Assembly (NCBI GenBank): GCA_017549805.1 | Contig: JAFYNJ010000028.1 | Span: 38,033 to 102,032, forward strand | Direction of reading: 5' to 3' | Length of the DNA: 64,000 nt | From: Bacteroidales bacterium | GTDB taxonomy: Bacteria > Bacteroidota > Bacteroidia > Bacteroidales > F082 | Shown: piece by piece, positions 1-64,000 of the stretch | Position numbering within the stretch: position 1 is the stretch's first letter | Layout: every line of letters starts with the position of its first letter | Translations under genes and position numbers: made by a program | The notes under the pieces: model-generated | What the model saw: the letters and a program-made list of their open reading frames with translations, nothing else | The model's database searches: none | What the model was told of the DNA's origin: nothing

Positions 1-870
1 TACAAAGTAACCCTTTTGGGCAGCGTCGTCAACGTGGTGTTAATGCTGTTCAAGTTTGTGGCCGGCATCTTCGGCCACAGTGCCGCCATGATGGCCGACG
101 CGGTGCATTCCTTGTCGGATTTCGCCACCGACTTGGTGGTGTTGGCTTTTGTACGCATCAGCAGCAAGCCCAAGGACAAAGGCCACGACTACGGCCACGG
201 CAAGTATGAAACCCTGGCCACCACTTTGATTGGCGCGGCTCTGTTTGCCGTGGCGGCGGGTATCTTGGTGGAAGGTGCCAGAAAAATCGCCTTTTGGGCA
301 AAAGGCGGCACCCTGACGCAACCCGGCATGTTGGCACTTTGGGCCGCTTTGATCTCCATCCTGTTGAAGGAAATCATCTTCCAATATACCCGTCGCAAGG
401 CCAAGAAACTCAACTCTCAGGCCATGGAAGCCAACGCCTGGCATCATCGCAGCGATGCCCTGTCGTCGATCGGGACGGCCATCGGCATCGGGGGTGCCAT
501 CATCGGGGGGGAGCGATGGGCTGTGTTGGATCCCATCGCTTCCATCGTGGTGGGCGCCTTTATCGTGAAGGTGGCCGTCGATTTGCTCCGCAAAGGCGTG
601 GGCGAGCTGATGGAACAGTCGTTGCCCGATGAAGTGGAAAACGAAATCCTGGAAATTGTCAAGTCAGTCCCCGATGTGGTAGAACCGCATGATCTTTGCA
701 CGCGGCGCATCGGCAACCATTACGCCATCGAGATGCATATCCTCATGGATGGCGAACTGCCCTTGAAAGAGGCCCATGACAAAGCCACAGAAATCGAGCA
801 ACGGCTGAAGGAGCGCTACGGTGAGGAGACGCATGTAGCGATCCATGTTGAGCCGGTGGAAAACATTTGA
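1..870 (+). CDS. Cation diffusion facilitator (CDF) family transporter, 5' end outside the window
   Basis: The frame is open from base 1, so the start codon lies upstream of the window; the TTG at 16 is not convincing as a start. CDF proteins export divalent metals such as Zn, Fe or Mn in exchange for protons across the inner membrane. Visible are several membrane segments, an HSLSD (HxxxD) motif in the second helix and HHRSD (HxxxD) in the fifth, which together form the metal site. A soluble C-terminal dimerisation domain ends in HVEP, as is usual for the family. His plus Asp in both motifs hints at zinc, but this is inference. The stop codon overlaps a fragment of an unrelated T9SS gene (867-914), and a terminator follows. 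Confidence 0.9.
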   Translation, partial: YKVTLLGSVVNVVLMLFKFVAGIFGHSAAMMADAVHSLSDFATDLVVLAFVRISSKPKDKGHDYGHGKYETLATTLIGAALFAVAAGILVEGARKIAFWAKGGTLTQPGMLALWAALISILLKEIIFQYTRRKAKKLNSQAMEANAWHHRSDALSSIGTAIGIGGAIIGGERWAVLDPIASIVVGAFIVKVAVDLLRKGVGELMEQSLPDEVENEILEIVKSVPDVVEPHDLCTRRIGNHYAIEMHILMDGELPLKEAHDKATEIEQRLKERYGEETHVAIHVEPVENI

Positions 871-914
871 TCAACGGTGACGACTTGAAGACACAGAAGA
901 TCGTTGTGCGATAA
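867..914 (+). pseudogene. Relic of a T9SS C-terminal sorting domain
   Basis: Fifteen codons ending in TAA read LINGDDLKTQKIVVR. They match about 40 of 45 bases of the last codons of the T9SS protein gene that ends at 8173 (LINGDDLKTQKIVIQ). The first codon overlaps the stop of the CDF gene. It has no start and no upstream domain. It looks like the leftover 3' end of another T9SS cargo gene, joined to the transporter gene by deletion or recombination. Confidence 0.65.
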
Positions 915-946
915 TTTGATTATTAGTCCATTATATTCAAAATAAG

Positions 947-980
947 TGGAGATAGTCTGCGGATGGTCTCCATTTTTTTT
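947..980 (+). terminator. Rho-independent terminator
   Basis: TGGAGA (947-952) can pair with TCTCCA (967-972), followed by eight T (973-980). It ends the transcript of the CDF gene. The stem is short and the loop long, so strength is uncertain. Confidence 0.5.
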
Positions 981-981
981 G

Positions 982-989
982 TAATTTTG
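982..989 (+). promoter_or_regulatory. Promoter -7 box of the large surface-protein gene, followed by a leader hairpin
   Basis: TAATTTTG fits the Bacteroidota -7 box TAnnTTTG; no clean -33 TTG was found. The predicted leader of about 70 nt contains the hairpin AGAGGG-CTTTT-CCCTCT at 1006-1022 without a T-run, which could affect mRNA stability or translation. Confidence 0.45.
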
Positions 990-1063
990 CAGCCTCAAAA
1001 AAACCAGAGGGCTTTTCCCTCTAACTTGCAGATTATTAACACATAATAAAATACAAAGTAAGA

Positions 1064-4000
1064 ATGAAGAAAACATTTATCCTCATCCTCCTCGCCCTCC
1101 TCGCCTTTGCGCCGATGGCGTGGGCACAAATCAACTACATTGATGCCAATGGCGACCCGGCAACATGTACAAATTACCAGATTCTTGACGACATCATTTC
1201 TGCCGCCCCTAATTCCGATAAAATCATCGGTTACGAAAACATGGACAACTGGTTTGTCCTGCAAGGCAGTAATGTTGTTTTGAACGGCAGGCTTGGGTAC
1301 CAAGGGAACTTGCATCTGATTCTATGCGACGGTGCAAAGCTCACCATCAACAATGCCGATGGCAATGCTATCAAAAGCCTTGACGAAACCGAGACCATTA
1401 CCACGCTGACCATTTATGTTCAGGAATATGGTACCGGCCAGCTTGTGACTAACGCCGCTATCCAGACAGAAAATATCACCATCAATGGTGGTGTCATCAG
1501 CGTTACCAGCGGCGGTGCCGGTATCTATGCTCCAAGCAACGACATCGTTATCAACGGAGGTACCGTCACGGCCTCAGCCCCGAACGGGGATGCCATCGAA
1601 GGCTACAACGTCACCATCAATGGCGGCATTGTCAGCGCCACTGGAAACGGTGGTATCAAAAATGGTCAGACAGGCAAGACCATCCTTGGCTACACCAACA
1701 ATACTGACCGTATCACAGCCACTAATTATCAAAACGGCTATACGGCGAGTACGCGTATCAAAGACGGCCAGTATATGATTACCGACAACGGAGTTATTGT
1801 TTATGGCCCACTCAACCAAAACAAGCTGAACGCCATTGCTGGCCACACCCTCAGTCCTTACAACCCAACGGAATGGGAAGGCAGCGGCGATAGCGCCGAT
1901 GATCCCTACATCATCGCTTCGGTCGATGACCTCAACCTCCTCTCCCTGCGTACCAATGGCAGCGATAATGACTACAGCGGCAAGTATTTCAAGCTTGGAG
2001 CCAACATCACCTACACGCCCAGCACCACATGGAATGATGCCACTAGTACCGAGAACAACTTCACTGCCATCTCAGGATTCAATGGCCATTTCGACGGCGA
2101 CGGAAAGACCATCAGCGGCCTCCGCATCTTTGCAACCGATAATTACCATGACCAAAACGGTTTCTTTAGTAATCTTGGTCCGAATGCCTATATTGAGAAT
2201 CTCACCATCAGCGATGCCCGCATCGCCGGTCAATCGCAAGTGGGCGCCATTGCTGGTTATGTTAATGAAGGTGCAGCCGTCACGAACTGCCACGTCACTG
2301 GCACTGTCGCTGTTCATGCCTGGGGTCATACGCTCCAAAATCACGGCGGCGTTGTGGGTATCAACTACGGTACAATCTCGGATTGCATCAGCGAAGTGAC
2401 CATCAGAAGGAATGATAATTACGCTTATGGAAGTGAAAAAGTTGGTGGCATTGCCGGCACCAACTCTGGCACCCTGTCGGGTAACAAGGTTTTCAATGCC
2501 AATATCACTGCTGCTGATCATTACGGTGCCATCGCCGGTTTGAACGACGGCGGTACCTTTACCAACAACTACTACCGCGCCTGCACCATAAACGATACTG
2601 CCAACGTTACCGACAAGGGATGCGACGGTGCCGATGTCACCACTGGCGACGGTGCAATGAGCATTCACACCATCACAAAGCCCAACGATGTCACCATCAA
2701 CACCGAACCCACTTTAGTATATGGCGAAACCAACTACTGGAAGCACGGCGCAACAATCACTTTGAACGGAGGCTTGGACGATACCCCAACCGATGGCTGG
2801 CAGAAGGCCTATTATATCAATGGCGTGGCGCTTCAAGAAAACAGCACCACTATCAAAAACAATTTCGATATGCCCGCCGAGGATATTGAAATCACTATCG
2901 GCGAAATCCATGCCGACTGGGCCACTTCAGGAGCCCAGGGTACGGAGCAGGACCCCTACCTGATTTACTTTACCGACCAACTTGACCTGTTGGCCACCCG
3001 CGTGAACAACGGCACCAGTACCTACAGCGGTAACTATTTCAAGTTGATGGACGATCTCACATACAGCTATAATGGCTTAGGCTCAGACGAAAGCAACTAT
3101 ACCCCTATCGGTTTTGGTTATGAGAACAACATGTTCATGGGTCACTTCGACGGTAACAATAAGTCCGTCAGCGGCATCCGCATCAGAAAGACGGGTACAG
3201 GCACTGACGCTTGCTACTTGGGTCTTTTTGGGAGTACTAAGGAAGCTGAGGTGAAAGATGTCACCATCAAAGACACCGAAATCATCGGACACAGATATCT
3301 GGGTGGCGTGGTTGGCCATAGTTGGGCCAGCATGGTTAGCGGATGTCACGTGTGGAACAACGTCTCCATTATCCTAGCAAATAATGACTCTAATACCGCT
3401 GGTGGTATCGTGGGTCACAACGATTTTTACCATACAACCACTGTCACAAACTGTACCAGTGAGGTTCATATCCATACTAATACCAATAGTCAATGTTACA
3501 ATATCGGCGGCATTGTAGGTCTGAATGATGGTGAGGTATCAAACTGCTTTGTCATGTCAGCCAATATCGGCGGTGGAAGTCAAGTGGGTGCCATTGTGGG
3601 ACTAGGTCGGTACCAACACGCTCTTTCCAACAACTACTACCGTAACTGTGTCGTGAACAATGCGTCCACCAACGTGGGATACAATGGCGCCGATGTCACC
3701 GATAACGACGGAGCTGTGGGTGTTTACACCATCACCATCAACGCCCAGGATGTCATTTTATCAAGTTCAAACGAGCCTATGGTTACCTACCAAGGAACAG
3801 ATTATTGGAAATCTGGTCAAAACATCACCCTTGAAGGAGGCTTGAACGGCACTCCTACCCCCGGCTACCAAAAAGCTTATATTATCAATGGCGAAGCACT
3901 CACAGAAAACACATTTGTCATGCCGGCAAACGATGTGACTGTCACAGTCGGTGAGATTCACGCCGACTGGGAAACTGCAAACGCTGGTACTGAAGTTGAC

Positions 4001-7000
4001 CCCTACCTGATTTACTTCACCGACCAGCTCGACCTTCTCGCCTCCCGCACGAACAACGATCCAACCAAACACGGATACGCCGACAAATACTTCAAGTTGA
4101 TGAATGACCTGACCTACAGCTATGAAGGCCTCGACGCTACCGAGAGCAACTACACTCCCATCGGCGGCAATACAAACCATTTCTATGGCCACTTCGACGG
4201 CAACAACAAAACCATCAGCGGTATCCGTATTTATAAAGGTGGAACATCACAAGCTGTGGATGATTTCCAAGGTCTCTTTGGCTACATGGATTATTGGTAC
4301 CAACATGAAATAGGTGATGTGAAGAACCTTACACTCGACGATGCCGTGATTACAGGAAACGATTGTGTGGGCGGCATTGTGGGACGTTTGTATGGCGGCA
4401 CGGTGGACAACTGTCACGTGACCTCCTCTGTCTTTATCAATACGGTTGTCGATGGCACCTATGGTCATGGTGGTATCGTTGGCGATCTCACCAACCACAC
4501 AGCTACCGTAAGCCACTGCACCAGTTCCGTCACACTCACCGTCGCCCCAGAGATTAGCAATCTCAGTGAATATGGTGGCATCGTTGGCTGCTGCTATTCC
4601 TATTGCACGCTGACTGATAACTTTGCCATCGGTGCAACCGTTCCTGGATTAACGGGGAGTTACAGTAATGGTGCCATCACTGGAGCTGTCAGCTACGGCA
4701 TCCTTGAGCGCAACTATTACCTGGGTTGCAAAGTGGGAAGCGAAAACGTCACTCCTTCTGGTGTTGGCTGCGGCGGTTACAATGTTGACCCATACGACAT
4801 TATTGAAAACGACGGTGCTGTGCCGGTGTTTACCCTTAGTGTGGCCTCGGGCATCACTGCCGAGGCCACAGTCACCCTCACTCATAACGAAGTGGACTAT
4901 TACAAACTCGGCACCTCGGTTTCTCTCTCTTACGTCACTCCGGCGGCCCCTGGCTACCGTCACATCTACTCCGTAAATGGCTGGCCCATAGAAGGCAACA
5001 TTTTTTACATGGATGACGATGCCGAAGTCACCGTTGCCCCGAATCAACTCATCGACTTTGAAGAACACCAAGGCTCCGAGGACGACCCCTATTTGATTTA
5101 TTTTAAAGAACAGTGGGATCTTTTGGCAGAACGTGTGAATGGAACCAATGCCGCTCCCAAAACCTACAGCGGCAAGTTCTTCAAGCTGATGGAGGACATC
5201 AGCATCACCACCATGGTGGGAGCCAATACAACCGACAAGTATTTCGCTGGCACCTTCGACGGTAATGGGCACAAACTGACTGTCAGCTACAACAACACCA
5301 CTGACCAGCATACTGCAGCGTTCCGCAATGTTATAGGCGCCACTATCAAGAACCTTCATGTGGACGGTACCATCGAAACATCCACGTATGGTCCCGGCGG
5401 TATTGTAGCCAACAACTACGGTGTCACCCTCATCAACTGCCGCAGCAGCGTCAGCATCACCAGCAGCCGTAGCGATGCCGCCGCTGGTGGCCTTATCGCC
5501 TACACGAAAGGTTCTGTTCACACTACCATCGAAGGCTGCGTCTTCGATGGCACGCTCACTGCCACTGGTAGCGCCAATAATTTTGGCGGTTTCATGGGTT
5601 GGGTCAACTGCAATGATGGTGCCACTGTGAGTATCACTAACAGTTTATATAACCCTGTAAGCACCAATGTCACTTCGGGTTGCATGACTTTTGTCCGTGC
5701 CTCTGAAGCTGACCTCAACAACAATATCAATATCACCAATTGCTATTACACCCAAACCCTCGGCACCGCCCAAGGCGACAAGGTTTACACCATCACCCCT
5801 GCCGAGCCTGTCACTGTGCAACTCTTAGGCGATGCCGAAGTTTATGATGTCAGCGGTATCACCATTTATGGCACAGGAGACAAAGGTCTCAAGTTCGACG
5901 ATGTGTTTTATGCCGCCAGCGGAAATGTGTTGGACCTCAACCTTGGTGTTACTGTTCCTTTCACCGTCGCCAACTATCTCGCCAACGGAGAGGTCATTAC
6001 CTCCGACAATACTGGGAACAACTACATCTTGACCATGCCTGATGAGGATGTCACCATCACCGCCACCTTCTCTGATGTTGCATGGGACGGCGAAGGAACC
6101 GAGGAATCGCCATATCTTATTTATTATAACGTCCAGTGGGACCTCTTGGCCACCAATGTGAATGCCGGCAACAACTACAACGGTGTGTATTTCAAGCTGA
6201 TGGACGACATCAGCGTCGAGACTATGGTGGGCAGTACTAACAGACCTTTCCGTGGCATCTTCGATGGCGGTGGACATACACTTACCTTCAACAAAGGTAC
6301 CGAAGCGTCGCCTTACGATCAGAACTTCTGCGCCCCGTTCAAGGCGGTGGAAGCAGCTACCATCAAGAACCTCCACACCACTGGTGCCATCTACACCTCG
6401 AAACAACATGCCGCCGGTTTTGTGGCCCAGTTAATACCCAATACAGGCAACTTCACGCGGTTCATCGGTTGCCGTTCCAGCATGAAGATCAACAGCACGG
6501 TGGCTTCCGATGCAAGAACCGGAGGCTTCATTGGTAGTTGCTCCGACGCCATACCAGATTTTACCCATGTACCCGAAAGATTAAGCATCTTTTTTGAGGA
6601 TTGCCTTTTCGACGGCGAGTTCAGTGGCACTGCCACGGGCTGGGGCGGCTTTGTCGGTTATTATTTCCACTGCGAAAGTGAGGGGGGGAACTCTGGTATG
6701 GTAGATTTTACCCGATGCCTGTTTGCCCCTTCGGCCATGAACATCAGCACTACCGATGCCTATAATTTTGTACGCTCCGATGTATTTGGTTGGGACGAGG
6801 TGTCTGGTGAGTGGCACCATGCCAATTATTCGTATCCCGAAGATGTAATGACGATAACCAAACTCTACTACACCATCACTTGCGGCGATTTGGAGACTTA
6901 TCTAGATGAGGTTCAACCTACCCTAGTGGGCAATATGACCAACGTGCAGCTCCGCAACGCCCTCGGCGACAACTGGATGATTGTCACAGAAGACAACGTC

Positions 7001-8173
7001 GAAAAAGTGGTGCCGACCATGGGGAATGTGGTTACTAAGACGATTGCTGGCTACGGCGACAGTGACGGCGGCTATGTGCTCATTGCCTCACCTGTCGGAA
7101 TAGTCAGTCCCGGGAATGTGACCAACATGCTTGCCAACAGCTACGATCTCTATCGCTTCAACCAAGCCGCTGATATGGAATGGGAGAACTACAAGGCCAA
7201 CACTTTCGACCTTGAAGTTGGTAAGGGCTACCTCTACGCCAACAGCGAGGATGTCACCCTGCTTTTCCCTGGCACACCATATAACGGAAGTGGTGAGGTT
7301 ACGCTGAGCAAGACCGCTGGTGCTGAGTGGGAAGGTTGGAATCTCGTGGGCAACCCCTTTACTGAAACTGTCTATATCGAAGATGGACGTGGGTTCTACA
7401 CCATGAATGCTGATGGTAGCGAGATTATTGTTGCTTCAAACCCCAGCATCGAAGCGATGGAAGGCGTGTTCGTCATTGCCAATACAGATGGCGAGGCTAT
7501 GACCTTCACCACCATCGAGCCTCAGAACAACAACGGCAAGGGACTTGCCCTTAACATCAGCAATGGCAGGAGCGGTGTGATTGACCGCGCCATCGTCCGT
7601 TTCGGTGAAGGAAGCCAACAGCGGAACCTGCCCAAGTTCCAAATCAACCGTAACAGCACCAAGGTCTATATCCCGCAGGACGGCAACGACTATGCCGTGG
7701 TAAACGTTGGTAGAGACGGTGTGCACACCGTCTCTACGGAGATTCCCGTGAATTTCAAAGCCAAGGAGAACGGCAGCTATACGCTGAGCCTCAGCAGCGA
7801 GGAAGTGGCGTTCAGCTACCTCCACCTCATCGACAACATGACGGGTGATGATGTGGACCTGCTGGCCACCCCGAGCTATTCGTTCGAGGCCAAGACGACG
7901 GACTATGCCAGCCGCTTCAAGCTGGTGTTCGCCACGGGCAATGTTTCCGACGAAAACGACCACTTCGCCTACATCAGCAATGGGGAAATCCGTCTGCTGG
8001 TAGAGACGTGCCATGGCGCGTCTCTACAGGTCATCGACATGACGGGACGCATCATCGTCGACCATAGAGACGGTGTGCACACCGTCTCTACCGCAGGAAT
8101 GACTCCTGGCGTTTATGTGTTGCGCCTCATCAACGGTGACGACTTGAAAACACAGAAGATCGTCATTCAATAA
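1064..8173 (+). CDS. Giant modular GLUG-repeat surface protein with T9SS type A sorting domain
   Basis: This 2369-residue protein starts with a signal peptide (MKKTFILILLALLAF...AWA). The region around residues 60-240 is rich in INGG turns, as in beta-helical or DUF4353-like carbohydrate-binding domains. Five modules follow, opening with a conserved DPYLIYF-type segment and DLLA/YFKL motifs near residues 279, 628, 977, 1339 and 1680. Each contains GLUG-like repeats (GGIVG.N.G...NC) resembling those of M26 proteases and other adhesins. The last ~75 residues (MTGRIIV...GVYVLRL...KIVIQ) form a T9SS type A sorting domain, so the protein should be exported through the outer membrane and anchored or released. 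Adhesion or glycan binding is likely, but the ligand is unknown. Three 28-bp palindromes are translated within the last 15% of the gene. Confidence 0.88.
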   Translation: MKKTFILILLALLAFAPMAWAQINYIDANGDPATCTNYQILDDIISAAPNSDKIIGYENMDNWFVLQGSNVVLNGRLGYQGNLHLILCDGAKLTINNADGNAIKSLDETETITTLTIYVQEYGTGQLVTNAAIQTENITINGGVISVTSGGAGIYAPSNDIVINGGTVTASAPNGDAIEGYNVTINGGIVSATGNGGIKNGQTGKTILGYTNNTDRITATNYQNGYTASTRIKDGQYMITDNGVIVYGPLNQNKLNAIAGHTLSPYNPTEWEGSGDSADDPYIIASVDDLNLLSLRTNGSDNDYSGKYFKLGANITYTPSTTWNDATSTENNFTAISGFNGHFDGDGKTISGLRIFATDNYHDQNGFFSNLGPNAYIENLTISDARIAGQSQVGAIAGYVNEGAAVTNCHVTGTVAVHAWGHTLQNHGGVVGINYGTISDCISEVTIRRNDNYAYGSEKVGGIAGTNSGTLSGNKVFNANITAADHYGAIAGLNDGGTFTNNYYRACTINDTANVTDKGCDGADVTTGDGAMSIHTITKPNDVTINTEPTLVYGETNYWKHGATITLNGGLDDTPTDGWQKAYYINGVALQENSTTIKNNFDMPAEDIEITIGEIHADWATSGAQGTEQDPYLIYFTDQLDLLATRVNNGTSTYSGNYFKLMDDLTYSYNGLGSDESNYTPIGFGYENNMFMGHFDGNNKSVSGIRIRKTGTGTDACYLGLFGSTKEAEVKDVTIKDTEIIGHRYLGGVVGHSWASMVSGCHVWNNVSIILANNDSNTAGGIVGHNDFYHTTTVTNCTSEVHIHTNTNSQCYNIGGIVGLNDGEVSNCFVMSANIGGGSQVGAIVGLGRYQHALSNNYYRNCVVNNASTNVGYNGADVTDNDGAVGVYTITINAQDVILSSSNEPMVTYQGTDYWKSGQNITLEGGLNGTPTPGYQKAYIINGEALTENTFVMPANDVTVTVGEIHADWETANAGTEVDPYLIYFTDQLDLLASRTNNDPTKHGYADKYFKLMNDLTYSYEGLDATESNYTPIGGNTNHFYGHFDGNNKTISGIRIYKGGTSQAVDDFQGLFGYMDYWYQHEIGDVKNLTLDDAVITGNDCVGGIVGRLYGGTVDNCHVTSSVFINTVVDGTYGHGGIVGDLTNHTATVSHCTSSVTLTVAPEISNLSEYGGIVGCCYSYCTLTDNFAIGATVPGLTGSYSNGAITGAVSYGILERNYYLGCKVGSENVTPSGVGCGGYNVDPYDIIENDGAVPVFTLSVASGITAEATVTLTHNEVDYYKLGTSVSLSYVTPAAPGYRHIYSVNGWPIEGNIFYMDDDAEVTVAPNQLIDFEEHQGSEDDPYLIYFKEQWDLLAERVNGTNAAPKTYSGKFFKLMEDISITTMVGANTTDKYFAGTFDGNGHKLTVSYNNTTDQHTAAFRNVIGATIKNLHVDGTIETSTYGPGGIVANNYGVTLINCRSSVSITSSRSDAAAGGLIAYTKGSVHTTIEGCVFDGTLTATGSANNFGGFMGWVNCNDGATVSITNSLYNPVSTNVTSGCMTFVRASEADLNNNINITNCYYTQTLGTAQGDKVYTITPAEPVTVQLLGDAEVYDVSGITIYGTGDKGLKFDDVFYAASGNVLDLNLGVTVPFTVANYLANGEVITSDNTGNNYILTMPDEDVTITATFSDVAWDGEGTEESPYLIYYNVQWDLLATNVNAGNNYNGVYFKLMDDISVETMVGSTNRPFRGIFDGGGHTLTFNKGTEASPYDQNFCAPFKAVEAATIKNLHTTGAIYTSKQHAAGFVAQLIPNTGNFTRFIGCRSSMKINSTVASDARTGGFIGSCSDAIPDFTHVPERLSIFFEDCLFDGEFSGTATGWGGFVGYYFHCESEGGNSGMVDFTRCLFAPSAMNISTTDAYNFVRSDVFGWDEVSGEWHHANYSYPEDVMTITKLYYTITCGDLETYLDEVQPTLVGNMTNVQLRNALGDNWMIVTEDNVEKVVPTMGNVVTKTIAGYGDSDGGYVLIASPVGIVSPGNVTNMLANSYDLYRFNQAADMEWENYKANTFDLEVGKGYLYANSEDVTLLFPGTPYNGSGEVTLSKTAGAEWEGWNLVGNPFTETVYIEDGRGFYTMNADGSEIIVASNPSIEAMEGVFVIANTDGEAMTFTTIEPQNNNGKGLALNISNGRSGVIDRAIVRFGEGSQQRNLPKFQINRNSTKVYIPQDGNDYAVVNVGRDGVHTVSTEIPVNFKAKENGSYTLSLSSEEVAFSYLHLIDNMTGDDVDLLATPSYSFEAKTTDYASRFKLVFATGNVSDENDHFAYISNGEIRLLVETCHGASLQVIDMTGRIIVDHRDGVHTVSTAGMTPGVYVLRLINGDDLKTQKIVIQ
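7710..7737. repeat. 28-bp palindromic repeat, copy 1 (translated)
   Basis: Perfect palindrome with 14-bp arms GTAGAGACGGTGTG. In the frame of the surface protein it reads RDGVHTVST. Confidence 0.85.
8000..8027. repeat. 28-bp palindromic repeat, copy 2 (translated)
   Basis: Arms are GTAGAGACGTGCCA and TGGCGCGTCTCTAC, with one unpaired position. The outer GTAGAGACG/CGTCTCTAC ends equal those of copy 1 and the core differs, as in REP-like families. It is translated in frame as VETCHGASL. Confidence 0.8.
8064..8091. repeat. 28-bp palindromic repeat, copy 3 (translated)
   Basis: Same core as copy 1 with one terminal base changed (ATAGAGACG...). It is again read as RDGVHTVST, only some 35 codons before the stop and inside the T9SS sorting domain. 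Confidence 0.85.
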
Positions 8174-8197
8174 GATTACCTTCATGGGATTATATTA

Positions 8198-8229
8198 TTG
8201 GGGCGGACTTGTGTCCGCCCCAATTTTTT
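8198..8229 (+). terminator. Strong rho-independent terminator
   Basis: An 11-bp stem, TTGGGGCGGAC (8198-8208) with GTCCGCCCCAA (8213-8223), has a TTGT loop and is followed by TTTTTT. It ends the transcript of the surface-protein gene. Confidence 0.85.
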
Positions 8230-8262
8230 GTCGATTTGTGATCATCAAATCAAAAGAATTCC

Positions 8263-8270
8263 TATTTTTG
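8263..8270 (+). promoter_or_regulatory. Promoter -7 box of the AbrB-acyltransferase pair
   Basis: TATTTTTG lies 37 bp before the ATG at 8308 and just after the terminator of the previous gene. No well-spaced -33 TTG is evident. Confidence 0.5.
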
Positions 8271-8307
8271 CAGAAAAATATGAATTTTCATACAAATCAC
8301 ACAAATA

Positions 8308-8511
8308 ATGTTTAAAGAAAACGACAAATACATCTTCGGAGTTGTGAAGGTGGGCGATCGTGGACAGATCGTCATCCCTAAAGAAGCCCGCGAAATCTAT
8401 GGCATCAAGGCCGGCGACAGTCTGCTGGTGCTGGGTGACAAGAAAGGCATGGCTATTTTGAAAACGGAAATTTTCCAAGACAAAATCGATGAACTCTTAG
8501 ACAAGGATTGA
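8308..8511 (+). CDS. AbrB/MazE-type (SpoVT-AbrB) DNA-binding protein
   Basis: This 67-residue protein is a single swapped-hairpin AbrB domain: VGDRGQIVIPKEAREIYGIKAGD followed by LLVLGDKKGMAIL match the two halves of the fold. Such proteins are dimeric DNA-binding regulators, either transition-state regulators or antitoxins. No toxin gene is adjacent, so a transcriptional regulator of its own two-gene operon is the likelier role. The acyltransferase start lies 2 bp after its stop. Confidence 0.85.
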   Translation: MFKENDKYIFGVVKVGDRGQIVIPKEAREIYGIKAGDSLLVLGDKKGMAILKTEIFQDKIDELLDKD

Positions 8512-8513
8512 TT

Positions 8514-9632
8514 ATGGAACGCAAACATTTTTTGGACAACATCCGTTGGGTGACGGTGTTGTTGGTGTTGTTTTACCACGTCATCTATTTTTATAATGCC
8601 AAAGGCGTGTTTGGCGGTATCGGCGGCTTTTATGAAGACCAGCCTTGGGACGCCATCATGTCGCTGCTCTATCCCTGGTTCATGATGCTGCTGTTTTTGG
8701 TGGCCGGCATCAGCTCAAGATATGCCTTGGACAAGCTTTCGCACAAGGAATTCATCAAAACCCGCACCCGTAAGTTGCTGGTACCCGCCACGATAGGCTT
8801 GCTTGTCTTCCAATGGATGGTGGGCTATTTCAACACGCATGTGGCAGGAACCGATGTTCTGGCAGCCGTGCCCCAACCCGTCAAGTTTTTCCTTTGGGGG
8901 CTGCCTAGCGGCATCGGGCCACTTTGGTTCATCCAGGACTTGTGGCTGTTTTCGCTGTTGCTGGTATTGATCAGGGTGATTGAAAAAGACAAACTCTACA
9001 ACAGTGTCGGCAGACTGTTCGAAAAAGAATCCGTTGGCCTGACCATCGGTTTGGTTGTCATAGGTTATCTTTTGGTTTGGGCTGGTGCCCAAAGCACCAT
9101 CTCGCATCCCAATCCCGAGTCGCTCGAAGGCCTTTGGAACCTCTATCGTCCCTTTGCCTACCTCGTGCCTTTCCTAATGGGATATTTCGTCTTTTCACAC
9201 GACAGCGTGCAAAACCGTATCGCCAAAATGCACCTGCCCTTGCTGATGCTCGCTCTGGTAACAGGGGTTTATTTCACCATCGTGATGTACGGCAAAAACG
9301 ACACCGACCCCATCGTGTTGAAAAGCTGGCTTTGCAACCTCTTCGCTTGGTTTGCCATCCTCGCCATGCTGGGTTGTTTCAAGACATGGGCCGACAAAAC
9401 CAGTCCTTTTGCCACTTACATGACCAAGTCGAGCTACGGCGTCTATATACTGCATTATCTGGTGGTCGCTTCCTTGGGTTACATGATGAAGAACTACACC
9501 GATTTGGCTCCTTGGATGCAGTATGTAATCCTCTTCGTGGCCGTAATGACCATTCCGTTCCTTTTGAACGAGATCATCAGAAGGATTCCGTTTGTCCGAT
9601 GGTGCGTTTTGGGAATGAAGAAATCCTCTTGA
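8514..9632 (+). CDS. Acyltransferase family 3 membrane protein
   Basis: About 372 residues with roughly ten hydrophobic segments. The N-terminal signature LDNIRWVTVLLVLFYHV carries the Arg and His expected of the acyltransferase 3 family (OatA/NodX-like), which O-acylates sugars or lipids at the inner membrane. ATG 8514 is preferred over the in-frame TTG at 8508, which would overlap the stop of the preceding gene. It is cotranscribed with the AbrB-like gene. Its last 56 bp overlap the 3' end of the convergent trkH gene. The substrate cannot be told from sequence. Confidence 0.85.
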   Translation: MERKHFLDNIRWVTVLLVLFYHVIYFYNAKGVFGGIGGFYEDQPWDAIMSLLYPWFMMLLFLVAGISSRYALDKLSHKEFIKTRTRKLLVPATIGLLVFQWMVGYFNTHVAGTDVLAAVPQPVKFFLWGLPSGIGPLWFIQDLWLFSLLLVLIRVIEKDKLYNSVGRLFEKESVGLTIGLVVIGYLLVWAGAQSTISHPNPESLEGLWNLYRPFAYLVPFLMGYFVFSHDSVQNRIAKMHLPLLMLALVTGVYFTIVMYGKNDTDPIVLKSWLCNLFAWFAILAMLGCFKTWADKTSPFATYMTKSSYGVYILHYLVVASLGYMMKNYTDLAPWMQYVILFVAVMTIPFLLNEIIRRIPFVRWCVLGMKKSS

Positions 9633-11079
9633 CCAAGCTTCCGGCCACAATCAGAATCGGATAAAACTCCAATCTTCCGAGCAGCATCAAGGCCGTACTG
9701 AAGAGTTTCATGAAGTCGGAAAGACCGGCGTAGTTGCCCATCGAGCCGATGACGCCGAAACCGGGTCCCACGTTGCCAATACAGGCGATGGAAGCCGACA
9801 TCCCGGTCAGGAAGTCCATGCCGCTCAAGGCAAAGACCACCATGCCGATGGCCATTGTGACCATATAGAGCATGATAAAGGAAATCACCGAAGATACCTC
9901 TTCTTCAGTCTTGGTGTTACCGTCCATCCTCACATAATCATACTTGTTGGGATGCGACAAAGTCTTGATCATCTCGACAGTCCCCCTCAAGGCAAACCAT
10001 ACGCGGTCGATCTTGATGCCGCCCGCGGTCGATCCCGAACAGCCGCACACCATGCCCCCCACCAGGAGGATGGCTTTGGTAAAGGCTGGCCAGAGGTTGG
10101 TGTCGGTGGTGGCAAAACCCGTAGTCGTCGTGATGGAACACATTTGGAACGAGGCCATCCTGAACGCCTCGCCAAAAGAGCTATAGGTCTTGGTGATCAA
10201 CAGGTTGGCGGTCATGCAGAGTGTTCCCAACAAGACGGAGCCCAAAAAGACCTTCACGATTTTGGTGTTGAACAGGTTCTTCCGGTTGCTGCCACTGGGC
10301 CAAAAAGTCGAGAAAATCAAGCTGAAATTGATGCTTGCCAACAGCATGGAGACGATCAAAATGGCCTCAATGACAGGGTTGTCGAAGGCGGCAATGCTGA
10401 TGTTTTTCGTGCTGAAACCACAAGTGCTACATGCCGACATGGCGTGGGTGACCGCATCGAACCAAGTCATGCCAGCCAGATGCAACCCGTAGGTCGAAGC
10501 CAAGGTCAGGCCCACATAAACGGTCATGATGCGATAGATGAACTGCTTTCGCCGACCGCGGTAATACTCCTTGGCGATGGACGAGAGCTCCATGCAAGCC
10601 AGCTGTGATTTCATGTCGTTGTGCGTGGAAATCAAAATGGAGATCAACGACACCACCCCGATGCCTCCTATCCACGCCGTGGCAATCCGCCAAAACAACA
10701 AGCCTTTCGGAACCGCCTCGATGTCGTTCAAGATGGACGCTCCCGTGGTGGTGAAGCCAGAGACGCTCTCGAACAAGGCATTGACGAAATTGAACTCATG
10801 CCCATACAGAACAAACGGCAAGGCACCGAACAAACAAGCGGCGACCCAACAGCCCGTGACGATAAAGTAACCTGCCTTGAGTTCAATTTTCCGCTGAGGT
10901 TTGGTGAAAAGGATGCATCCCAAACCGGCTGCCAAGGTAATGCCCGCAGAAATCAACAAGGGAAAGAAGCTGGCGTCAGAATGGTCAAGAAAAGCGATCA
11001 AAGCGGCAAGCACAATGAGCAAAAATAGGCTTAGTAGCGTAAAACCTATGAATCGTATGGTGATTTTAAAGATGCCCAT
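9577..11079 (-). CDS. trkH: TrkH-type potassium uptake channel subunit
   Basis: About 500 residues with many membrane helices. The four selectivity-filter loops of the Trk/Ktr superfamily are visible: TTTGAS, CSTCGFS, TTTGFA and NVGPGFG. TrkH takes up K+ across the inner membrane, normally gated by the cytosolic NAD/ATP-binding TrkA; no trkA is next to it here. ATG 11079 (MGIFKITIRF) is chosen because the frame upstream runs into the promoter. The 3' end overlaps the convergent acyltransferase gene by 56 bp. Confidence 0.9.
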   Translation of the reverse strand: MGIFKITIRFIGFTLLSLFLLIVLAALIAFLDHSDASFFPLLISAGITLAAGLGCILFTKPQRKIELKAGYFIVTGCWVAACLFGALPFVLYGHEFNFVNALFESVSGFTTTGASILNDIEAVPKGLLFWRIATAWIGGIGVVSLISILISTHNDMKSQLACMELSSIAKEYYRGRRKQFIYRIMTVYVGLTLASTYGLHLAGMTWFDAVTHAMSACSTCGFSTKNISIAAFDNPVIEAILIVSMLLASINFSLIFSTFWPSGSNRKNLFNTKIVKVFLGSVLLGTLCMTANLLITKTYSSFGEAFRMASFQMCSITTTTGFATTDTNLWPAFTKAILLVGGMVCGCSGSTAGGIKIDRVWFALRGTVEMIKTLSHPNKYDYVRMDGNTKTEEEVSSVISFIMLYMVTMAIGMVVFALSGMDFLTGMSASIACIGNVGPGFGVIGSMGNYAGLSDFMKLFSTALMLLGRLEFYPILIVAGSLVKRISSFPKRTIGQTESF

Positions 11080-11102
11080 TCTATGATTTCCCTTGAATTC
11101 GG

Positions 11103-11133
11103 CAAAAATAATGATCTTGTGCTTATTTATCAA
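11103..11133 (-). promoter_or_regulatory. Promoter of trkH
   Basis: On the minus strand TTG (11131-11133), a 20-nt spacer and TATTTTTG (11103-11110) fit the Bacteroidota consensus. It is back to back with the promoter of the AlkD-GNAT gene. Confidence 0.65.
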
Positions 11134-11143
11134 AAAAACTGCT

Positions 11144-11151
11144 TATTTTTG
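11144..11151 (+). promoter_or_regulatory. Promoter -7 box very close to the start of the AlkD-GNAT gene
   Basis: TATTTTTG ends only 8 nt before the ATG at 11160. Transcription would begin at or next to the start codon, implying a leaderless or nearly leaderless mRNA. Confidence 0.5.
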
Positions 11152-11159
11152 TTTTTTAT

Positions 11160-12353
11160 ATGAAAACCAATCAATTATACGATTCCATTCTTGCCCAACG
11201 CGACCCTTCGCAGGTGAAAGGTTTGATGCGCTTCTTCAAGACCGGCAAAGGCCAATATGGGGAAGGCGACCAATTCTTAGGCATCAAGGTGCCCGTAACC
11301 CGAGAAGTGGTAAAGCAATGCTGGCAAGAGGTCGGTTTCGACGAACTGGAGACCTGCATTGCCTCTGAATACCACGAGATGCGCTTGGCCGCCCTGCTGA
11401 CCTTGATCCAGGTCTTCAAACACGCGAAGAAAGACAAGGCCTTGCAGCAGCAATGCATCGACTTCTATTTGGCTCATACCCAATACATCAACAACTGGGA
11501 TCTGGTGGATCTATCCTGTTACGAACTGCTCGGAAATTGGCTATTGGACAAGGATCGCAGCTTGCTTTACGACCTCGCTCGCAATGGCAAGACCATCTGG
11601 GAACAGCGCATAGGAATGGTGAGCACCATGCAGTTTCTCCGTCATGGCCAACTTGACGACACCTATGCCATCGCGGAGATCTTCCTGGCCAAACCCAAGC
11701 CCCTCCACGACCTGTTGCAAAAGGCCGTCGGCTGGCTGCTCCGCGAAGCCGGCAAACGCGACGAAGAACGGCTTAAGGAATGGCTATCGACACATCATCA
11801 AGCCATGCCGCGCACGATGTGGCGCTATGCCATTGAGAAACTGCCTGCCTATTCTTTCCGTCACGCCACCATGGCCGACCTGCCCTTGATGCTCCGTCTT
11901 CGCGACCAAGCTCGGGAAATCATGCGTAGCTATGGCAACGTGAACCAATGGCCCGAAGGCTATCCGCCACAGGAGAAATTTGAAAAGGATATCGAACTCG
12001 GATGCAGCTATATGATGAACGACCTCTGCGGTACCACCGTGGCCACCTTCGCCATGCTCCCCGGTCCCGATCCGACTTACGCCATCGTCTATGACGGCCA
12101 ATGGCTGAACGATGCGCCCTATCTCGTAGTGCATCGTATTGCCAGCACGCCCGAGTCACATGGCGTTCTGGATGCCATCTTGGACTTTTGCGAGGCACAA
12201 GCCACCGACATACGCATTGATACCCACGCCGACAATATCGTTATGATTAACGGATTGAAAAAGCGTGGGTATCAGTACTGCGGCATCATCCACCTGCTCA
12301 ACGGCGATGAGCGCTTGGCTTTTCAGAAGACCATCTCTACTTCACTATCTTGA
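11160..12353 (+). CDS. AlkD-like DNA alkylation repair domain fused to a GNAT acetyltransferase
   Basis: The 397-residue protein has two parts. Residues ~1-230 are HEAT-like helices of the AlkD family, which excise bulky or cationic alkylated bases; NNWDLVD (~111-117) and WEQR (~147-150) sit where the catalytic Asp and the DNA-contacting Arg lie in AlkD. Residues ~236-397 (FRHATMADLPLMLRLRDQA... to KKRGYQYCG) match the GNAT fold that transfers acetyl from acetyl-CoA. AlkD proteins are usually about 230 residues and single-domain. Promoter boxes suggest a leaderless transcript. The 3' end overlaps the convergent neighbour by 17 bp. The target of the acetyltransferase part is unknown. Confidence 0.82.
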   Translation: MKTNQLYDSILAQRDPSQVKGLMRFFKTGKGQYGEGDQFLGIKVPVTREVVKQCWQEVGFDELETCIASEYHEMRLAALLTLIQVFKHAKKDKALQQQCIDFYLAHTQYINNWDLVDLSCYELLGNWLLDKDRSLLYDLARNGKTIWEQRIGMVSTMQFLRHGQLDDTYAIAEIFLAKPKPLHDLLQKAVGWLLREAGKRDEERLKEWLSTHHQAMPRTMWRYAIEKLPAYSFRHATMADLPLMLRLRDQAREIMRSYGNVNQWPEGYPPQEKFEKDIELGCSYMMNDLCGTTVATFAMLPGPDPTYAIVYDGQWLNDAPYLVVHRIASTPESHGVLDAILDFCEAQATDIRIDTHADNIVMINGLKKRGYQYCGIIHLLNGDERLAFQKTISTSLS

Positions 12354-14457
12354 AAACGATAGGAAGCGCTTCGTTGCCATTCTCGAAGTGGTAGTAAGTG
12401 TCGCTCTCACCGGTAACATTGGTGCTAAGCGTCATCACATAAGTCTTCCCCGACGAGAACACCTTGAAGAATTCTTCATCTTTTTCGGAGATGGCATTGG
12501 CATTGGTCAAGGTACGGGTGGCCAACACCTTGTTTGAAACAGCCTCTTCCAAAGTTTGTCCAGACTTCAGCTCATAGACGGTCAGCTCATATTCCACCGT
12601 ATCACCCTTGGTCACATTCTTGACAGAAGTCCAGGAGACAGGGAACGATTTGGCCTTCTTGATTTCAGGCACCGAGGTGGGAAGCTTGTGATTCACCGGA
12701 TCAAAGATATCGTCGCTTGAACGATCCACGGGAGCTTTCCATTGCGGTGTCGTGAAGCTCGGCACATCGGGATCGTCGCCCCATTGGAAAAAGACGCCGT
12801 TGGAATATTCCAACTCATCCTCCATGAATTCACGGGAGACGGTATCGTGGATGTGCTCTGCCAACATTTCGTTGACGTAGAAGCTGGTGTCGGCAATCAT
12901 GTAGTTCCAATAACTGGCCGTAAAGTTACTCGTCAGTTGCAGATAGTAGAGGCTGCCTTGCACCAACTCGCTACCCCATCCGGCAAGAGTACGGTTGATC
13001 ATTTCATGGCTATCCATTTTGTTGAAGCGCTCAGGAAGCGTTTCAACGGTCTCACTAAATAGCGGCATGTAAGAGGTAATGCTGTCGACGCCACCCTCCA
13101 TATAATCGTACAATTCAATGGTGTAGGAGACTTTCTTTAGCGAATTATGGCGCAAAGGCATGAAACCAACCTCCAAATCATCCGTCATGGGGACGGTGTA
13201 GTAGCCGTCGCTCTCAACATATTGACGCTTGGGAGTAGGCACATATTTTCTTTCTTCGGGATAGGTTGCCGTCAGGCTGGCTATTGTGGATGCGTCTTGG
13301 ATAAAACCAGTGAGGTATTGCTCTTTCATCTCGTCAACAATGCTCTCCAATCCCGACACTTCCTCAACTCCGCCTGTCCATAGGGTCAGACCGGCAATTC
13401 CTTCAAGGACTTCGCCTTCTTCGTCTTCATCATCCACGGTAAAACCGTATTTTCTCGAACGCCTGTTTGTAATGTCATTATTCAAGCCTGGCGGGACGGG
13501 ATTGTTGATATCATACTTGGAACCGATAATATCGTCAATAAAGCCCCAATAGAAGAACATCGGCTGGCTGACGCCATCGTTGGCGATGATGTATGGGTCA
13601 GATACACTTGTGGGCTTGATTCGTTCGGCCTTTACTTGGGCCACATAGAGCGCACCCCTTTCCATGCGCACTTTGACGTCGCGCAAGGTGTCGAGCACTG
13701 CGTATGACTTGTTGCGCACCTCGGTGGAAAAGACGGTGGGGTTGTACCTGATGGCGTCCTGATAGTTCTGACCTTCAAACACCTTCACCATCTTCAGACT
13801 GTATTTGAAACGGGCATTCCTTCCTGTACAGTTGGAGATGACAGGAGTCCAGAAGAAATTGATTCTCCTGGTAGGAGGCACCACCATGGTACCATTCAAG
13901 GCCAGCTGCGCACCTGCCAAGGGAGTCGCCAGTTCAGGAGCGGAACCTGAATAGCAGATATCGAATGAAGGACAAGGTCCGATGGTAATCGAGGGGCGGT
14001 TCGGATTGTCCCTGTCGTCCCAGCGGTAAATGTCCAAGCAAACCTCGTATGTGCCTTCGGGCAATTGTTGTGCGTTGACGGGATTGCTGTAATCGACATT
14101 GGTTTCCGTACGGTTCCAGACCTGGGTTTGCAACACATCCGACTTCAAGATGTTGACTCCCTCGGTAAGGTGGATGGGCTGCAAAGGAATCACTTCTTTT
14201 TTGGTGCGGACATAGAAGGAGCTGGTGTTGACCGTGAATTCCATGTCGAAGAAAATATCCAAACCATCGCTTCCGGCACCGGTCAATATGAACTGTACGT
14301 TGAAATAGTGAAGGGGGTCGTCCAAATAGCTGGTCACCGTCACCGGCAAGGCAGCAATCTTGGGGGTCATCAGTACCTGCACTGTCTGTGCCGACACACT
14401 CGTCAGTCCAGTAACAAGCGCAACCGCCAAAACAAGAATTCGAATAATGCGTTTCAT
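12337..14457 (-). CDS. Secreted protein with TANFOR-like N-terminal domain
   Basis: 706 residues with a signal peptide (MKRIIRILVLAVALVTGLTSVSA). Residues ~24-190 (QTVQVLMTPKIAALP ... LPEGTYEVCLDIY ... CPSFDICY) resemble the TANFOR domain of Bacteroidota secreted proteins, followed by fibronectin-like stretches (FFWTP, FFQWGDDP). It has no T9SS sorting domain or membrane helix, so a periplasmic or outer-membrane-associated location is likely. It is the second gene of an operon, 29 bp behind an outer-membrane barrel gene, suggesting they act together. The function is unknown; the TANFOR assignment is from memory of the family pattern. Confidence 0.6.
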   Translation of the reverse strand: MKRIIRILVLAVALVTGLTSVSAQTVQVLMTPKIAALPVTVTSYLDDPLHYFNVQFILTGAGSDGLDIFFDMEFTVNTSSFYVRTKKEVIPLQPIHLTEGVNILKSDVLQTQVWNRTETNVDYSNPVNAQQLPEGTYEVCLDIYRWDDRDNPNRPSITIGPCPSFDICYSGSAPELATPLAGAQLALNGTMVVPPTRRINFFWTPVISNCTGRNARFKYSLKMVKVFEGQNYQDAIRYNPTVFSTEVRNKSYAVLDTLRDVKVRMERGALYVAQVKAERIKPTSVSDPYIIANDGVSQPMFFYWGFIDDIIGSKYDINNPVPPGLNNDITNRRSRKYGFTVDDEDEEGEVLEGIAGLTLWTGGVEEVSGLESIVDEMKEQYLTGFIQDASTIASLTATYPEERKYVPTPKRQYVESDGYYTVPMTDDLEVGFMPLRHNSLKKVSYTIELYDYMEGGVDSITSYMPLFSETVETLPERFNKMDSHEMINRTLAGWGSELVQGSLYYLQLTSNFTASYWNYMIADTSFYVNEMLAEHIHDTVSREFMEDELEYSNGVFFQWGDDPDVPSFTTPQWKAPVDRSSDDIFDPVNHKLPTSVPEIKKAKSFPVSWTSVKNVTKGDTVEYELTVYELKSGQTLEEAVSNKVLATRTLTNANAISEKDEEFFKVFSSGKTYVMTLSTNVTGESDTYYHFENGNEALPIVFKIVK

Positions 14458-14486
14458 ATCAAGATGTATTTTATGATTCAGTATGG

Positions 14487-16454
14487 TTATTTTTTACTTT
14501 TTTTTGACTTAATCAAACGCGAAGCGAAACTATAGCTGTATTCCAACATGAGACGCACATCGGTATTGACAGCGATGTGCTGGCCGATGATGATGTTGTC
14601 GCTATAGTTACTGATGGAGAAGTAAAGGGACGCATTGTGGCGGTCCTTGTAAGTCAGCGAGGTACCCAAACGTGCGGCGAGAGAGAGGTCGTTGGTCATT
14701 TCGGTGCCGGCCTCTGCGCCTGTGCGGTGGGCGAGATATCTCAGCACCTGCTTTTCCGTGTCGCTCAGCTCTTCGGCTTCCGACTTTTCAACATTATAGG
14801 CCATTGTCAACCTGGCGTTGCCGGTAAGGGTCAGGTTCTCTTTTTCAATAAAGATATTGGTGATGCCGCCCGAGAGGCAGTGGGAGTTGTAGTCATTGCC
14901 CACGGAGCGTGACAGCGAGTAGTCGTAATTGGCATCCAGCGAGATACGCGAGCCGGTAAGATAGACCTCATAACCGGCACCGAAACTCGTAGTGGTGACA
15001 TCGAAGCTTACCCCTTCCATCTTCTTGTTGCGGTTCTTGTTCTGCAAGAGATTGAAATTCACCCCGAAAGTGTGATCGTTATCAAGCGACAAGGTGTAGC
15101 TGGGCGAAATGTCCAACGAGCGGGCAATCTGGTTGATGCGAACGGGTTCGGGGACGACCATTACACCGTCGGACTGTTTCTGCGTCACGGCATTGTACAT
15201 GAATCCCAAGGCTATGTTGTCGCCAAAATAATTGGTCCAGTTGACGGAATAAGAACCCACCTGGTTGGTGAATAGCTGTTTCTTGTCTAAATTGTCACGT
15301 TGCAGATAGCCATTCAAATTCAGGAAAGCGGTGTTTTCCAACAAATAGGTGGAGAAGTTGCCACCGAAAGTCTGGGCGTTTTGGTTGAATCCGTTGGCGC
15401 CCAAGGATGTGTAGTCGGGTTGCACAAAGCGGTAGGTCAATGTAGCGGAAACAGGCTTGAAGTTCAGATTCAACAAAGCGTCACCGGCAAAGCGAACCTC
15501 ACTGCCGTAACGGATATTGTACAAGCCGGAATTACGCAATCTACCCATGAGTCTGTTGGCCAACTCGACATCATCGCCTCCTTCCAGCACGATTTCCTCG
15601 CGCGTGATGTCGGGCGTGAACAAGCTGGCGCCCAAGTTGGCTTCAAACATCACCGATTTGCCAATGGTGAAATGTCCTTTCAAGCCCAACGCCAGGTTTT
15701 CCTTGCCTTTGATCGTCGAGTCGCGCACGATGAGCGCAGTGTCAACTACATTGGAAGAAAACACGTTGTACATATACCATTCCGAAGGCAAACTGTTCAA
15801 GTCGTCGGCGGCATGGAGGACGCTGAAGTCCACATAGTTGCGCATGCTACCAACAGCGACGTGGGCGGCATAGGCCTTGCGTTCGAACTGCGGGAAGGTG
15901 GTATAGGCCACATTGTTCAAACCCAGCAACGAGTCGGAAAGGTATTGGATGGCATCACGGTCATCGAGTTCGATACGGAAGGTGGTGGCATGGTTGAAAT
16001 TGCCGTAGAAGCCTCCGAAACGGAACTTGTTGCCTTTATATTCCATACCCACACCGTCGAATGAAATGCCGTTATACGTGTAGTTGGAAAAATTCATGGC
16101 GGCCGTGCCGAAATAGAAAGTGAACTTCTTCCATGTAGGCCTGAAGTTCATCGTGAAACTCGGCCTGGAAAAGGCAAATTGCTCGGCACTCACATTGATC
16201 AGATTGACACTCATCGGGATGCTGATGCCGTATGCATTAAACGTCATGTTGGCGTATGCAACGGTCGAGAACGGTGAATTGTAATGCAGGTCGGCATTAT
16301 TCCACGACGAGGTAATCTGGGTTCCGACCGTACCGGACACAGTCAGAGGGTCAACTAAGGTTTGCAGTTCTGAATACTGTGCCATCGAGGTGAACGGAAG
16401 ACCGAACAACAACGAAAAACAAAGGAAATACAAAAAGTGTAAACGACGTTTCAT
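14487..16454 (-). CDS. Outer-membrane beta-barrel protein
   Basis: 655 residues with a signal peptide (MKRRLHFLYFLCFSLLFGLPFTSMA). It has repeated amphipathic strands of alternating aromatic and polar residues (FRFGGFYGNFNH, YSVNWTNYFGDNIALGFMYN) and a basic tail after the last strand (YSYSFASRLIKSKKSKK). It is the first gene of a two-gene operon with the TANFOR-like gene. A weak -7 box (TATTATTG, minus strand, 16489-16496) precedes it. Its size suits a barrel of about 16 or more strands; transport or assembly function cannot be assigned. Confidence 0.7.
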   Translation of the reverse strand: MKRRLHFLYFLCFSLLFGLPFTSMAQYSELQTLVDPLTVSGTVGTQITSSWNNADLHYNSPFSTVAYANMTFNAYGISIPMSVNLINVSAEQFAFSRPSFTMNFRPTWKKFTFYFGTAAMNFSNYTYNGISFDGVGMEYKGNKFRFGGFYGNFNHATTFRIELDDRDAIQYLSDSLLGLNNVAYTTFPQFERKAYAAHVAVGSMRNYVDFSVLHAADDLNSLPSEWYMYNVFSSNVVDTALIVRDSTIKGKENLALGLKGHFTIGKSVMFEANLGASLFTPDITREEIVLEGGDDVELANRLMGRLRNSGLYNIRYGSEVRFAGDALLNLNFKPVSATLTYRFVQPDYTSLGANGFNQNAQTFGGNFSTYLLENTAFLNLNGYLQRDNLDKKQLFTNQVGSYSVNWTNYFGDNIALGFMYNAVTQKQSDGVMVVPEPVRINQIARSLDISPSYTLSLDNDHTFGVNFNLLQNKNRNKKMEGVSFDVTTTSFGAGYEVYLTGSRISLDANYDYSLSRSVGNDYNSHCLSGGITNIFIEKENLTLTGNARLTMAYNVEKSEAEELSDTEKQVLRYLAHRTGAEAGTEMTNDLSLAARLGTSLTYKDRHNASLYFSISNYSDNIIIGQHIAVNTDVRLMLEYSYSFASRLIKSKKSKK

Positions 16455-16536
16455 GGCAAGGATATTCGTTATTATTGGATTTGTTTTGCAATAATACGAA
16501 TTAATATGATAAAATCCTTACTTTTATAAAAAAATG

Positions 16537-16544
16537 TATTTTTG
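16537..16544 (+). promoter_or_regulatory. Promoter -7 box of the EFR1 ferredoxin gene
   Basis: TATTTTTG lies 30 bp before the ATG at 16575. It also argues against the in-frame TTG at 16542, which sits within the box. Confidence 0.5.
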
Positions 16545-16574
16545 TGTTCAGTTTCTTTTGAAAGGACAAAATCC

Positions 16575-17360
16575 ATGATTTGCTATTTCTCCGGTTGCGG
16601 CAACAGCCGCTATTTGGCCGAAACCATCGCAGCAGGCCTTCATGACACATTGGTTTTCATCCCTGAAGCGGCGCGTGAAAACCGTTACGAATTCACCTTG
16701 GCTGAAGGCGAAAGGCTCGGCTTTGTATTCCCCATTTATGCCTGGGCTCCACCGAAATTGGTTCTTGACTTCTTAAAACAACTCCAGCTGGCATCCAAGC
16801 CCGATTACCTCTATTTCGCCTGCACTTGCGGCGACGAATGCGGCAAGACCGAGGAGATCTTCCGCAAGGCCTTGCAGGAAAAGGGTTGGGAGTTGTCGGC
16901 ATGCTTCAGCACGAAGATGCCCGAGACCTATATCGGGATGCGTGGATTCAATCTCGACTCGGAGGAAAAAGCCAAGCAGAAGATCGAGGCTGCTGGAACC
17001 AAGATGACCCGCAACATTCCCCGCCTGTTCAACAAGGAACACTTCTCGGAAATGGATCTTGGCAAGGGCGCCTGGTTGAAGAGTTACGTAATCAACGGGA
17101 GTTTCAACAAGTTCGCCACCGACGATCGGAAGTACCGTTTCACGGACAAATGCATCAGCTGCGGCAAGTGCGTGGAGGTTTGTCCCTTGCAAAATGTCAC
17201 CTTGGAAGACGGTCACCCGAAATGGAACGGCCACTGCACCATGTGCATGGCCTGCTACCACCATTGTCCCGTGAATGCCATCCAATACGGCAAAGCCACC
17301 GAGGGGAAGGGACAGTACTATTTTGGAAGACAGAAGAAGTTAGAAGACAGAAGAAAATAA
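16575..17360 (+). CDS. EFR1 family ferredoxin (flavodoxin-like domain plus 2[4Fe-4S])
   Basis: 261 residues. The N-terminus (MICYFSGCGNSRYLAE) binds FMN in the manner of flavodoxins. Near the C-terminus CISCGKCVEVCP and CTMCMACYHHCP supply two [4Fe-4S] clusters. Such EFR1 proteins are cytosolic electron carriers whose partners are mostly unknown. ATG 16575 is chosen because the longer frame begins inside the promoter. The last ~11 codons (QKKLEDRRK) consist of purine-rich short repeats and look like an acquired tail. The GH92 gene starts 3 bp after its stop. Confidence 0.88.
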   Translation: MICYFSGCGNSRYLAETIAAGLHDTLVFIPEAARENRYEFTLAEGERLGFVFPIYAWAPPKLVLDFLKQLQLASKPDYLYFACTCGDECGKTEEIFRKALQEKGWELSACFSTKMPETYIGMRGFNLDSEEKAKQKIEAAGTKMTRNIPRLFNKEHFSEMDLGKGAWLKSYVINGSFNKFATDDRKYRFTDKCISCGKCVEVCPLQNVTLEDGHPKWNGHCTMCMACYHHCPVNAIQYGKATEGKGQYYFGRQKKLEDRRK

Positions 17361-17362
17361 AG
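17325..17362 (+). repeat. Purine-rich short repeat at a stop codon (EFR1 gene)
   Basis: The unit GAAGACAGAAGAA recurs with AAGTTA between copies. It provides the last codons and stop of the EFR1 gene and lies directly in front of the GH92 start. It is one of six such tracts in the window. Confidence 0.6.
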
Positions 17363-17363
17363 A

Positions 17364-19613
17364 ATGATGAAGAAGCATTTATTGGCGGCCTTTCTGTTGC
17401 TGCCCTTGTTATTAAGCGCACAAACCTCAGCCAATGATTACACGCAATATGTGAATCCTTTTATCGGCACGCAGACCGACGAGACGGGCGCCTTGAGCGG
17501 CAGCACCTTCCCTGGGGCGACGATGCCTCAAGGCATGGTGCAGCTCAGTCCCGAGACGGAACAGATGGTCACTTGGGATCCCTGCTCGGGATATGATTAT
17601 AACAAAGACATAATCTATGGCTTTACCCACACCCACCTCAGCGGCACGGGTTGCACCGACCTCATCGACGTGAGCCTCATGCCCATGACCTGGAAGCCGA
17701 CACCCGATCGGCTCAAAGCCGGTGACTTTGGCCAGCATTATAGCCACGATACTGAATCGGCCCGCCCAGGATACTACCAAGTATTGCTGACAGAAAAAAG
17801 AGCGAATGTCGAACACAACGTGAATGTAGAACTCTCGGCTACCATCAGGACGGGCATCCATCGTTACACCTTCAGAAAAGGGGATCCCCAATTTGTGGTC
17901 CTTGATCTCGACCGTGGCCCCTTCCGTGGCGAGGCCTATTATTCCAAACGTCGCACCTACGACGTGATACAGTCCCAGATCCGCATCATCGATGACCATA
18001 CCATCGAAGGATATCGGATCGTCACCGGATGGGCCAAACTACGCAAGATCTATTTTCGGGCAGAGTTCTCCAAACCGTTCAAGGAACACCTGCTCATGAA
18101 TGGCGATCTCAACGTCGGCAAGAGCGATGTGGTGAATGGCCGGACGCTTCGTGCCGCATTCCGCTTTGACCAAGAAGGAGGCCAGGAGCTGATGGTGAAA
18201 GTTGCCATCTCGCCCGTGGACATCGAAGGTGCCAGGAAAAACATGGAGGCTGAGGCCAGTAGTTGGAACTTCGATGACTATGTGCAAGCCGCCCACGACG
18301 CCTGGCAGAAAGAACTCAGCCGTATCGACGTGGAGGGCACCGACGAGCAGAAGACCATCTTCTACACAGGTCTCTACCATGTGCTAATGCAGCCCAACAC
18401 CATGAGCGACGTGGATGGACGCTACATGGACACCAACTTCGAGATCAAGCAGATGCCCAAAGGCCAGACCTACCATAGTACCTTCAGCTTATGGGACACT
18501 TTCCGTGCCGCCCATCCGCTATATACGCTCATCGCTCCCGATATCGTCGCTCAGTTTGTCCGCGACATGGTGTTACACCACAAGACCTACGGCTATCTTC
18601 CCATCTGGGACCTCTGGGGACAGGACAACTACTGCATGATCGGGAACCACGCCATTCCCGTGTTGGCCGACGCCATCATGGCTGAAATTCCAGGAATCGA
18701 TGTGGAAGAAGCCTATCAAGCCATGGTGGAGAGTAGCACACGGAGCCATTTAAACTCGCCTTTCGAGATATGGGAACAATACGGCTATCTGCCACAGACC
18801 TTGCAGAACGAAAGTGTGAGCATCACCATGGAGCAGAGCTTCGACGATGCTTGTGTTGCCTTGGTGGCCAAGAAATTAGGTAAGACCGAAGATTATGAGC
18901 GCTTCTATCGTCGCAGTCTGTTCTATCGTAATTTGTTTGATCCCGAAACGGGTTTCTTCCGTCCGAAGGACGAACACGGCAACTGGCTGGAAGGCTTTGA
19001 TCCGCTCAGCTATGAGCAACCTTGTTTCGTGGAGGGCAACGCTTGGCAATATATGTGGTTCGTGCCCCAGGATCCTCAGGGATTGATCGACCTTTTCGGC
19101 AGCAAGAAAGCGTTTTTGCAAAAACTCGACGAGAACTTCAGTCTTACTGCCACCTCGGGCGAAGTCAATGGAAATGCCAGTGGTTTCATCGGACAGTATG
19201 CCCATGGCAACGAGCCAAGCCATCACACGGTGTATCTCTACAACTTTGCCGGCAAACCCGAGCGCACACAGGAGCTGGTGGAGCAGGTGCGCAGCGAGTT
19301 CTATCGTGCCACGCCTTGCGGTTATGCCGGCAACGACGATTGTGGCCAGATGTCGGCTTGGTACATTTTCTCCGCCCTTGGATTCTATCCTTTCCATGCC
19401 GGTTCAGCAGAATATGTCATTGGTACGCCGCTGTTCACCAAGGCCACTTTGCATCTTGAGAACGGCAACGATTTCGTGATCACTGTGCCCAATAAAACGC
19501 CAGATCGCATTCACGTCAAGAGCGTGAAATTGAATGGCAAGCCCGTGAAAGACCTGAAAATCACAAATCAGCAAATCATGGAAGGTGGTACCTTGGAATT
19601 CAAGATGAAATAA
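17364..19613 (+). CDS. GH92 family glycoside hydrolase (alpha-mannosidase type)
   Basis: 749 residues with a signal peptide (MMKKHLLAAFLLLPLLLSA), so it acts in the periplasm or on the surface. GH92 enzymes are Ca2+-dependent exo-alpha-mannosidases that trim N-glycans and mannans. Family marks are YVNPFIGT, FPGATMPQGMVQLSP, YGFTHTHLSGTGC, the acid-bearing stretch AHGNEPSHH and the C-terminal GNDDCGQMSAWYIFSALGFYP. The length is usual. Two ATG codons (17364, 17367) are possible. It follows the EFR1 gene by 3 bp and is followed by the UDG-like gene after 2 bp, so the three are probably cotranscribed without an obvious shared function. The linkage specificity is not readable. Confidence 0.93.
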   Translation: MMKKHLLAAFLLLPLLLSAQTSANDYTQYVNPFIGTQTDETGALSGSTFPGATMPQGMVQLSPETEQMVTWDPCSGYDYNKDIIYGFTHTHLSGTGCTDLIDVSLMPMTWKPTPDRLKAGDFGQHYSHDTESARPGYYQVLLTEKRANVEHNVNVELSATIRTGIHRYTFRKGDPQFVVLDLDRGPFRGEAYYSKRRTYDVIQSQIRIIDDHTIEGYRIVTGWAKLRKIYFRAEFSKPFKEHLLMNGDLNVGKSDVVNGRTLRAAFRFDQEGGQELMVKVAISPVDIEGARKNMEAEASSWNFDDYVQAAHDAWQKELSRIDVEGTDEQKTIFYTGLYHVLMQPNTMSDVDGRYMDTNFEIKQMPKGQTYHSTFSLWDTFRAAHPLYTLIAPDIVAQFVRDMVLHHKTYGYLPIWDLWGQDNYCMIGNHAIPVLADAIMAEIPGIDVEEAYQAMVESSTRSHLNSPFEIWEQYGYLPQTLQNESVSITMEQSFDDACVALVAKKLGKTEDYERFYRRSLFYRNLFDPETGFFRPKDEHGNWLEGFDPLSYEQPCFVEGNAWQYMWFVPQDPQGLIDLFGSKKAFLQKLDENFSLTATSGEVNGNASGFIGQYAHGNEPSHHTVYLYNFAGKPERTQELVEQVRSEFYRATPCGYAGNDDCGQMSAWYIFSALGFYPFHAGSAEYVIGTPLFTKATLHLENGNDFVITVPNKTPDRIHVKSVKLNGKPVKDLKITNQQIMEGGTLEFKMK

Positions 19614-19615
19614 CC

Positions 19616-20185
19616 ATGACGCTTGAACATCATCCGCTGGAGCCTTTCTTGCCCAAAAACGCCCAACTGCTCTTTCTTGGCAGCTTCCCGCCTCCGAAGC
19701 AACGCTGGTGCATGGATTTCTATTACCCCAACTTCCAGAACGACCATTGGCGCATCGAAGGGGCGGCTTGGTTCAACGATCGCAACTACTTTGTGGATGT
19801 GGAGAAAAAATGTTTTCTCAAGGAGAAGATTGTGGACTTCCTGCACCAGAAAGGGATTGCCTTGTATGATACTGCCCAAACCGTCAGACGGTTGAAAGAC
19901 AATGCCTCGGATGCCTTTTTGGAGATTGTGGAGCCGACAGACATCAAGGCTTTGCTGCAACGCATCCCGCAATGCCATGCCATCGCCACCACGGGCGAGA
20001 AGGCCACGGGAGAAGTGTGCCGTTATTTCGGCATCAACACCGTCCCTCCATTGGGTAGCAAGACGGATCTGGAAAATGGGCTGTTTCTCCACCGACTCCC
20101 CTCTTCGTCAAGGGCGTATCCCTTGGCGTTCGAGAAGAAAGTGGCGGCGTATCGTGCGGTGTTTCAGGAAGTCTATTCTTTATAG
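19616..20185 (+). CDS. Uracil-DNA glycosylase superfamily protein
   Basis: 189 residues of the UDG-like alpha/beta fold: the strand-loop LLFLGSFPPPKQRW near the N-terminus corresponds to the water-activating motif of this superfamily, and LPSSSRAYP near the C-terminus to the DNA-intercalating His/Ser loop. The classical GQDPYH is absent, so it belongs to an atypical branch (MUG-like or uncharacterised). A role in base excision repair is likely. It starts 2 bp after the GH92 stop and overlaps the convergent TlpA-like gene by 6 bp. Confidence 0.72.
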   Translation: MTLEHHPLEPFLPKNAQLLFLGSFPPPKQRWCMDFYYPNFQNDHWRIEGAAWFNDRNYFVDVEKKCFLKEKIVDFLHQKGIALYDTAQTVRRLKDNASDAFLEIVEPTDIKALLQRIPQCHAIATTGEKATGEVCRYFGINTVPPLGSKTDLENGLFLHRLPSSSRAYPLAFEKKVAAYRAVFQEVYSL

Positions 20186-21214
20186 GACTTTGCTGACAGC
20201 TTCTTCGATCTGAGCCTCTCTTAAGCCTGCCGCCACGATGTTTCCTTCCGGGTCGAAAAGGATGATGTGGGGAATACCCTCCACATGGAACTTGTCGGCC
20301 AATGCCATAGAGGGGTCGATCAGCTGAGGATAATGGATATTCAGATCCTTCATAGCTTGTATCATGGCATCCTCCTTGTCGTTGATGGGGATACCGATCA
20401 CAACCAGTCCTTTGTCACGGTACTTTTCGTAAACCGCCACCACGTTAGGCGTTTCTTTCCGGCACGGACCGCACCAAGAGGCCCAGAAATCTACCAAAGT
20501 GTATTTTCCGGCACCCACAAAATCCTCAAAAGTACCTTCTTCCTTGGTTACTTCACCGTTATTAAGCAATGTGATCACACCACTTTCTGGTAGGGACTTC
20601 AGGTGTTCGTAATAGCCTCCAATGGCTGCGTCTTCCTTGACAATTTTTTCAGCCTGATCGTAAAGTTCGATGAACTCGGCAGGTTCAATAAAACCCATTA
20701 ATAAATTCATCGCCTGAAGACCAATGGGATCGGCTTTATGCTTCATATAGACCTCTCGGCTGTGGGAAGCCATCTGTTGTTTCAACTCCTCATGAACCTT
20801 TTCAGCACCAATGGTGTCGCCAGTATCCATCAGCTCCATGGATTTTTGGGCGTGTTCGATATAAGTCGTCATGGCCCATTGTGTAAACTCTAGTAATTCC
20901 TGCGACATTGGGCTGCCCGTCACCACGGGAGCGCCGTCAACAATGGAAACCGTGATCTTCTTTGTATCCGGAATCAGCGGGATGGGATCGTACTCTTCAC
21001 CCCTGATGATGCTGACACCGGTTTGAGGGTTGATTTCGCATTGCAAGGTAAAAGCACCATCCTTGACGGGAGCGGCATCCAACAAGGCACCCGTCATATC
21101 CACCAGACGCACGGTATCTACCGGGTCCGTAATAGTTCCACTGATTTTACACACCTGATCGTCGCAGGCGTAAAACATCGCAAGGGTTAGTAAAGCAAGA
21201 AATAGTTTTTTCAT
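20180..21214 (-). CDS. TlpA-like thiol-disulfide oxidoreductase lipoprotein with DUF4369
   Basis: 344 residues. The lipobox MKKLFLALLTLAMFYAC predicts lipidation at Cys17. The N-terminal half (KISGTITDPVDTVRLVD...) is a DUF4369-type domain. The C-terminal half is a thioredoxin fold with the active site WASWCGPCRKETP and the cis-Pro stretch EGIPHIILF. Such proteins reduce or shuffle disulfides in the periplasm. It is the second gene behind a 225-residue secreted protein (6 bp spacing), which may be a client since that protein contains a Cys pair (CDCGG). Confidence 0.88.
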   Translation of the reverse strand: MKKLFLALLTLAMFYACDDQVCKISGTITDPVDTVRLVDMTGALLDAAPVKDGAFTLQCEINPQTGVSIIRGEEYDPIPLIPDTKKITVSIVDGAPVVTGSPMSQELLEFTQWAMTTYIEHAQKSMELMDTGDTIGAEKVHEELKQQMASHSREVYMKHKADPIGLQAMNLLMGFIEPAEFIELYDQAEKIVKEDAAIGGYYEHLKSLPESGVITLLNNGEVTKEEGTFEDFVGAGKYTLVDFWASWCGPCRKETPNVVAVYEKYRDKGLVVIGIPINDKEDAMIQAMKDLNIHYPQLIDPSMALADKFHVEGIPHIILFDPEGNIVAAGLREAQIEEAVSKVL

Positions 21215-21220
21215 AAGAGC

Positions 21221-21895
21221 TTATTTTTTAAAATTATTACCAGTCCATTTAAGCACAATGTCATCATAGACGAAATCGTCCTCCGGGGTCCACTGCACGG
21301 CCGAAACTTCAATGTCCTTGCCTTCTTGCGGCAGCCTGAAGAACAGCGAGCCTTTGTGTTTACTCAAGATATCCATGACGGTTTGGTAGACCTCGGTATC
21401 CGGGATCATCCGTTGTGTTTTGGGGTCGAAATCGTAGAACAAGATCGCCGCGTCGCATTTTTCACCTTCGTAGCCCACTTGCATCAAGACGCCCACCAAC
21501 TGATGTCCGTTGGAACGGTGCCAGTAGCACATCTCGGTCATATAGTCGAATTGGCCGCCACAATCGCACTTGATATAGCCATTTCGAGGGTCATCCACTG
21601 CATAGTAGTGTTTTTCCTCCCAGGTGTAATCGCCAGGTTTCTTCAGATAGTCAATCATCGCCTCGTTCGGCCTATAATCTGGATATTGGCTAGAAAACGC
21701 CTTAGCGAAATTCCTAATCTGGGCTTGAGGGAAGGTGTTTTCCACTTTGAGCGGGGTTTCTGCCCATACTTTTTGGATTTCAAAGATATAAGTTTCGGGG
21801 TTCAAATCCCGATCCGACGACTTTGCAATTTGTCCCCGAGTAGTTGTTATCATTGCAAGGCATGCCATTGTCAACAGAATTAAATGCTTTTTCAT
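21221..21895 (-). CDS. Secreted protein of unknown function
   Basis: 224 residues from ATG 21895 (MKKHLILLTMACLAMITTTRG), which has a signal peptide; the longer frame to 21943 crosses the promoter. No known domain was recognised. It contains CDCGG and CYWHRSNGH, which could bind a metal or form a disulfide, and many aromatic residues. It is the first gene of an operon with the TlpA-like lipoprotein. Confidence 0.7.
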   Translation of the reverse strand: MKKHLILLTMACLAMITTTRGQIAKSSDRDLNPETYIFEIQKVWAETPLKVENTFPQAQIRNFAKAFSSQYPDYRPNEAMIDYLKKPGDYTWEEKHYYAVDDPRNGYIKCDCGGQFDYMTEMCYWHRSNGHQLVGVLMQVGYEGEKCDAAILFYDFDPKTQRMIPDTEVYQTVMDILSKHKGSLFFRLPQEGKDIEVSAVQWTPEDDFVYDDIVLKWTGNNFKK

Positions 21896-21915
21896 ATTCT
21901 TTCGTTTTGGTAAGG

Positions 21916-21939
21916 CAAAAATAACAAAAAACGAATAAT

Positions 21940-21943
<4 letters not shown>
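21916..21943 (-). promoter_or_regulatory. Promoter of the secreted protein-TlpA operon
   Basis: Minus strand: TTG (21941-21943), 17-nt spacer, TATTTTTG (21916-21923). It overlaps the 3' end of the upstream metallopeptidase gene. Confidence 0.65.
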
Positions 21944-23997
<2,054 letters not shown>

Positions 23998-24016
23998 TTT
24001 ATCGTTGTTTTTATTG

Positions 24017-24688
24017 TTACCAGATATAAGGTATCAACTTGTATTTCACCTTTTGCTTGTATTCGCTGTAGCCTTCCAGTCCTTTTTCCAAAACCGCTTC
24101 TTCGTTGCGGATACGTTTAGCGATGAGGGGAATATAAAGCAGCATGATACCGAAGGAGATGGGTGAAGCCAGCACCAAGGGCATCATCAGGAAGAGGAGT
24201 GTTGTCGTCGTGTACATCGGGTGACGGACGATGCCATAGAGTCCAGTATCGATGACTTTCTGGTGTTCTTGTACTTCAATGGTCCTTGAGAGGTAGGTGT
24301 TTTCTCTTAAGACTTCCGCATAGAGCAGATAGCAAATCAGGAAGATGCCTGCCGCCGTCCACACCGCCCAGTTGGGTAGCACACACCACTGGAAGCGCCA
24401 GTTGAGGCCGGCGACGACGAAAGCCACGATGAACAGCAACCCGCTCAGCGCCACGACCGTTTTCTGTTCTTTTTCCTGTTCTTTGGCGTTGAGCCTTTTT
24501 TGGAGCAGTTCCGGGTTCTTAACCATCATAACCAGTCCCACAATGAACATCGGGATGAAGAGGATGCCCATCAGCAGCCAGCCTTGCCAGTAGTGGAGCG
24601 ACCATGCTGGGAGGAAGATGAGCAGACCCATGATGAGGAAGCCGAGGAAGAACTTCGTGAGAGATTGAAGGAGAAGTTGGGTGTTCAT
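24017..24688 (-). CDS. Isoprenylcysteine carboxyl methyltransferase-like membrane protein
   Basis: 223 residues with about five hydrophobic helices. The C-terminal SAM-binding signature GLYGIVRHPMYTTTTL followed by RIRNEEAVLEKGLEGYSEYKQKVKYKLIP is that of the ICMT/PEMT family. Bacterial members methylate unknown small or lipid substrates. It starts 3 bp after vsr and is probably cotranscribed. A second, shorter relative lies at 38544-39044. Confidence 0.85.
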   Translation of the reverse strand: MNTQLLLQSLTKFFLGFLIMGLLIFLPAWSLHYWQGWLLMGILFIPMFIVGLVMMVKNPELLQKRLNAKEQEKEQKTVVALSGLLFIVAFVVAGLNWRFQWCVLPNWAVWTAAGIFLICYLLYAEVLRENTYLSRTIEVQEHQKVIDTGLYGIVRHPMYTTTTLLFLMMPLVLASPISFGIMLLYIPLIAKRIRNEEAVLEKGLEGYSEYKQKVKYKLIPYIW

Positions 24689-24691
24689 GGG

Positions 24692-25291
24692 TTATTTGGG
24701 TTGATATTGTAATTCTTCAGCGGCCATCGGAAGCGGGCTTTCCTCTTCCGTATGGTAATGGAAGGGCGTATGTTTGCTGTATAAGGAGAGCAGCTTTTCG
24801 TTGAGCAGCAGTTCCACTTCGCTCATGGTATGTTCGATGCGCTTGGGTGTCAGCTGGCATTCCCAGATGACGATCACCTGCCAGCCGTTATTGTAGAGCA
24901 GTTGGTAGTTGTGTTGGTCACGTTCCTGGTTTCTTTTGATTTTGTTCACCCAGAACTCACGGTTTGTTTGAGGGATCTTACAGCACCGTGAACTCTCCAC
25001 TTTATTCTCTAAACTTTCAACTGACTCTAAACTCTCCACTCTAAACTTTAAACTTTCATCAGGCGACCACGTCACCTGATGACCGTGCCAGAAGCATCCG
25101 TTGACGAAGATGGCCGTATGGTATTTCCGCATCACGATATCCGGTTTCCCCGGTACCGACTTTACGTTGAGCCGATAGCGGTACCCGTGCCGCCACAGCC
25201 ATTGCCGTACTTTCAGCTCAGGTTTGGTGTTGCGGCTGCGGATGTGCGACATCACGAGGTGACGCTGTTCGGGAGTGAGGCGGTCGGTCAT
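24692..25291 (-). CDS. vsr: Very short patch repair endonuclease Vsr, with an in-frame repeat insertion
   Basis: 199 residues from ATG 25291 (MTDRLTPEQRHLVMSHIRSRNTKPE), the canonical Vsr start. Vsr nicks beside T:G mismatches left by deamination of 5-methylcytosine. The core motifs PGKPDIV, AIFVNGCFWHGH and WQVIVIWECQL are present. Between the two halves of the fold a segment of about 25 residues (SLKFRVESLESVESLENKVESS) is encoded by purine-rich short repeats, making the protein longer than usual (~140-150). It has a 4-bp ATGA overlap with gph. No cytosine methyltransferase gene is adjacent. A truncated second copy lies at 26315-26458. Confidence 0.88.
   Translation of the reverse strand: MTDRLTPEQRHLVMSHIRSRNTKPELKVRQWLWRHGYRYRLNVKSVPGKPDIVMRKYHTAIFVNGCFWHGHQVTWSPDESLKFRVESLESVESLENKVESSRCCKIPQTNREFWVNKIKRNQERDQHNYQLLYNNGWQVIVIWECQLTPKRIEHTMSEVELLLNEKLLSLYSKHTPFHYHTEEESPLPMAAEELQYQPK
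24990..25060 (-). repeat. Purine-rich short repeat inserted in frame in vsr
   Basis: On the coding strand the units AGTTTAGAG and GTGGAGAGTT recur several times. The tract length keeps the frame open and places a low-complexity linker in the protein. Confidence 0.65.
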
Positions 25292-25941
25292 GGCAGGAGG
25301 ATTTTTTGAAGTGCTGCAACTGTGTCCACCACCGTAAGGTATCCCCTCATATCGCGATAGCCCCATCCGACGGCAATACCTTTGATACCACCATTGGCTG
25401 CGGTCTCCATGTCGGTGTCCGAGTCGCCCACCATGACAGCATCATCTTTTGAAAGACCCGTCTTGCAAAGCACTTCCCCGACCACTTCGGGGGCTGGCTT
25501 CAAAGGATGGCCTGGTCGATTGCCCAAAATGGCCACAAAGGGAATGTCGGGGAAAAACTCTTTGATCAGATGTTCTGTGCCTTCTTGGAACTTGTTAGAA
25601 GCAACGGCCAACATAATGCTATTATGATGCAATTCAGCCATGAGTTCCGGGATTCCAGGAAAAGGCTTTGTGTACACATCGATGTGGGCGTTATAGTAAG
25701 TGCGGAAATCTGCCAGCACCGCATCTATCAAAGCCTCGTCATTACGGTGTTCTGCCGTTAATGCTTGACTCATTAAGTTCCTCGCCCCATGACCCACCAT
25801 TTTCATATACTCCTCACGCGTATGCTGCGGGAAACCTCGTTGCGACATGGCATAGTTGACTGCTGCGCTGAGGTCGTCAAGCGTATCCAGCAGTGTGCCG
25901 TCGAGGTCGAAGATGATGAGTTGAGGGGTCGTGGCTTTCAT
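25288..25941 (-). CDS. gph: HAD-family phosphatase, phosphoglycolate phosphatase-like
   Basis: 217 residues. The HAD motifs are clear: motif I FDLDGTLLDT, motif II near VASNKF, the motif III Lys in PLKPAPEV, and motif IV VMVGDSDTDM. A helical cap lies between motifs I and II. This is the Gph subfamily, which dephosphorylates phosphoglycolate and related small phosphates in the cytosol. It is the first gene of an operon with vsr (4-bp overlap). A -7-like TATCTTCG (25949-25956, minus strand) precedes it, overlapping the divergent TSCPD promoter region. Confidence 0.87.
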   Translation of the reverse strand: MKATTPQLIIFDLDGTLLDTLDDLSAAVNYAMSQRGFPQHTREEYMKMVGHGARNLMSQALTAEHRNDEALIDAVLADFRTYYNAHIDVYTKPFPGIPELMAELHHNSIMLAVASNKFQEGTEHLIKEFFPDIPFVAILGNRPGHPLKPAPEVVGEVLCKTGLSKDDAVMVGDSDTDMETAANGGIKGIAVGWGYRDMRGYLTVVDTVAALQKILLP

Positions 25942-25969
25942 TGTGGTGCGAAGATACGACTTTTTCGAT

Positions 25970-25977
25970 TATCTTTG
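25970..25977 (+). promoter_or_regulatory. Promoter -7 box of the TSCPD gene
   Basis: TATCTTTG lies 36 bp before ATG 26014 in the gph intergenic region; the -33 box is unclear. Confidence 0.45.
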
Positions 25978-26013
25978 CATTCCACATTATTGCTAACCGT
26001 TTGCATTGTTGCT

Positions 26014-26268
26014 ATGAAATACACCTACTATCCCCAAGGCACTTGCAGTCAAGTGATTGAGTTTGAAATCACTGATGGAATCATTCATAATGTTCAGTTT
26101 TATGGAGGCTGCAGCGGCAACACTCAAGGTGTAGGTCGTCTTGTTGAAGGCATGAAAGCCGAGGAGGTAGTCCAACGGCTGGAGGGCATCCGTTGTGGAT
26201 TCAAGTCCACCTCTTGTCCTGACCAGTTGGCGAAAGCCATCCGGGAGGCGATGGAAGGAGAGGAATAG
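26014..26268 (+). CDS. TSCPD domain protein (TIGR03905 family)
   Basis: 84 residues. CSQVIEFEI, FYGGCSGNTQGVGRLVEGM and the terminal signature STSCPDQLAKAI define the small TSCPD family, related to a domain of ribonucleotide reductases, with conserved Cys that may bind metal. The function is unknown. ATG 26014 is the natural start; the frame extends upstream only through non-coding sequence. It marks the left edge of the accessory island. Confidence 0.9.
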   Translation: MKYTYYPQGTCSQVIEFEITDGIIHNVQFYGGCSGNTQGVGRLVEGMKAEEVVQRLEGIRCGFKSTSCPDQLAKAIREAMEGEE

Positions 26269-26314
26269 AGGTAAAGAAGGTTAGCTCCTGCGACAAAAAC
26301 CTCACTCCGGGCTT

Positions 26315-26458
26315 CTACAGCATACTATTCACGATGAACCGATAACGGTAGCCATGCCGTCACGGCCATTGCCGCACCTTCAGCTCGGGTTTGGTGTTCC
26401 GGCTGCAGATGTGCGACATCACAAGGTGACGCTGAGTTGGAGTGAAGTGGTCGGTCAT
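26315..26458 (-). pseudogene. Truncated vsr pseudogene
   Basis: The minus-strand reading MTDHFTPTQRHLVMSHICSR, then NTKPELKVRQW, matches the N-terminus of the intact Vsr closely. A TGG codon has become TGA right after (W-P-stop-RHGYRYR), and similarity ends about ten codons later at another stop. It is a decayed partial duplicate of vsr, 1.2 kb from the intact gene and at the border of the island. Confidence 0.85.
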
Positions 26459-26511
26459 AGCAGAAAGAGTATTTTAAGTTCGTCAGGTCAAGCTTGACTC
26501 TTTTAATAGTG

Positions 26512-28317
26512 CTATTCTCTTACTTTATATTTTTGACCAGGGTGGTTTTCTTTGGGGAAAAGCATTTTTAATACACCCGCCATTTCTGGTAATATTTTGT
26601 TTCGAATATATTGTTTGTTCCTCCCTACGTGTACTGCTATTTCACTGGCTGTTCTCCATTCTGAGCAATACTTTATTATTTCGTTGCATAATTCTTCTTT
26701 TCGCATTCTTTTGGGAATAGGGGTTGCAACCTTTTCACTTGAGGTTGCAACCTTTTCACTTGAGGTTGCAACCTTTTCATCCGAGGTTGCAACCTTTTCA
26801 TCCGAGGTTGCAACCTTTAGCAAATAAACTGTTCCTCTACCGTGTCCTTTGGATATTAGGAATTCTTCTTTGCACAGTCTTTGAAGCAAGTGTGTAATAT
26901 CTGCGGGGTGCATGGCCAATACGTCCCGTAGTCTTTCATTGTTAATAATCCCTTCTGTTAAAGCGATTGACAAAGCCATAATATCTTCCTTGTCCCTGTT
27001 TTTTATTCTGTTCCCAAAAATTTTGTCCAGTTCCGATAGCACTTTCTCGTCAAGCAACGACTCAAGAGGCATGATCAATTCCACTTTATTCGGTTGGGCT
27101 TTTTCCACAGGATAGGGACGTTTCCAATTCAAAGTTTGCCACCCTTTCATAATTTTATCCACACCGCTACCAGCTTTTTCCGCTGAACCTATCATCATGA
27201 ACATTTGCTGTAAACTTTTGTTCCGACATACACTTTCTCCGCCTTGGTAAAATTGTTGTTTTGAAATCAGCATGGTTCCAGGATTGGAAAACACTATTCT
27301 ATGTGGAAATAGATTTACTATCAAAGACGATTCCTCACTATAGTCTGCATGGACACAAAGATTAGCAAAAGCCTCACGGATAGCTTCATGTGCAGGGGTT
27401 TCGTCACGACGTTGATTACCCTCAAGCTGAAAAGGTGTTGGTATTACCTGTTGGAGTTTGGGGAGCACCCTGCGATAGAATTGAAACAGGTTAGCCTCCC
27501 AGGTACCATCAGGGTAAACGCGATCCATCCATCTAGTCGCAGATGTGTCCGCGGGAATCTCTTTATAGTCGGGGAAAAAACGAGGTGCACAGCTTTGGTC
27601 GGTAATAGCTTCATACTTACCAAACATGAGAAGGCCTGCCATGGTAAAACCTTCTTCCCCTGTTTCCCGATCTTTTCTGTAACCTCCGAGTTTTCGCATC
27701 AATTCATCATTGCTCAACGAGTGCCATGGGTGACTGGGTCTTGCTATGGCAAATAGGCGGCGGTATTGCTCAAACGAGGGGAGGTCTATGTCGTTCCAGG
27801 AATAGTTCTTCAGCACCCTTCCGTCAGCGGGGCGCATAACATCAGCATCGGCGAACATACGCCTTACTTCGGCACTACTACAAAGGTAATCACCTTCGTG
27901 ATTGCGACGAAAGGTCCCATTGAAAGCGTCTTGTGTACAATGTATCGGTCGCTGGTCTCGCTGTGCCTGTGGAACATGAAATAAAACAACTTTTGCCCCT
28001 TCAATTTCTGCTACTTGAACATCATTATTTTTCAAAAGACAAGTATTGATGGTATTCTTATTGTGGGCACCACTCCAAAAATCTTTCTGTATTTTATCAA
28101 CTTCCTCGTCAGTCAGACAATTCAATGTGAAGATGTCGTCTTTTTCTTTCACTCCAAGGACAATGGTACCTCCATGGGTATTGGCGAAGGCTGAATAGGT
28201 TTCCCAGAAACTTTTCGGGAAGCCGCCTTTAGCTGACTTGAATTCCACCTCGGTTGTCTCCTTATCCCTCATCAAGTTGGAGACAAGTATCTGCATGTTG
28301 TTATAGTCGTAAGTCAT
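26512..28317 (-). CDS. AlbA_2 (Schlafen-like) regulator with ATP-binding domain and C-terminal repeats
   Basis: 601 residues. The N-terminus (ETTEVEFKSAKGGFPKSFWETYSAFANTHGGTIVLGV) is an AlbA_2/AAA_4 domain. The middle part with HEAIREAFANLCVHADY and SAEKAGSGVDKIMKGW resembles the HATPase_c_4-type region of these proteins. A helical HTH region follows, then five seven-residue repeats (KVATSDE/KVATSSE), then a second HTH near the end (RTASEIAVHVGRNKQYIRNKI). Such proteins are common in genomic islands and are thought to be regulators, some being phage-defence parts. A -7 box TATCTTTG (28359-28366, minus strand) lies upstream. Confidence 0.82.
   Translation of the reverse strand: MTYDYNNMQILVSNLMRDKETTEVEFKSAKGGFPKSFWETYSAFANTHGGTIVLGVKEKDDIFTLNCLTDEEVDKIQKDFWSGAHNKNTINTCLLKNNDVQVAEIEGAKVVLFHVPQAQRDQRPIHCTQDAFNGTFRRNHEGDYLCSSAEVRRMFADADVMRPADGRVLKNYSWNDIDLPSFEQYRRLFAIARPSHPWHSLSNDELMRKLGGYRKDRETGEEGFTMAGLLMFGKYEAITDQSCAPRFFPDYKEIPADTSATRWMDRVYPDGTWEANLFQFYRRVLPKLQQVIPTPFQLEGNQRRDETPAHEAIREAFANLCVHADYSEESSLIVNLFPHRIVFSNPGTMLISKQQFYQGGESVCRNKSLQQMFMMIGSAEKAGSGVDKIMKGWQTLNWKRPYPVEKAQPNKVELIMPLESLLDEKVLSELDKIFGNRIKNRDKEDIMALSIALTEGIINNERLRDVLAMHPADITHLLQRLCKEEFLISKGHGRGTVYLLKVATSDEKVATSDEKVATSSEKVATSSEKVATPIPKRMRKEELCNEIIKYCSEWRTASEIAVHVGRNKQYIRNKILPEMAGVLKMLFPKENHPGQKYKVRE
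26728..26820 (-). repeat. Tandem 21-bp repeat in the AlbA_2 gene
   Basis: GGTTGCAACCTTTTCA plus five variable bases (CTTGA or TCCGA) is repeated four times with a partial fifth unit. It preserves the frame, so copy changes would only alter linker length. This is a VNTR candidate. Confidence 0.85.
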
Positions 28318-28372
28318 GGCTTGTTGATTGGAAGTGCGATGTTGTTACTATTTTTATGCAAAGATAGTCATT

Positions 28373-28540
28373 TTATTTCACATCTCCTTTCAATACTTCT
28401 CTTTTCTGTTTATTGTCGGGATTGAAGGCGTTACGAAAAAAGTCACAGGCTTCCCTTCCTGTATAAAGATGACCATCTACAATGAAAAGTTCGCGGACGG
28501 GGACTTGCCTGAGGATGGGAGGAAATACTAATCTAACGAT
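28373..28540 (-). pseudogene. C-terminal fragment of an unidentified gene
   Basis: The minus-strand frame without a start codon reads ...VPVRELFIVDGHLYTG, REACDFFRNAFNPDNKQK and REVLKGDVK, then TAA at 28373. Composition and codon use look coding. The family was not recognised. It overlaps, out of frame, the end of the small open frame at 28528-28716. Confidence 0.4.
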
Positions 28541-28716
28541 TCTGGAACGTCTTCGGGTTCATCATCAGAATTTTGTTTCGGACGGGTTAAGTCCTTGAAG
28601 ATGTCCAAGAATGAGTTCTTGTTATAGAAATAGCCTTCGTCTTGTTTTATTTTTTCTGCTAATACTGACAGACCGTAGTTGATGTACTCCTCCATGGTTT
28701 GCATCAGCAAGTTCAC
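28528..28716 (-). CDS. Small hypothetical protein or gene fragment
   Basis: 62 residues (MNLLMQTMEEYINYGLSVLAEKI ... DVPESLD), with a helical start and an acidic tail. No family was recognised. It lies among fragments, so it may itself be a truncated remnant. Confidence 0.3.
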   Translation of the reverse strand: MNLLMQTMEEYINYGLSVLAEKIKQDEGYFYNKNSFLDIFKDLTRPKQNSDDEPEDVPESLD

Positions 28717-28746
28717 CGTTTCGTTTACCGTCCGTTGGCCTTTGTC

Positions 28747-28905
28747 GAGGGCAATCCAATCAATAAATTATCCTACATCTACGGGTTCCCTATTGACGCC
28801 GTTGTAACCTACACTCAGCCCCGTCTCATGCAGCATTACGACAGCCTGATGGCGCAAGCCTATTCCGTTGCCGATGATGTGGTGCGAAAGCGGCTGCGTT
28901 TTTAG
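28747..28905 (+). pseudogene. Plus-strand C-terminal gene fragment
   Basis: The frame ends with NPINKLSYIYGFPIDAVV, TYTQPRLMQHYDSLMAQAY and DDVVRKRLRF, then TAG. It looks like a real protein end but has no credible start. The parent family was not recognised. Confidence 0.35.
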
Positions 28906-29041
28906 TGATGAGGTGGTTGTGGGATTAGATGGGACTACAAAACACCCCAAAGTGTCCTTTAGTTCACCCAATTGTCCAATAGATTCAAAATTTTTTTGAT
29001 TGCTATGGACAATTGTACTTCGCTACTTTCGCCAATCTGTT
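28906..29041. other. Non-coding stretch with an imperfect inverted repeat
   Basis: AATTGTCCA (28970-28978) faces TGGACAATT (29006-29014) across an AT-rich centre. There is no T-run behind either arm, so an operator or recombination site is as possible as a terminator. Together with the fragments at 28373-28905 this makes up the gene-poor stretch between the AlbA_2 gene and the ParB operon. Confidence 0.4.
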
Positions 29042-29137
29042 TCATTTGCGCCCCTCATCGTCTACATTTTTGATTGCTTCAACTAGCGACGGCTTCTTTT
29101 CTATATTGATTGGTAGAGCCTTATTTTCATAATTCAT
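29042..29137 (-). CDS. 31-residue small open frame at the end of the ParB operon
   Basis: It starts 7 bp after the stop of the distal ParB-like gene and reads MNYENKALPINIEKKPSLVE then AIKNVDDEGRK, stop. The spacing fits a sixth operon gene, either a small protein or the truncated start of a longer lost one. No similarity was recognised. Confidence 0.35.
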   Translation of the reverse strand: MNYENKALPINIEKKPSLVEAIKNVDDEGRK

Positions 29138-29144
29138 TTTGATA

Positions 29145-30128
29145 TTATTTAAGTTTAGATTGAATTGCTTTAAGCCGTTTCATAATAGCATTAATTTCAA
29201 AATTGATTTTATTCTTTAGGTCATCATTAATATCATCAAACTTATCTTCTAAATCCGGATCATTGATAAATTCCTTAAATCTCCTTATTCTTTGTAAATC
29301 CTCATCTAACACTCCAGACTCTTTAACACTTTCATAAGCTTTTTCTAGTGATACTTTTCCTTCTCGATATTGAGCCAAAGCCTTCTTCCCTGCTTTAGAT
29401 TTAGACTTAACTATATCTCCCAGTTTGCGAATATCAGATGCCTCATGAATCTTACCTGTTTTTATATCTTCAACAACCTTTTCTTCTAGTTCTGGATTAT
29501 CTTTTACAACGTTCTTTATAGCTCTATTTTTCAAAAACTCTTCATAATAACTCCATCTCATTGGATTTAAATCATTTTGCTCTTTCATGTACCCATACAC
29601 CTCGATATACTTCTTAGCGTTGGTTGTTGATAATCCCAACGATCTCGCAAAATCTTCGATTTTCACTTTGGTGGCTTCCAGCCCCCTAACCAAAAAACCA
29701 GCTTGTTCAAAAGGACTCCAATCTTTCCTACCGACAATGTGATATTGACCTAGAATTGTCAATATGGTTGATTGCTCAATATCTCTAGGTAATATTTTAC
29801 ATTTTACTTTGCCCCATTTAACTGGATCTTCTTTCACTAATTTCCGATATGCAGCAAGACGACTATTACCTTCAAGAACAACGAAGTCTCCATCCCTGAC
29901 AATTAAGGGGTCTATCAACCCGACTTTTTTTATCGATTGACGAAGAACCTTAACATGCTCCATAGAAAGCATATGCTCTTCAATTTCTTCTTGACTTGGG
30001 GTGCCGCCATTGGTCCGCAATATAGTATAAACTCTTGGATTCTCTTCATAGAATCTTAATTCTAATACGGGTAGTTCTTCTATACGGACATTAATTCTAG
30101 TCCCAGAAATGTCTATATAATCTTCCAT
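29145..30128 (-). CDS. ParB/Srx-fold protein, distal copy in the island operon
   Basis: 327 residues. The N-terminal ~100 residues show the ParB/sulfiredoxin fold: LRFYEENPRVY, VLRQSIKKVGLIDPLIV and the nucleotide-loop motif VVLEGNSRLAAYR, in place of the GERR of chromosomal ParB. An HTH-like region follows (HIVGRKDWSPFEQAGFLVRGLE; EDFARSLGLSTTNAKKYIEVY). The C-terminal half is charged and helical. This domain order suggests sequence-specific DNA binding with an NTP-dependent clamp or nuclease activity, but no catalytic role is shown. It lies 4 bp behind the SNF2 gene. A divergent paralogue is at 32026-33030. Confidence 0.82.
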   Translation of the reverse strand: MEDYIDISGTRINVRIEELPVLELRFYEENPRVYTILRTNGGTPSQEEIEEHMLSMEHVKVLRQSIKKVGLIDPLIVRDGDFVVLEGNSRLAAYRKLVKEDPVKWGKVKCKILPRDIEQSTILTILGQYHIVGRKDWSPFEQAGFLVRGLEATKVKIEDFARSLGLSTTNAKKYIEVYGYMKEQNDLNPMRWSYYEEFLKNRAIKNVVKDNPELEEKVVEDIKTGKIHEASDIRKLGDIVKSKSKAGKKALAQYREGKVSLEKAYESVKESGVLDEDLQRIRRFKEFINDPDLEDKFDDINDDLKNKINFEINAIMKRLKAIQSKLK

Positions 30129-30132
30129 TTTC

Positions 30133-31608
30133 TTAGGTGTTTTCTATGTTCAATAATTCTTTAATCAAATCACCATAACTATAATCCATAATCGACTGGT
30201 ATTTTGCTAGTTTGTAATCGCCTTGTGCCAAAAAAGCAGCGTTTTGCTTTGCTTGTAACAATTTATCCACCCATATATCAACACTATCATCTATCATAAG
30301 GTTATAAATATTACATGTTTTTTTTTGCGATATTCTATGGATTCTATCTTGAGCTTGTAGGTAATCATCCAAATTGAAACCTCTGTCATAAAAAATCACA
30401 TTATTTGCCACAGTAAGCGTTAATCCCTCCTTTGCAGCTTGTGGGGTGGCAAATAGGATTTTAGCATCGCCAAATTTAAACCGTTCAACCGATTTGTTCC
30501 TGTCTTCAATTGCCATTCGACCATGTATTTTTACTGGCGAATACTGCTTATAGATTTTACTAAAGTACTCAGCGTTCTCAATGAATGAAGACCAAATGAT
30601 AACCTTTTCATCTCTCTCCATAATAGCGGAGACCAATTCCTGCAATTTTATCTCTTTTCCAGAAAACGAACCATACAATTCATCTACTAGTCTAGGGTTT
30701 GATGCTACTTGAACCAATCTGAGCAGTCGCTTTAAGCATGCTTCCGAATCATCTAAAACGGCTTCGCCATTTTGTTGAACGAAGGCCATCATCTCGTTTT
30801 TTATCTTATTGTAAAGAGCTTTTTGTTTCGGCTCAAATGAACAATAAATATTGAAATACTCCTTGTTAGGTAATGATATAACACCGCTGTTTTTAGTTTC
30901 GCGAACAGTAAAAACTTTTATCTTCTCGAAAATTGAAGCAACCTCGTCTTCAAAGGCCTTTCTCTCGTTTGAATTGTCGGCCATAGAATTGGTAAGATTT
31001 GTATTTGTTTTGAACTTATTAAAATCTTCACCCAAACTCTGCCCAAAATCCAAAAAATAAATTTGAGCCCATATATCGTATGGCCTATTTGCAACAGGAG
31101 TCCCTGTCATTATTGTTCTAATTTTGAACAATGGAGCCAAGCGGAAAAAAGATTGTGTTAGTTTTGCATCTGGATTTTTGATCTTTGTCGATTCATCAAT
31201 AATAATAGCTGTATTTCTAGCCTTTAAAAAAAGGCTTAGTCTTTCTTCCTCACCTGAGATTGTTTCAAAATTCGTAATGATTACACGAGAAGGGCTATTC
31301 AACACATAAAAATTGTCTGCCTTATTACTACTTATCGTTTGTGGTTTTATATGAGTATGAAAAGCAAATTCATTTTCCCAATTTCTGACAAGCTGTTTTT
31401 TTGTTACAATCATTACCGTATCAATGTCACGCTTTTCTAGCCAATATAGCAACAAATCAATAGCAATCTTCGTTTTCCCTAGTCCTTGCTCATGGAATAT
31501 CGCAGAATAATCTAAGTCTTTTACTGCCTCAAATGCTTCTTGCTGATACGGAAAAGCGTTTTGCGTAGCGGATAAATCGAAACGATATGTATAATTGATT
31601 TTACCCAT
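30133..31608 (-). CDS. SNF2-type DEAD/DEAH helicase
   Basis: 491 residues, essentially a bare helicase core. Walker A is EQGLGKTKIAIDLL, motif II is IIIDESTKIKNP (DEST in place of DEAH), and motif III is MTGTPVANRPYDIW. The C-terminal domain has VIIWSSF, KEGLTLTVANNVIFYD and AQDRIHRISQKK (motif VI). SNF2 enzymes translocate on double-stranded DNA and remodel bound proteins. Its start overlaps the nuclease stop by 1 nt (TAATG), so the two are translationally coupled. Confidence 0.9.
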   Translation of the reverse strand: MGKINYTYRFDLSATQNAFPYQQEAFEAVKDLDYSAIFHEQGLGKTKIAIDLLLYWLEKRDIDTVMIVTKKQLVRNWENEFAFHTHIKPQTISSNKADNFYVLNSPSRVIITNFETISGEEERLSLFLKARNTAIIIDESTKIKNPDAKLTQSFFRLAPLFKIRTIMTGTPVANRPYDIWAQIYFLDFGQSLGEDFNKFKTNTNLTNSMADNSNERKAFEDEVASIFEKIKVFTVRETKNSGVISLPNKEYFNIYCSFEPKQKALYNKIKNEMMAFVQQNGEAVLDDSEACLKRLLRLVQVASNPRLVDELYGSFSGKEIKLQELVSAIMERDEKVIIWSSFIENAEYFSKIYKQYSPVKIHGRMAIEDRNKSVERFKFGDAKILFATPQAAKEGLTLTVANNVIFYDRGFNLDDYLQAQDRIHRISQKKTCNIYNLMIDDSVDIWVDKLLQAKQNAAFLAQGDYKLAKYQSIMDYSYGDLIKELLNIENT

Positions 31609-32039
31609 TAAACATTTATTTCTGGAACCCCATTTTCACTAATAATAATGACTTTGGTGTCAAATCCATTCTGCCGTTTGATGAACTTTATCAAAGTCTT
31701 ATAGGACAATGAAACCGTCCATGAGCTACATAAAACCAACAACGCTTCACCTTTAAAGGACTGACATTCTCTCAAATAGGTGATATATTGGTCTTTACTG
31801 TGCGATGTATCAAAATCTTTAATGGTTTTTGCTTCGCCAATGATTAACTTATTATCATGGCAGAAGTATAAATCAGGACGATAGTTCCCCATCAAGGGAG
31901 GTTTATATGTTGACTCAGGCTTGTCAACATACACGAAACCTCCTTGTTCGGAAGGAATCGTACGTAGAACATACTGTTCTGCTAGATTTACATAATCCAT
32001 ATGTGTTTTAGATTCAGCGATAGTGTTATTCTCCTTCAA
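31608..32039 (-). CDS. PD-(D/E)XK nuclease-like protein
   Basis: 143 residues. Asp56 in NYRPDLYF and Glu69/Lys71 in LIIGEAKT form the PD-x(n)-ExK active site, and KDQYITYLRECQ supplies the usual downstream helix (Q in helix). The small size fits Holliday-junction resolvase or VRR-NUC-like folds. It overlaps the upstream ParB-like gene by 14 bp and the SNF2 gene by 1 nt, so it is central to the operon and is likely the DNA-cutting subunit. ATG 32039 or an internal Met (MDYVN) could be the start. Confidence 0.75.
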   Translation of the reverse strand: MKENNTIAESKTHMDYVNLAEQYVLRTIPSEQGGFVYVDKPESTYKPPLMGNYRPDLYFCHDNKLIIGEAKTIKDFDTSHSKDQYITYLRECQSFKGEALLVLCSSWTVSLSYKTLIKFIKRQNGFDTKVIIISENGVPEINV

Positions 32040-33030
32040 TAAAACTCAATACATCATCAAGAGAGTCTTTCAATTCATATAACAAGCTTTTTCTTTTTGA
32101 GGCACCAGCGTCCTCTTCCTTTTTTAATGCTTTTATTTCTTCAAATGGAACATTGCGCAACTTACCAATAAGTGCTTTTGTTAATTCATCATATCTAACA
32201 TTCTTTAAATCAACATTCTGAGAAGTAGCGGTATTTAGTTTTCGAATAGCATCAGTAATATTTGATTTGAGAAATTCTTTTTTTGCCGCGGAATCTGCCA
32301 GTATTTCCGGAAGCAAACGGACATTCATTGCAGTATCTATATTATGATCAAGCACCCATTGAGCGAAATCCTTTTCTGTATACCCATTAGCATTTAAGGC
32401 ACTTTTGATTCTTCTATTTTGCAGTTCCGAGAATTTTGAGAATTCTCTTGGGTCTGGTTTTTCTCCTTCAAGCAGTGGTATATAATACTGTTGCATATCA
32501 TTATATGCATATATCAACTTCAATATTTCACTCTTTTTACCACCACAAAAATCTATAATTGTATTAATAGGAAGCCCTTCAATGTTATATAATTGGTTGA
32601 GATATTTCGCTTTTGAATATGCATCCCAATCTCTTGGTCCAACCATGTGGGATTGTAGCCTAATGGAATCTATTTCTTGTTTGGACAAGTTTTCGTACAC
32701 TATGCAGCGAAGAGTTGACCAAATACTATCTTGGGTTTTGGCATAAAAGTCTCTATAAATCTGCAACCTTGTATTTCCTTCAATTACTACATATTTCCCT
32801 TCGTTAGTGTGGTTAACTATGATTGGATGGATTACGCCTCTATTCACTCTAATAGATTCACGAAGAGCAGAAAACGTAGTAGAACCATCAGTTGTACTAC
32901 CTGTCAATGCTAAAGCAATTCCTTCTGCTGTAACATTTTCTCCATACATATCTAGAAATTGGCTTATTCTAGGGTTTTGTATGTCCAATTCCAGTAAATC
33001 AATTTTTAATTCTTGATAAGAGCTATTCAT
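32026..33030 (-). CDS. ParB/Srx-fold protein, proximal copy in the island operon
   Basis: 334 residues with the same architecture as the distal copy: LDIQNPRIS, LRESIRVNRGVIHPIIV, VVIEGNTRLQIYRDF, then SHMVGPRDWDAYSKAKYLNQLY and an HTH-like segment (INTIIDFCGGKKSEILKLIYAYND). The two proteins share the EGNxRL loop and the HxVGxxDW box but little else, pointing to an old duplication and perhaps a heterodimer. It follows the radical SAM gene by 57 bp and overlaps the nuclease gene by 14 bp. Confidence 0.8.
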   Translation of the reverse strand: MNSSYQELKIDLLELDIQNPRISQFLDMYGENVTAEGIALALTGSTTDGSTTFSALRESIRVNRGVIHPIIVNHTNEGKYVVIEGNTRLQIYRDFYAKTQDSIWSTLRCIVYENLSKQEIDSIRLQSHMVGPRDWDAYSKAKYLNQLYNIEGLPINTIIDFCGGKKSEILKLIYAYNDMQQYYIPLLEGEKPDPREFSKFSELQNRRIKSALNANGYTEKDFAQWVLDHNIDTAMNVRLLPEILADSAAKKEFLKSNITDAIRKLNTATSQNVDLKNVRYDELTKALIGKLRNVPFEEIKALKKEEDAGASKRKSLLYELKDSLDDVLSFIEGE

Positions 33031-33087
33031 ATTATAATTGGTTTTATGTAATATCGTTTTGGTTAATCCCTTCGCTTTTCAATTCTT

Positions 33088-34506
33088 TCAATGATTCCAA
33101 AGTGTCGGATTTATTAAGTTTAATAATTTAAAGTTAAACATTTCTATGAGTTCCTTTCTAGATTCAGGAAACATTTCCAACACATCAAGAACAGTTTGTA
33201 ATGGCTTACAGATTTTACGAATTTTACCTCGTTCATCCTCCCTCTCATAATAACCAGTTTCATAGTCCTGTTGAAACTCTTCGAACGACTTGAGTTCCTT
33301 CAGCACTTCAAAACCTGCCTTCTGCTCCCAGTAGGTTTGATTACGATATATGTATTCCCAAAATGACATCTTTTTATAAAATGCCTGTTGATTACACCAC
33401 CGAGCAATTTGGATGTATATGTTGGAAATAGGAGCATTATGATAGTCTTCATGACGCATAATATATCCAACACAACCGTATGTCATCAGCACCTTGATAC
33501 GTTGGAAAATTTCCCAAATGTCCTTATAGAATTTTTCACGATTATCCTCGCTCTGTTTGAATCCGCAAAAAAGGTAGAATTTCGTACCCTTCTTCGGGTT
33601 GTAAAGTTTCCATATTTTCAAGGCCTTTTCTATCTTCGGACGGTCTTTCCAATTATCAAAAGCAAAGATAAAGTCACCATGATAGTGTACACGAGAAAGC
33701 ATCTCTGCCATCTCTTCGCCACAAGGACTTTCTGCCAGCATACGCTCGTCAAGGCCCTGACGGAACTGAAATGGGCGACCGGTGTCAATCAGTTGCTGCA
33801 AACATGTTCGCCAGACCTCGGGGTCAGCAGCAAGGAAATTATCATCCCAAAGATAAATATATGGACGAACCAGACGGCCATGTTCGTCACGTTCTTCATC
33901 AAGAAACCATTCAAGCTTGGAATATGGGAAGATTCTATCTTCTAACTTATTAATACAAAACGGACAGTGGCGAATACACCCTCGGGTGAGGAAACCAATA
34001 CTGTATTGTTGATAGTCCTTGTACTTATCTCGTTTGAAACCCTCACGAACTTTAAGGTCTACAAATTCGTCATAAAGGTGGTAATACGGCATCTGACGGG
34101 CAAGGTCGATGCCATTAGTACGAGAGCCGCCACAATGGTTGGTATAGCTATTGAGAAATTCATCATTCTCCAGCTGATTCATGTCCTTCTCGCGCTTGTA
34201 GCGATATTTGTTAATATTTAATTCGTTAGCATAGAAACCCGTACCTCCTTTGCGAAATTTGTGCTTTTTTTGATATGGAGATGCGTTTTTATAAAAGGTC
34301 GGTTCTTGAGTAAACGTAAAAACGCGGGAAATGTAGATGTATTTGTATGGTTTGATATCTTCGTCTTGGTCAATAATTAACTTGAAATCAATACCATTAT
34401 CATTGAAAAATCCTGCCAGTTTCATCAACACAAGATTAGGATGTCTTGTCCCGTTGCAAAGCAAGTCGGCATCAACAAGTCCTATCTTTAGTTTCCGTCT
34501 CGGCAT
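33088..34506 (-). CDS. Radical SAM protein, first gene of the island operon
   Basis: 472 residues. CIRHCPFC at residues 177-184 is the CxxxCxxC motif that binds the [4Fe-4S] cluster and SAM. The N-terminal ~130 residues (KIGLVDADLLCNGTRHPNLVLMKLAGFF; YIYISRVFTFTQEP) form a Rossmann-like domain found before the radical SAM barrel in many uncharacterised proteins of mobile elements. It lacks the usual B12-binding DxHxxG. The viperin motif CNxxCxYC is absent. The substrate is unknown; modification of a nucleic acid or nucleotide would suit the DNA-directed neighbours, but this is inference. Confidence 0.8.
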   Translation of the reverse strand: MPRRKLKIGLVDADLLCNGTRHPNLVLMKLAGFFNDNGIDFKLIIDQDEDIKPYKYIYISRVFTFTQEPTFYKNASPYQKKHKFRKGGTGFYANELNINKYRYKREKDMNQLENDEFLNSYTNHCGGSRTNGIDLARQMPYYHLYDEFVDLKVREGFKRDKYKDYQQYSIGFLTRGCIRHCPFCINKLEDRIFPYSKLEWFLDEERDEHGRLVRPYIYLWDDNFLAADPEVWRTCLQQLIDTGRPFQFRQGLDERMLAESPCGEEMAEMLSRVHYHGDFIFAFDNWKDRPKIEKALKIWKLYNPKKGTKFYLFCGFKQSEDNREKFYKDIWEIFQRIKVLMTYGCVGYIMRHEDYHNAPISNIYIQIARWCNQQAFYKKMSFWEYIYRNQTYWEQKAGFEVLKELKSFEEFQQDYETGYYEREDERGKIRKICKPLQTVLDVLEMFPESRKELIEMFNFKLLNLINPTLWNH

Positions 34507-34585
34507 GGTTCTTTAGTTGATGGATGATCCTTTTTTTATTTTCAATCTGTTACTAATTATCCTTAAACAGGGATGATAAATAATG

Positions 34586-34615
34586 CAAAGATATACAATA
34601 ATCTAAAAAAGACAA
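34586..34615 (-). promoter_or_regulatory. Promoter of the radical SAM-ParB-nuclease-helicase operon
   Basis: Minus strand: TTG (34613-34615), 19-nt spacer, TATCTTTG (34586-34593). Transcription would start near 34580 with a leader of about 70 nt. No comparably good promoter was noticed between the operon genes. Confidence 0.65.
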
Positions 34616-34617
34616 AA

Positions 34618-34800
34618 TCAAGATTTTTTGTCTTTCGGTATTCTTTTTTCCTCGTTAACCAAACACCGTTCCACTTTTTTTACATCTTCAGCAGGTGGCA
34701 AATCTTCGGTAATGATGCCGCGCTCGGTCAACATCTTACAAACAGCGGCATTGTTATCCACATGCTCCTGAGTGATGGATGCTTCGCATTGAAGGTTTTT
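34618..34800 (-). pseudogene. C-terminal remnant of a DinD-like (BRO/DNA damage-inducible D) gene
   Basis: The minus strand reads NLQCEASITQEHVDNNAAVC, then KMLTERGIITEDLPPAEDVK and KVERCLVNEEKRIPKDKKS, stop. The ITxEHVxNN...RGIxxEDLPPAEDxKKVER pattern is what I recall from the tail of DinD-family proteins. Everything upstream is lost. The family call is from memory. Confidence 0.55.
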
Positions 34801-34827
34801 GGTTGGGACAAAGCACTCTATGCTATG

Positions 34828-35111
34828 CTACGCCACGTCCTTCGTTCTCCCTCGCAACAAAGAAGCATAAAGAAGTGGTTCCCAATGACCGGTTTTGTTG
34901 CTGCCAACTCTGATAATGAAACCACCTTTTTTCAGTTCTCCGAGACAACGCTTAACGGAAGCTTCCGAAACTCCTATTTGGACTGCATATTCTGCATAAT
35001 TAAGTGTGCAGTCCTGCATATCTGGTGTGCTCCTCCATCATAAACTCACGGAAAGGTTCAAGCAACTCTTGTTCTCGTGAATCAACCAAAGCCTGAATGA
35101 AATGTTTCATT
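34828..35111 (-). pseudogene. Frameshifted remnant of a winged-helix protein
   Basis: From ATG 35111 the frame reads MKHFIQALVDSREQELLEPF and stops after 36 codons. The overlapping frame continues with LNYAEYAVQIGVSEASVKRC and LGELKKGGFIIRVGSNKTGHW, a winged helix of the kind found at the C-terminus of AAA_4 or Fic proteins. One frameshift separates the parts, and the end is degenerate. Confidence 0.55.
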
Positions 35112-35204
35112 CTTTAGAAGGGTTTTTTCAACATACCATAGTAATGAAAACTTTCATTTATTAAAGATGATACTATAAATAATACATATTTAATGAAATT
35201 ATGG

Positions 35205-35212
35205 TATCTTTG
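35205..35212 (+). promoter_or_regulatory. -7 box of small-protein gene copy 1
   Basis: TATCTTTG, 21 bp before ATG 35234. The same box sits at the same place in copy 2. It excludes the ATG at 35201 as the start. Confidence 0.55.
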
Positions 35213-35233
35213 CAGATAAATACCAATTTGATC

Positions 35234-35641
35234 ATGAACATCCCTACTGGCAACAACAATGAAGAGCTTAAGCAGCGTAAAGATATCATCTCACAATTGT
35301 ACCGACAGTGGACCGATAGTAATCCAGACAAGAAGGTTTTCAACCCTTCGTTGAAAGGTGATGTTAATAATCGGTTTGTATCAATCACCGAAACCATGCG
35401 ACATGCCGCGAAAACTTATCGCTCAACGCTGGCTCTGTTCTATTTAGACAGAATACTTCGGAACGCTGTCATCGTCGGCAAGCCAAAACCACCCAAGAAA
35501 GGCGTTGCCAACCAAAAGCCGTTCAAATACTTACTAGAAACCCATTGCTTGTTGCATGGAATAGGCATGGCAAAAATGATGGTGGGGGTGAAACGTTCGG
35601 GGGAGATGATCCTATACTGCATTACCGTTATGGACCAATAA
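35234..35641 (+). CDS. Small BECR/LPD3-like protein, copy 1
   Basis: 135 residues. After a polar helical N-terminus (NEELKQRKDIISQLYRQW), ITETMRHAAKTY, a KPKPPKK loop, KPFKYLLETHCLL, MVGVKRSGEM and a final strand (YCITVM) give the helix-then-sheet order of BECR-type nuclease or LPD3 domains found in phage polyvalent proteins and toxins. That assignment is by pattern only. It is 81-84% identical to the protein of copy 2. It converges with a predicted small RNA whose terminator abuts its stop codon, which suggests toxin-antitoxin-like regulation. Confidence 0.7.
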   Translation: MNIPTGNNNEELKQRKDIISQLYRQWTDSNPDKKVFNPSLKGDVNNRFVSITETMRHAAKTYRSTLALFYLDRILRNAVIVGKPKPPKKGVANQKPFKYLLETHCLLHGIGMAKMMVGVKRSGEMILYCITVMDQ

Positions 35642-35727
35642 AAAAAGAAATCGACAGGTTGGCTCGCTCGTGAGAGGTCATCGCCAAATTCTGGACGTCT
35701 AAAGGACTGTTCCCCTATTGATTTCTC
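35640..35727 (-). ncRNA. Predicted ~87-nt structured small RNA, copy 1
   Basis: The minus-strand transcript begins 5-6 nt after a TATCTTTG box. Its 5' AGAAATC pairs with GATTTCT directly before a run of seven U; inside, ACAG pairs with CTGT and TTGGC with GCCAA, so three helices are nested. The sequence is ~96% identical to copy 2, and the one base change within a helix leaves a G-U pair. It terminates at the stop codon of the convergent small-protein gene. No known RNA family was recognised. Confidence 0.65.
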
Positions 35728-35731
35728 GCCG

Positions 35732-35761
35732 CAAAGATACAACGAAAATTTGATTTTGCAA
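35732..35761 (-). promoter_or_regulatory. Promoter of small RNA copy 1
   Basis: Minus strand: TTG (35759-35761), 19-nt spacer, TATCTTTG (35732-35739). In copy 2 both boxes and the spacing are kept although the spacer sequence differs. Confidence 0.7.
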
Positions 35762-35801
35762 TACTTTTGAAGAAATTTTTGAAATATCCGAGAAGTAACG
35801 C

Positions 35802-36593
35802 CTAATTCCACTCTTTTAGGTTCAATATTTTCGAAACCTCCTGGAGCACACCCTTCAGTAAACCACGATTATCCTGATAAATCCTGTCAGACCTATAAAT
35901 AGCTTCTATTTTTGCTGTCAACGATTCCATCTTTTGCGCAATCAAATAAACCAAGTTACTTAAGTCATCAGCTTCAACCATCTCTGAAACTTTAATCTCA
36001 ACTTTATCGGCAAAGGTGGCAGGGCGAAGGTTTTCGGATTCGTCCAAAATGTAACTTTTACCCGGATTTCCAGAAACTTGTTGAAGGATGTCGATAATGG
36101 ATATTTGCGAATTGGCTTTGAGAGTGGATATTAGTGAATAAAGGTTGTCCGGTTTCGTGTCCTGAACTATATCCACACAGTCATGGTAAAGGTCGCTGAA
36201 AACTGTGTGATATTTCAGTTGTTCGTGGGAGATGTCGTGAGTTTTGATGGAGCCATCCGAATTGTAGTCTTCGTCATCATCGGAGCCATACTCATTGATA
36301 GCATCAAGACGCTTTGAGAGCGCATAGTATTCCCAACTTCCCGAATATTCGTCGAAGTAGTCATTGATGATGTTTTCCCATTCATTCAGACGTTCAAAAA
36401 CACCATGAAACCATTTCTCCCATAGAACAGTTTCATAATAACTCTGCATCTTAAACGCAGCCAACTCACCTGTCGCATCACTGAATGTCCGAGGAAGACT
36501 CATTGTACGCAATAGTGAGAGTTTACAAATAATACGATTGAAAGCCTTCGCCAATGGCAATTCGTTTATTATGGGTTCAATGAATTCTTTCAT
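35802..36593 (-). CDS. Unknown partner of the DUF1016 nuclease
   Basis: 263 residues, mostly helical and acidic (GSDDDEDYNSDGS near the middle), with no signal peptide or membrane segment. No family was recognised. It overlaps the DUF1016 gene by 4 bp (ATGA), so the two are translated together and probably form a complex or a toxin-antitoxin-like pair. It has the low GC of the island. Confidence 0.7.
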   Translation of the reverse strand: MKEFIEPIINELPLAKAFNRIICKLSLLRTMSLPRTFSDATGELAAFKMQSYYETVLWEKWFHGVFERLNEWENIINDYFDEYSGSWEYYALSKRLDAINEYGSDDDEDYNSDGSIKTHDISHEQLKYHTVFSDLYHDCVDIVQDTKPDNLYSLISTLKANSQISIIDILQQVSGNPGKSYILDESENLRPATFADKVEIKVSEMVEADDLSNLVYLIAQKMESLTAKIEAIYRSDRIYQDNRGLLKGVLQEVSKILNLKEWN

Positions 36594-37687
36594 CTTTTCT
36601 TGGTTTTCTTTCCTTGTTCTAACTCAGCCACCGTTCGTTCAACCACCTCCTGCAATTGATAGGTGGCTACGCCTAACGGTTTGCCAATATCCTGCAATGA
36701 CCATTCAACTATGGTTTTCTTGGCCGTTTTGCAAATCAACAATCCCACCGAGGGATTATCGTCTTTACCACGAAGCAGTTTGTCGACGGCGGTGACATAG
36801 AAATTTAGTTTGCCGGCAAACTCCGGCATGAACTTCACAGCCTTTAACTCAATGATGAAGTATCGGCGTTGTGGGATGTGATAAAACAACAAATCGGGAA
36901 AGAATACTGATTCATTGTCAATCCGCAACTCTCGTTGTCGCCCGAGATAGGCAAACCCTTGACCGAGTTCCAATAGAAACTCCGTCACATTTTTAGCTAA
37001 AGCGTTTTCCAAGTCTTTTTCTTGCTCAACTGCTTCAACTGTTACAAAACTAAGATCATACTCCTTTTTCAGCAATTCTTTGGCCGACTCGCTCTGAGCA
37101 ACCGGCAGTGTCTTGTCAAAGTTAGTGATGGCCGCGCCTTGTGTGAGAAAAAGATGGGTGTCGATCTCGTGTTCCAAGCGGGCACGACTCCATCCTTCGG
37201 TTGCCACTTTGTTGATATAAAAGAGGGCTTCTTCAAGAGATTTGCTCTTAGTGAAAATGTACACATGGTGTTTCCAAGGTATGACACCAAAAATCGTAGG
37301 CATTTCCAATTCGTCACCAGCTTGGTGACGATTTATAACTTGCTCATAATAAAACACATACCATCGTTTTATGTATTTCAAATTTGTCACAGAGAATCCT
37401 TTTTCGTCAGGAAACATGGCCCTCATGTCAAGGCTTAGCTGATTAAAGAATCCACTACCCCATTTGCTTTCAGCTTTCCGCTGAACAATGTCGCGGCCCA
37501 AGCTCCAATAATACTCCAGTAGAAACGTATTAACCTTGACAGAAGCTTTTGCCTGGCTCTGTCTATAGCGGGCTTTAAGCTCTTTTAGCCATTCTACGTA
37601 TTCTTTATCGGCCAACATCCCGTCGCGAGATACAAATGCTGGTTCATCCATTTTGTTGTTTTGAGGGAATTGTGTTTTGTCGTTCAT
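36590..37687 (-). CDS. DUF1016 (YhcG-type) PD-(D/E)XK nuclease
   Basis: 365 residues from ATG 37687 (MNDKTQFPQNN). The N-terminal DUF1016_N helix region has NTFLLEYYWSLGRDI, GFSVTNLKYIKRWY and IPWKHHVYI. The C-terminal nuclease core has VFFPDLLFYH ... YFIIELKAVKFMPEFAGKLNFY, i.e. PD and ExK. YhcG-like proteins occur in restriction loci and defence islands and are predicted to cut DNA. The pair lies between two long direct repeats, like a swapped-in cassette. Confidence 0.88.
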   Translation of the reverse strand: MNDKTQFPQNNKMDEPAFVSRDGMLADKEYVEWLKELKARYRQSQAKASVKVNTFLLEYYWSLGRDIVQRKAESKWGSGFFNQLSLDMRAMFPDEKGFSVTNLKYIKRWYVFYYEQVINRHQAGDELEMPTIFGVIPWKHHVYIFTKSKSLEEALFYINKVATEGWSRARLEHEIDTHLFLTQGAAITNFDKTLPVAQSESAKELLKKEYDLSFVTVEAVEQEKDLENALAKNVTEFLLELGQGFAYLGRQRELRIDNESVFFPDLLFYHIPQRRYFIIELKAVKFMPEFAGKLNFYVTAVDKLLRGKDDNPSVGLLICKTAKKTIVEWSLQDIGKPLGVATYQLQEVVERTVAELEQGKKTKKR

Positions 37688-37911
37688 TGCTCGTAGTTTT
37701 TTTACATGGTGTTTTACGTAGATAAGTAGCAATAAAAGACAAAATGTTTCATTTCGGAAATCAATTTACTTTATTCTTCAATAGTGCTTTTAGACAAATT
37801 GTTAGATGGGATTATTTATAGTGTTATTTCGTTATATTTATAGAAATATAAACATTTTATCAATTAATTATAATTGATTGTATTATTTATATATAATTAA
37901 AGAATTTATAG

Positions 37912-37919
37912 TATCTTTG
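37912..37919 (+). promoter_or_regulatory. -7 box of small-protein gene copy 2
   Basis: TATCTTTG, 20 bp before ATG 37940; no clear -33 TTG at the right distance. Confidence 0.5.
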
Positions 37920-37939
37920 CTGGCAAATACCAATCATAA

Positions 37940-38347
37940 ATGAACATCCCTACTGGCAACAGCAACGAAGAGCTTAAGCAACGAAAAGATATTATCTCGC
38001 AATTATACCGACAATGGACCAATAGTAATCCTGACAAGAAGGTTTTCAATCCTTCATTGAAAGGCTATGTCAATGTTCGGTTCGTATCCATAACTGAAAC
38101 AATGCGCCATGCAGCGAAAACTTACGAATCGACACGGGCACTTTTCGATTTGAACACGATACTTCGGACTGCCATTGTTGTCGGCAAACCAAAACCGCCC
38201 AAGAAAGGTGTTGCTAACCAGAAGCCATTCAAATATTTGTTGGAAACCCATTGTTTGTTGCCAGAAGTAGGAATGGTGAAAATGATGGTAGGTGTGAAAC
38301 GTTCGGGAGAAATGGTCCAATATTGTATTACCGCTATGGACAAATAA
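37940..38347 (+). CDS. Small BECR/LPD3-like protein, copy 2
   Basis: 135 residues, the same length as copy 1. Conserved blocks are MNIPTGN.NEELKQRKDIIS, FNPSLKG, SITETMRHAAKTY, GKPKPPKKGVANQKPFKYLL and VGVKRSGEM. Differences cluster in the middle (residues ~60-80). The many silent changes suggest that both copies have been kept as proteins after duplication. The convergent small RNA is present here too. Confidence 0.7.
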   Translation: MNIPTGNSNEELKQRKDIISQLYRQWTNSNPDKKVFNPSLKGYVNVRFVSITETMRHAAKTYESTRALFDLNTILRTAIVVGKPKPPKKGVANQKPFKYLLETHCLLPEVGMVKMMVGVKRSGEMVQYCITAMDK

Positions 38348-38433
38348 AAAAAGAAATCGACAGGCTGGCTCGCTCGTGAGAGGTCTTCGCCAAATTCTGG
38401 ACGTCTAAAGGACTGTTCCCCTATTGATTTCTC
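38346..38433 (-). ncRNA. Predicted ~87-nt structured small RNA, copy 2
   Basis: It has the same length, helices and U-run as copy 1. The changes are few: GATGACC to GAAGACC in the apical loop, and GCCAA to GCCAG, which turns a U-A pair into a U-G pair. It begins 5-6 nt after a TATTTTTG box and ends at the stop codon of small-protein copy 2. Confidence 0.65.
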
Positions 38434-38437
38434 GCTG

Positions 38438-38467
38438 CAAAAATACATCAATTTTTTGATTTCGCAA
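38438..38467 (-). promoter_or_regulatory. Promoter of small RNA copy 2
   Basis: Minus strand: TTG (38465-38467), 19-nt spacer, TATTTTTG (38438-38445). Confidence 0.7.
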
Positions 38468-38510
38468 CATTTTCATCGAAAAAAACTACAAATCGCAATT
38501 GTTGAGAAGC

Positions 38511-38535
38511 AAAAAAGGGGTCGAATCGACCCCTT
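38511..38535 (-). terminator. Rho-independent terminator of the DUF4298-methyltransferase genes
   Basis: On the minus strand the stem AAGGGGT/ACCCCTT with a 7-nt loop is followed by TTTTTT. It starts 9 bp after the stop of the methyltransferase gene. Confidence 0.8.
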
Positions 38536-38543
38536 ATTGTTTT

Positions 38544-39044
38544 TCACTTTCTTAAAGAAACCGGCCAAAACCTCCCCGTCCGCTTGCAATACGCCTCATA
38601 CTCCTCCCCGAAATCCTTGCGGAGACGCTTCTCTTCTGAAAACACTTGGAGCATCATAATAGCGATAAACCCAACAAACACCAACAAGGCGGGCCATCTC
38701 CAAAGCAAAACGCAGACGCCAGCGAAATAGATGAAGCTTCCAGTCAGCATGGGGTTGCGGCTTAAGCGGTAAGGACCGTCGGTCATCAGGTGCTTCGTGC
38801 GGGGTGCCACCTCGTGACCGAAGGCATCCATGGGGTTGCCGTCGCCCTTGCGGCGCATGTAAACGATAGACCAGATGCTCAGCGACAGGCCAAGCACAGC
38901 CAATACCAAGGCCACTACCCAACGCCAAACGGGGATTGCCTGCAAACAAGGCATCCCCGAAACCCACCACATCAGGGTCGGGATCAACAACACGAACAGC
39001 AAGCCGCCAAGGGCGTAACCGAGTACTTCTTTGAGCCTTTTCAT
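38544..39044 (-). CDS. Isoprenylcysteine methyltransferase/PEMT-like membrane protein
   Basis: 166 residues from ATG 39044 (MKRLKEVLGYAL) with four or five hydrophobic helices. The SAM-binding signature is GPYRLSRNPMLTGSFIYFAG ... EEKRLRKDFGEEYEAYCKRTGRFWP, i.e. RNP with a downstream E and an FG..Y pattern. The substrate is unknown. It starts 1 bp after the DUF4298 gene and ends at a terminator. It is distinct from the ICMT-like gene at 24017. Confidence 0.85.
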   Translation of the reverse strand: MKRLKEVLGYALGGLLFVLLIPTLMWWVSGMPCLQAIPVWRWVVALVLAVLGLSLSIWSIVYMRRKGDGNPMDAFGHEVAPRTKHLMTDGPYRLSRNPMLTGSFIYFAGVCVLLWRWPALLVFVGFIAIMMLQVFSEEKRLRKDFGEEYEAYCKRTGRFWPVSLRK

Positions 39045-39045
39045 C

Positions 39046-39330
39046 CTATTCAACAGTCCTGACCTGGTCTTGGAGGCATTGGTAATCGGTCAGCAGGTCG
39101 TAAATGCCGTCCTCGCTCAGCACACCGCGCTTAAGGTCCTTCGGCAACAGTCCGGCCTCGTCGGTCTCGAAATCAGCCCGCCAGTCGGGACCGTCGTAAT
39201 AGGCTGCTAATTCCTCCATGTCAGACTGCAACTTGGCAAAGTCTTCAAGGGCGGTTTCCAACCGTTTGACAACCTCCGAGCTCTTGTCGAAAAGGGCTTC
39301 CATGCGAGTGATGCGTTCTATCTGTTTCAT
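39046..39330 (-). CDS. DUF4298 family protein
   Basis: 94 residues from ATG 39330 (MKQIERITRMEALFDKS). The helical body with ELAAYYDGPDWRADFETDEAGLLP and GVLSEDGIYDLL matches DUF4298, a small cytosolic family of unknown role. It sits between a small Imm32-like gene and the methyltransferase gene and is probably cotranscribed with them. Confidence 0.82.
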   Translation of the reverse strand: MKQIERITRMEALFDKSSEVVKRLETALEDFAKLQSDMEELAAYYDGPDWRADFETDEAGLLPKDLKRGVLSEDGIYDLLTDYQCLQDQVRTVE

Positions 39331-39343
39331 ATTGTTCTCCTTT

Positions 39344-39553
39344 TTATGCTGTTCTTTCAACAATCAGCTCCGCCGAACCATCCTCCAAGGAATTGTAGGC
39401 ATCCAAGTGAAAATGGTCACCTGAAGCGCCTTCGGCCAAAGCCGCCAGATGGTTGGCCAAGCTCAACAGGCCTTCCCTGTTGGCCGCGATGGTCGCCGCG
39501 CCGTTTTCAACGGTCACGGTGATCTCATAACCGTCAACCCAATGGAATTCCAT
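39344..39553 (-). CDS. Small Imm32-like protein
   Basis: 69 residues. REGLLSLANHLAALAEG followed by HFHLDAYNSLEDGSAELIVER resembles the Imm32 pattern of immunity-protein-like small proteins. No toxin gene is adjacent, so a true immunity role is doubtful. It lies 13 bp before the DUF4298 gene and directly after the S46 peptidase gene, on the same strand. Confidence 0.6.
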   Translation of the reverse strand: MEFHWVDGYEITVTVENGAATIAANREGLLSLANHLAALAEGASGDHFHLDAYNSLEDGSAELIVERTA

Positions 39554-39558
39554 GGCTT

Positions 39559-41688
39559 TTATTCAACAATGGTCATCTCGTCCACCAGATGCTTGGCACC
39601 GGCGAACTTATCCATGATAAAGAGCACATAACGGATATCCACTGAGATGTTGCGGCAGATGTCGGGATCGTACACCAAGTCGCTCATGGTGCCTTCCCAG
39701 CAGCGGTCGAAGTTCAAGCCCAACAGCTGGCCGTCGGCGTTCAAAATCGGGCTGCCCGAGTTGCCTCCCGTGGTGTGTACACTCGCTGTAAAGGCCACAT
39801 GCATGGTGCCGTCCTTGTCGGCATAACGGCCGTAGTCCTTCTTGTTGTAGAGCTCTTTCAACCTGGGCTCCACCACATAGTCGTAGATATCGGGGTTCTC
39901 CTTCTCCATGATGCCTTCCAAAGTGGTGAAATGGCGGTATTTCTTGCCGTCTTGTGGCTTGAAGCCTTCCACCTTGCCATAGGTGACGCGTAAGGTAAAG
40001 TTGGCATCGGGCGAGAAATGCTTCTCGGGTTCCATCACCATCTGGCCCTTCATATAAAGGCGTTGCAGGCTATCGATTTCCTTGTTGATGGGTCCCATCT
40101 TGGGATTGACTTCCTCCTTATAGAAGTTGATCATGCTTTGATAGGCTTGCAAGGCAGGGTCTTTCTGTAATTTCTTGACCTTGTTGGGCTTGAAGTGGTC
40201 CAACAAATCGTTGACCTGCTCCTCGGAAGTGAACATCGACTTGCTGAAAAGCTGTTCCACATAGGCATCCACATCCTTGATTTCATTCAAAAAGGCCGGA
40301 CGGAAATCGGCAGGCTGCTTGAGGTATTCGTTAAGCATGGTCTTGGCCACCTCTTCGTCGATAGGTTGATAGTAATCCTTGAAGAAGGCTTTTGTAGCGT
40401 TTTTCAAGGAGGCAATCATCTTGTCAACCTCTTCCTGTGGGGTGTCGGCAGTCACTTGCGACAGTTTGTTGAAGTTGCCCGCAAAGTCCATGATCTCAAT
40501 GTTCAAGCCGGCATTGGTCAGGTAGGTATAAGCGACACGGTAAGGCTCCAGTGCCTTGTATTTCTCATCAAATCGCTTTAAAAGGTTCGTATAGCGATGG
40601 AACATACGGCTGGACTGAGACCACTCCTTGAACGACTCTTCATAGAAACGCTTCTTTTCCACGCCATGGAAATGGTTGATGCCCTCGGTGACACCCATCC
40701 ACTTCTTCCATCCGTTGCCTAAACCGGCATGCTTGGAGGCATACTGGATGCGTACTTTCTTGTCCTTTTCCTGATAGGTATTGTAGATGTCGAGTATCTT
40801 GCCGCGAAGATCCACCGCAATGGGATCGATGACGTTAGCTTCCTGGTCAACGGCCACGGCAGGAAGGTACTCGCTGGTGCGGGCGGGATAGCCGAACACA
40901 AAAGCAAAATCGCCTTCCTCGGCTCCTTTCAACGAGACATCCAGATGTTTGGCAGGCTTGTAAGGAACGTTGTCGGCACTATAAGTAGCTGGATGACCGT
41001 CCTTGTCGGCATATACGCGGAACACGCTGAAATCGCCCGTGTGACGGGGCCATACCCAGTTGTCGGTGTCGCCGCCGAACTTGCCAATGTTGCTCGGGGG
41101 ACAGCCCACCAGGCGCACGTCGGTAAACACCTCGTTCAGGAGAAGATAATACTCGTTGCCGAGGAAGAAAGGCTTGATGGAGACTTTGTATTGGGTTTCC
41201 TTCTCCACGTCGGAGATAAGGTGTTTCATGTTCTCGTTGATCTTAGCCTGGCGCTGCTCTTCGGTCATATCTTCGGTGACTTTGAAAAGTATTTTTTCGG
41301 TCACATCGCGCATCTCGCGGAGGATGGTGACGGTCAGGCCGGGACAAGGCAACTCTTGCGAGCGGTCCATGGCCCAAAAACCGTCGGTAAGGTAGTCGTG
41401 CTCTACGGAGCTGTGTTTCTGGATCCAGTCGTAACCACAATGGTGGTTGGTGAGCAGCAGGCCGTAGTCGCTCACGATTTCGCCCGTGCAGCCGCCGCCG
41501 AAAAGCACGATGGCGTCCTTCAAGCTACTATGATTGATGCTATAGATGTCGTCGGCAGTGATGCGCATGCCCATCTCCTGCATTTCTTTCTCATTATATT
41601 GGAGGAGCATGGGGATCCACATCCCTTCGCCAGCGAAAGCCATCGCCGAACTTAGCAGGATGGCGAGTGTTAAGAACAGTTTTTTCAT
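39559..41688 (-). CDS. S46 family dipeptidyl-peptidase, DPP11 type
   Basis: 709 residues with a signal peptide (MKKLFLTLAILLSSAMAFA). S46 enzymes remove dipeptides in the periplasm and feed amino-acid fermentation. The His of TNHHCGYD (~82-83), the Asp-rich DTDNWVWPRHTGDF and Ser644 in GGNSGSP form the active site. Eighteen residues after that Ser is an Arg (GLNFDR), the position that distinguishes Asp/Glu-specific DPP11 (Arg) from DPP7 (Gly), so acidic P1 residues are predicted. ATG 41688 is chosen by the signal peptide; the frame stays open upstream through the neighbouring gene, but that is a shadow. Confidence 0.93.
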   Translation of the reverse strand: MKKLFLTLAILLSSAMAFAGEGMWIPMLLQYNEKEMQEMGMRITADDIYSINHSSLKDAIVLFGGGCTGEIVSDYGLLLTNHHCGYDWIQKHSSVEHDYLTDGFWAMDRSQELPCPGLTVTILREMRDVTEKILFKVTEDMTEEQRQAKINENMKHLISDVEKETQYKVSIKPFFLGNEYYLLLNEVFTDVRLVGCPPSNIGKFGGDTDNWVWPRHTGDFSVFRVYADKDGHPATYSADNVPYKPAKHLDVSLKGAEEGDFAFVFGYPARTSEYLPAVAVDQEANVIDPIAVDLRGKILDIYNTYQEKDKKVRIQYASKHAGLGNGWKKWMGVTEGINHFHGVEKKRFYEESFKEWSQSSRMFHRYTNLLKRFDEKYKALEPYRVAYTYLTNAGLNIEIMDFAGNFNKLSQVTADTPQEEVDKMIASLKNATKAFFKDYYQPIDEEVAKTMLNEYLKQPADFRPAFLNEIKDVDAYVEQLFSKSMFTSEEQVNDLLDHFKPNKVKKLQKDPALQAYQSMINFYKEEVNPKMGPINKEIDSLQRLYMKGQMVMEPEKHFSPDANFTLRVTYGKVEGFKPQDGKKYRHFTTLEGIMEKENPDIYDYVVEPRLKELYNKKDYGRYADKDGTMHVAFTASVHTTGGNSGSPILNADGQLLGLNFDRCWEGTMSDLVYDPDICRNISVDIRYVLFIMDKFAGAKHLVDEMTIVE

Positions 41689-41707
41689 GATCACTTTGCT
41701 TGATAAC

Positions 41708-42250
41708 TTACCATTCGATACCGATGCGCAGGGAAATGCCCGAAGGGCTGACTTGGCGGTATCCGTGGGTATAATTCCCTTGTGCATCATAATCATTATA
41801 ATACTTTTCGATTTTGTCATAGTAAGTACCGGCCACCAACACACTGACGGCAAAATCGCGCTTGGAGGCGAAGCGCACACCGAAGGCCAGGTCACCGTAA
41901 CCGCCCATATCTTCGCCGATGAAGGATCCCAAACGCAAGCTGATGACGGGACTGACCACCTTGTTGTTGTTGAATTGATAACGCAGGTTCGTGTAGAAAG
42001 GCACCAGGCCTCGATCCTTGTTGAAATCGACGCCCAGGCCGATGCCGGCAAAAATATGTCCGTTGAAATAGAAACCATGAGTGGTCGATAAGCTGATGCT
42101 ATTTGGCATGTTCTTGTCGAAATGCCAGGTGTTGCCTTGTTCAACGAAGCCTTGGTAACCGCTTGGGACGCGGACTTTTGTTTCTTGTTCCTGAGCGAAA
42201 ACACTCATTGCCATGAACAGCATGACGACTGATAAAAATAGCTTTTTCAT
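41708..42250 (-). CDS. Small outer-membrane beta-barrel-like protein
   Basis: 180 residues with a signal peptide (MKKLFLSVVMLFMAMSVFA). Alternating strands such as GFYFNGHIFAGIGLGVDF, TNLRYQF and FGVRFASKRDFAVSVLVAG and a final ISLRIGIEW suggest an eight-stranded barrel. The function is unknown. It lies 19 bp before the S46 gene on the same strand, so both may share the promoter at 42286-42315. Confidence 0.7.
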   Translation of the reverse strand: MKKLFLSVVMLFMAMSVFAQEQETKVRVPSGYQGFVEQGNTWHFDKNMPNSISLSTTHGFYFNGHIFAGIGLGVDFNKDRGLVPFYTNLRYQFNNNKVVSPVISLRLGSFIGEDMGGYGDLAFGVRFASKRDFAVSVLVAGTYYDKIEKYYNDYDAQGNYTHGYRQVSPSGISLRIGIEW

Positions 42251-42285
42251 AGTAGGTATGTTTTGATTTTTTTGCGTTTTGCTTG

Positions 42286-42315
42286 CAAAAGTAACGAAAT
42301 ATCGCAGCGTCGCAA
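42286..42315 (-). promoter_or_regulatory. Promoter of the barrel protein-S46 peptidase genes
   Basis: Minus strand: TTG (42313-42315), 19-nt spacer, TACTTTTG (42286-42293). Confidence 0.65.
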
Positions 42316-42391
42316 CAACGGAAACCTATTTTGTCCATGTTATTTTTGACCCAAAACTAAATTTGTCTCCAAAATTTCAACACTAAATCTC

Positions 42392-42421
42392 TTGACATTT
42401 TACAAAACATGGTTATTTTTG
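42392..42421 (+). promoter_or_regulatory. Promoter of the DUF5618 gene
   Basis: TTG (42392-42394), 19-nt spacer, TATTTTTG (42414-42421), 27 bp before ATG 42449. An almost ideal Bacteroidota promoter. Confidence 0.75.
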
Positions 42422-42448
42422 CAGCATATAAATAAAACTTGATTTCTC

Positions 42449-42838
42449 ATGAAAAAGGATTTGATCAAAGAGGCGAGACGTTATGTGGACAACGCCGAAA
42501 AAATCCTAAGGGAAAATGGACGTTACAACCAAGAGTTAAAACAATATGAAGATGACAAATATGTAAGAGTGGCCGGCCATTATCTCTGGCATTCGGTATT
42601 GTTGGCTTTGGATGCCGTGTTCCATGTTAGAGCCGACCGTAGAACAAGGGTTGATATTAATGACTATTATGAGGCGGTAGGAAAAAGAGACAGGAAGTTA
42701 TTGGCATTGGTCAACAGCAGTTATAACACCATGCACCTTTCCATGAACTATGATGGTAATTCAAGAAAAAAAGTTTGTGACGCCGGCTTCGAACTCGCAA
42801 ACGATATCATCGACCGTTGCGCCATGATGGTTTCATAG
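42449..42838 (+). CDS. DUF5618 family protein (HEPN-like helical)
   Basis: 129 residues, all helical: EARRYVDNAEKILRE, YVRVAGHYLWHSVLLALDAV, INDYYEAVGKRDRKLLALVN and YNTMHLSMNYDGN match DUF5618. The family resembles HEPN-type four-helix proteins, some of which are RNases of toxin systems; this link is inference. No nucleotidyltransferase partner is next to it. It is a single-gene transcript between two oppositely oriented gene groups. Confidence 0.78.
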   Translation: MKKDLIKEARRYVDNAEKILRENGRYNQELKQYEDDKYVRVAGHYLWHSVLLALDAVFHVRADRRTRVDINDYYEAVGKRDRKLLALVNSSYNTMHLSMNYDGNSRKKVCDAGFELANDIIDRCAMMVS

Positions 42839-42904
42839 TCTCTTTTCTGAGCAAAGAGGGTTAAAAACGATGTTCGAAACCCATCGTGAACAGGAGGCTT
42901 TAGT

Positions 42905-43411
42905 TTAACTTTTAGGCACGACAAGTTTCATCCGGACGGTTCGACCATTCCTTAACTCACCGCGAAGGGTAAAGGTAAGTCCTGTCTCATCCTCGGTGAA
43001 TCTCATCTGACCATTTTTGAACGGCGATTTGTCTTTGTATTCCGTGGTCTCGTCTTCCAAAATTACCCCGCACACCCGCTCGGGAGAAGTGAACCATTGC
43101 ACATGACGGAGAATCTCAAAAGACAAGGTGAACTCCGAGGTTTTGTCCAACTCGATGGTTTTGCCCATCACCTCGTAGGGAATATGCCTAAAACGAAAGA
43201 CATACGTCGCACCAAAGAACCCCTCTTTTGACTCAGCGTCGATATCGAAGGTGTTCTCACCCGTATAATAGGAAACGATCATTTCTGCTTTATGGTTGTC
43301 AAAATACAAACAATTCTCCTCAGCATCAGGTAGGTCAAGCGAATCCTTGCCGCAAGAAGAAAAAGAGGCTATGACAAGCAACAAGAACAATGCTTTTGCG
43401 ATGGTTTTCAT
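42905..43411 (-). CDS. Hypothetical lipoprotein
   Basis: 168 residues. The lipobox MKTIAKALFLLLVIASFSSC predicts lipidation at Cys20. The rest is beta-rich (RTVRMKLVVPKS at the end) with no recognised domain. It is the last gene of a minus-strand group of lipoprotein and LRR genes, 21 bp after the LRR lipoprotein. Confidence 0.7.
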   Translation of the reverse strand: MKTIAKALFLLLVIASFSSCGKDSLDLPDAEENCLYFDNHKAEMIVSYYTGENTFDIDAESKEGFFGATYVFRFRHIPYEVMGKTIELDKTSEFTLSFEILRHVQWFTSPERVCGVILEDETTEYKDKSPFKNGQMRFTEDETGLTFTLRGELRNGRTVRMKLVVPKS

Positions 43412-43432
43412 GTTTTTCAGGTATTAATAGGT

Positions 43433-44146
43433 TTACAAGGCGACAATCTTATCGGCATGGTTGCACCACAGCGGTGCCGTTTTATAGGCATTTACGCTCT
43501 CTGCAGGCACCTTGATTTCGGTGACGGGGCAGTTCCATAAAAATTCAGGACATGGTACGTCGTAAAGGATTTCCGGAGGGGTTACTGCATGGCAAATCAT
43601 CGTAGTCAGACTTCGACAATCATCGAAAGCGTCAAACCAAATGCCGGCTATCCCAGTACCCATCTCCACCGAATTCAATGCAGTACAGCTACGGAAAGCC
43701 CAGTCCCCGATTTGGGTAACGCCGTCAGGCAACTTGACGGTTTTGAGCTCAAGGCAAAAGTCGAAAGCGCGATTGCCTATATATTGCACCGTATTGGGAA
43801 TCTCCACCGAAAGCATTTCGTCGCGCGAGTAGAACGCATAGTCGCCGATACCCACAACGGTGTAGGTCTTGCCATTGAAAGTGATCTCCGAAGGAATCAC
43901 CTCTCTGTTGCTGCCCATTACAATGGGAGGTTCGATACCGTAATATTCGGATGCCCGCACGGTCTCTACAGTGTTTTCTGTCAACACCTTGAAGTATTGT
44001 TCCACATCATCGCTATAGACCAACTGGATATAAGTTGATCCATTTTGCTCACGCGAATGGGTGACTATCTTATCGGCGGGCAAGGGGTCCTTGCCGCAAG
44101 CGCTCAACAGCAGAAGGATGACCCATAATAAATTCAGTCTTTTCAT
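43433..44146 (-). CDS. BspA-type leucine-rich repeat lipoprotein
   Basis: 237 residues with lipobox LLLLSAC. After an N-terminal strand region it has LRR_5 repeats of the BspA type (VGIGDYAF, VEIPNTVQYIGNRAFDFC, VKLPDGVTQIGDWAFRSC). BspA-like repeats mediate adhesion to host or microbial surfaces. It follows the larger LRR T9SS gene by 9 bp, and that gene contains closely similar repeats. Confidence 0.85.
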   Translation of the reverse strand: MKRLNLLWVILLLLSACGKDPLPADKIVTHSREQNGSTYIQLVYSDDVEQYFKVLTENTVETVRASEYYGIEPPIVMGSNREVIPSEITFNGKTYTVVGIGDYAFYSRDEMLSVEIPNTVQYIGNRAFDFCLELKTVKLPDGVTQIGDWAFRSCTALNSVEMGTGIAGIWFDAFDDCRSLTTMICHAVTPPEILYDVPCPEFLWNCPVTEIKVPAESVNAYKTAPLWCNHADKIVAL

Positions 44147-44155
44147 TGCAATATT

Positions 44156-47100
44156 TTATTTGTTAACGACAATCTTTTGAGCGAAATTGCCTATAGTGAT
44201 GAAATACATCCCCATAGGTAATTTGGAAACATCTACCAGCTGTTTTTCCCCATTAATTTGACCCGTCATCAGGGTTTGACCCATGACGTTAGTGACGGTA
44301 AAGGTGGAATTGGACGGGTTAACGTTATTTGTTATTAGGAAGAGGGAGGAAGAGACGGGGTTGGGATAAACCCAGAATCCTTCTGCCACAACGGTTTCCT
44401 CCGTTCCATAGTCATGGAATTCCTCATACACCTCGTCGCAATCTTTTTCGCCGTATTTGAACATCAGTTGGTCCTCTTTCCAGAAGCAGCGGATGCCTTC
44501 CACACGGTAACCTTTCTGTGTATTCATCAGCCTTTCAGGGAAGAAGCTGGTCAGATGGCCGATGCCTCGAACGATGGTGCCGCTGAACTGGTTCTCCGCA
44601 TCGCTGACCTGCAACATCTTGAACAGGCGGCCTTCGTATTCATACTCTTCCACGGCTTCCACATGAATTGTGAGACTATTGGTATCCACCTTGATTTCCC
44701 ACTCGTCGCCCGGTTCCACATCGAAGTCATACAGCACGGTGAATTCGCCCAAGGTCTTGTTCCACCAATACACTTTGTCATTGTCATCATAGACATATTC
44801 GTGGCTCGTTTGGATGTGTTCCCCCTTGTCGTACAGGGTGTTGATGCGCACAATGACATGGATATCCTCTTTGTCGTTGATGGTGGTATCGTTGGTCTGA
44901 TGAAGGTATTGGTAAGTGATGCTGCCGTCGTCGTTCAGGATTTCATAGTACCACTCGGCACCCGCTGAACCGCAGTCCTCCTCGAAGTTGCCGCTTTGCC
45001 AATAATCACCCCAGGCTTCGCGATAAAGACCTTCGCATCCACAAGGCACAATGGCCGTTTCCTGCAAGGCCGCATCGGGGAAGGTGGTTAGGCCACACTG
45101 GGCCGGCGTGGTGCCATGGCAGACCAGGGTCAGTTTCACATTACCTTCGTTTCTGCGAAACGCTCCTTCTGCCATGTTGGAGACCGTTACGCCCAAGTCA
45201 ACCCGCGACAAGTTACGACAGTCGGAAAAGGCCTGAAATCCTATAGATTCCACGTTGTCAGGAATTACCACTTCCCTTAAGGCGAAGCAGGAGGAGAACG
45301 ACCATCCTTCGATGGCGACGACTGACTCTGGAATGTTGATGGAATCCAAGCGGGAGCATTCAGCAAACAGACCTGTGGGGATGGTGTCCAATGTTTGTGG
45401 CAAGGTGACGGTTCTCAGTTGGTCACATTGGCGGAACAGGTTGCTCCCAAGATGACCTACCGTCTCAGGTATGTCGAACGACGTCAGTCCCACACAAGCT
45501 CTGAAAGCGCTTGAACCCAAGGAAGTTACTACATCGGGAATTCTAATCTCCGTCAGATGGAAGCATTGAAGGAACGCTCTGTCACCAATCCTTGTAACCG
45601 TCTCGGGAATGGCAATGGAATCCAACAACTGACAATTATTAAGTAAATCATCGGGGATTGCTGTAAGATTTTCTGGTAGATGTATGGATCGAAGTTCATA
45701 GCAACAAGCGAAAGCACCAGCACCCAAATCCGTCACCGTGTTGGGAACATCCACCGAGGAGAGATGGGAGCAATAGTAAAAAACACTATCTCCTAGATAT
45801 GTCACCTCTTCTGGTAAGTCAATGGAAGTCAGACCAGACCCAAAAAACGCACGGCTTTCGATACGCGTCACGGTGGAAGGAATCTCTATAGAAGTTAGAT
45901 ACTGACAGTTGATGAACAAATCCTTTGGCAACACCTTGATTCCTTCGGGAAGCCGCACCGAGTTAAGGGACCAGCTGTTGGCAAAAGCCATGTCGCCAAT
46001 GGTTTCCACCGAGTTGGGCAAAACCACAACAAGTAGGTATTGGCATGAGGCGAATGCTAACTCGCCGACAGAAGTCACTGTGTTGGACACCACCACTGAA
46101 GTCAGCTCACCGTTACAATTTTTGAATGCTTCGTCGCCCACAGCAGTAACGGTATAGCTAACACCATTGTGATCAACAGTTTCTGGAATTACGATGTCAC
46201 CCACATAAAGATTATAGCCTGTCGTTTCCAATTCTGGGGTATAGGTCACTTCCACGGTGTTGTAGCCGGTGATGTTGTAATACAAACCGCTGGCTTCGTC
46301 AAAGAATTTCACGCCAATCCAAGGGTTAAACTCGGGGATATTGTTGGCATTGGGAATGCTTTTCCAAAACTCTCCTCCTGCGTCGAAATACAAATAATTG
46401 TCGTTGCCTTTGAAAAGATAGGCGTTTTCATTGCCAGGTGCTATATCAACAAGGGGTATGTCTTCTCCAATGTTGACAAAATGTTCACCGTGGTCAAGGG
46501 AATAGGAAAGAACCGCAGAATGACCGGCAATTTGAGGCACGTAAACAATACCACTATCGCCCATGGCCAACACTCTGCTGTCAAACAAATAAAAACCGGG
46601 AGTATGCTGGAAACCAATGCTCCCGTTAATATTCCATCCACAAGCCACCACATTGCCTTCGGGGTCGAAAGCCATATCCCTTATGGAATAGTTGTCGGCC
46701 GCAACCAACTGCCAGTCCTGCAAATCGGAAGTCGTTGAATGATAGATGCCGTCGCCGGGTCCGCCATACGACCAGACGCACAGATACACGTCGCCGTTCG
46801 CGTTGACCATAAGGTCGCCGATGCTTTGGTAATCCTCGATAAAACCAAGATTTGCCGTGTTCCAGGTGTTGCCTCCGTCAAAGGTGTAGTCAATTCGGTC
46901 TTGACCCCATAGCAAAAGGGTGTCGTTGCTGACGGCGCAGGCGCCTGTCATCAGGTTGTTGTTCACGGAATGGTTGTTGGTGTTATACCATGACTGGCAG
47001 TCGTCATCGGAATAATAGACGTCGGCAAACTCAGCTGGGAAAAAGAAAATGCGGCCTTGTGGGCTGAAAGCCATAAAGGTGCACACGTCAAAATCGCTGA

Positions 47101-47317
47101 GACTTTCCCATTGTACGCCTTCGTCCTTGGAGCGGATGAAGAGCGGGGCGTCGGTTCCGGTTTTGGCAAAAATATCGCCATTGGCAGATACTCCGATGAG
47201 AATGGGGTTGGTACCAAGCCACGAGGCTTCGCAGTTGATGGGTTTCCACAATTGTTGCGCCGTGAGACTACCGAGGCAGCCGAGACAAAGGATGATGATT
47301 GCAATAACCTTTTTCAT
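44156..47317 (-). CDS. T9SS-exported BspA-type LRR protein with N-terminal sensor-like repeats
   Basis: 1053 residues from ATG 47317 (MKKVIAIIILCLGCLGSLTA), with a signal peptide. The first ~330 residues carry BNR/sortilin-like motifs (SKDEGVQWESL, YSDDDCQSWYN, DGGNTWNT). Residues ~370-730 hold about 13 BspA-type LRR_5 repeats (AFxxCxxLxxVxxPxxVxxIG). A further globular region follows, then a T9SS type A sorting domain (VYPNPVSSSLFL ... GMYFITIGNFAQKIVVNK). A surface adhesin is the probable role. It sits between the TPR-HTH regulator (19 bp upstream) and the LRR lipoprotein, suggesting one regulated surface operon. Confidence 0.88.
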   Translation of the reverse strand: MKKVIAIIILCLGCLGSLTAQQLWKPINCEASWLGTNPILIGVSANGDIFAKTGTDAPLFIRSKDEGVQWESLSDFDVCTFMAFSPQGRIFFFPAEFADVYYSDDDCQSWYNTNNHSVNNNLMTGACAVSNDTLLLWGQDRIDYTFDGGNTWNTANLGFIEDYQSIGDLMVNANGDVYLCVWSYGGPGDGIYHSTTSDLQDWQLVAADNYSIRDMAFDPEGNVVACGWNINGSIGFQHTPGFYLFDSRVLAMGDSGIVYVPQIAGHSAVLSYSLDHGEHFVNIGEDIPLVDIAPGNENAYLFKGNDNYLYFDAGGEFWKSIPNANNIPEFNPWIGVKFFDEASGLYYNITGYNTVEVTYTPELETTGYNLYVGDIVIPETVDHNGVSYTVTAVGDEAFKNCNGELTSVVVSNTVTSVGELAFASCQYLLVVVLPNSVETIGDMAFANSWSLNSVRLPEGIKVLPKDLFINCQYLTSIEIPSTVTRIESRAFFGSGLTSIDLPEEVTYLGDSVFYYCSHLSSVDVPNTVTDLGAGAFACCYELRSIHLPENLTAIPDDLLNNCQLLDSIAIPETVTRIGDRAFLQCFHLTEIRIPDVVTSLGSSAFRACVGLTSFDIPETVGHLGSNLFRQCDQLRTVTLPQTLDTIPTGLFAECSRLDSINIPESVVAIEGWSFSSCFALREVVIPDNVESIGFQAFSDCRNLSRVDLGVTVSNMAEGAFRRNEGNVKLTLVCHGTTPAQCGLTTFPDAALQETAIVPCGCEGLYREAWGDYWQSGNFEEDCGSAGAEWYYEILNDDGSITYQYLHQTNDTTINDKEDIHVIVRINTLYDKGEHIQTSHEYVYDDNDKVYWWNKTLGEFTVLYDFDVEPGDEWEIKVDTNSLTIHVEAVEEYEYEGRLFKMLQVSDAENQFSGTIVRGIGHLTSFFPERLMNTQKGYRVEGIRCFWKEDQLMFKYGEKDCDEVYEEFHDYGTEETVVAEGFWVYPNPVSSSLFLITNNVNPSNSTFTVTNVMGQTLMTGQINGEKQLVDVSKLPMGMYFITIGNFAQKIVVNK

Positions 47318-47336
47318 ATTTTGGATTTTTAATAAT

Positions 47337-48803
47337 TTACACTGCGTTGACGATTTCCTCGAAGCTTCGATTATCATCGCCGAGGTTCATCTTCATTTGT
47401 TTGATTCGAGTTTTACGCTTGTAATAAGAGTCGGTTTGGGTATCCAACAAGATGGAAATCACTTGGTTGGAGAAGCCGTTTTTGGAGAGGCAACAGATGC
47501 GTACATCCCACTTGCCTAGTTTGGGAAAGAGTTGGAGCAGGCGTTGCGAGAAACCGTCGAAAATCAAGTCGGTGAGATTGACGAAGTCGGTCCAGTCGTT
47601 GTCGCCAAGCTCGAAGTTGAGCGTATCGGGGTTGATTTGTTCGCTGAGGGCTTGAGCGGTGACCATCACCTTGTTGCGGGCCATGATCTTCTGGGTCATC
47701 ATCAGCTCTTTCTGTGAGAGGGTCTGTTGGTTTCGTCGAAGCTCGTCGTTAGTTCGAATCAGCGTTTCCATGTCGCTCACCAGCTCATGGATGCGGTTCT
47801 GGTTGCGCTCCACTTGGTTCTTAAACCGTTCCATTGCCAATTTGTTGTCAGCGATTTTCTTTCTGACAATCAGCACGATCAGCAGCAAAGCGATCACCGA
47901 AACGGCAATGATCAGGTAAAGTTTCAGGTCGCGGTTGCGGTGCAAGCTTTCCATTTCGCTCTTTTGAGCCTTCAGCTCATATTCTGCTTTGATCCGTTGT
48001 ATAGCCTCGCTGGAATGCTCCTCTTCGGCTTCCATCATATTCGTTGTAAACAGTTTATGGTATTGATAGGCTCGTTGATACTCGCCTTCGTTGTAGGCGA
48101 TGGCATACAGCGGCTGATACACCGCCATCTTCAGTCCGGGACGCTCGCTGCGAAGCGCTTCTTTCAGATAGTGTTTGGCTTGTCCGTAGTCGTCCGTGTA
48201 ATAATAAAGGATGCCCAAGGTCATGTTGGCAATGTCGGTGTCATTGTCGTTAAGTCCGCCTTGCAAGGCCAGATTGACGTATTCGATGCCTTTGGCGAAG
48301 TTGCCAGTTTCCATGTAGTAGTCACGCCCTATCTCCAGATAAAGGTCTCTCAACATGGCCTGATCGTTCATCAAGGAGGCGATCCGGAACGATGAGTCGT
48401 AATACTGTTTGGCTTGGGTATATTGCTCCAGTGCTCGAACGGCACGACCGCTGTTGCGATACGCGTTCATCATACCAATAGAGTCGGCGTTCTGACGGAA
48501 ACAATTCAAAGCCTGTTGGTGTTGCTTGAAGGCATCTTCAAAGAGCCCGTGTTTGAGGTACATGGCACCAAGGTTGTCGCAAAGCTGGCCTTCCAACAGG
48601 AGCACTTTTTCAGTCGTCTCGCAACCGCGCAGCAGCTCCAATCCTTTAAGGAAACACTCGGCGGCTTCTTCGGAAAGCTGTTCCTCACGAAGTTGCACAC
48701 CTTCTTCATAAAGGGTTTTTGCCTGCTCCACCCGTTTGGAGGGGCTGTCACAAGCTACCAGCGCACAACAAATGAGAACCAAGAATAACAAACGTTGCTT
48801 CAT
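47337..48803 (-). CDS. TPR lipoprotein with membrane helix, coiled coil and HTH-like C-terminus
   Basis: 488 residues. The lipobox MKQRLLFLVLICCALVAC is followed by about six TPR units (residues ~25-280), one membrane helix (LKLYLIIAVSVIALLLIVLIV, ~307), a coiled coil, and a C-terminal LuxR/winged-helix-like segment (KWDVRICCLSKNGFSNQVISILLDTQTDSYYKRKTRIKQ). This layout is typical of Bacteroidota membrane-linked regulators that sense periplasmic events. It heads the operon with the LRR surface proteins and may regulate them. A paralogue begins at 62384. Confidence 0.82.
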   Translation of the reverse strand: MKQRLLFLVLICCALVACDSPSKRVEQAKTLYEEGVQLREEQLSEEAAECFLKGLELLRGCETTEKVLLLEGQLCDNLGAMYLKHGLFEDAFKQHQQALNCFRQNADSIGMMNAYRNSGRAVRALEQYTQAKQYYDSSFRIASLMNDQAMLRDLYLEIGRDYYMETGNFAKGIEYVNLALQGGLNDNDTDIANMTLGILYYYTDDYGQAKHYLKEALRSERPGLKMAVYQPLYAIAYNEGEYQRAYQYHKLFTTNMMEAEEEHSSEAIQRIKAEYELKAQKSEMESLHRNRDLKLYLIIAVSVIALLLIVLIVRKKIADNKLAMERFKNQVERNQNRIHELVSDMETLIRTNDELRRNQQTLSQKELMMTQKIMARNKVMVTAQALSEQINPDTLNFELGDNDWTDFVNLTDLIFDGFSQRLLQLFPKLGKWDVRICCLSKNGFSNQVISILLDTQTDSYYKRKTRIKQMKMNLGDDNRSFEEIVNAV

Positions 48804-48820
48804 TTACCTGTTGTTTGATG

Positions 48821-48849
48821 CAAAGGTAAGTAGAAAAAACACTTGTCAA
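48821..48849 (-). promoter_or_regulatory. Promoter of the TPR regulator-LRR operon
   Basis: Minus strand: TTG (48847-48849), 18-nt spacer, TACCTTTG (48821-48828). Confidence 0.65.
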
Positions 48850-48989
48850 GAGTTTTTCGGGGAACGACAGAGAGATGTCCCTATCATTTCGTGATGTCTA
48901 GACGTTTTATCAATGAAAATCAATAGTTTAAAAACCAACAAAAACCTATTTTGTCCTTATTATTATTCCCACCAAAACGAAAATAACAC

Positions 48990-48997
48990 TATCTTTG
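48990..48997 (+). promoter_or_regulatory. Promoter -7 box of the DUF2461 gene
   Basis: TATCTTTG, 21 bp before ATG 49019; it rules out the in-frame start at 48995. Confidence 0.5.
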
Positions 48998-49018
48998 TCC
49001 ATTCAAAAACGGATAAAG

Positions 49019-49681
49019 ATGGAAGAAATCATCACCTTTCTCACCAACGTGCTTCACAACAATAACCGCGAGTGGTTCCACGAGCATAAAAAAGAATACC
49101 AAAGTGCACAGGCGAAATTCAATGCCATTGCCGAACAAATCATTGCCGGTGTGGCAGCGTTCGATCCCGATATGCAGGGACTGACTTTAAAAGACTGCAC
49201 CTATCGTTTCTATCGCGACACGCGTTTTTCACCGGATAAAAGGCCTTATAAGACGCATTTCGGAGTATTCGTCTGCAAAGGCGGCAAGAAGTCGATGCTC
49301 AGCGGCTATTACTTCCAAGTGCAGCCTCGTGAGTCGGAGGACTACTTCAGCGGCAACATGCTCTGCACGGGAATGTACATGCCTTTTCCTGAAACCTTGA
49401 AAAACATCCGCGAAGAGATCCTTTACAACGGCGAGCCGTTGGAAATGGCCATCAAAAAGGCCAAAGGCTTCACCTGGGATACGCATAGCGCCATGAAACG
49501 GGTGCCCAACGGCTACCCCAAGGACCATCCCTATGCCGAGTATTTCAAACAGCGTGACTGGTTGTTGGTGAAAGAAGTCGATGACAAACACCTCTATAGC
49601 CCAAACTTAGTGGATTGGGTGCTGGAGGAGTTTAAAAAGACCAAGGAGTTTTGTCAGTGGCTGAATAAAACGGAAAACTGA
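49019..49681 (+). CDS. DUF2461 family protein (TIGR02453)
   Basis: 220 residues. NNREWFHEHKKEYQSAQ, YRFYRDTRFSPDKRPYKTHFG and YYFQVQPRESEDYFSGNM are the DUF2461 hallmarks; the family is cytosolic, widespread and of unknown function. The protein ends in NKTEN, residues encoded by a purine-rich repeat that also encodes the end of the convergent fusA gene. Confidence 0.88.
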   Translation: MEEIITFLTNVLHNNNREWFHEHKKEYQSAQAKFNAIAEQIIAGVAAFDPDMQGLTLKDCTYRFYRDTRFSPDKRPYKTHFGVFVCKGGKKSMLSGYYFQVQPRESEDYFSGNMLCTGMYMPFPETLKNIREEILYNGEPLEMAIKKAKGFTWDTHSAMKRVPNGYPKDHPYAEYFKQRDWLLVKEVDDKHLYSPNLVDWVLEEFKKTKEFCQWLNKTEN

Positions 49682-49737
49682 AAACGGAGAACGGAAAACT
49701 AACTTTCCGTTATCAGTTTTCCGTTTTCCGTTCTTTC
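49668..49737. repeat. Purine-rich repeat forming a hairpin between convergent genes
   Basis: ACGGAAAACTGA (49670-49681) is the exact inverse of TCAGTTTTCCGT (49713-49724), with further ACGGAAAAC units inside. It encodes KTEN-stop on both strands and probably works as a bidirectional transcription terminator for the DUF2461 and fusA genes. Confidence 0.75.
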
Positions 49738-51782
49738 ACGATCTCTTCCTGCTTGTCCTTCGGCGTTGGCGTGTATTGATAGAACTCCATGGAGTAGTTG
49801 GCACGACCCGAAGTGAGGTTGCGCAAGGCGGTGGCATAGCCGAACAGTTCCATCAACGGGATGAAGGCATCCAATTTCTGTGAGCCTTTGCGGAAACGGC
49901 GCATGTTCTCGATGCGGCCGCGGCGTTTGTTGACGTCGCCGGTCACGTTGCCGATGTAATCGTCGGGTGTGTTGATCTCCACCTTCATCATAGGCTCCAA
50001 CAATACGGGACTGGCTTTCATGAAAGCCTGCTTGAAGCACATCTGGGCGCAAATCTGGAAGGCCATGTCGCTCGAATCCACAGGGTGCGAGCTGCCGTCC
50101 ACGAGGACGCACTTCACATCCACCACGGGATAGCCCGCAAACGGACCCTTGAGCATGGCTGCGGCCAGACCCTTCTCCACCGAAGGGATGTACTCCTTCG
50201 GCACTACGCCACCCTTGCTGACATCGACAAACTCGAAGCCCTTGCCAGGATTCGGCTCGAAACGGATGACGGTATGGGCATATTGGCCCTTGCCACCTGA
50301 CTGCTTGGCGTATTTGTAGTTGCACTCGAAAGGCGCGGTGATGGTCTCGCGGAATGAAACGGACGGCGCACCTACGGTGACGGGCACTTTGAACTCGGTG
50401 TTGATGCGATCGACGATGATCTCCAGATGCAGTTCGCCCATGCCAGCGATGATGGTCTCCTCGGTCTCTTCGTCGAAATGCGCACGGAACGAAGGATCCT
50501 CGTTGCAAAGCTTGGCCAAAGCCTCTGAAAGCTTGCTGCGGTTCTTCTTGTCCTCAAGGTTGACCTTCATCTCGATAACCGCAGGCGGGATATGGATGTT
50601 TTCCAGCATCAGCGGTGATTTTTCATCGCAAAGGGTGTCGCCCGTACGGGTATATTTCATGCCCACCAGGGCAACGATTTCGCCCGGACCGGCTTCAGCG
50701 ATCTCCTCGCGTTCCTTGGCCTTGATGCGGAAGATGCGTCCCACACGTTCGCTCTTGGTCTTGTTGGTGTTATACACGCTCATGCCGTTGACCAGCTTGC
50801 CGCTGAAGATACGGATGAAGGTCTGCTGGCCAACATAGGGATCGTTGATGAGCTTGAAGGCCAAAGCGGCGAAAGGTTCGTTTTCCGAAGGGTTACGTTG
50901 GCAGGTCTTCTCCTCGTTGTAAGGATCATGGGCAATGACAGCACCGAGGTCCTTGGGTGAAGGAAGGTAATCGACGATGGCATCGAGCAACAACTGGATG
51001 CCTTTGTTCTTATAGGCGGCACCACAAAGCACCGGGACCATCATCAGCTTGATGGTGGCCTTGCGGATGGCACCCATGAGCAGATCTGTGGGGATCTCTT
51101 TGTCATCGAGATAGAGCTCAGCCACATCGTCATCCAAGTCGGCGACTTTCTCAATGAGATTTCGGCGGGCGGCTTGGGCTTGTTCCATCATGTTTTCCGG
51201 GATGGGACCCACAATGCGTTCCTTGTCGATAAAACGCACCGAGTTCATCTGCACCAGATCGACCATGCCTTCGAAAGTGGCTTCGGCGCCGATAGGCAAG
51301 TGCAGCGGCACGGCATTGGCACCGAGGTATTTCTGCATCTGGTTGACCACCTCGTTGAAATCGGCACCCGTGCGGTCCATTTTGTTCACAAAGGCGATGC
51401 GGGGCACACGGTATTTGTCGGCCTGGTTCCAGACGGTCTCACTTTGGGGCTCCACGCCTCCCACGGCGCAGAACACGGCAACCATGCCGTCGATAACGCG
51501 CAGCGAGCGCTCCACCTCAACGGTGAAGTCCACGTGGCCGGGAGTATCGATGAGGTTGATCTGATGGTCGTTCCAATGGGCGGTGATGGCTGCCGAGGCA
51601 ATGGTGATGCCACGCTCCTGCTCCTGTTTCATGAAGTCCATGGTGGCCTGTCCGTCGTGGGTCTCACCCACCTTGCGGTTCACGCCGGTAAAGAAAAGGA
51701 TGCGTTCCGAAACTGTGGTTTTGCCCGCGTCGATATGCGCTGCAATACCGATATTGCGAAGTTTTGAAATATTCTGGCTCAT
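49713..51782 (-). CDS. fusA: Elongation factor G
   Basis: 689 residues. The G-domain motifs are [10 protein letters not shown] (G1), ERGITIASA (G2), IDTPGHVDF (G3) and NKMDRTGAD (G4); domains II to V follow, with the usual domain IV stretch [24 protein letters not shown] drives ribosomal translocation with GTP. It is monocistronic here, not in the str operon, so it may be an EF-G paralogue; sequence alone does not settle this. The last residues (ERKTEN) come from the repeat hairpin shared with the DUF2461 gene. Confidence 0.95.
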
Positions 51783-51823
51783 GATGTTGTGATGGAATAG
51801 TTTTTGCAGTGTTTTTCGGCCGA

Positions 51824-51852
51824 CAAAATTAGAAAAAAATGAGTGATTACAA
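51824..51852 (-). promoter_or_regulatory. Promoter of fusA
   Basis: Minus strand: TTG (51850-51852), 18-nt spacer, TAATTTTG (51824-51831). The -33 box lies inside the first codons of the divergent pspC gene. Confidence 0.55.
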
Positions 51853-52099
51853 GAAACTTTATCGCACCAGAGACAAGAAAATCTGTGGTGTTTGCGGTGG
51901 TATCGCCGAATACTTCGACTTGGATCCCACCATCATGAGGTTGTTGTGGATTATACTGGCCTTCGTCAGCTGTATGACTGGCGTCATCGCCTATCTCATC
52001 TGCGCCTTGGTGATTCCAGAGCAGCCATTGGGCTATGAACAGCCGCATACCGAACAGCCCCAGCCTGAGCAACCTCAGTCTGAAGAGCCACAAGAATAA
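51839..52099 (+). CDS. pspC: PspC domain membrane protein
   Basis: 86 residues. [35 protein letters not shown] is the PspC signature with one membrane helix ([22 protein letters not shown]); the tail is rich in Glu, Gln and Pro. PspC-type proteins act in envelope stress responses. It is a single gene, divergent from fusA. Confidence 0.9.
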
Positions 52100-52112
52100 A
52101 CAATTGTCGGCT

Positions 52113-52742
52113 TTACCAGATATCGGACCACGTGACGCTGATTACGTGGTTCGATGATTTTTCACCCGTCTTGAATACGTTCGACAAGCCGTAGGTGTAT
52201 CGCACTTCGACATACCAATAGCTGACGGCCGCCGTGATGCCATAGTCGATCCTGTTGAAACTGCCAAGTTGCCAGGGATGGATATATTGCATGGTCTTTT
52301 TGGCTTGCTTGATGTTCTCAACCTCGTCGCCCTTCAGGCAGAAACCGATTTGGGGTCCCACACGAAGCCGGATCAGCTGCGATTCATCTTCATCGTCTTC
52401 TGTCCACTTCCTGAGATAGACATTCAACAGCAAAGGGATGTTGATATAGGACGACTTCTCAAGCCATTTCACCTTGTTGCCATTTTCCAGCGTCACCTGT
52501 TTCATGCCGGTGCCTTGCCTTGAATAGATGACATCCATTTCGAGACCGAACACCGAGCGTTGGGGGATCAAAGCCACTCGGGCACCGAAACAAAAATCCG
52601 TCCGAAACCGGGTGCTGTCAACGCCACTGAGGCGCATCGTCGAGAACGTGGGACCCAAAATGAGTCCTCCTCCCAGCTGCTGGGCGCATACCGGCAGGGC
52701 AAGCATGACGGTCATCCAAAGGATAAAAAAGCGGCTTTTCAC
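52113..52742 (-). CDS. Outer-membrane beta-barrel protein (PorT/OMP_b-brl_2-like)
   Basis: 209 residues with a signal peptide (MKSRFFILWMTVMLALPVCA). GLILGPTFSTMRLSG, YINIPLLLNVY, RVGPQIGF and YGITAAVSYWYVEVRYTYGLSNVF follow the OMP_b-brl_2 pattern. It could be a PorT-like secretion factor or a plain porin-like barrel. It converges with pspC and is divergent from GH3; a TACTTTTG box (52765-52772, minus strand) precedes it. Confidence 0.78.
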   Translation of the reverse strand: MKSRFFILWMTVMLALPVCAQQLGGGLILGPTFSTMRLSGVDSTRFRTDFCFGARVALIPQRSVFGLEMDVIYSRQGTGMKQVTLENGNKVKWLEKSSYINIPLLLNVYLRKWTEDDEDESQLIRLRVGPQIGFCLKGDEVENIKQAKKTMQYIHPWQLGSFNRIDYGITAAVSYWYVEVRYTYGLSNVFKTGEKSSNHVISVTWSDIW

Positions 52743-52759
52743 TACAATGCAATTGAATC

Positions 52760-52790
52760 TTGTGCAAAAGTAATAAATTTCCTATTTTTG
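52760..52790 (+). promoter_or_regulatory. Promoter of the GH3-LysE operon
   Basis: TTG (52760-52762), 20-nt spacer, TATTTTTG (52783-52790), 23 bp before ATG 52814. It overlaps the divergent barrel-gene promoter. Confidence 0.65.
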
Positions 52791-52813
52791 CAGCCATATA
52801 AATCCATTATAGA

Positions 52814-54391
52814 ATGCCACCCCAATTATTTGGTACGATCGTCAAGACAGCCGCGGAGCTGAAAAACATCCCCGTACAAATCAAGCAAAAGACCATCCGG
52901 CCGGTAAAAGCCCAAGAACGCGAACTGAAGAAACTCCTTCGTAAAGCTCAATTCACTGAGTTTGGAAGGCATTATCACTTTACCGAGATCTTGTTGTCGA
53001 AAAATGTCGTTGAGGCGTTCAGGAAAAATGTTCCTGTATTTGACTACAACAAGATGCACGATGAATGGTGGTATCGTGCCCTGAACGGTGAGCACAACGT
53101 CACTTGGCCCGGCAAGATCAAATACTTTGCGCTGAGTAGCGGCACCTCCGAGGCCTCCAGCAAATACATCCCGATCACCCGTGAGCTCAACTCCAAGATC
53201 ACCAAGGCCAGCATCCGTCAGCTGGCATCGGCCGTACGGTACGACTTCCCGAAGGAGTTCTACAACCGTGGCGTGCTCATGATTGGTGGCAGCACCGACC
53301 TTTCCTACAGCCGTAAGGGCGGCTATTATGCCGGCGACCTATCAGGCATCTCGGCGGGACGCATCCCAAAGTGGTTTGAGTTCTTCTACAAGCCCGGACA
53401 GCGCATCTCCAAGATCAAGGATTGGTCGGAGAAGCTCGACGAGATGGTGAAAGCCGCTCCTACCTGGGACATCGGCGTCATCGTGGGGGTTCCCGCCTGG
53501 GTGCAGATCCTGCTGGAGCGCATCATCAAGGAATACAAGCTGAAGACCATCCATGACCTCTGGCCGAACCTCATGGTCTATGTCCACAGCGGTGTGGCCT
53601 TTGCGCCATACGAGAAGAGCTTTGAGCGACTGTTTGGCAAGAAAGTGGTGTTTGTTGAAAGCTACCTTGCCTCCGAAGGATACATCGCCTACCAAGTCGA
53701 CCTGAAGAAACGTGTGATGCAGCTGCTCGTCGATAACGGCATCTATTTCGAATTCGTGCCTTTCAACGAGGAGAACTTCGACGAGAACGGCAACATCGTA
53801 GAACATCCCAAGACATTGACTTTAAGCGAAGTGGAGGAGAATGTTGACTATGCCCTGCTGCTTTCCACCTGTGCCGGCACTTGGCGTTACCTCATCGGCG
53901 ACACCATCAAGTTCCTTCCACCCGAGGGTCCGCTCTTTGGAGAACGTCCACGAGGGGTCAACATCGCTATCACGGGACGTACCAAGCAGTTCCTGAGCAT
54001 CACGGGCGAACACCTCTCGCAGGATAACATGACACAAGCCGTCGAGCTGATGGCAAACGATTTAGGGGTTGACATCACCGAGTTCACCGTGGCCGGCATC
54101 AAGCATGATACGATGTATGCACACCATTGGTACCTCGGTACCGACGACAAGCTCGATCCGCAAACGGCCATCAAGAAGATCGACGAATACCTCTGCAAGC
54201 TCAACGACGACTATGCCGTGGAGCGTACCGAAGCCATCAAGGAGCTGTTTGTGGATGTACTGCCTACCGAGGTCTTCTACAAGTTCATGCAGGAGAAGAT
54301 CGGCAAATGGGGCGGTGCCACCAAGTTCCCACGCGTGCTGAAGGGACAACGATTTGAGATGTGGGTGGAGTTTTTAAAAGTTAGGAGTTAG
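52814..54391 (+). CDS. GH3 auxin-responsive promoter family protein
   Basis: 525 residues of the GH3 superfamily, adenylating enzymes that join acyl acids to amino acids in plants. Family marks include FTEFGRHY, YFALSSGTSEASSKYIP (the ATP loop), YLASEGYIAYQ and LLLSTCAGTWRYLIGDTIKF. Bacterial members are common in Bacteroidota and uncharacterised. Its last codons (LKVRS) come from a purine-rich repeat. The LysE gene starts 16 bp downstream. Confidence 0.9.
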   Translation: MPPQLFGTIVKTAAELKNIPVQIKQKTIRPVKAQERELKKLLRKAQFTEFGRHYHFTEILLSKNVVEAFRKNVPVFDYNKMHDEWWYRALNGEHNVTWPGKIKYFALSSGTSEASSKYIPITRELNSKITKASIRQLASAVRYDFPKEFYNRGVLMIGGSTDLSYSRKGGYYAGDLSGISAGRIPKWFEFFYKPGQRISKIKDWSEKLDEMVKAAPTWDIGVIVGVPAWVQILLERIIKEYKLKTIHDLWPNLMVYVHSGVAFAPYEKSFERLFGKKVVFVESYLASEGYIAYQVDLKKRVMQLLVDNGIYFEFVPFNEENFDENGNIVEHPKTLTLSEVEENVDYALLLSTCAGTWRYLIGDTIKFLPPEGPLFGERPRGVNIAITGRTKQFLSITGEHLSQDNMTQAVELMANDLGVDITEFTVAGIKHDTMYAHHWYLGTDDKLDPQTAIKKIDEYLCKLNDDYAVERTEAIKELFVDVLPTEVFYKFMQEKIGKWGGATKFPRVLKGQRFEMWVEFLKVRS

Positions 54392-54405
54392 AAGTTAGGA
54401 GTTAT
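54375..54405 (+). repeat. Purine-rich short repeat at the GH3 stop codon
   Basis: AGTTAGGAGTTAGAAGTTAGGAG, a repeated 7-9-bp unit, provides the last codons and TAG stop of the GH3 gene and fills the gap to the LysE gene. Confidence 0.7.
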
Positions 54406-54407
54406 TT

Positions 54408-55094
54408 ATGTTCAATTTTATCTTTGATGCGATCGTTCTGGGACTGACCTTATCCATCGTGTTTGGATTCGGTCCTGCGTTCATCACCTTGCTCCAGACC
54501 AGCATCCACCGTGGATTCCGGCAAGCCGCTTGGTTTGCGGTGGGTGTCTGCCTCAACGACGTGCTGATGGTATCGCTGTGCGTATTGACCTCCATTCAGG
54601 TGGTGGCCAACGGCGAACGCGAGATGTTCTATTTCAGCCTTGGCGCGGGTATCATCCTGATCCTGTTCGGCATTTTCACCTACACCCGAAAAGTCAAGGA
54701 GGACAACTTCAAGGGCATCAAGGAACGAACCGACGAGATCATCGATGAGAACAAAGAGATCTTCAAGAAGGACGACGACACGCCAAGATGGTTCGTGTTT
54801 CTCGGAAAAGGCTTCGTCTTGAACATCCTCAACCCCTTTGTGTGGATCTTCTGGTTCAGTACCGTGGCCATCACGGCGGGCAACATGGGAGGCAACAAGA
54901 TAAAATTGCTGGTTTTTTTCGGCATCGTGCTGGCCACCTGCTTGGGTTGCGACCTGCTGAAAGCCAAGGGCGCTTCCTTCCTGAAGAAGTTCTTCAACGC
55001 CAAGCGCATCCGCATCATGAATATCGTAATAGGGCTCGGATTGGTGTTATTCGGCCTCTATTTCATCATCAGCGGAATCATTAAGTTTATTTAA
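54408..55094 (+). CDS. LysE family translocator
   Basis: 228 residues with six predicted helices. The N-terminal GLTLSIVFGFGPAFITLLQTSIHRGFRQAAWFAVG is the LysE signature. A charged cytosolic loop (residues ~95-125) separates the halves. LysE-type proteins export amino acids or similar metabolites. It follows the GH3 gene and may export its product, which is speculative. It overlaps recJ by 4 bp at the 3' end. Confidence 0.87.
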   Translation: MFNFIFDAIVLGLTLSIVFGFGPAFITLLQTSIHRGFRQAAWFAVGVCLNDVLMVSLCVLTSIQVVANGEREMFYFSLGAGIILILFGIFTYTRKVKEDNFKGIKERTDEIIDENKEIFKKDDDTPRWFVFLGKGFVLNILNPFVWIFWFSTVAITAGNMGGNKIKLLVFFGIVLATCLGCDLLKAKGASFLKKFFNAKRIRIMNIVIGLGLVLFGLYFIISGIIKFI

Positions 55095-56872
55095 ATGCTA
55101 TCCTTGAACTTGATGTCCTTGACATTGAGTTGCAGGGTAGTCTTGCCCTGCCAGTAGTTGTATTCCAGATGGTAGCAGATGCTGAAGGGCTCGCCGCTGT
55201 GGATGCGTGCGAAAAGGTCGCCCTTCTGGAAGGCGATGCCTGAAAATACGGTATGATCCTCGTCGCCGAGCTGGGTCATGGTGAGCTTCAGGTGCTTGTG
55301 GCCACCCACGGGACGAGAGCCACCCGTATCGACGATGTTGTCTGACCAGAACACCGGCGCCGAGTTGCCAGGACCGAAGGGGGCGAACTGGTTGAGGATG
55401 CGCATGAACTTCGAAGTAATGTCGTGGAAGTTGATCTTGAGGTCCACCTCCAGCTCAGGCACCAAGTCCTCAAGCGTGAGATGCTCGCGGATATAGGCCT
55501 CAAAACGACGACGGAACTCATCCACATTCTCGGGTTTCATGGAGAGACCTGCGGCATATTTATGGCCGCCGAAGTGCTCCAAGAGGTCGGAGCAATGGTC
55601 GATGGCATCGTAGATGTCGAAGTTCTTGATGGAACGCGCAGAGCCCGTGATGAGGTCGTTGGCACGGGTCAGGACGATGGTGGGACGGTAGTAGTAGTCG
55701 GTTAGGCGCGAAGCCACGATACCAATGACGCCCTTGTGCCAGTTCTCGTTGAAGATGACCGTGCTGCGGGCGTTGCGTAGCTCCTCGTCGTCGGCAATCA
55801 TGTTGAGTGCCTCCTCGGTAATGCCGTTGTCTAACTCACGACGCGTATCGTTTAGCTCGTTGATGTTGGCGGCTAACTTGACGGCATGCTCGTGCTTTTC
55901 GGCCAGCAGCAGACGCACTGAGTCGGATGCCTTGTCGATACGGCCAGCGGCGTTGATCCGGGGCCCAATCAGGAAGACCAGGTCGCTGATGGTCAGCTCA
56001 CGGGTCAGCACATTGGCCGTTTCGCCATCCACCCGGTCGGGATCCTCCTCGCGGCGATACACATTGGCATGCTGCAGGATGGCCTCGATGCCCGGACGTG
56101 GCTTCTTGTTGAGCTGCTTCAGGCCGTAATAGGCCAACACGCGGTTTTCACCCGTAATGGGAACGATGTCGGCGGCAATGCTCACCGCCAACAAGTCGAG
56201 CAGTTCATACACCTCCTCGATGGGTAGGTTCTTGCGCATGGAGAGTGCCGTGATGAGCTTGAAGCCCACACCGCAGCCCGAGAGTTCCTTGTAGGGATAG
56301 GTGCAGTCGGCACGCTTGGGGTCGAGCACGGCCACAGCGGCAGGCAGCTCGTCGCCGGCACGGTGATGGTCGCAGATGATGAAATCCACGCCCTTCTCGT
56401 TGGCATACTGGATGCGTTCCACGGCCTTGATGCCGCAGTCCAATGCAATCACCAATTTGAAGTCGTTCTCCGCGGCATAGTCGATGCCCTTGAAGGAGAT
56501 GCCGTAGCCTTCGTCGTAACGGTCAGGGATGTAAAACTCGATTTTCTTCTTCTTAAAGAACTTCTTGAGGTAGGTGTAAACCAAGGCGACGGCCGTGGTA
56601 CCGTCCACGTCGTAGTCGCCGTAAATCAAGATTTTCTCGCCATTGTCGATGGCTTGCATAATGCGATCCACCGCCCGGTCCATGTCCTTCATCAAGAAGG
56701 GATCGTGAAGCTGGTTGAGGGCGGGACGGAAGAAAACTTTTGCCTCGTTGTAGTTCGTGATTCCGCGCTGCACAAGCAAAGTGGCAAGGTTCTCGTCAAT
56801 GTTGAGCGCCTTGACGATTTCGGCAACCTGTTGGTTGTCAACCGTTTTATTTAAAATCCACTTTGTTTCCAT
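55091..56872 (-). CDS. recJ: Single-stranded-DNA-specific exonuclease RecJ
   Basis: 593 residues. DHH-phosphoesterase motifs are DYDVDGTTAV, DCGIKA, DHHRAGDELPAAVAVLDP and GCGVGFKL; the DHHA1 part has GVIGIVASRLTD and GGHKYAAGLSM. RecJ degrades 5'-ended single strands in recombination and mismatch repair. Length and motifs are complete. It is a single gene, convergent with lysE. Confidence 0.95.
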   Translation of the reverse strand: METKWILNKTVDNQQVAEIVKALNIDENLATLLVQRGITNYNEAKVFFRPALNQLHDPFLMKDMDRAVDRIMQAIDNGEKILIYGDYDVDGTTAVALVYTYLKKFFKKKKIEFYIPDRYDEGYGISFKGIDYAAENDFKLVIALDCGIKAVERIQYANEKGVDFIICDHHRAGDELPAAVAVLDPKRADCTYPYKELSGCGVGFKLITALSMRKNLPIEEVYELLDLLAVSIAADIVPITGENRVLAYYGLKQLNKKPRPGIEAILQHANVYRREEDPDRVDGETANVLTRELTISDLVFLIGPRINAAGRIDKASDSVRLLLAEKHEHAVKLAANINELNDTRRELDNGITEEALNMIADDEELRNARSTVIFNENWHKGVIGIVASRLTDYYYRPTIVLTRANDLITGSARSIKNFDIYDAIDHCSDLLEHFGGHKYAAGLSMKPENVDEFRRRFEAYIREHLTLEDLVPELEVDLKINFHDITSKFMRILNQFAPFGPGNSAPVFWSDNIVDTGGSRPVGGHKHLKLTMTQLGDEDHTVFSGIAFQKGDLFARIHSGEPFSICYHLEYNYWQGKTTLQLNVKDIKFKDSI

Positions 56873-57050
56873 CGCCTAATTTTGAATTTGTAAAAATAAG
56901 AATTATTTTTTCAATTTGATAAAGTTTTTTTATTTAGAATAATAATTATATTTAATATATTGGTTTTCAATTGCTTATTTTTTCAAAAAACTTTCCATTC
57001 AAGATAAGGGTTTTGTTGAAAAAATGGTGGATTTTTTTTGAAAAACAGGG

Positions 57051-57081
57051 TTGCATGGTTTCCGATTTTTTAATAATCTTG
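57051..57081 (+). promoter_or_regulatory. Promoter of purH
   Basis: TTG (57051-57053), 20-nt spacer, TAATCTTG (57074-57081; one mismatch to TAnnTTTG). The 238-bp AT-rich gap between recJ and purH holds no gene. Confidence 0.55.
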
Positions 57082-57110
57082 CATATTCAAATTTTCCAAA
57101 CGCATATCCT

Positions 57111-58589
57111 TTGAAAAAAATTAAAACAGCTTTAATATCAGTATTTTATAAAACTGGAATCGATACCGTGGTCTCGTTGTTGAAGGACCAGGGGGTGCAG
57201 ATTTATTCTACGGGTGGCACCTACGAAACCATCCGCCAACTGGATCCCACGGTGAAGACGGTGGAGTCGCTGACGAGCTATCCTTCCATCTTGGGTGGCC
57301 GTGTGAAGACCTTGCATCCCAAGGTATTTGGCGGCATCCTCGGACGCACGGGGTTGGCGTCGGACCAGCGTGAGATGGAACAATATGAAATCCCCGCTTT
57401 CGACCTGGTGATTGTGGATCTCTATCCTTTCGAGGAGACGGTGGCCAACACCGACGACGAGAGTGCCATCATCGAGAAGATCGACATCGGCGGCATTTCG
57501 CTGATCCGCGCCGGAGCGAAGAACTTCAACGACGTGCTCATCGTGCCTTCGAGAAAGCATTACGCCGAGCTGATCCATCTGCTGGAGACGCAACACGGCG
57601 AGACTTCTTTGGAAGACCGCAAGCGTTTTGCCTGCTATGCCTTCGCCGAGAGCTCGCACTACGATACCGCCATCCATCGCTGGTTTGCCCCCGACGTTGA
57701 GCTCCGCTACGGCGAGAATCCCCATCAAAAAGGGTATTTCCGTGGCGACTTGGATGCCTTGTTTGAGAAACTGCACGGCAAAGACCTCTCATACAACAAC
57801 CTGCTCGACCTCGAAGCGGGCCTGTCCTTGATCCGCGAGTTCGACACCACGGCGTTCGCCATCCTCAAGCACAACAACCCCTGCGGCATCGCCTGCCGTC
57901 CTACAGTGAAGGAGGCTTATATGGCCGCTTTGGCCGGAGATCCCGTGTCGGCCTTCGGAGGCGTGCTGGTGTGCAACCGACCCATCGACATGGAGGCTGC
58001 CGAAGAGATCAACAAGCTCTTTGTGGAAGTTATCGTGGCTCCAGGTTATGAACCGGGCGTGCTCGACCTGCTCTTCTCCAAGAAAAACAGGATCATCTTA
58101 CGACTGAAGGAAGACCAGTATGACCGCATCATGGTGAAGAGCGCGCTCAACGGCTATCTGATCGAGGAACGCGACCTTCACACGGAGACGCCCGACGACT
58201 TCAAGGTGGTCACGAAAGCTACGCCGTCACCAACGGAAATCGACGACATGGTCTTCGCCAACAAGGTAGTCAAGCACAGCCGTTCCAATGCCATCACCTT
58301 GGCCAAAAACGGCCAGCTGTGTGCTTCGGGCATCGGACAGACCTCCAGAGTTGACGCTTTGCGCCAAGCCATCGAAAAAGCCCGGTCGTTCGACTTCGAC
58401 CTCCACGGGGCGGTGTTGGCTTCCGATGCTTTCTTCCCCTTCGACGATTGCGTGAAACTGGCCCATGAAGCTGGCATCTCCGCCATTGTGCAGCCCGGCG
58501 GATCCGTCCGCGACCAAGACTCCATAGATTGCTGTGACCAATATGGCATCAGCATGGTATTTACTGGATATCGACATTTTAAACATTAA
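57111..58589 (+). CDS. purH: Bifunctional AICAR formyltransferase/IMP cyclohydrolase
   Basis: 492 residues; the last two steps of purine synthesis. The IMP cyclohydrolase part has IYSTGGTYETI and GGRVKTLHPKVFGGIL; the AICAR transformylase part has RYGENPHQKG, LKHNNPCGIA and DDCVKLAHEAGISAIVQPGGSVRD. TTG 57111 (MKKIKTALISVF) is chosen as the start: it matches where the protein should begin, while the upstream TTG at 57051 falls in the -33 box. mreB follows after a repeat-filled 41-bp gap. Confidence 0.93.
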   Translation: MKKIKTALISVFYKTGIDTVVSLLKDQGVQIYSTGGTYETIRQLDPTVKTVESLTSYPSILGGRVKTLHPKVFGGILGRTGLASDQREMEQYEIPAFDLVIVDLYPFEETVANTDDESAIIEKIDIGGISLIRAGAKNFNDVLIVPSRKHYAELIHLLETQHGETSLEDRKRFACYAFAESSHYDTAIHRWFAPDVELRYGENPHQKGYFRGDLDALFEKLHGKDLSYNNLLDLEAGLSLIREFDTTAFAILKHNNPCGIACRPTVKEAYMAALAGDPVSAFGGVLVCNRPIDMEAAEEINKLFVEVIVAPGYEPGVLDLLFSKKNRIILRLKEDQYDRIMVKSALNGYLIEERDLHTETPDDFKVVTKATPSPTEIDDMVFANKVVKHSRSNAITLAKNGQLCASGIGQTSRVDALRQAIEKARSFDFDLHGAVLASDAFFPFDDCVKLAHEAGISAIVQPGGSVRDQDSIDCCDQYGISMVFTGYRHFKH

Positions 58590-58627
58590 ATTCTAAATTC
58601 TTACTTCTAAATTCTAAATTCTTACAA
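58585..58627 (+). repeat. Short repeat tract between purH and mreB
   Basis: TTCTAAATTC units alternate with TTACTTC. The tract starts at the purH stop and ends just before mreB. It is the same kind of short-unit tract as those at 17325, 49668 and 54375. Confidence 0.65.
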
Positions 58628-58630
58628 AAT

Positions 58631-59653
58631 ATGGGTGCTTTTTCATTTTTGAACAAAGAGATTGCTATTGACTTGGGTACAGCCAATACGATTGTCATAT
58701 ACAACGACAAGGTGGTCGTTGACGAGCCGTCCATCGTGGCCATCCAACGCGACACGAAGAAGATCATCGCGGTCGGCAAGAAAGCCATGATGATGCATGG
58801 CAAGACCCATGAGAACATCAAGACCATCCGTCCGTTGCGCGACGGTGTGATCGCCGACTTCCAGGCCGCCGAGCACATGATGCGCGAGATGATCAAGATG
58901 ATCAACTTCAAGAACACCCTGTTTCCACCCAGCCTGAAGATGGTGATCTGCATCCCTTCGGGCATCACCGAGGTGGAGGAGCGCGCCGTGAAGGACAGCG
59001 CCGAGCAGGCCGGTGCCAAGGAAGTGCGTCTGATCCACGAGCCCATGGCCGCTGCCATCGGTATCGGCATCGACGTGCTGGAGCCTACGGGCAACATGAT
59101 CATCGACATCGGAGGTGGTACCTCTGAGATCGCCGTCATCGCCTTGGGCGGCATCGTCAACAACAAGTCCATCCGTATCGCCGGTGACGACTTCAACGCC
59201 GACATCGAGGAATACATGCGCAAGCAGCACAACATCATCGTGGGTGAGCGTTCCGCCGAGCGCATCAAGATCGAGGTGGGCGCCGCCATCCCGCAACTCG
59301 ACAACCCGCCTGAGGACTTCGCCGTGCAGGGTCGCGACATGCTGAGCGGCATCCCGAAGGAGATCAAGGTGAACTATTCCGAGATCGCCCACTGCCTCGA
59401 CAAGAGCATCATGAAGATCGAGACTGCCGTGCTCAACGCCTTGGAGCTCACGCCTCCCGAGCTGGCTGCCGACATCTTCCGCACGGGTATCTATCTCACC
59501 GGCGGCGGTGCTTTGCTCCGTGGCCTCGACAAACGTTTGGCCGCCAAGACCAAGCTGCCCATCCATGTGGCAGAAGACCCGCTCCGCGCCGTGGCAAGAG
59601 GCACCGGCATCGCCCTGAAGAACTTCGACCGCTTCACCTTCTTGATCAAGTAA
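58631..59653 (+). CDS. mreB: Rod shape-determining protein MreB
   Basis: 340 residues of the actin fold: phosphate-1 IAIDLGTANTIVIYNDKVV, connect and phosphate-2 NMIIDIGGGTSEIAVIALGG, adenosine motif YLTGGGALLRGL. MreB filaments guide sidewall peptidoglycan synthesis, so the cell is probably rod-shaped. mreC starts directly after the stop. Confidence 0.96.
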   Translation: MGAFSFLNKEIAIDLGTANTIVIYNDKVVVDEPSIVAIQRDTKKIIAVGKKAMMMHGKTHENIKTIRPLRDGVIADFQAAEHMMREMIKMINFKNTLFPPSLKMVICIPSGITEVEERAVKDSAEQAGAKEVRLIHEPMAAAIGIGIDVLEPTGNMIIDIGGGTSEIAVIALGGIVNNKSIRIAGDDFNADIEEYMRKQHNIIVGERSAERIKIEVGAAIPQLDNPPEDFAVQGRDMLSGIPKEIKVNYSEIAHCLDKSIMKIETAVLNALELTPPELAADIFRTGIYLTGGGALLRGLDKRLAAKTKLPIHVAEDPLRAVARGTGIALKNFDRFTFLIK

Positions 59654-60478
59654 ATGTACAACCTCATACGATTCATACAAAAACACCACTTCGTCATACT
59701 CTTCCTGGTGCTCGAAGTGCTATGTATCGTAATGCTGACCTACTCCCAGAACTTCCACCGACAGAAGAGGATCAATACGACCAACGACATTGTGGGAAGG
59801 ATTTATGAGACGGGAACCAGCATTGGGGATTATTTTCGCTTGGGGAAAATCAACCAGAAGTTGGCTGAGGAAAACGCCATGCTGCGCCGTCAGCTGTCTG
59901 TGACGGTCGATACAATCGAAGGCTTTGTCGAAGAGATCAACGCCGATACCGTCTATGAGTTCATCCCGGCCCGTGTGGTCAACAACACCGTCAACCGGCC
60001 GAACAACTACATCATGATCAACAAAGGTAGCGCCGACGGCATCGAGAAGGACATGGGCGTCATCTCCACCGACGGCATCGTGGGCATCGTCACCGATGTC
60101 AGCCCGCACTACGCCTCCATCATGAGCCTGCTGCACAGCTATACCACCATCAGCGTGCGCCTGAAGAACAACGAGGACCAATTAGCTACCTTGCGCTGGG
60201 ATAACACCAACTACCGCTACGGCTATGTCGATGGCATCCCGACCCACTTGAAGTTGCAAAAAGGCGACACCGTGGTCACCAGTTCCTATTCCTACATCTT
60301 CCCGAAGGACTTGATGGCCGGCACCATTGTGGAGCTCATCCCCTCGCCGAGCGGCACCCTGAACAAGGCCAAGATGAGGTTCTCAACCGACTTCTCCTCC
60401 TTGAAAAACGTCTATGTAATCCACCACACCAACAAGGCTGAACTCGACGCCTTGATCAAAAACCAACTGAAGCCATGA
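59654..60478 (+). CDS. mreC: Rod shape-determining protein MreC
   Basis: 274 residues: one N-terminal membrane helix (FVILFLVLEVLCIVMLTYS), a coiled coil, then the periplasmic beta domain with NYIMINKGSADGIEKDMGVIS and GIVGIVTDVSPHYASIMSLLH. It links MreB to cell-wall enzymes. It overlaps mreD by 4 bp (ATGA). Confidence 0.93.
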   Translation: MYNLIRFIQKHHFVILFLVLEVLCIVMLTYSQNFHRQKRINTTNDIVGRIYETGTSIGDYFRLGKINQKLAEENAMLRRQLSVTVDTIEGFVEEINADTVYEFIPARVVNNTVNRPNNYIMINKGSADGIEKDMGVISTDGIVGIVTDVSPHYASIMSLLHSYTTISVRLKNNEDQLATLRWDNTNYRYGYVDGIPTHLKLQKGDTVVTSSYSYIFPKDLMAGTIVELIPSPSGTLNKAKMRFSTDFSSLKNVYVIHHTNKAELDALIKNQLKP

Positions 60479-60996
60479 ACCGGACGCTACTGAATATCAT
60501 ACGATTTGTGGTGTTGGTGATCACCCAGGTGTTGATTGTCAACCATATTCGCCTCGGAGGCTATGTGCATCCCTATATCTACCTCATCTTTGTGATGCTG
60601 CTGCCCATCAACATGCCGGGTTGGCAACTGTTGTTGTCGGGTTTCGGCATCGGCTTGGCCATCGACCTGTTCATGGGCACCTTGGGCATGCATGCCGGCG
60701 CCACCACATTGATGGCCTTCTGCCGCCCCACCATCATCAGGTTGGTTTCGGGTAGCCAGAAATTCGAGAACATCAAGGAGCCCAATGTCAACCAGCTGGG
60801 ATTTCCATGGTTCCTGCGTTATTCGCTGTGCATGGTCTTTGTGCACAACTTCACGCTTTTCATGCTTGAAGGGTTCAGCTTTCATCTCGTCGGACAGGCC
60901 CTGTTGCGCATCCTCATCAGCGTGCCCGTCTCCCTCTTCCTGATCCTGCTGATCCTTTATCTCTTCTCTTCAACTTCCAAGAAAAAAGAGCATTAA
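60475..60996 (+). CDS. mreD: Rod shape-determining protein MreD
   Basis: 173 residues with five or six hydrophobic helices (VLVITQVLIVNHI; YIYLIFVMLLPINMPGW; GFGIGLAIDLFMGTLGMHA). Sequence and place after mreC identify MreD. radA starts 3 bp after its stop; the usual mrdA-rodA genes do not follow here. Confidence 0.9.
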   Translation: MNRTLLNIIRFVVLVITQVLIVNHIRLGGYVHPYIYLIFVMLLPINMPGWQLLLSGFGIGLAIDLFMGTLGMHAGATTLMAFCRPTIIRLVSGSQKFENIKEPNVNQLGFPWFLRYSLCMVFVHNFTLFMLEGFSFHLVGQALLRILISVPVSLFLILLILYLFSSTSKKKEH

Positions 60997-60999
60997 CCC

Positions 61000-62358
61000 A
61001 TGGCAACCAAAGAAAAAAGCGTGTTTTTCTGCAAGTCGTGCGGCAACGAGTCGCCGAAATGGTTTGGGAAATGTCCCGCCTGCGGCGAATGGAATACTTG
61101 TGTGGAGGAGAAAGAGGTGAAAGGTGAAAGGTTAAAGGTGAAAGATGAAAGGATAGCGATGCCAACTCCCATTAGGGAGATAACGAACGCCGAGGAGCAA
61201 CGCATTGTGCTGCCTTACGAAGAGCTCAACCGCGTGTTAGGCGGCGGCTTGGTGTTGGGGTCGTTGGTGCTGGTAGGTGGTGAGCCAGGCATCGGCAAAT
61301 CCACCTTGCTCTTGCAGACGGCCTTGCAACTTTCTGGCAAACGGGTGCTGTACATCTCCGGCGAGGAGAGCCAGACCCAGATCAAGATGCGCGCCGACAG
61401 AGTGGGCATCAAGAACGAGAACTGCCTCATCCTCACCGAGACCGACACCAAGGAGATCCTAAAGCATTTCAAGGAGGTACAGCCCGACATCGTCATCATC
61501 GACTCCATCCAGACGCTGAGCTCGCCTTACGTGGATGCCACGGCAGGCACCGTCAGCCAGATCCGTGAGACGGCCGCTGAAATGAACAAGATTGCCAAGT
61601 CGTATCAAGTGCCTGTGTTCCTCATCGGCCATATCACCAAGGACGGCAGCATCGCCGGTCCCAAGATTCTGGAACACATTGTCGATACCGTGTTGCAGTT
61701 CGAGGGCGACCGCCATTACGGCTTCCGCATCCTGCGTACCATCAAGAACCGGTTTGGCTCCGCCTCCGAATTGGGCATCTTCGAGATGAACGCCAACGGC
61801 TTGCGCGAGGTGACCAACCCCAGCGAGTTCCTCTTGTCGCAACGCGACGAGGAGGTGAGCGGCATCGCCATCGCCGCCACCATGGAGGGACAGCGGCCCA
61901 TGCTCATCGAGACGCAGGCGCTGGTAAGCACCGCAGCCTACGGCACGCCGCAACGCTCCAGCACGGGCTTCGACACCCGTAGGATGAACATGCTGCTGGC
62001 CGTACTTGAAAAGAGAGCGGGCTTCCGACTCAACATGAAGGATGTTTTCTTGAACATCGCCGGTGGCATCCGAAGTGACGATCCTGCCTTGGACCTGTCG
62101 GTAGTGGCTGCCGTGCTTTCGTCCAATGCCGACATCCCCATCGACAACCGCACCGCTTTTGCCGCAGAAGTAGGTCTTTCCGGTGAGATCCGTGCCGTCA
62201 CACGCATTGAGGCACGTATCGCCGAAGCCGACAAGTTAGGCTTCGAGAAGATCTTCATCTCAAAATACAACGCCAAAGGCCTCGACACGAAACGTTTCCA
62301 CATCGAGGTGGTGCCCGTCGCCACGGTTTATGACTTGGCGACTGAGTTGTTTGGGTAA
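61000..62358 (+). CDS. radA: DNA repair protein RadA (Sms)
   Basis: 452 residues. The zinc finger is CKSCGNESPKWFGKCPACGEW, Walker A is GEPGIGKSTLL, the RadA-specific motif is KNRFGSASELG, and the C-terminal domain is Lon-protease-like. RadA is a hexameric helicase that extends recombination intermediates. Residues ~37-52 (KEVKGERLKVKDERIA) are encoded by purine-rich short repeats inserted between zinc finger and ATPase. It is cotranscribed with mreBCD. Confidence 0.95.
   Translation: MATKEKSVFFCKSCGNESPKWFGKCPACGEWNTCVEEKEVKGERLKVKDERIAMPTPIREITNAEEQRIVLPYEELNRVLGGGLVLGSLVLVGGEPGIGKSTLLLQTALQLSGKRVLYISGEESQTQIKMRADRVGIKNENCLILTETDTKEILKHFKEVQPDIVIIDSIQTLSSPYVDATAGTVSQIRETAAEMNKIAKSYQVPVFLIGHITKDGSIAGPKILEHIVDTVLQFEGDRHYGFRILRTIKNRFGSASELGIFEMNANGLREVTNPSEFLLSQRDEEVSGIAIAATMEGQRPMLIETQALVSTAAYGTPQRSSTGFDTRRMNMLLAVLEKRAGFRLNMKDVFLNIAGGIRSDDPALDLSVVAAVLSSNADIPIDNRTAFAAEVGLSGEIRAVTRIEARIAEADKLGFEKIFISKYNAKGLDTKRFHIEVVPVATVYDLATELFG
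61111..61153 (+). repeat. Purine-rich short repeat inserted in frame in radA
   Basis: GTGAAAGGTGAAAGG and GTGAAAGATGAAAGG repeat within the linker. The frame is kept. Compare the tract in vsr. Confidence 0.65.
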
Positions 62359-62378
62359 ATAGTTTTTTATTATTTTTG
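62351..62378 (+). promoter_or_regulatory. Promoter of the right-edge TPR regulator
   Basis: TTG (62351-62353), 17-nt spacer, TATTTTTG (62371-62378). The -7 box ends 5 bp before ATG 62384, so the mRNA would be leaderless or nearly so. Confidence 0.5.
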
Positions 62379-62383
62379 CCTCA

Positions 62384-64000
62384 ATGAGGCTTTATTGTGT
62401 AATATGGGCGTTGTTGATGGCATCGTTGTCAGCCTGCCATCATCCAGTAGAGACGCGGCATGCCATGTCGCTGCCCGCGGAATTGGTGGCCATCGACAGC
62501 CTGATGCAGATCCGACCCGACAGTGCGTTGACAATGCTGTTGGATTCCCCGATGGACGACCATTATTACCAACTGCTGCTATCCGAAGCTCTCTACAAAA
62601 ACGATTCCGCCCAGTTGAACCGCTCGGAATTGTTACAGGCGATGGTGTATTTCGATTCGGTTGACAATGCTTTTTTGTCCGCTCGTTGCCATTACATGAA
62701 CGGCGTGGGCTATTACGAAATGGACAGCGTGGTGCCAGCCTGCGCAGCATACCTGAAGGCCTTGGAAATCATGGAGAATCATTTCAAGGAGGAGGATTTG
62801 GTGGGGTACAAGGCGAAGTTGGTGGCGTTGGCTTATTCACATTTATGTTTGTTGTTTACCGACCAGTATCTTCATGTTCAAGCCGTTGGATTTGCAAAAA
62901 AAACGTATGAGTATTATCATAAACTGGGTTATTCATCGTGGCAATCGGCTTGGGCTCTTAATAAAATCGGATTGAATTACCACATGATGGAGCAGTTGGA
63001 TAGTGCAGCGTATTATTATCAAAGGGCTGCTAATGCGTTGGATGATACAACCAATTTAATGTACAGGGATATTTGCTCTCATCAAGTTTCAATAGAATAC
63101 GAACTGACAGGTGAATCCGAAAGAGCATTGTTACAATTGAAACGCTTGTTATTCCAAGCTGAAAGCGAAAAGGAATACTTTGCTCGTTGTTTGCCTTTGG
63201 GAGAAGTATTCTATCATGAACAAAAACTTGACTCCGCCGTGGTTTATCTTGAAAAGGTGTTTTTTGGAAACGCTTCTGTCCCTTCAAAGAAACAAGCGGC
63301 AGAATGGCTTGTGGAAATCCATAATGAAAAAGGCGAGTCGATAAAAGCCCAACCATACGCTGATTATCTCGTGCCTTTTGCCAACCTAAACGAAAATCAA
63401 GGTTTCATAAAATCCCAACTTGCAGATATTTATCAGGACTATGAACGGAGAAGGAAAGAAAACCTACATCAATTGCAGGTTGAGGAAAACCATAGACGAG
63501 TAGCCCATGTCATGGAAGTGTTTATGACATGTATTGCTTTGGTGGCCTTGTTGTATTTCATAAAAACAAAACAACTAAAATCCGAACGCCATGAGCATAA
63601 GATAAAATATGCCGCATTGCTTGGAAAATTGAAGCGAAGCAATGAGACTTTGAAAAAAGAAAGGGAGAACAAGATAAAAGCATCCATTGATCTTAAAAAA
63701 CACCATGATACCACTTTAAAATATGAGGACGAGCCCGTATGTCGTTATATTTTATCAGTATGTAACGATAAAAAGAATCCTATCAAGTCAACCATTTCGA
63801 TATCCGCTTATTCCAACATTGCCTTGAATCACGAACAAGAGGCGCAATTAAAAGATGCCGCAACTCGACATTTTGGTCAGCTATTCGAGTATTTAAAGGC
63901 AAATTATCCTAAGCTATCAAGGAAAGACTTCTTCTATTGCTATTTATGTCTCCTTGGGCTTGATAATTCGCAAATCGCCGTAATGACACAGCATTCCTAT
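62384..64000 (+). CDS. TPR lipoprotein regulator, 3' end outside the window
   Basis: The frame stays open from ATG 62384 to the window end (539 codons). The lipobox MRLYCVIWALLMASLSAC predicts lipidation at Cys18. TPR-like helices follow (FLSARCHYMNGVGYYEMDSV; SWQSAWALNKIGLNYHMMEQL), then one membrane helix (EVFMTCIALVALLYFI, ~residue 385), a lysine-rich coiled coil, and the start of an HTH-like end (FYCYLCLLGLDNSQIAVMTQHSY). The layout equals that of the regulator at 47337-48803. A partial 28-bp palindrome is translated just after the lipid anchor. The first ~150 codons are GC-richer than the rest. Confidence 0.82.
   Translation, partial: MRLYCVIWALLMASLSACHHPVETRHAMSLPAELVAIDSLMQIRPDSALTMLLDSPMDDHYYQLLLSEALYKNDSAQLNRSELLQAMVYFDSVDNAFLSARCHYMNGVGYYEMDSVVPACAAYLKALEIMENHFKEEDLVGYKAKLVALAYSHLCLLFTDQYLHVQAVGFAKKTYEYYHKLGYSSWQSAWALNKIGLNYHMMEQLDSAAYYYQRAANALDDTTNLMYRDICSHQVSIEYELTGESERALLQLKRLLFQAESEKEYFARCLPLGEVFYHEQKLDSAVVYLEKVFFGNASVPSKKQAAEWLVEIHNEKGESIKAQPYADYLVPFANLNENQGFIKSQLADIYQDYERRRKENLHQLQVEENHRRVAHVMEVFMTCIALVALLYFIKTKQLKSERHEHKIKYAALLGKLKRSNETLKKERENKIKASIDLKKHHDTTLKYEDEPVCRYILSVCNDKKNPIKSTISISAYSNIALNHEQEAQLKDAATRHFGQLFEYLKANYPKLSRKDFFYCYLCLLGLDNSQIAVMTQHSY
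62447..62474. repeat. 28-bp palindromic repeat, degenerate copy 4 (translated)
   Basis: The left half GTAGAGACGCGGCATGCC keeps the family arm and a GGCATGCC core; the right arm (expected CGTCTCTAC) has decayed. It reads VETRHAM in the TPR lipoprotein. Confidence 0.6.

Follow-up and report, generated by a model that had tools for sequence, protein, structure and literature searches.

Structured RNAs convergent with genes of the LPD3 family in gut bacteria and phages: a proposed toxin/RNA antitoxin module

In convergent type I toxin-antitoxin pairs such as bsrG/SR4 and txpA/RatA, the toxin gene and the RNA gene share sequence at the 3' end of the former. Such an overlap is also described for yonT/SR6 (PMC5848175), and small size and hydrophobicity are usual among type I toxins (PMC6563280); here and below, published systems are characterized from excerpts of the papers cited. 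In type III systems (ToxIN, CptIN, TenpIN) RNA repeats lie upstream of the toxin gene on the same transcript, and in the AbiF/RCd22 pair of Clostridioides difficile a noncoding RNA with two repeated motifs binds the toxic protein and acts both in cis and in trans (PMC12373285). Immunity to the MuF polymorphic toxins of Firmicutes has been ascribed to a small downstream ORF, found after 89.4% of 191 toxin genes (PMC5576092). LPD3, the domain at the center of the present work, was described in a survey of polyvalent proteins, which lists LPD1-LPD40 as domains of elusive function and reports LPD3 in Helicobacter prophage proteins; the excerpt considered mentions no RNA partner of LPD3 (PMC5512222), and our search of the open-licence literature, without bioRxiv, brought up no account of an RNA associated with LPD3.

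The window, i.e. the whole 64,000-nt stretch of Bacteroidales DNA analysed here, contains two copies of a two-gene module in which an LPD3 gene and the gene of a structured small RNA are convergent, their 3' ends meeting at the LPD3 stop codon. The module resembles the type III systems, as excerpted, in combining a small protein as putative toxin with a structured RNA as putative antitoxin, in the existence of RNA units, at loci other than type A, and in a link to phage defence, but its RNA is located downstream of LPD3, on the opposite strand and behind a promoter box of its own, rather than in the upstream, cotranscribed layout that defines type III, and none of the LPD3-linked RNAs compared with Rfam has a match. 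ToxN adopts a MazF/Kid-like fold, whereas the matches of the LPD3 model are RelE/BrnT-like and weak. Likewise, AbiF/RCd22 unites a toxic protein and a dedicated noncoding RNA, which for LPD3 is a proposal, yet its RNA is upstream of the toxin gene and its toxin belongs to the Abi_2 family and not to LPD3. In contrast to the type I toxins, LPD3 is a predicted alpha/beta protein of 135 aa (pLDDT 96) and no small hydrophobic membrane peptide, and the RNAs linked to it display a structure and a loop motif common to distant loci. Regarding the MuF toxins, the likeness lies in phage MuF proteins with a C-terminal domain, represented here by two relatives (L061 and L205) and not by the window proteins; in our survey of promoter boxes and RNAs at LPD3 loci, the position of the immunity ORF is occupied by the convergent RNA.

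In copy 1 the LPD3 ORF (35234-35641, plus strand, 135 aa, proposed toxin) is preceded by a TATCTTTG box (35205-35212, plus strand) and scores 28.5 bits (E 1.8e-6) against Pfam PF18798. The RNA is on the minus strand (35640-35731), with a predicted transcript of about 87-92 nt that is delineated by its sequence, its homologues and pair counts. Its promoter, annotated in the first pass as TTG-N19-TATCTTTG, is present on the minus strand (35761-35732) as claimed, with a -33-like TTG element at 35759-35761, 19 nt and a -7 box TATCTTTG at 35732-35739, which conforms to the TAnnTTTG of the type-A copies. At the other end, the seven U of that annotation correspond to a terminator-like T7 run (minus strand, 35646-35640) which overlaps the TAA stop (35639-35641) of the plus-strand ORF. 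The closing helix P1, supported by the fold, the consensus and the pair counts, has its 5' arm GAAATCAATAGG at 35714-35725 and its 3' arm at 35647-35658 (minus strand), the helix starting at AGAAATC (35726). It encloses P2 (35693-35713, minus strand), a nearly invariant GGA-GTC/GAC-TCC hairpin seen in the consensus and the pair counts, and P3 (35659-35687, minus strand), in which the pair counts support TTGGC (35687-35683) with GCCAA (35663-35659) around an inner CTC/GAG hairpin. Accordingly, two of the helices already noted, AGAAATC/GATTTCT and TTGGC/GCCAA, are part of the consensus structure, while a third, ACAG/CTGT, is unsupported: both strings occur in the sequence, yet in the consensus the partner of CTGT is ATAG.

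Copy 2 is built from the same parts (RNA and promoter at 38346-38467, minus strand): the RNA itself, recovered by homologue and covariance-model searches, at 38346-38437, a -7 box TATTTTTG at 38438-38445 and a TTG at 38465-38467. Its LPD3 ORF (37940-38347, plus strand, 135 aa), with a TATCTTTG box at 37912-37919 (plus strand), scores 32.3 bits (E 1.2e-7), so that both window proteins are above the curated PF18798 cut-off of 27 bits. Between the two copies 90/93 RNA positions are identical, compared with 335/408 ORF nucleotides (82%), 86/136 third codon positions and 21/60 positions of the flank beyond the RNA promoter, in agreement with the earlier remark that the RNA is more alike than the coding sequence. 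The further claim that constraint is stronger on the RNA than on the protein should be taken with caution, as purifying selection acts on the protein too (dN 0.076, dS 1.08); both genes of the pair are therefore conserved. What the first-pass annotation had missed is that the protein is LPD3, that the layout is convergent and that LPD3 genes in general are paired with an RNA, of which there are many different ones.

The two modules are separated by a YhcG/DUF1016 nuclease (160 bits in Pfam, many PADLOC PDC-S02 matches) and a 263-aa ORF of unknown function, at 35802-36593 and 36590-37732 (minus strand). Beside the modules, an ORF run at 29145-34506 (minus strand) comprises a SNF2-type helicase and two ORFs without Pfam match, with weak, below-cut-off hits to ParB_N (32026-33030) and Radical_SAM (33088-34506), and may be a defence or mobile-element operon. 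A Schlafen/AlbA_2 protein with a HATPase_c_4 domain is encoded at 26512-28317 (minus strand).

The window RNA and its homologues, here named type A, were found by DNA search in 25/173 genomes of the host family and in 4/393 genomes of a sample of the order. A covariance model detected type A in 25/172 host-family genomes and therefore gained no more distant members within the family. When 84,980 species genomes were scanned for a pattern of the RNA, 30 stretches were returned, of which 29 derive from uncultured MAGs, mostly titled Bacteroidales, Bacteroidia or Bacteroidetes, with one titled Clostridia and two only "bacterium", many of the titles naming rumen, reticulum or abomasum. The remaining match, in Paenibacillus (L031), with no LPD3 and no flanking arms, was taken as chance. 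One typical type-A module (L039) is on a Clostridia-labelled contig from a rumen co-assembly, which is probably mislabelled or misbinned. The type-A RNA pattern was absent from viral contigs, the module as DNA from plasmids and phages, and the window LPD3 protein from viral contigs and plasmids.

An alignment of 29 type-A sequences (23 distinct) displays 25 nested pairs, paired in 98.8% of the cells, and none of 500 shuffles reaches four of five pairing measures, the fifth (further pair types) being reached by 212. Covariation is modest: both-sided changes occur in four pairs and 5 cells only, 4 of these cells coming from the divergent locus L027; they include three of the five outer pairs of P3, mostly through L027, with none in P2 and one-sided variation only in P1. 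Taken by itself, the folding energy is weak evidence (z -1.91 and -0.54). The -7 box TAnnTTTG is present in 35/36 distinct type-A copies, but only 15/36 keep an upstream TTG with a spacing of 17-22 nt. Sequence conservation and some covariation among the homologues thus support the proposal of a real structured small RNA. Its novelty to databases was upheld as well: at the gathering score Rfam gave no match in the window, nor in 10 loci covering several RNA classes, and at a relaxed threshold only rli22 and a plastid family appeared (E 3.6 and 9.8), which we read as chance. An integron attC site was considered and dismissed by eye, no core-site motif being present.

Type A is tightly associated with LPD3. 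In the host-family search the 24 best LPD3 matches are 0-6 nt from a type-A RNA, and the next two are not. At 38 type-A loci, some near-identical between genomes (L001-L029, L035, L037, L039, L040, L049, L056-L059), we found 32 open LPD3 frames ending at the RNA, among them L008, where an ATG start was not identified, and L025, which is out of register at its N-terminus. Remnants are seen at two loci (L004, L029) and at four no LPD3 was found (L010, L049, L057, and L027 with only 232 nt of flank); at all of these the RNA is retained. The expectation that homologues would adjoin the same protein family was thus borne out at 34/38 loci, remnants included. At L057 the type-A RNA (792-879, minus strand) has no U-run and is followed by another long inverted-repeat stretch with no recognisable LPD3, and a different toxin may be combined there with the same kind of RNA. 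At L052 (1000-6900) three LPD3/RNA modules occur, and a local duplication is suggested because the regions upstream of the three genes are very similar.

Outside Pfam, NCBIfam gave no match for LPD3, PADLOC a single weak one (E 0.0067), and a search of PDB sequences with an LPD3 profile none. The model of copy 2 is an alpha/beta fold (pLDDT 96.1), and in a VIA comparison 14 of the best 15 entries are toxin or CDI entries, which weakly suggests that the predicted fold resembles RelE/BrnT/CDI-type ribonuclease toxins. ToxN, CptN and TenpN had no Pfam match among the window proteins and were absent from the VIA entries, an absence that excludes nothing. LPD3 is also found inside large proteins.

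The pairing extends far beyond type A, as a head-on RNA recurs beside most of the LPD3 relatives examined in gut bacteria and phages. A set of 27 PF18798 genes was collected by the Pfam model alone (three of type A, two of these the window's own), after exclusion of 10/37 loci that were cut or in which LPD3 was internal. An opposite-strand TAnnTTTG box follows within 250 nt in 21/27 of these genes, against 6/66 control ORFs. Within the host family LPD3 occurs in 84/172 genomes, all 84 of them in the host genus. A further 100 LPD3 loci were drawn from the matches ranking after type A, not every one being used and near-identical loci being kept; one of them (L105) is the same as L065 among the 27. 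The box is present within 230 nt in 97/100 of these loci, with strict TTG spacing in 54/100, and at least 5 A within 12 nt of the LPD3 stop, corresponding to a U-run on the RNA strand, are found in 65/100. A larger control (220 nt; ORFs preceding known RNA motifs and phage LPD3 genes removed) has the box in 21/206 ORFs and strict spacing in 14/206. The two genes of the host genome on L067 (803-1276, minus strand; 1408-1839, plus strand), one on L068 (1435-1860, plus strand) and the MuF-type phage protein of L061 (601-1860, plus strand) show that LPD3 also occurs on other contigs, and a separate convergent RNA-like region accompanies every one of these genes. At L080 (1438-1992, plus strand) the LPD3 ORF is extended at its C-terminus and seems to run through the RNA region.

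Together with the window's two, these 100 RNAs form 13 sequence clusters, six of them single RNAs. Of the seven multi-RNA clusters, five are each linked to a single LPD3 cluster, a sixth is divided unevenly between two (18 and 3) and the seventh evenly (8 and 8), and RNA similarity tracks LPD3 similarity (Spearman 0.35; 0/499 permutations in a Mantel test). Among the 78 RNAs that have a T-run, 57 form a closing stem of at least 8 of 9 pairs, as do 19% of shuffles, the other 22/100 being unscored. An alignment of divergent type-B RNAs, in which the stems were not in register, was left out of the evidence. One 3' RNA unit, GGAAATCGGGATGAGAG...CTCTTTAGATTTCC, adjoins two LPD3 groups of different protein clusters (L126, L127, L131-L135, L138 and L183, L190, L193, L194, L196-L199; also L060).

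RNA units may also be combined. Among the 49 transcripts long enough for the test, 25 show an upstream match to the 3' unit of another class, compared with 0/147 shuffles; 12 of the 25 matches are to a single RNA (L139, scores 23-29), and the strongest (L198, L171, L154 and L150) score 44-51. Type A is a single unit, and several other loci hold two units, alike (L079, L071, L074, L172) or different. We infer from these sequences that the units are exchangeable modules, perhaps retained after loss of the partner gene.

In phages LPD3 forms the C-terminal domain of MuF-type proteins (PF04233 and PF18798), as in L061 of the host genome and L205 of a human faecal phage, PF04233 reaching 58.1 bits in L205 and 24.9 bits, under the 29.6 cut-off, in L061. 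L079 and L208 are LPD3 only according to Pfam, the relatives of L079 being annotated as Mu F-like or minor head protein. Two single LPD3 queries found no relatives in viral contigs; an IMG/VR search returned 45 phage loci, of which nine duplicates and L210 (short flank) were dropped, leaving 35 with an open frame. A convergent box is located within 220 nt in 34/35, with strict spacing in 23, and one loop motif recurs in 25/35, the loci having been chosen by protein only. As the 25 hairpin RNAs were picked for carrying this motif once, the loop and the innermost G-C pair are fixed by that choice and therefore only the three outer pairs are informative; all three covary, with 16 cells changed on both sides, and of the five measures three are reached by 0/500 shuffles and the remaining two by 62/500 and 64/500. 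A 7-nt loop UUG[U/C]A[G/U][U/C] is present in 24/35 distinct phage RNAs, and in a geometric test 26/35 have the shape of a tRNA anticodon arm, against 5.4 expected from shuffles. The loop shares U33-G34-U35-A36 with the host tRNA-Tyr, whose loop is CUGUAAA, and we regard the apparent resemblance to an anticodon loop as a lead. An anticodon-like hairpin common to all classes was not supported: 24/95 other RNAs have one against 16.4 expected, and none is of type A.

The pairing, its orientation, the structure of the RNAs, their many classes, the arrays and the presence in phages are observations, and we hypothesize, as the probable reading, that the module is a toxin/RNA antitoxin pair, type III-like in its action, with an RNA that is convergent and separately promoted. 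LPD3 would be a small toxin, and the short structured RNA its antitoxin, the folded RNA binding and inhibiting the cognate LPD3 by analogy with type III. Transcribed from its own promoter towards LPD3 and ending at the LPD3 stop, the RNA could be kept in excess by strong separate expression, and the toxin would be released once transcription ceased or the locus was lost. This reading, which includes direct recognition of the folded RNA, is drawn from a toxin-like protein combined with a dedicated convergent RNA that survives breakage of the gene, and from the link between RNA and protein similarity, the phage loop motif with its covarying stems and the arrays. In particular, the shared loop motif and the RNA similarity following LPD3 similarity suggest that the RNA antitoxin may contact LPD3 directly.

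The main rival is antisense control of type I, in which the convergent RNA would pair with the LPD3 mRNA at its 3' end, blocking translation or triggering decay, without RNA-protein contact. The geometry is that of yonT/SR6, a pair whose antisense RNA of 100 nt overlaps the toxin gene at its 3' end (PMC5848175, in excerpt), and such control is possible because any mRNA reading past the LPD3 stop is complementary to the RNA by position. Nevertheless, a cis-antisense RNA needs neither conserved loops nor covarying stems, and both are seen; the phage loop motif recurs in 25/35 loci although, apart from one identical copy, their LPD3 identities to L079 are only 31 to 60%; at L065 and L086 a terminator-like hairpin directly after the stop would, judging from its position, leave little overlap; and the RNA persists without detected LPD3 at 4/38 type-A loci. 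We consider antisense control unlikely, if worth keeping in mind. The same four loci (L027 with only 232 nt of flank), the lack of a variable spacer-like segment in the type-A alignment and the occurrence of LPD3 inside large proteins make it improbable that LPD3 is a ribonucleoprotein effector which needs the RNA as cofactor, guide or scaffold, rather than being inhibited by it, even though tight pairing, structured RNA and unit arrays would fit such a role. Very improbable, in turn, is a cis-regulatory or terminator element whose convergent transcription limits LPD3 expression by interference alone: the A-rich stretch of at least 5 A within 12 nt of the stop in 65/100 loci agrees with it, but interference requires neither conserved structure nor class-related sequence. 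The restricted distribution of type A (4/393 genomes of the order sample) could be taken for chance or functionless mobile-element debris, an explanation already contradicted by the control comparisons and the pair counts, to which we give hardly any credence.

Returning to the toxin/RNA antitoxin reading, a wider and decidedly tentative proposal, which we think unlikely to hold in all its parts, is that LPD3 represents a large undescribed class of RNA-neutralised toxins in Bacteroidota and their phages, including virion-borne MuF fusions, that the convergent RNAs are transferable immunity units, arrayed against several toxins at once, and that the phage-class RNA imitates the target of the toxin as a decoy, its hairpin resembling a tRNA anticodon arm. 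Few toxin families are known to have an RNA antitoxin directed at the toxin protein, and those described have the RNA upstream in the toxin transcript (PMC12373285, in excerpt); many separately promoted RNA classes convergent with one toxin-like fold would widen the scope of RNA-based toxin control. The finding would also assign a role to LPD3, which a 2017 survey placed among domains of unknown function (PMC5512222, in excerpt), and would suggest RNA immunity against phage-borne toxins, while the many natural LPD3/RNA pairs would allow direct tests of the coevolution between an RNA inhibitor and its protein.
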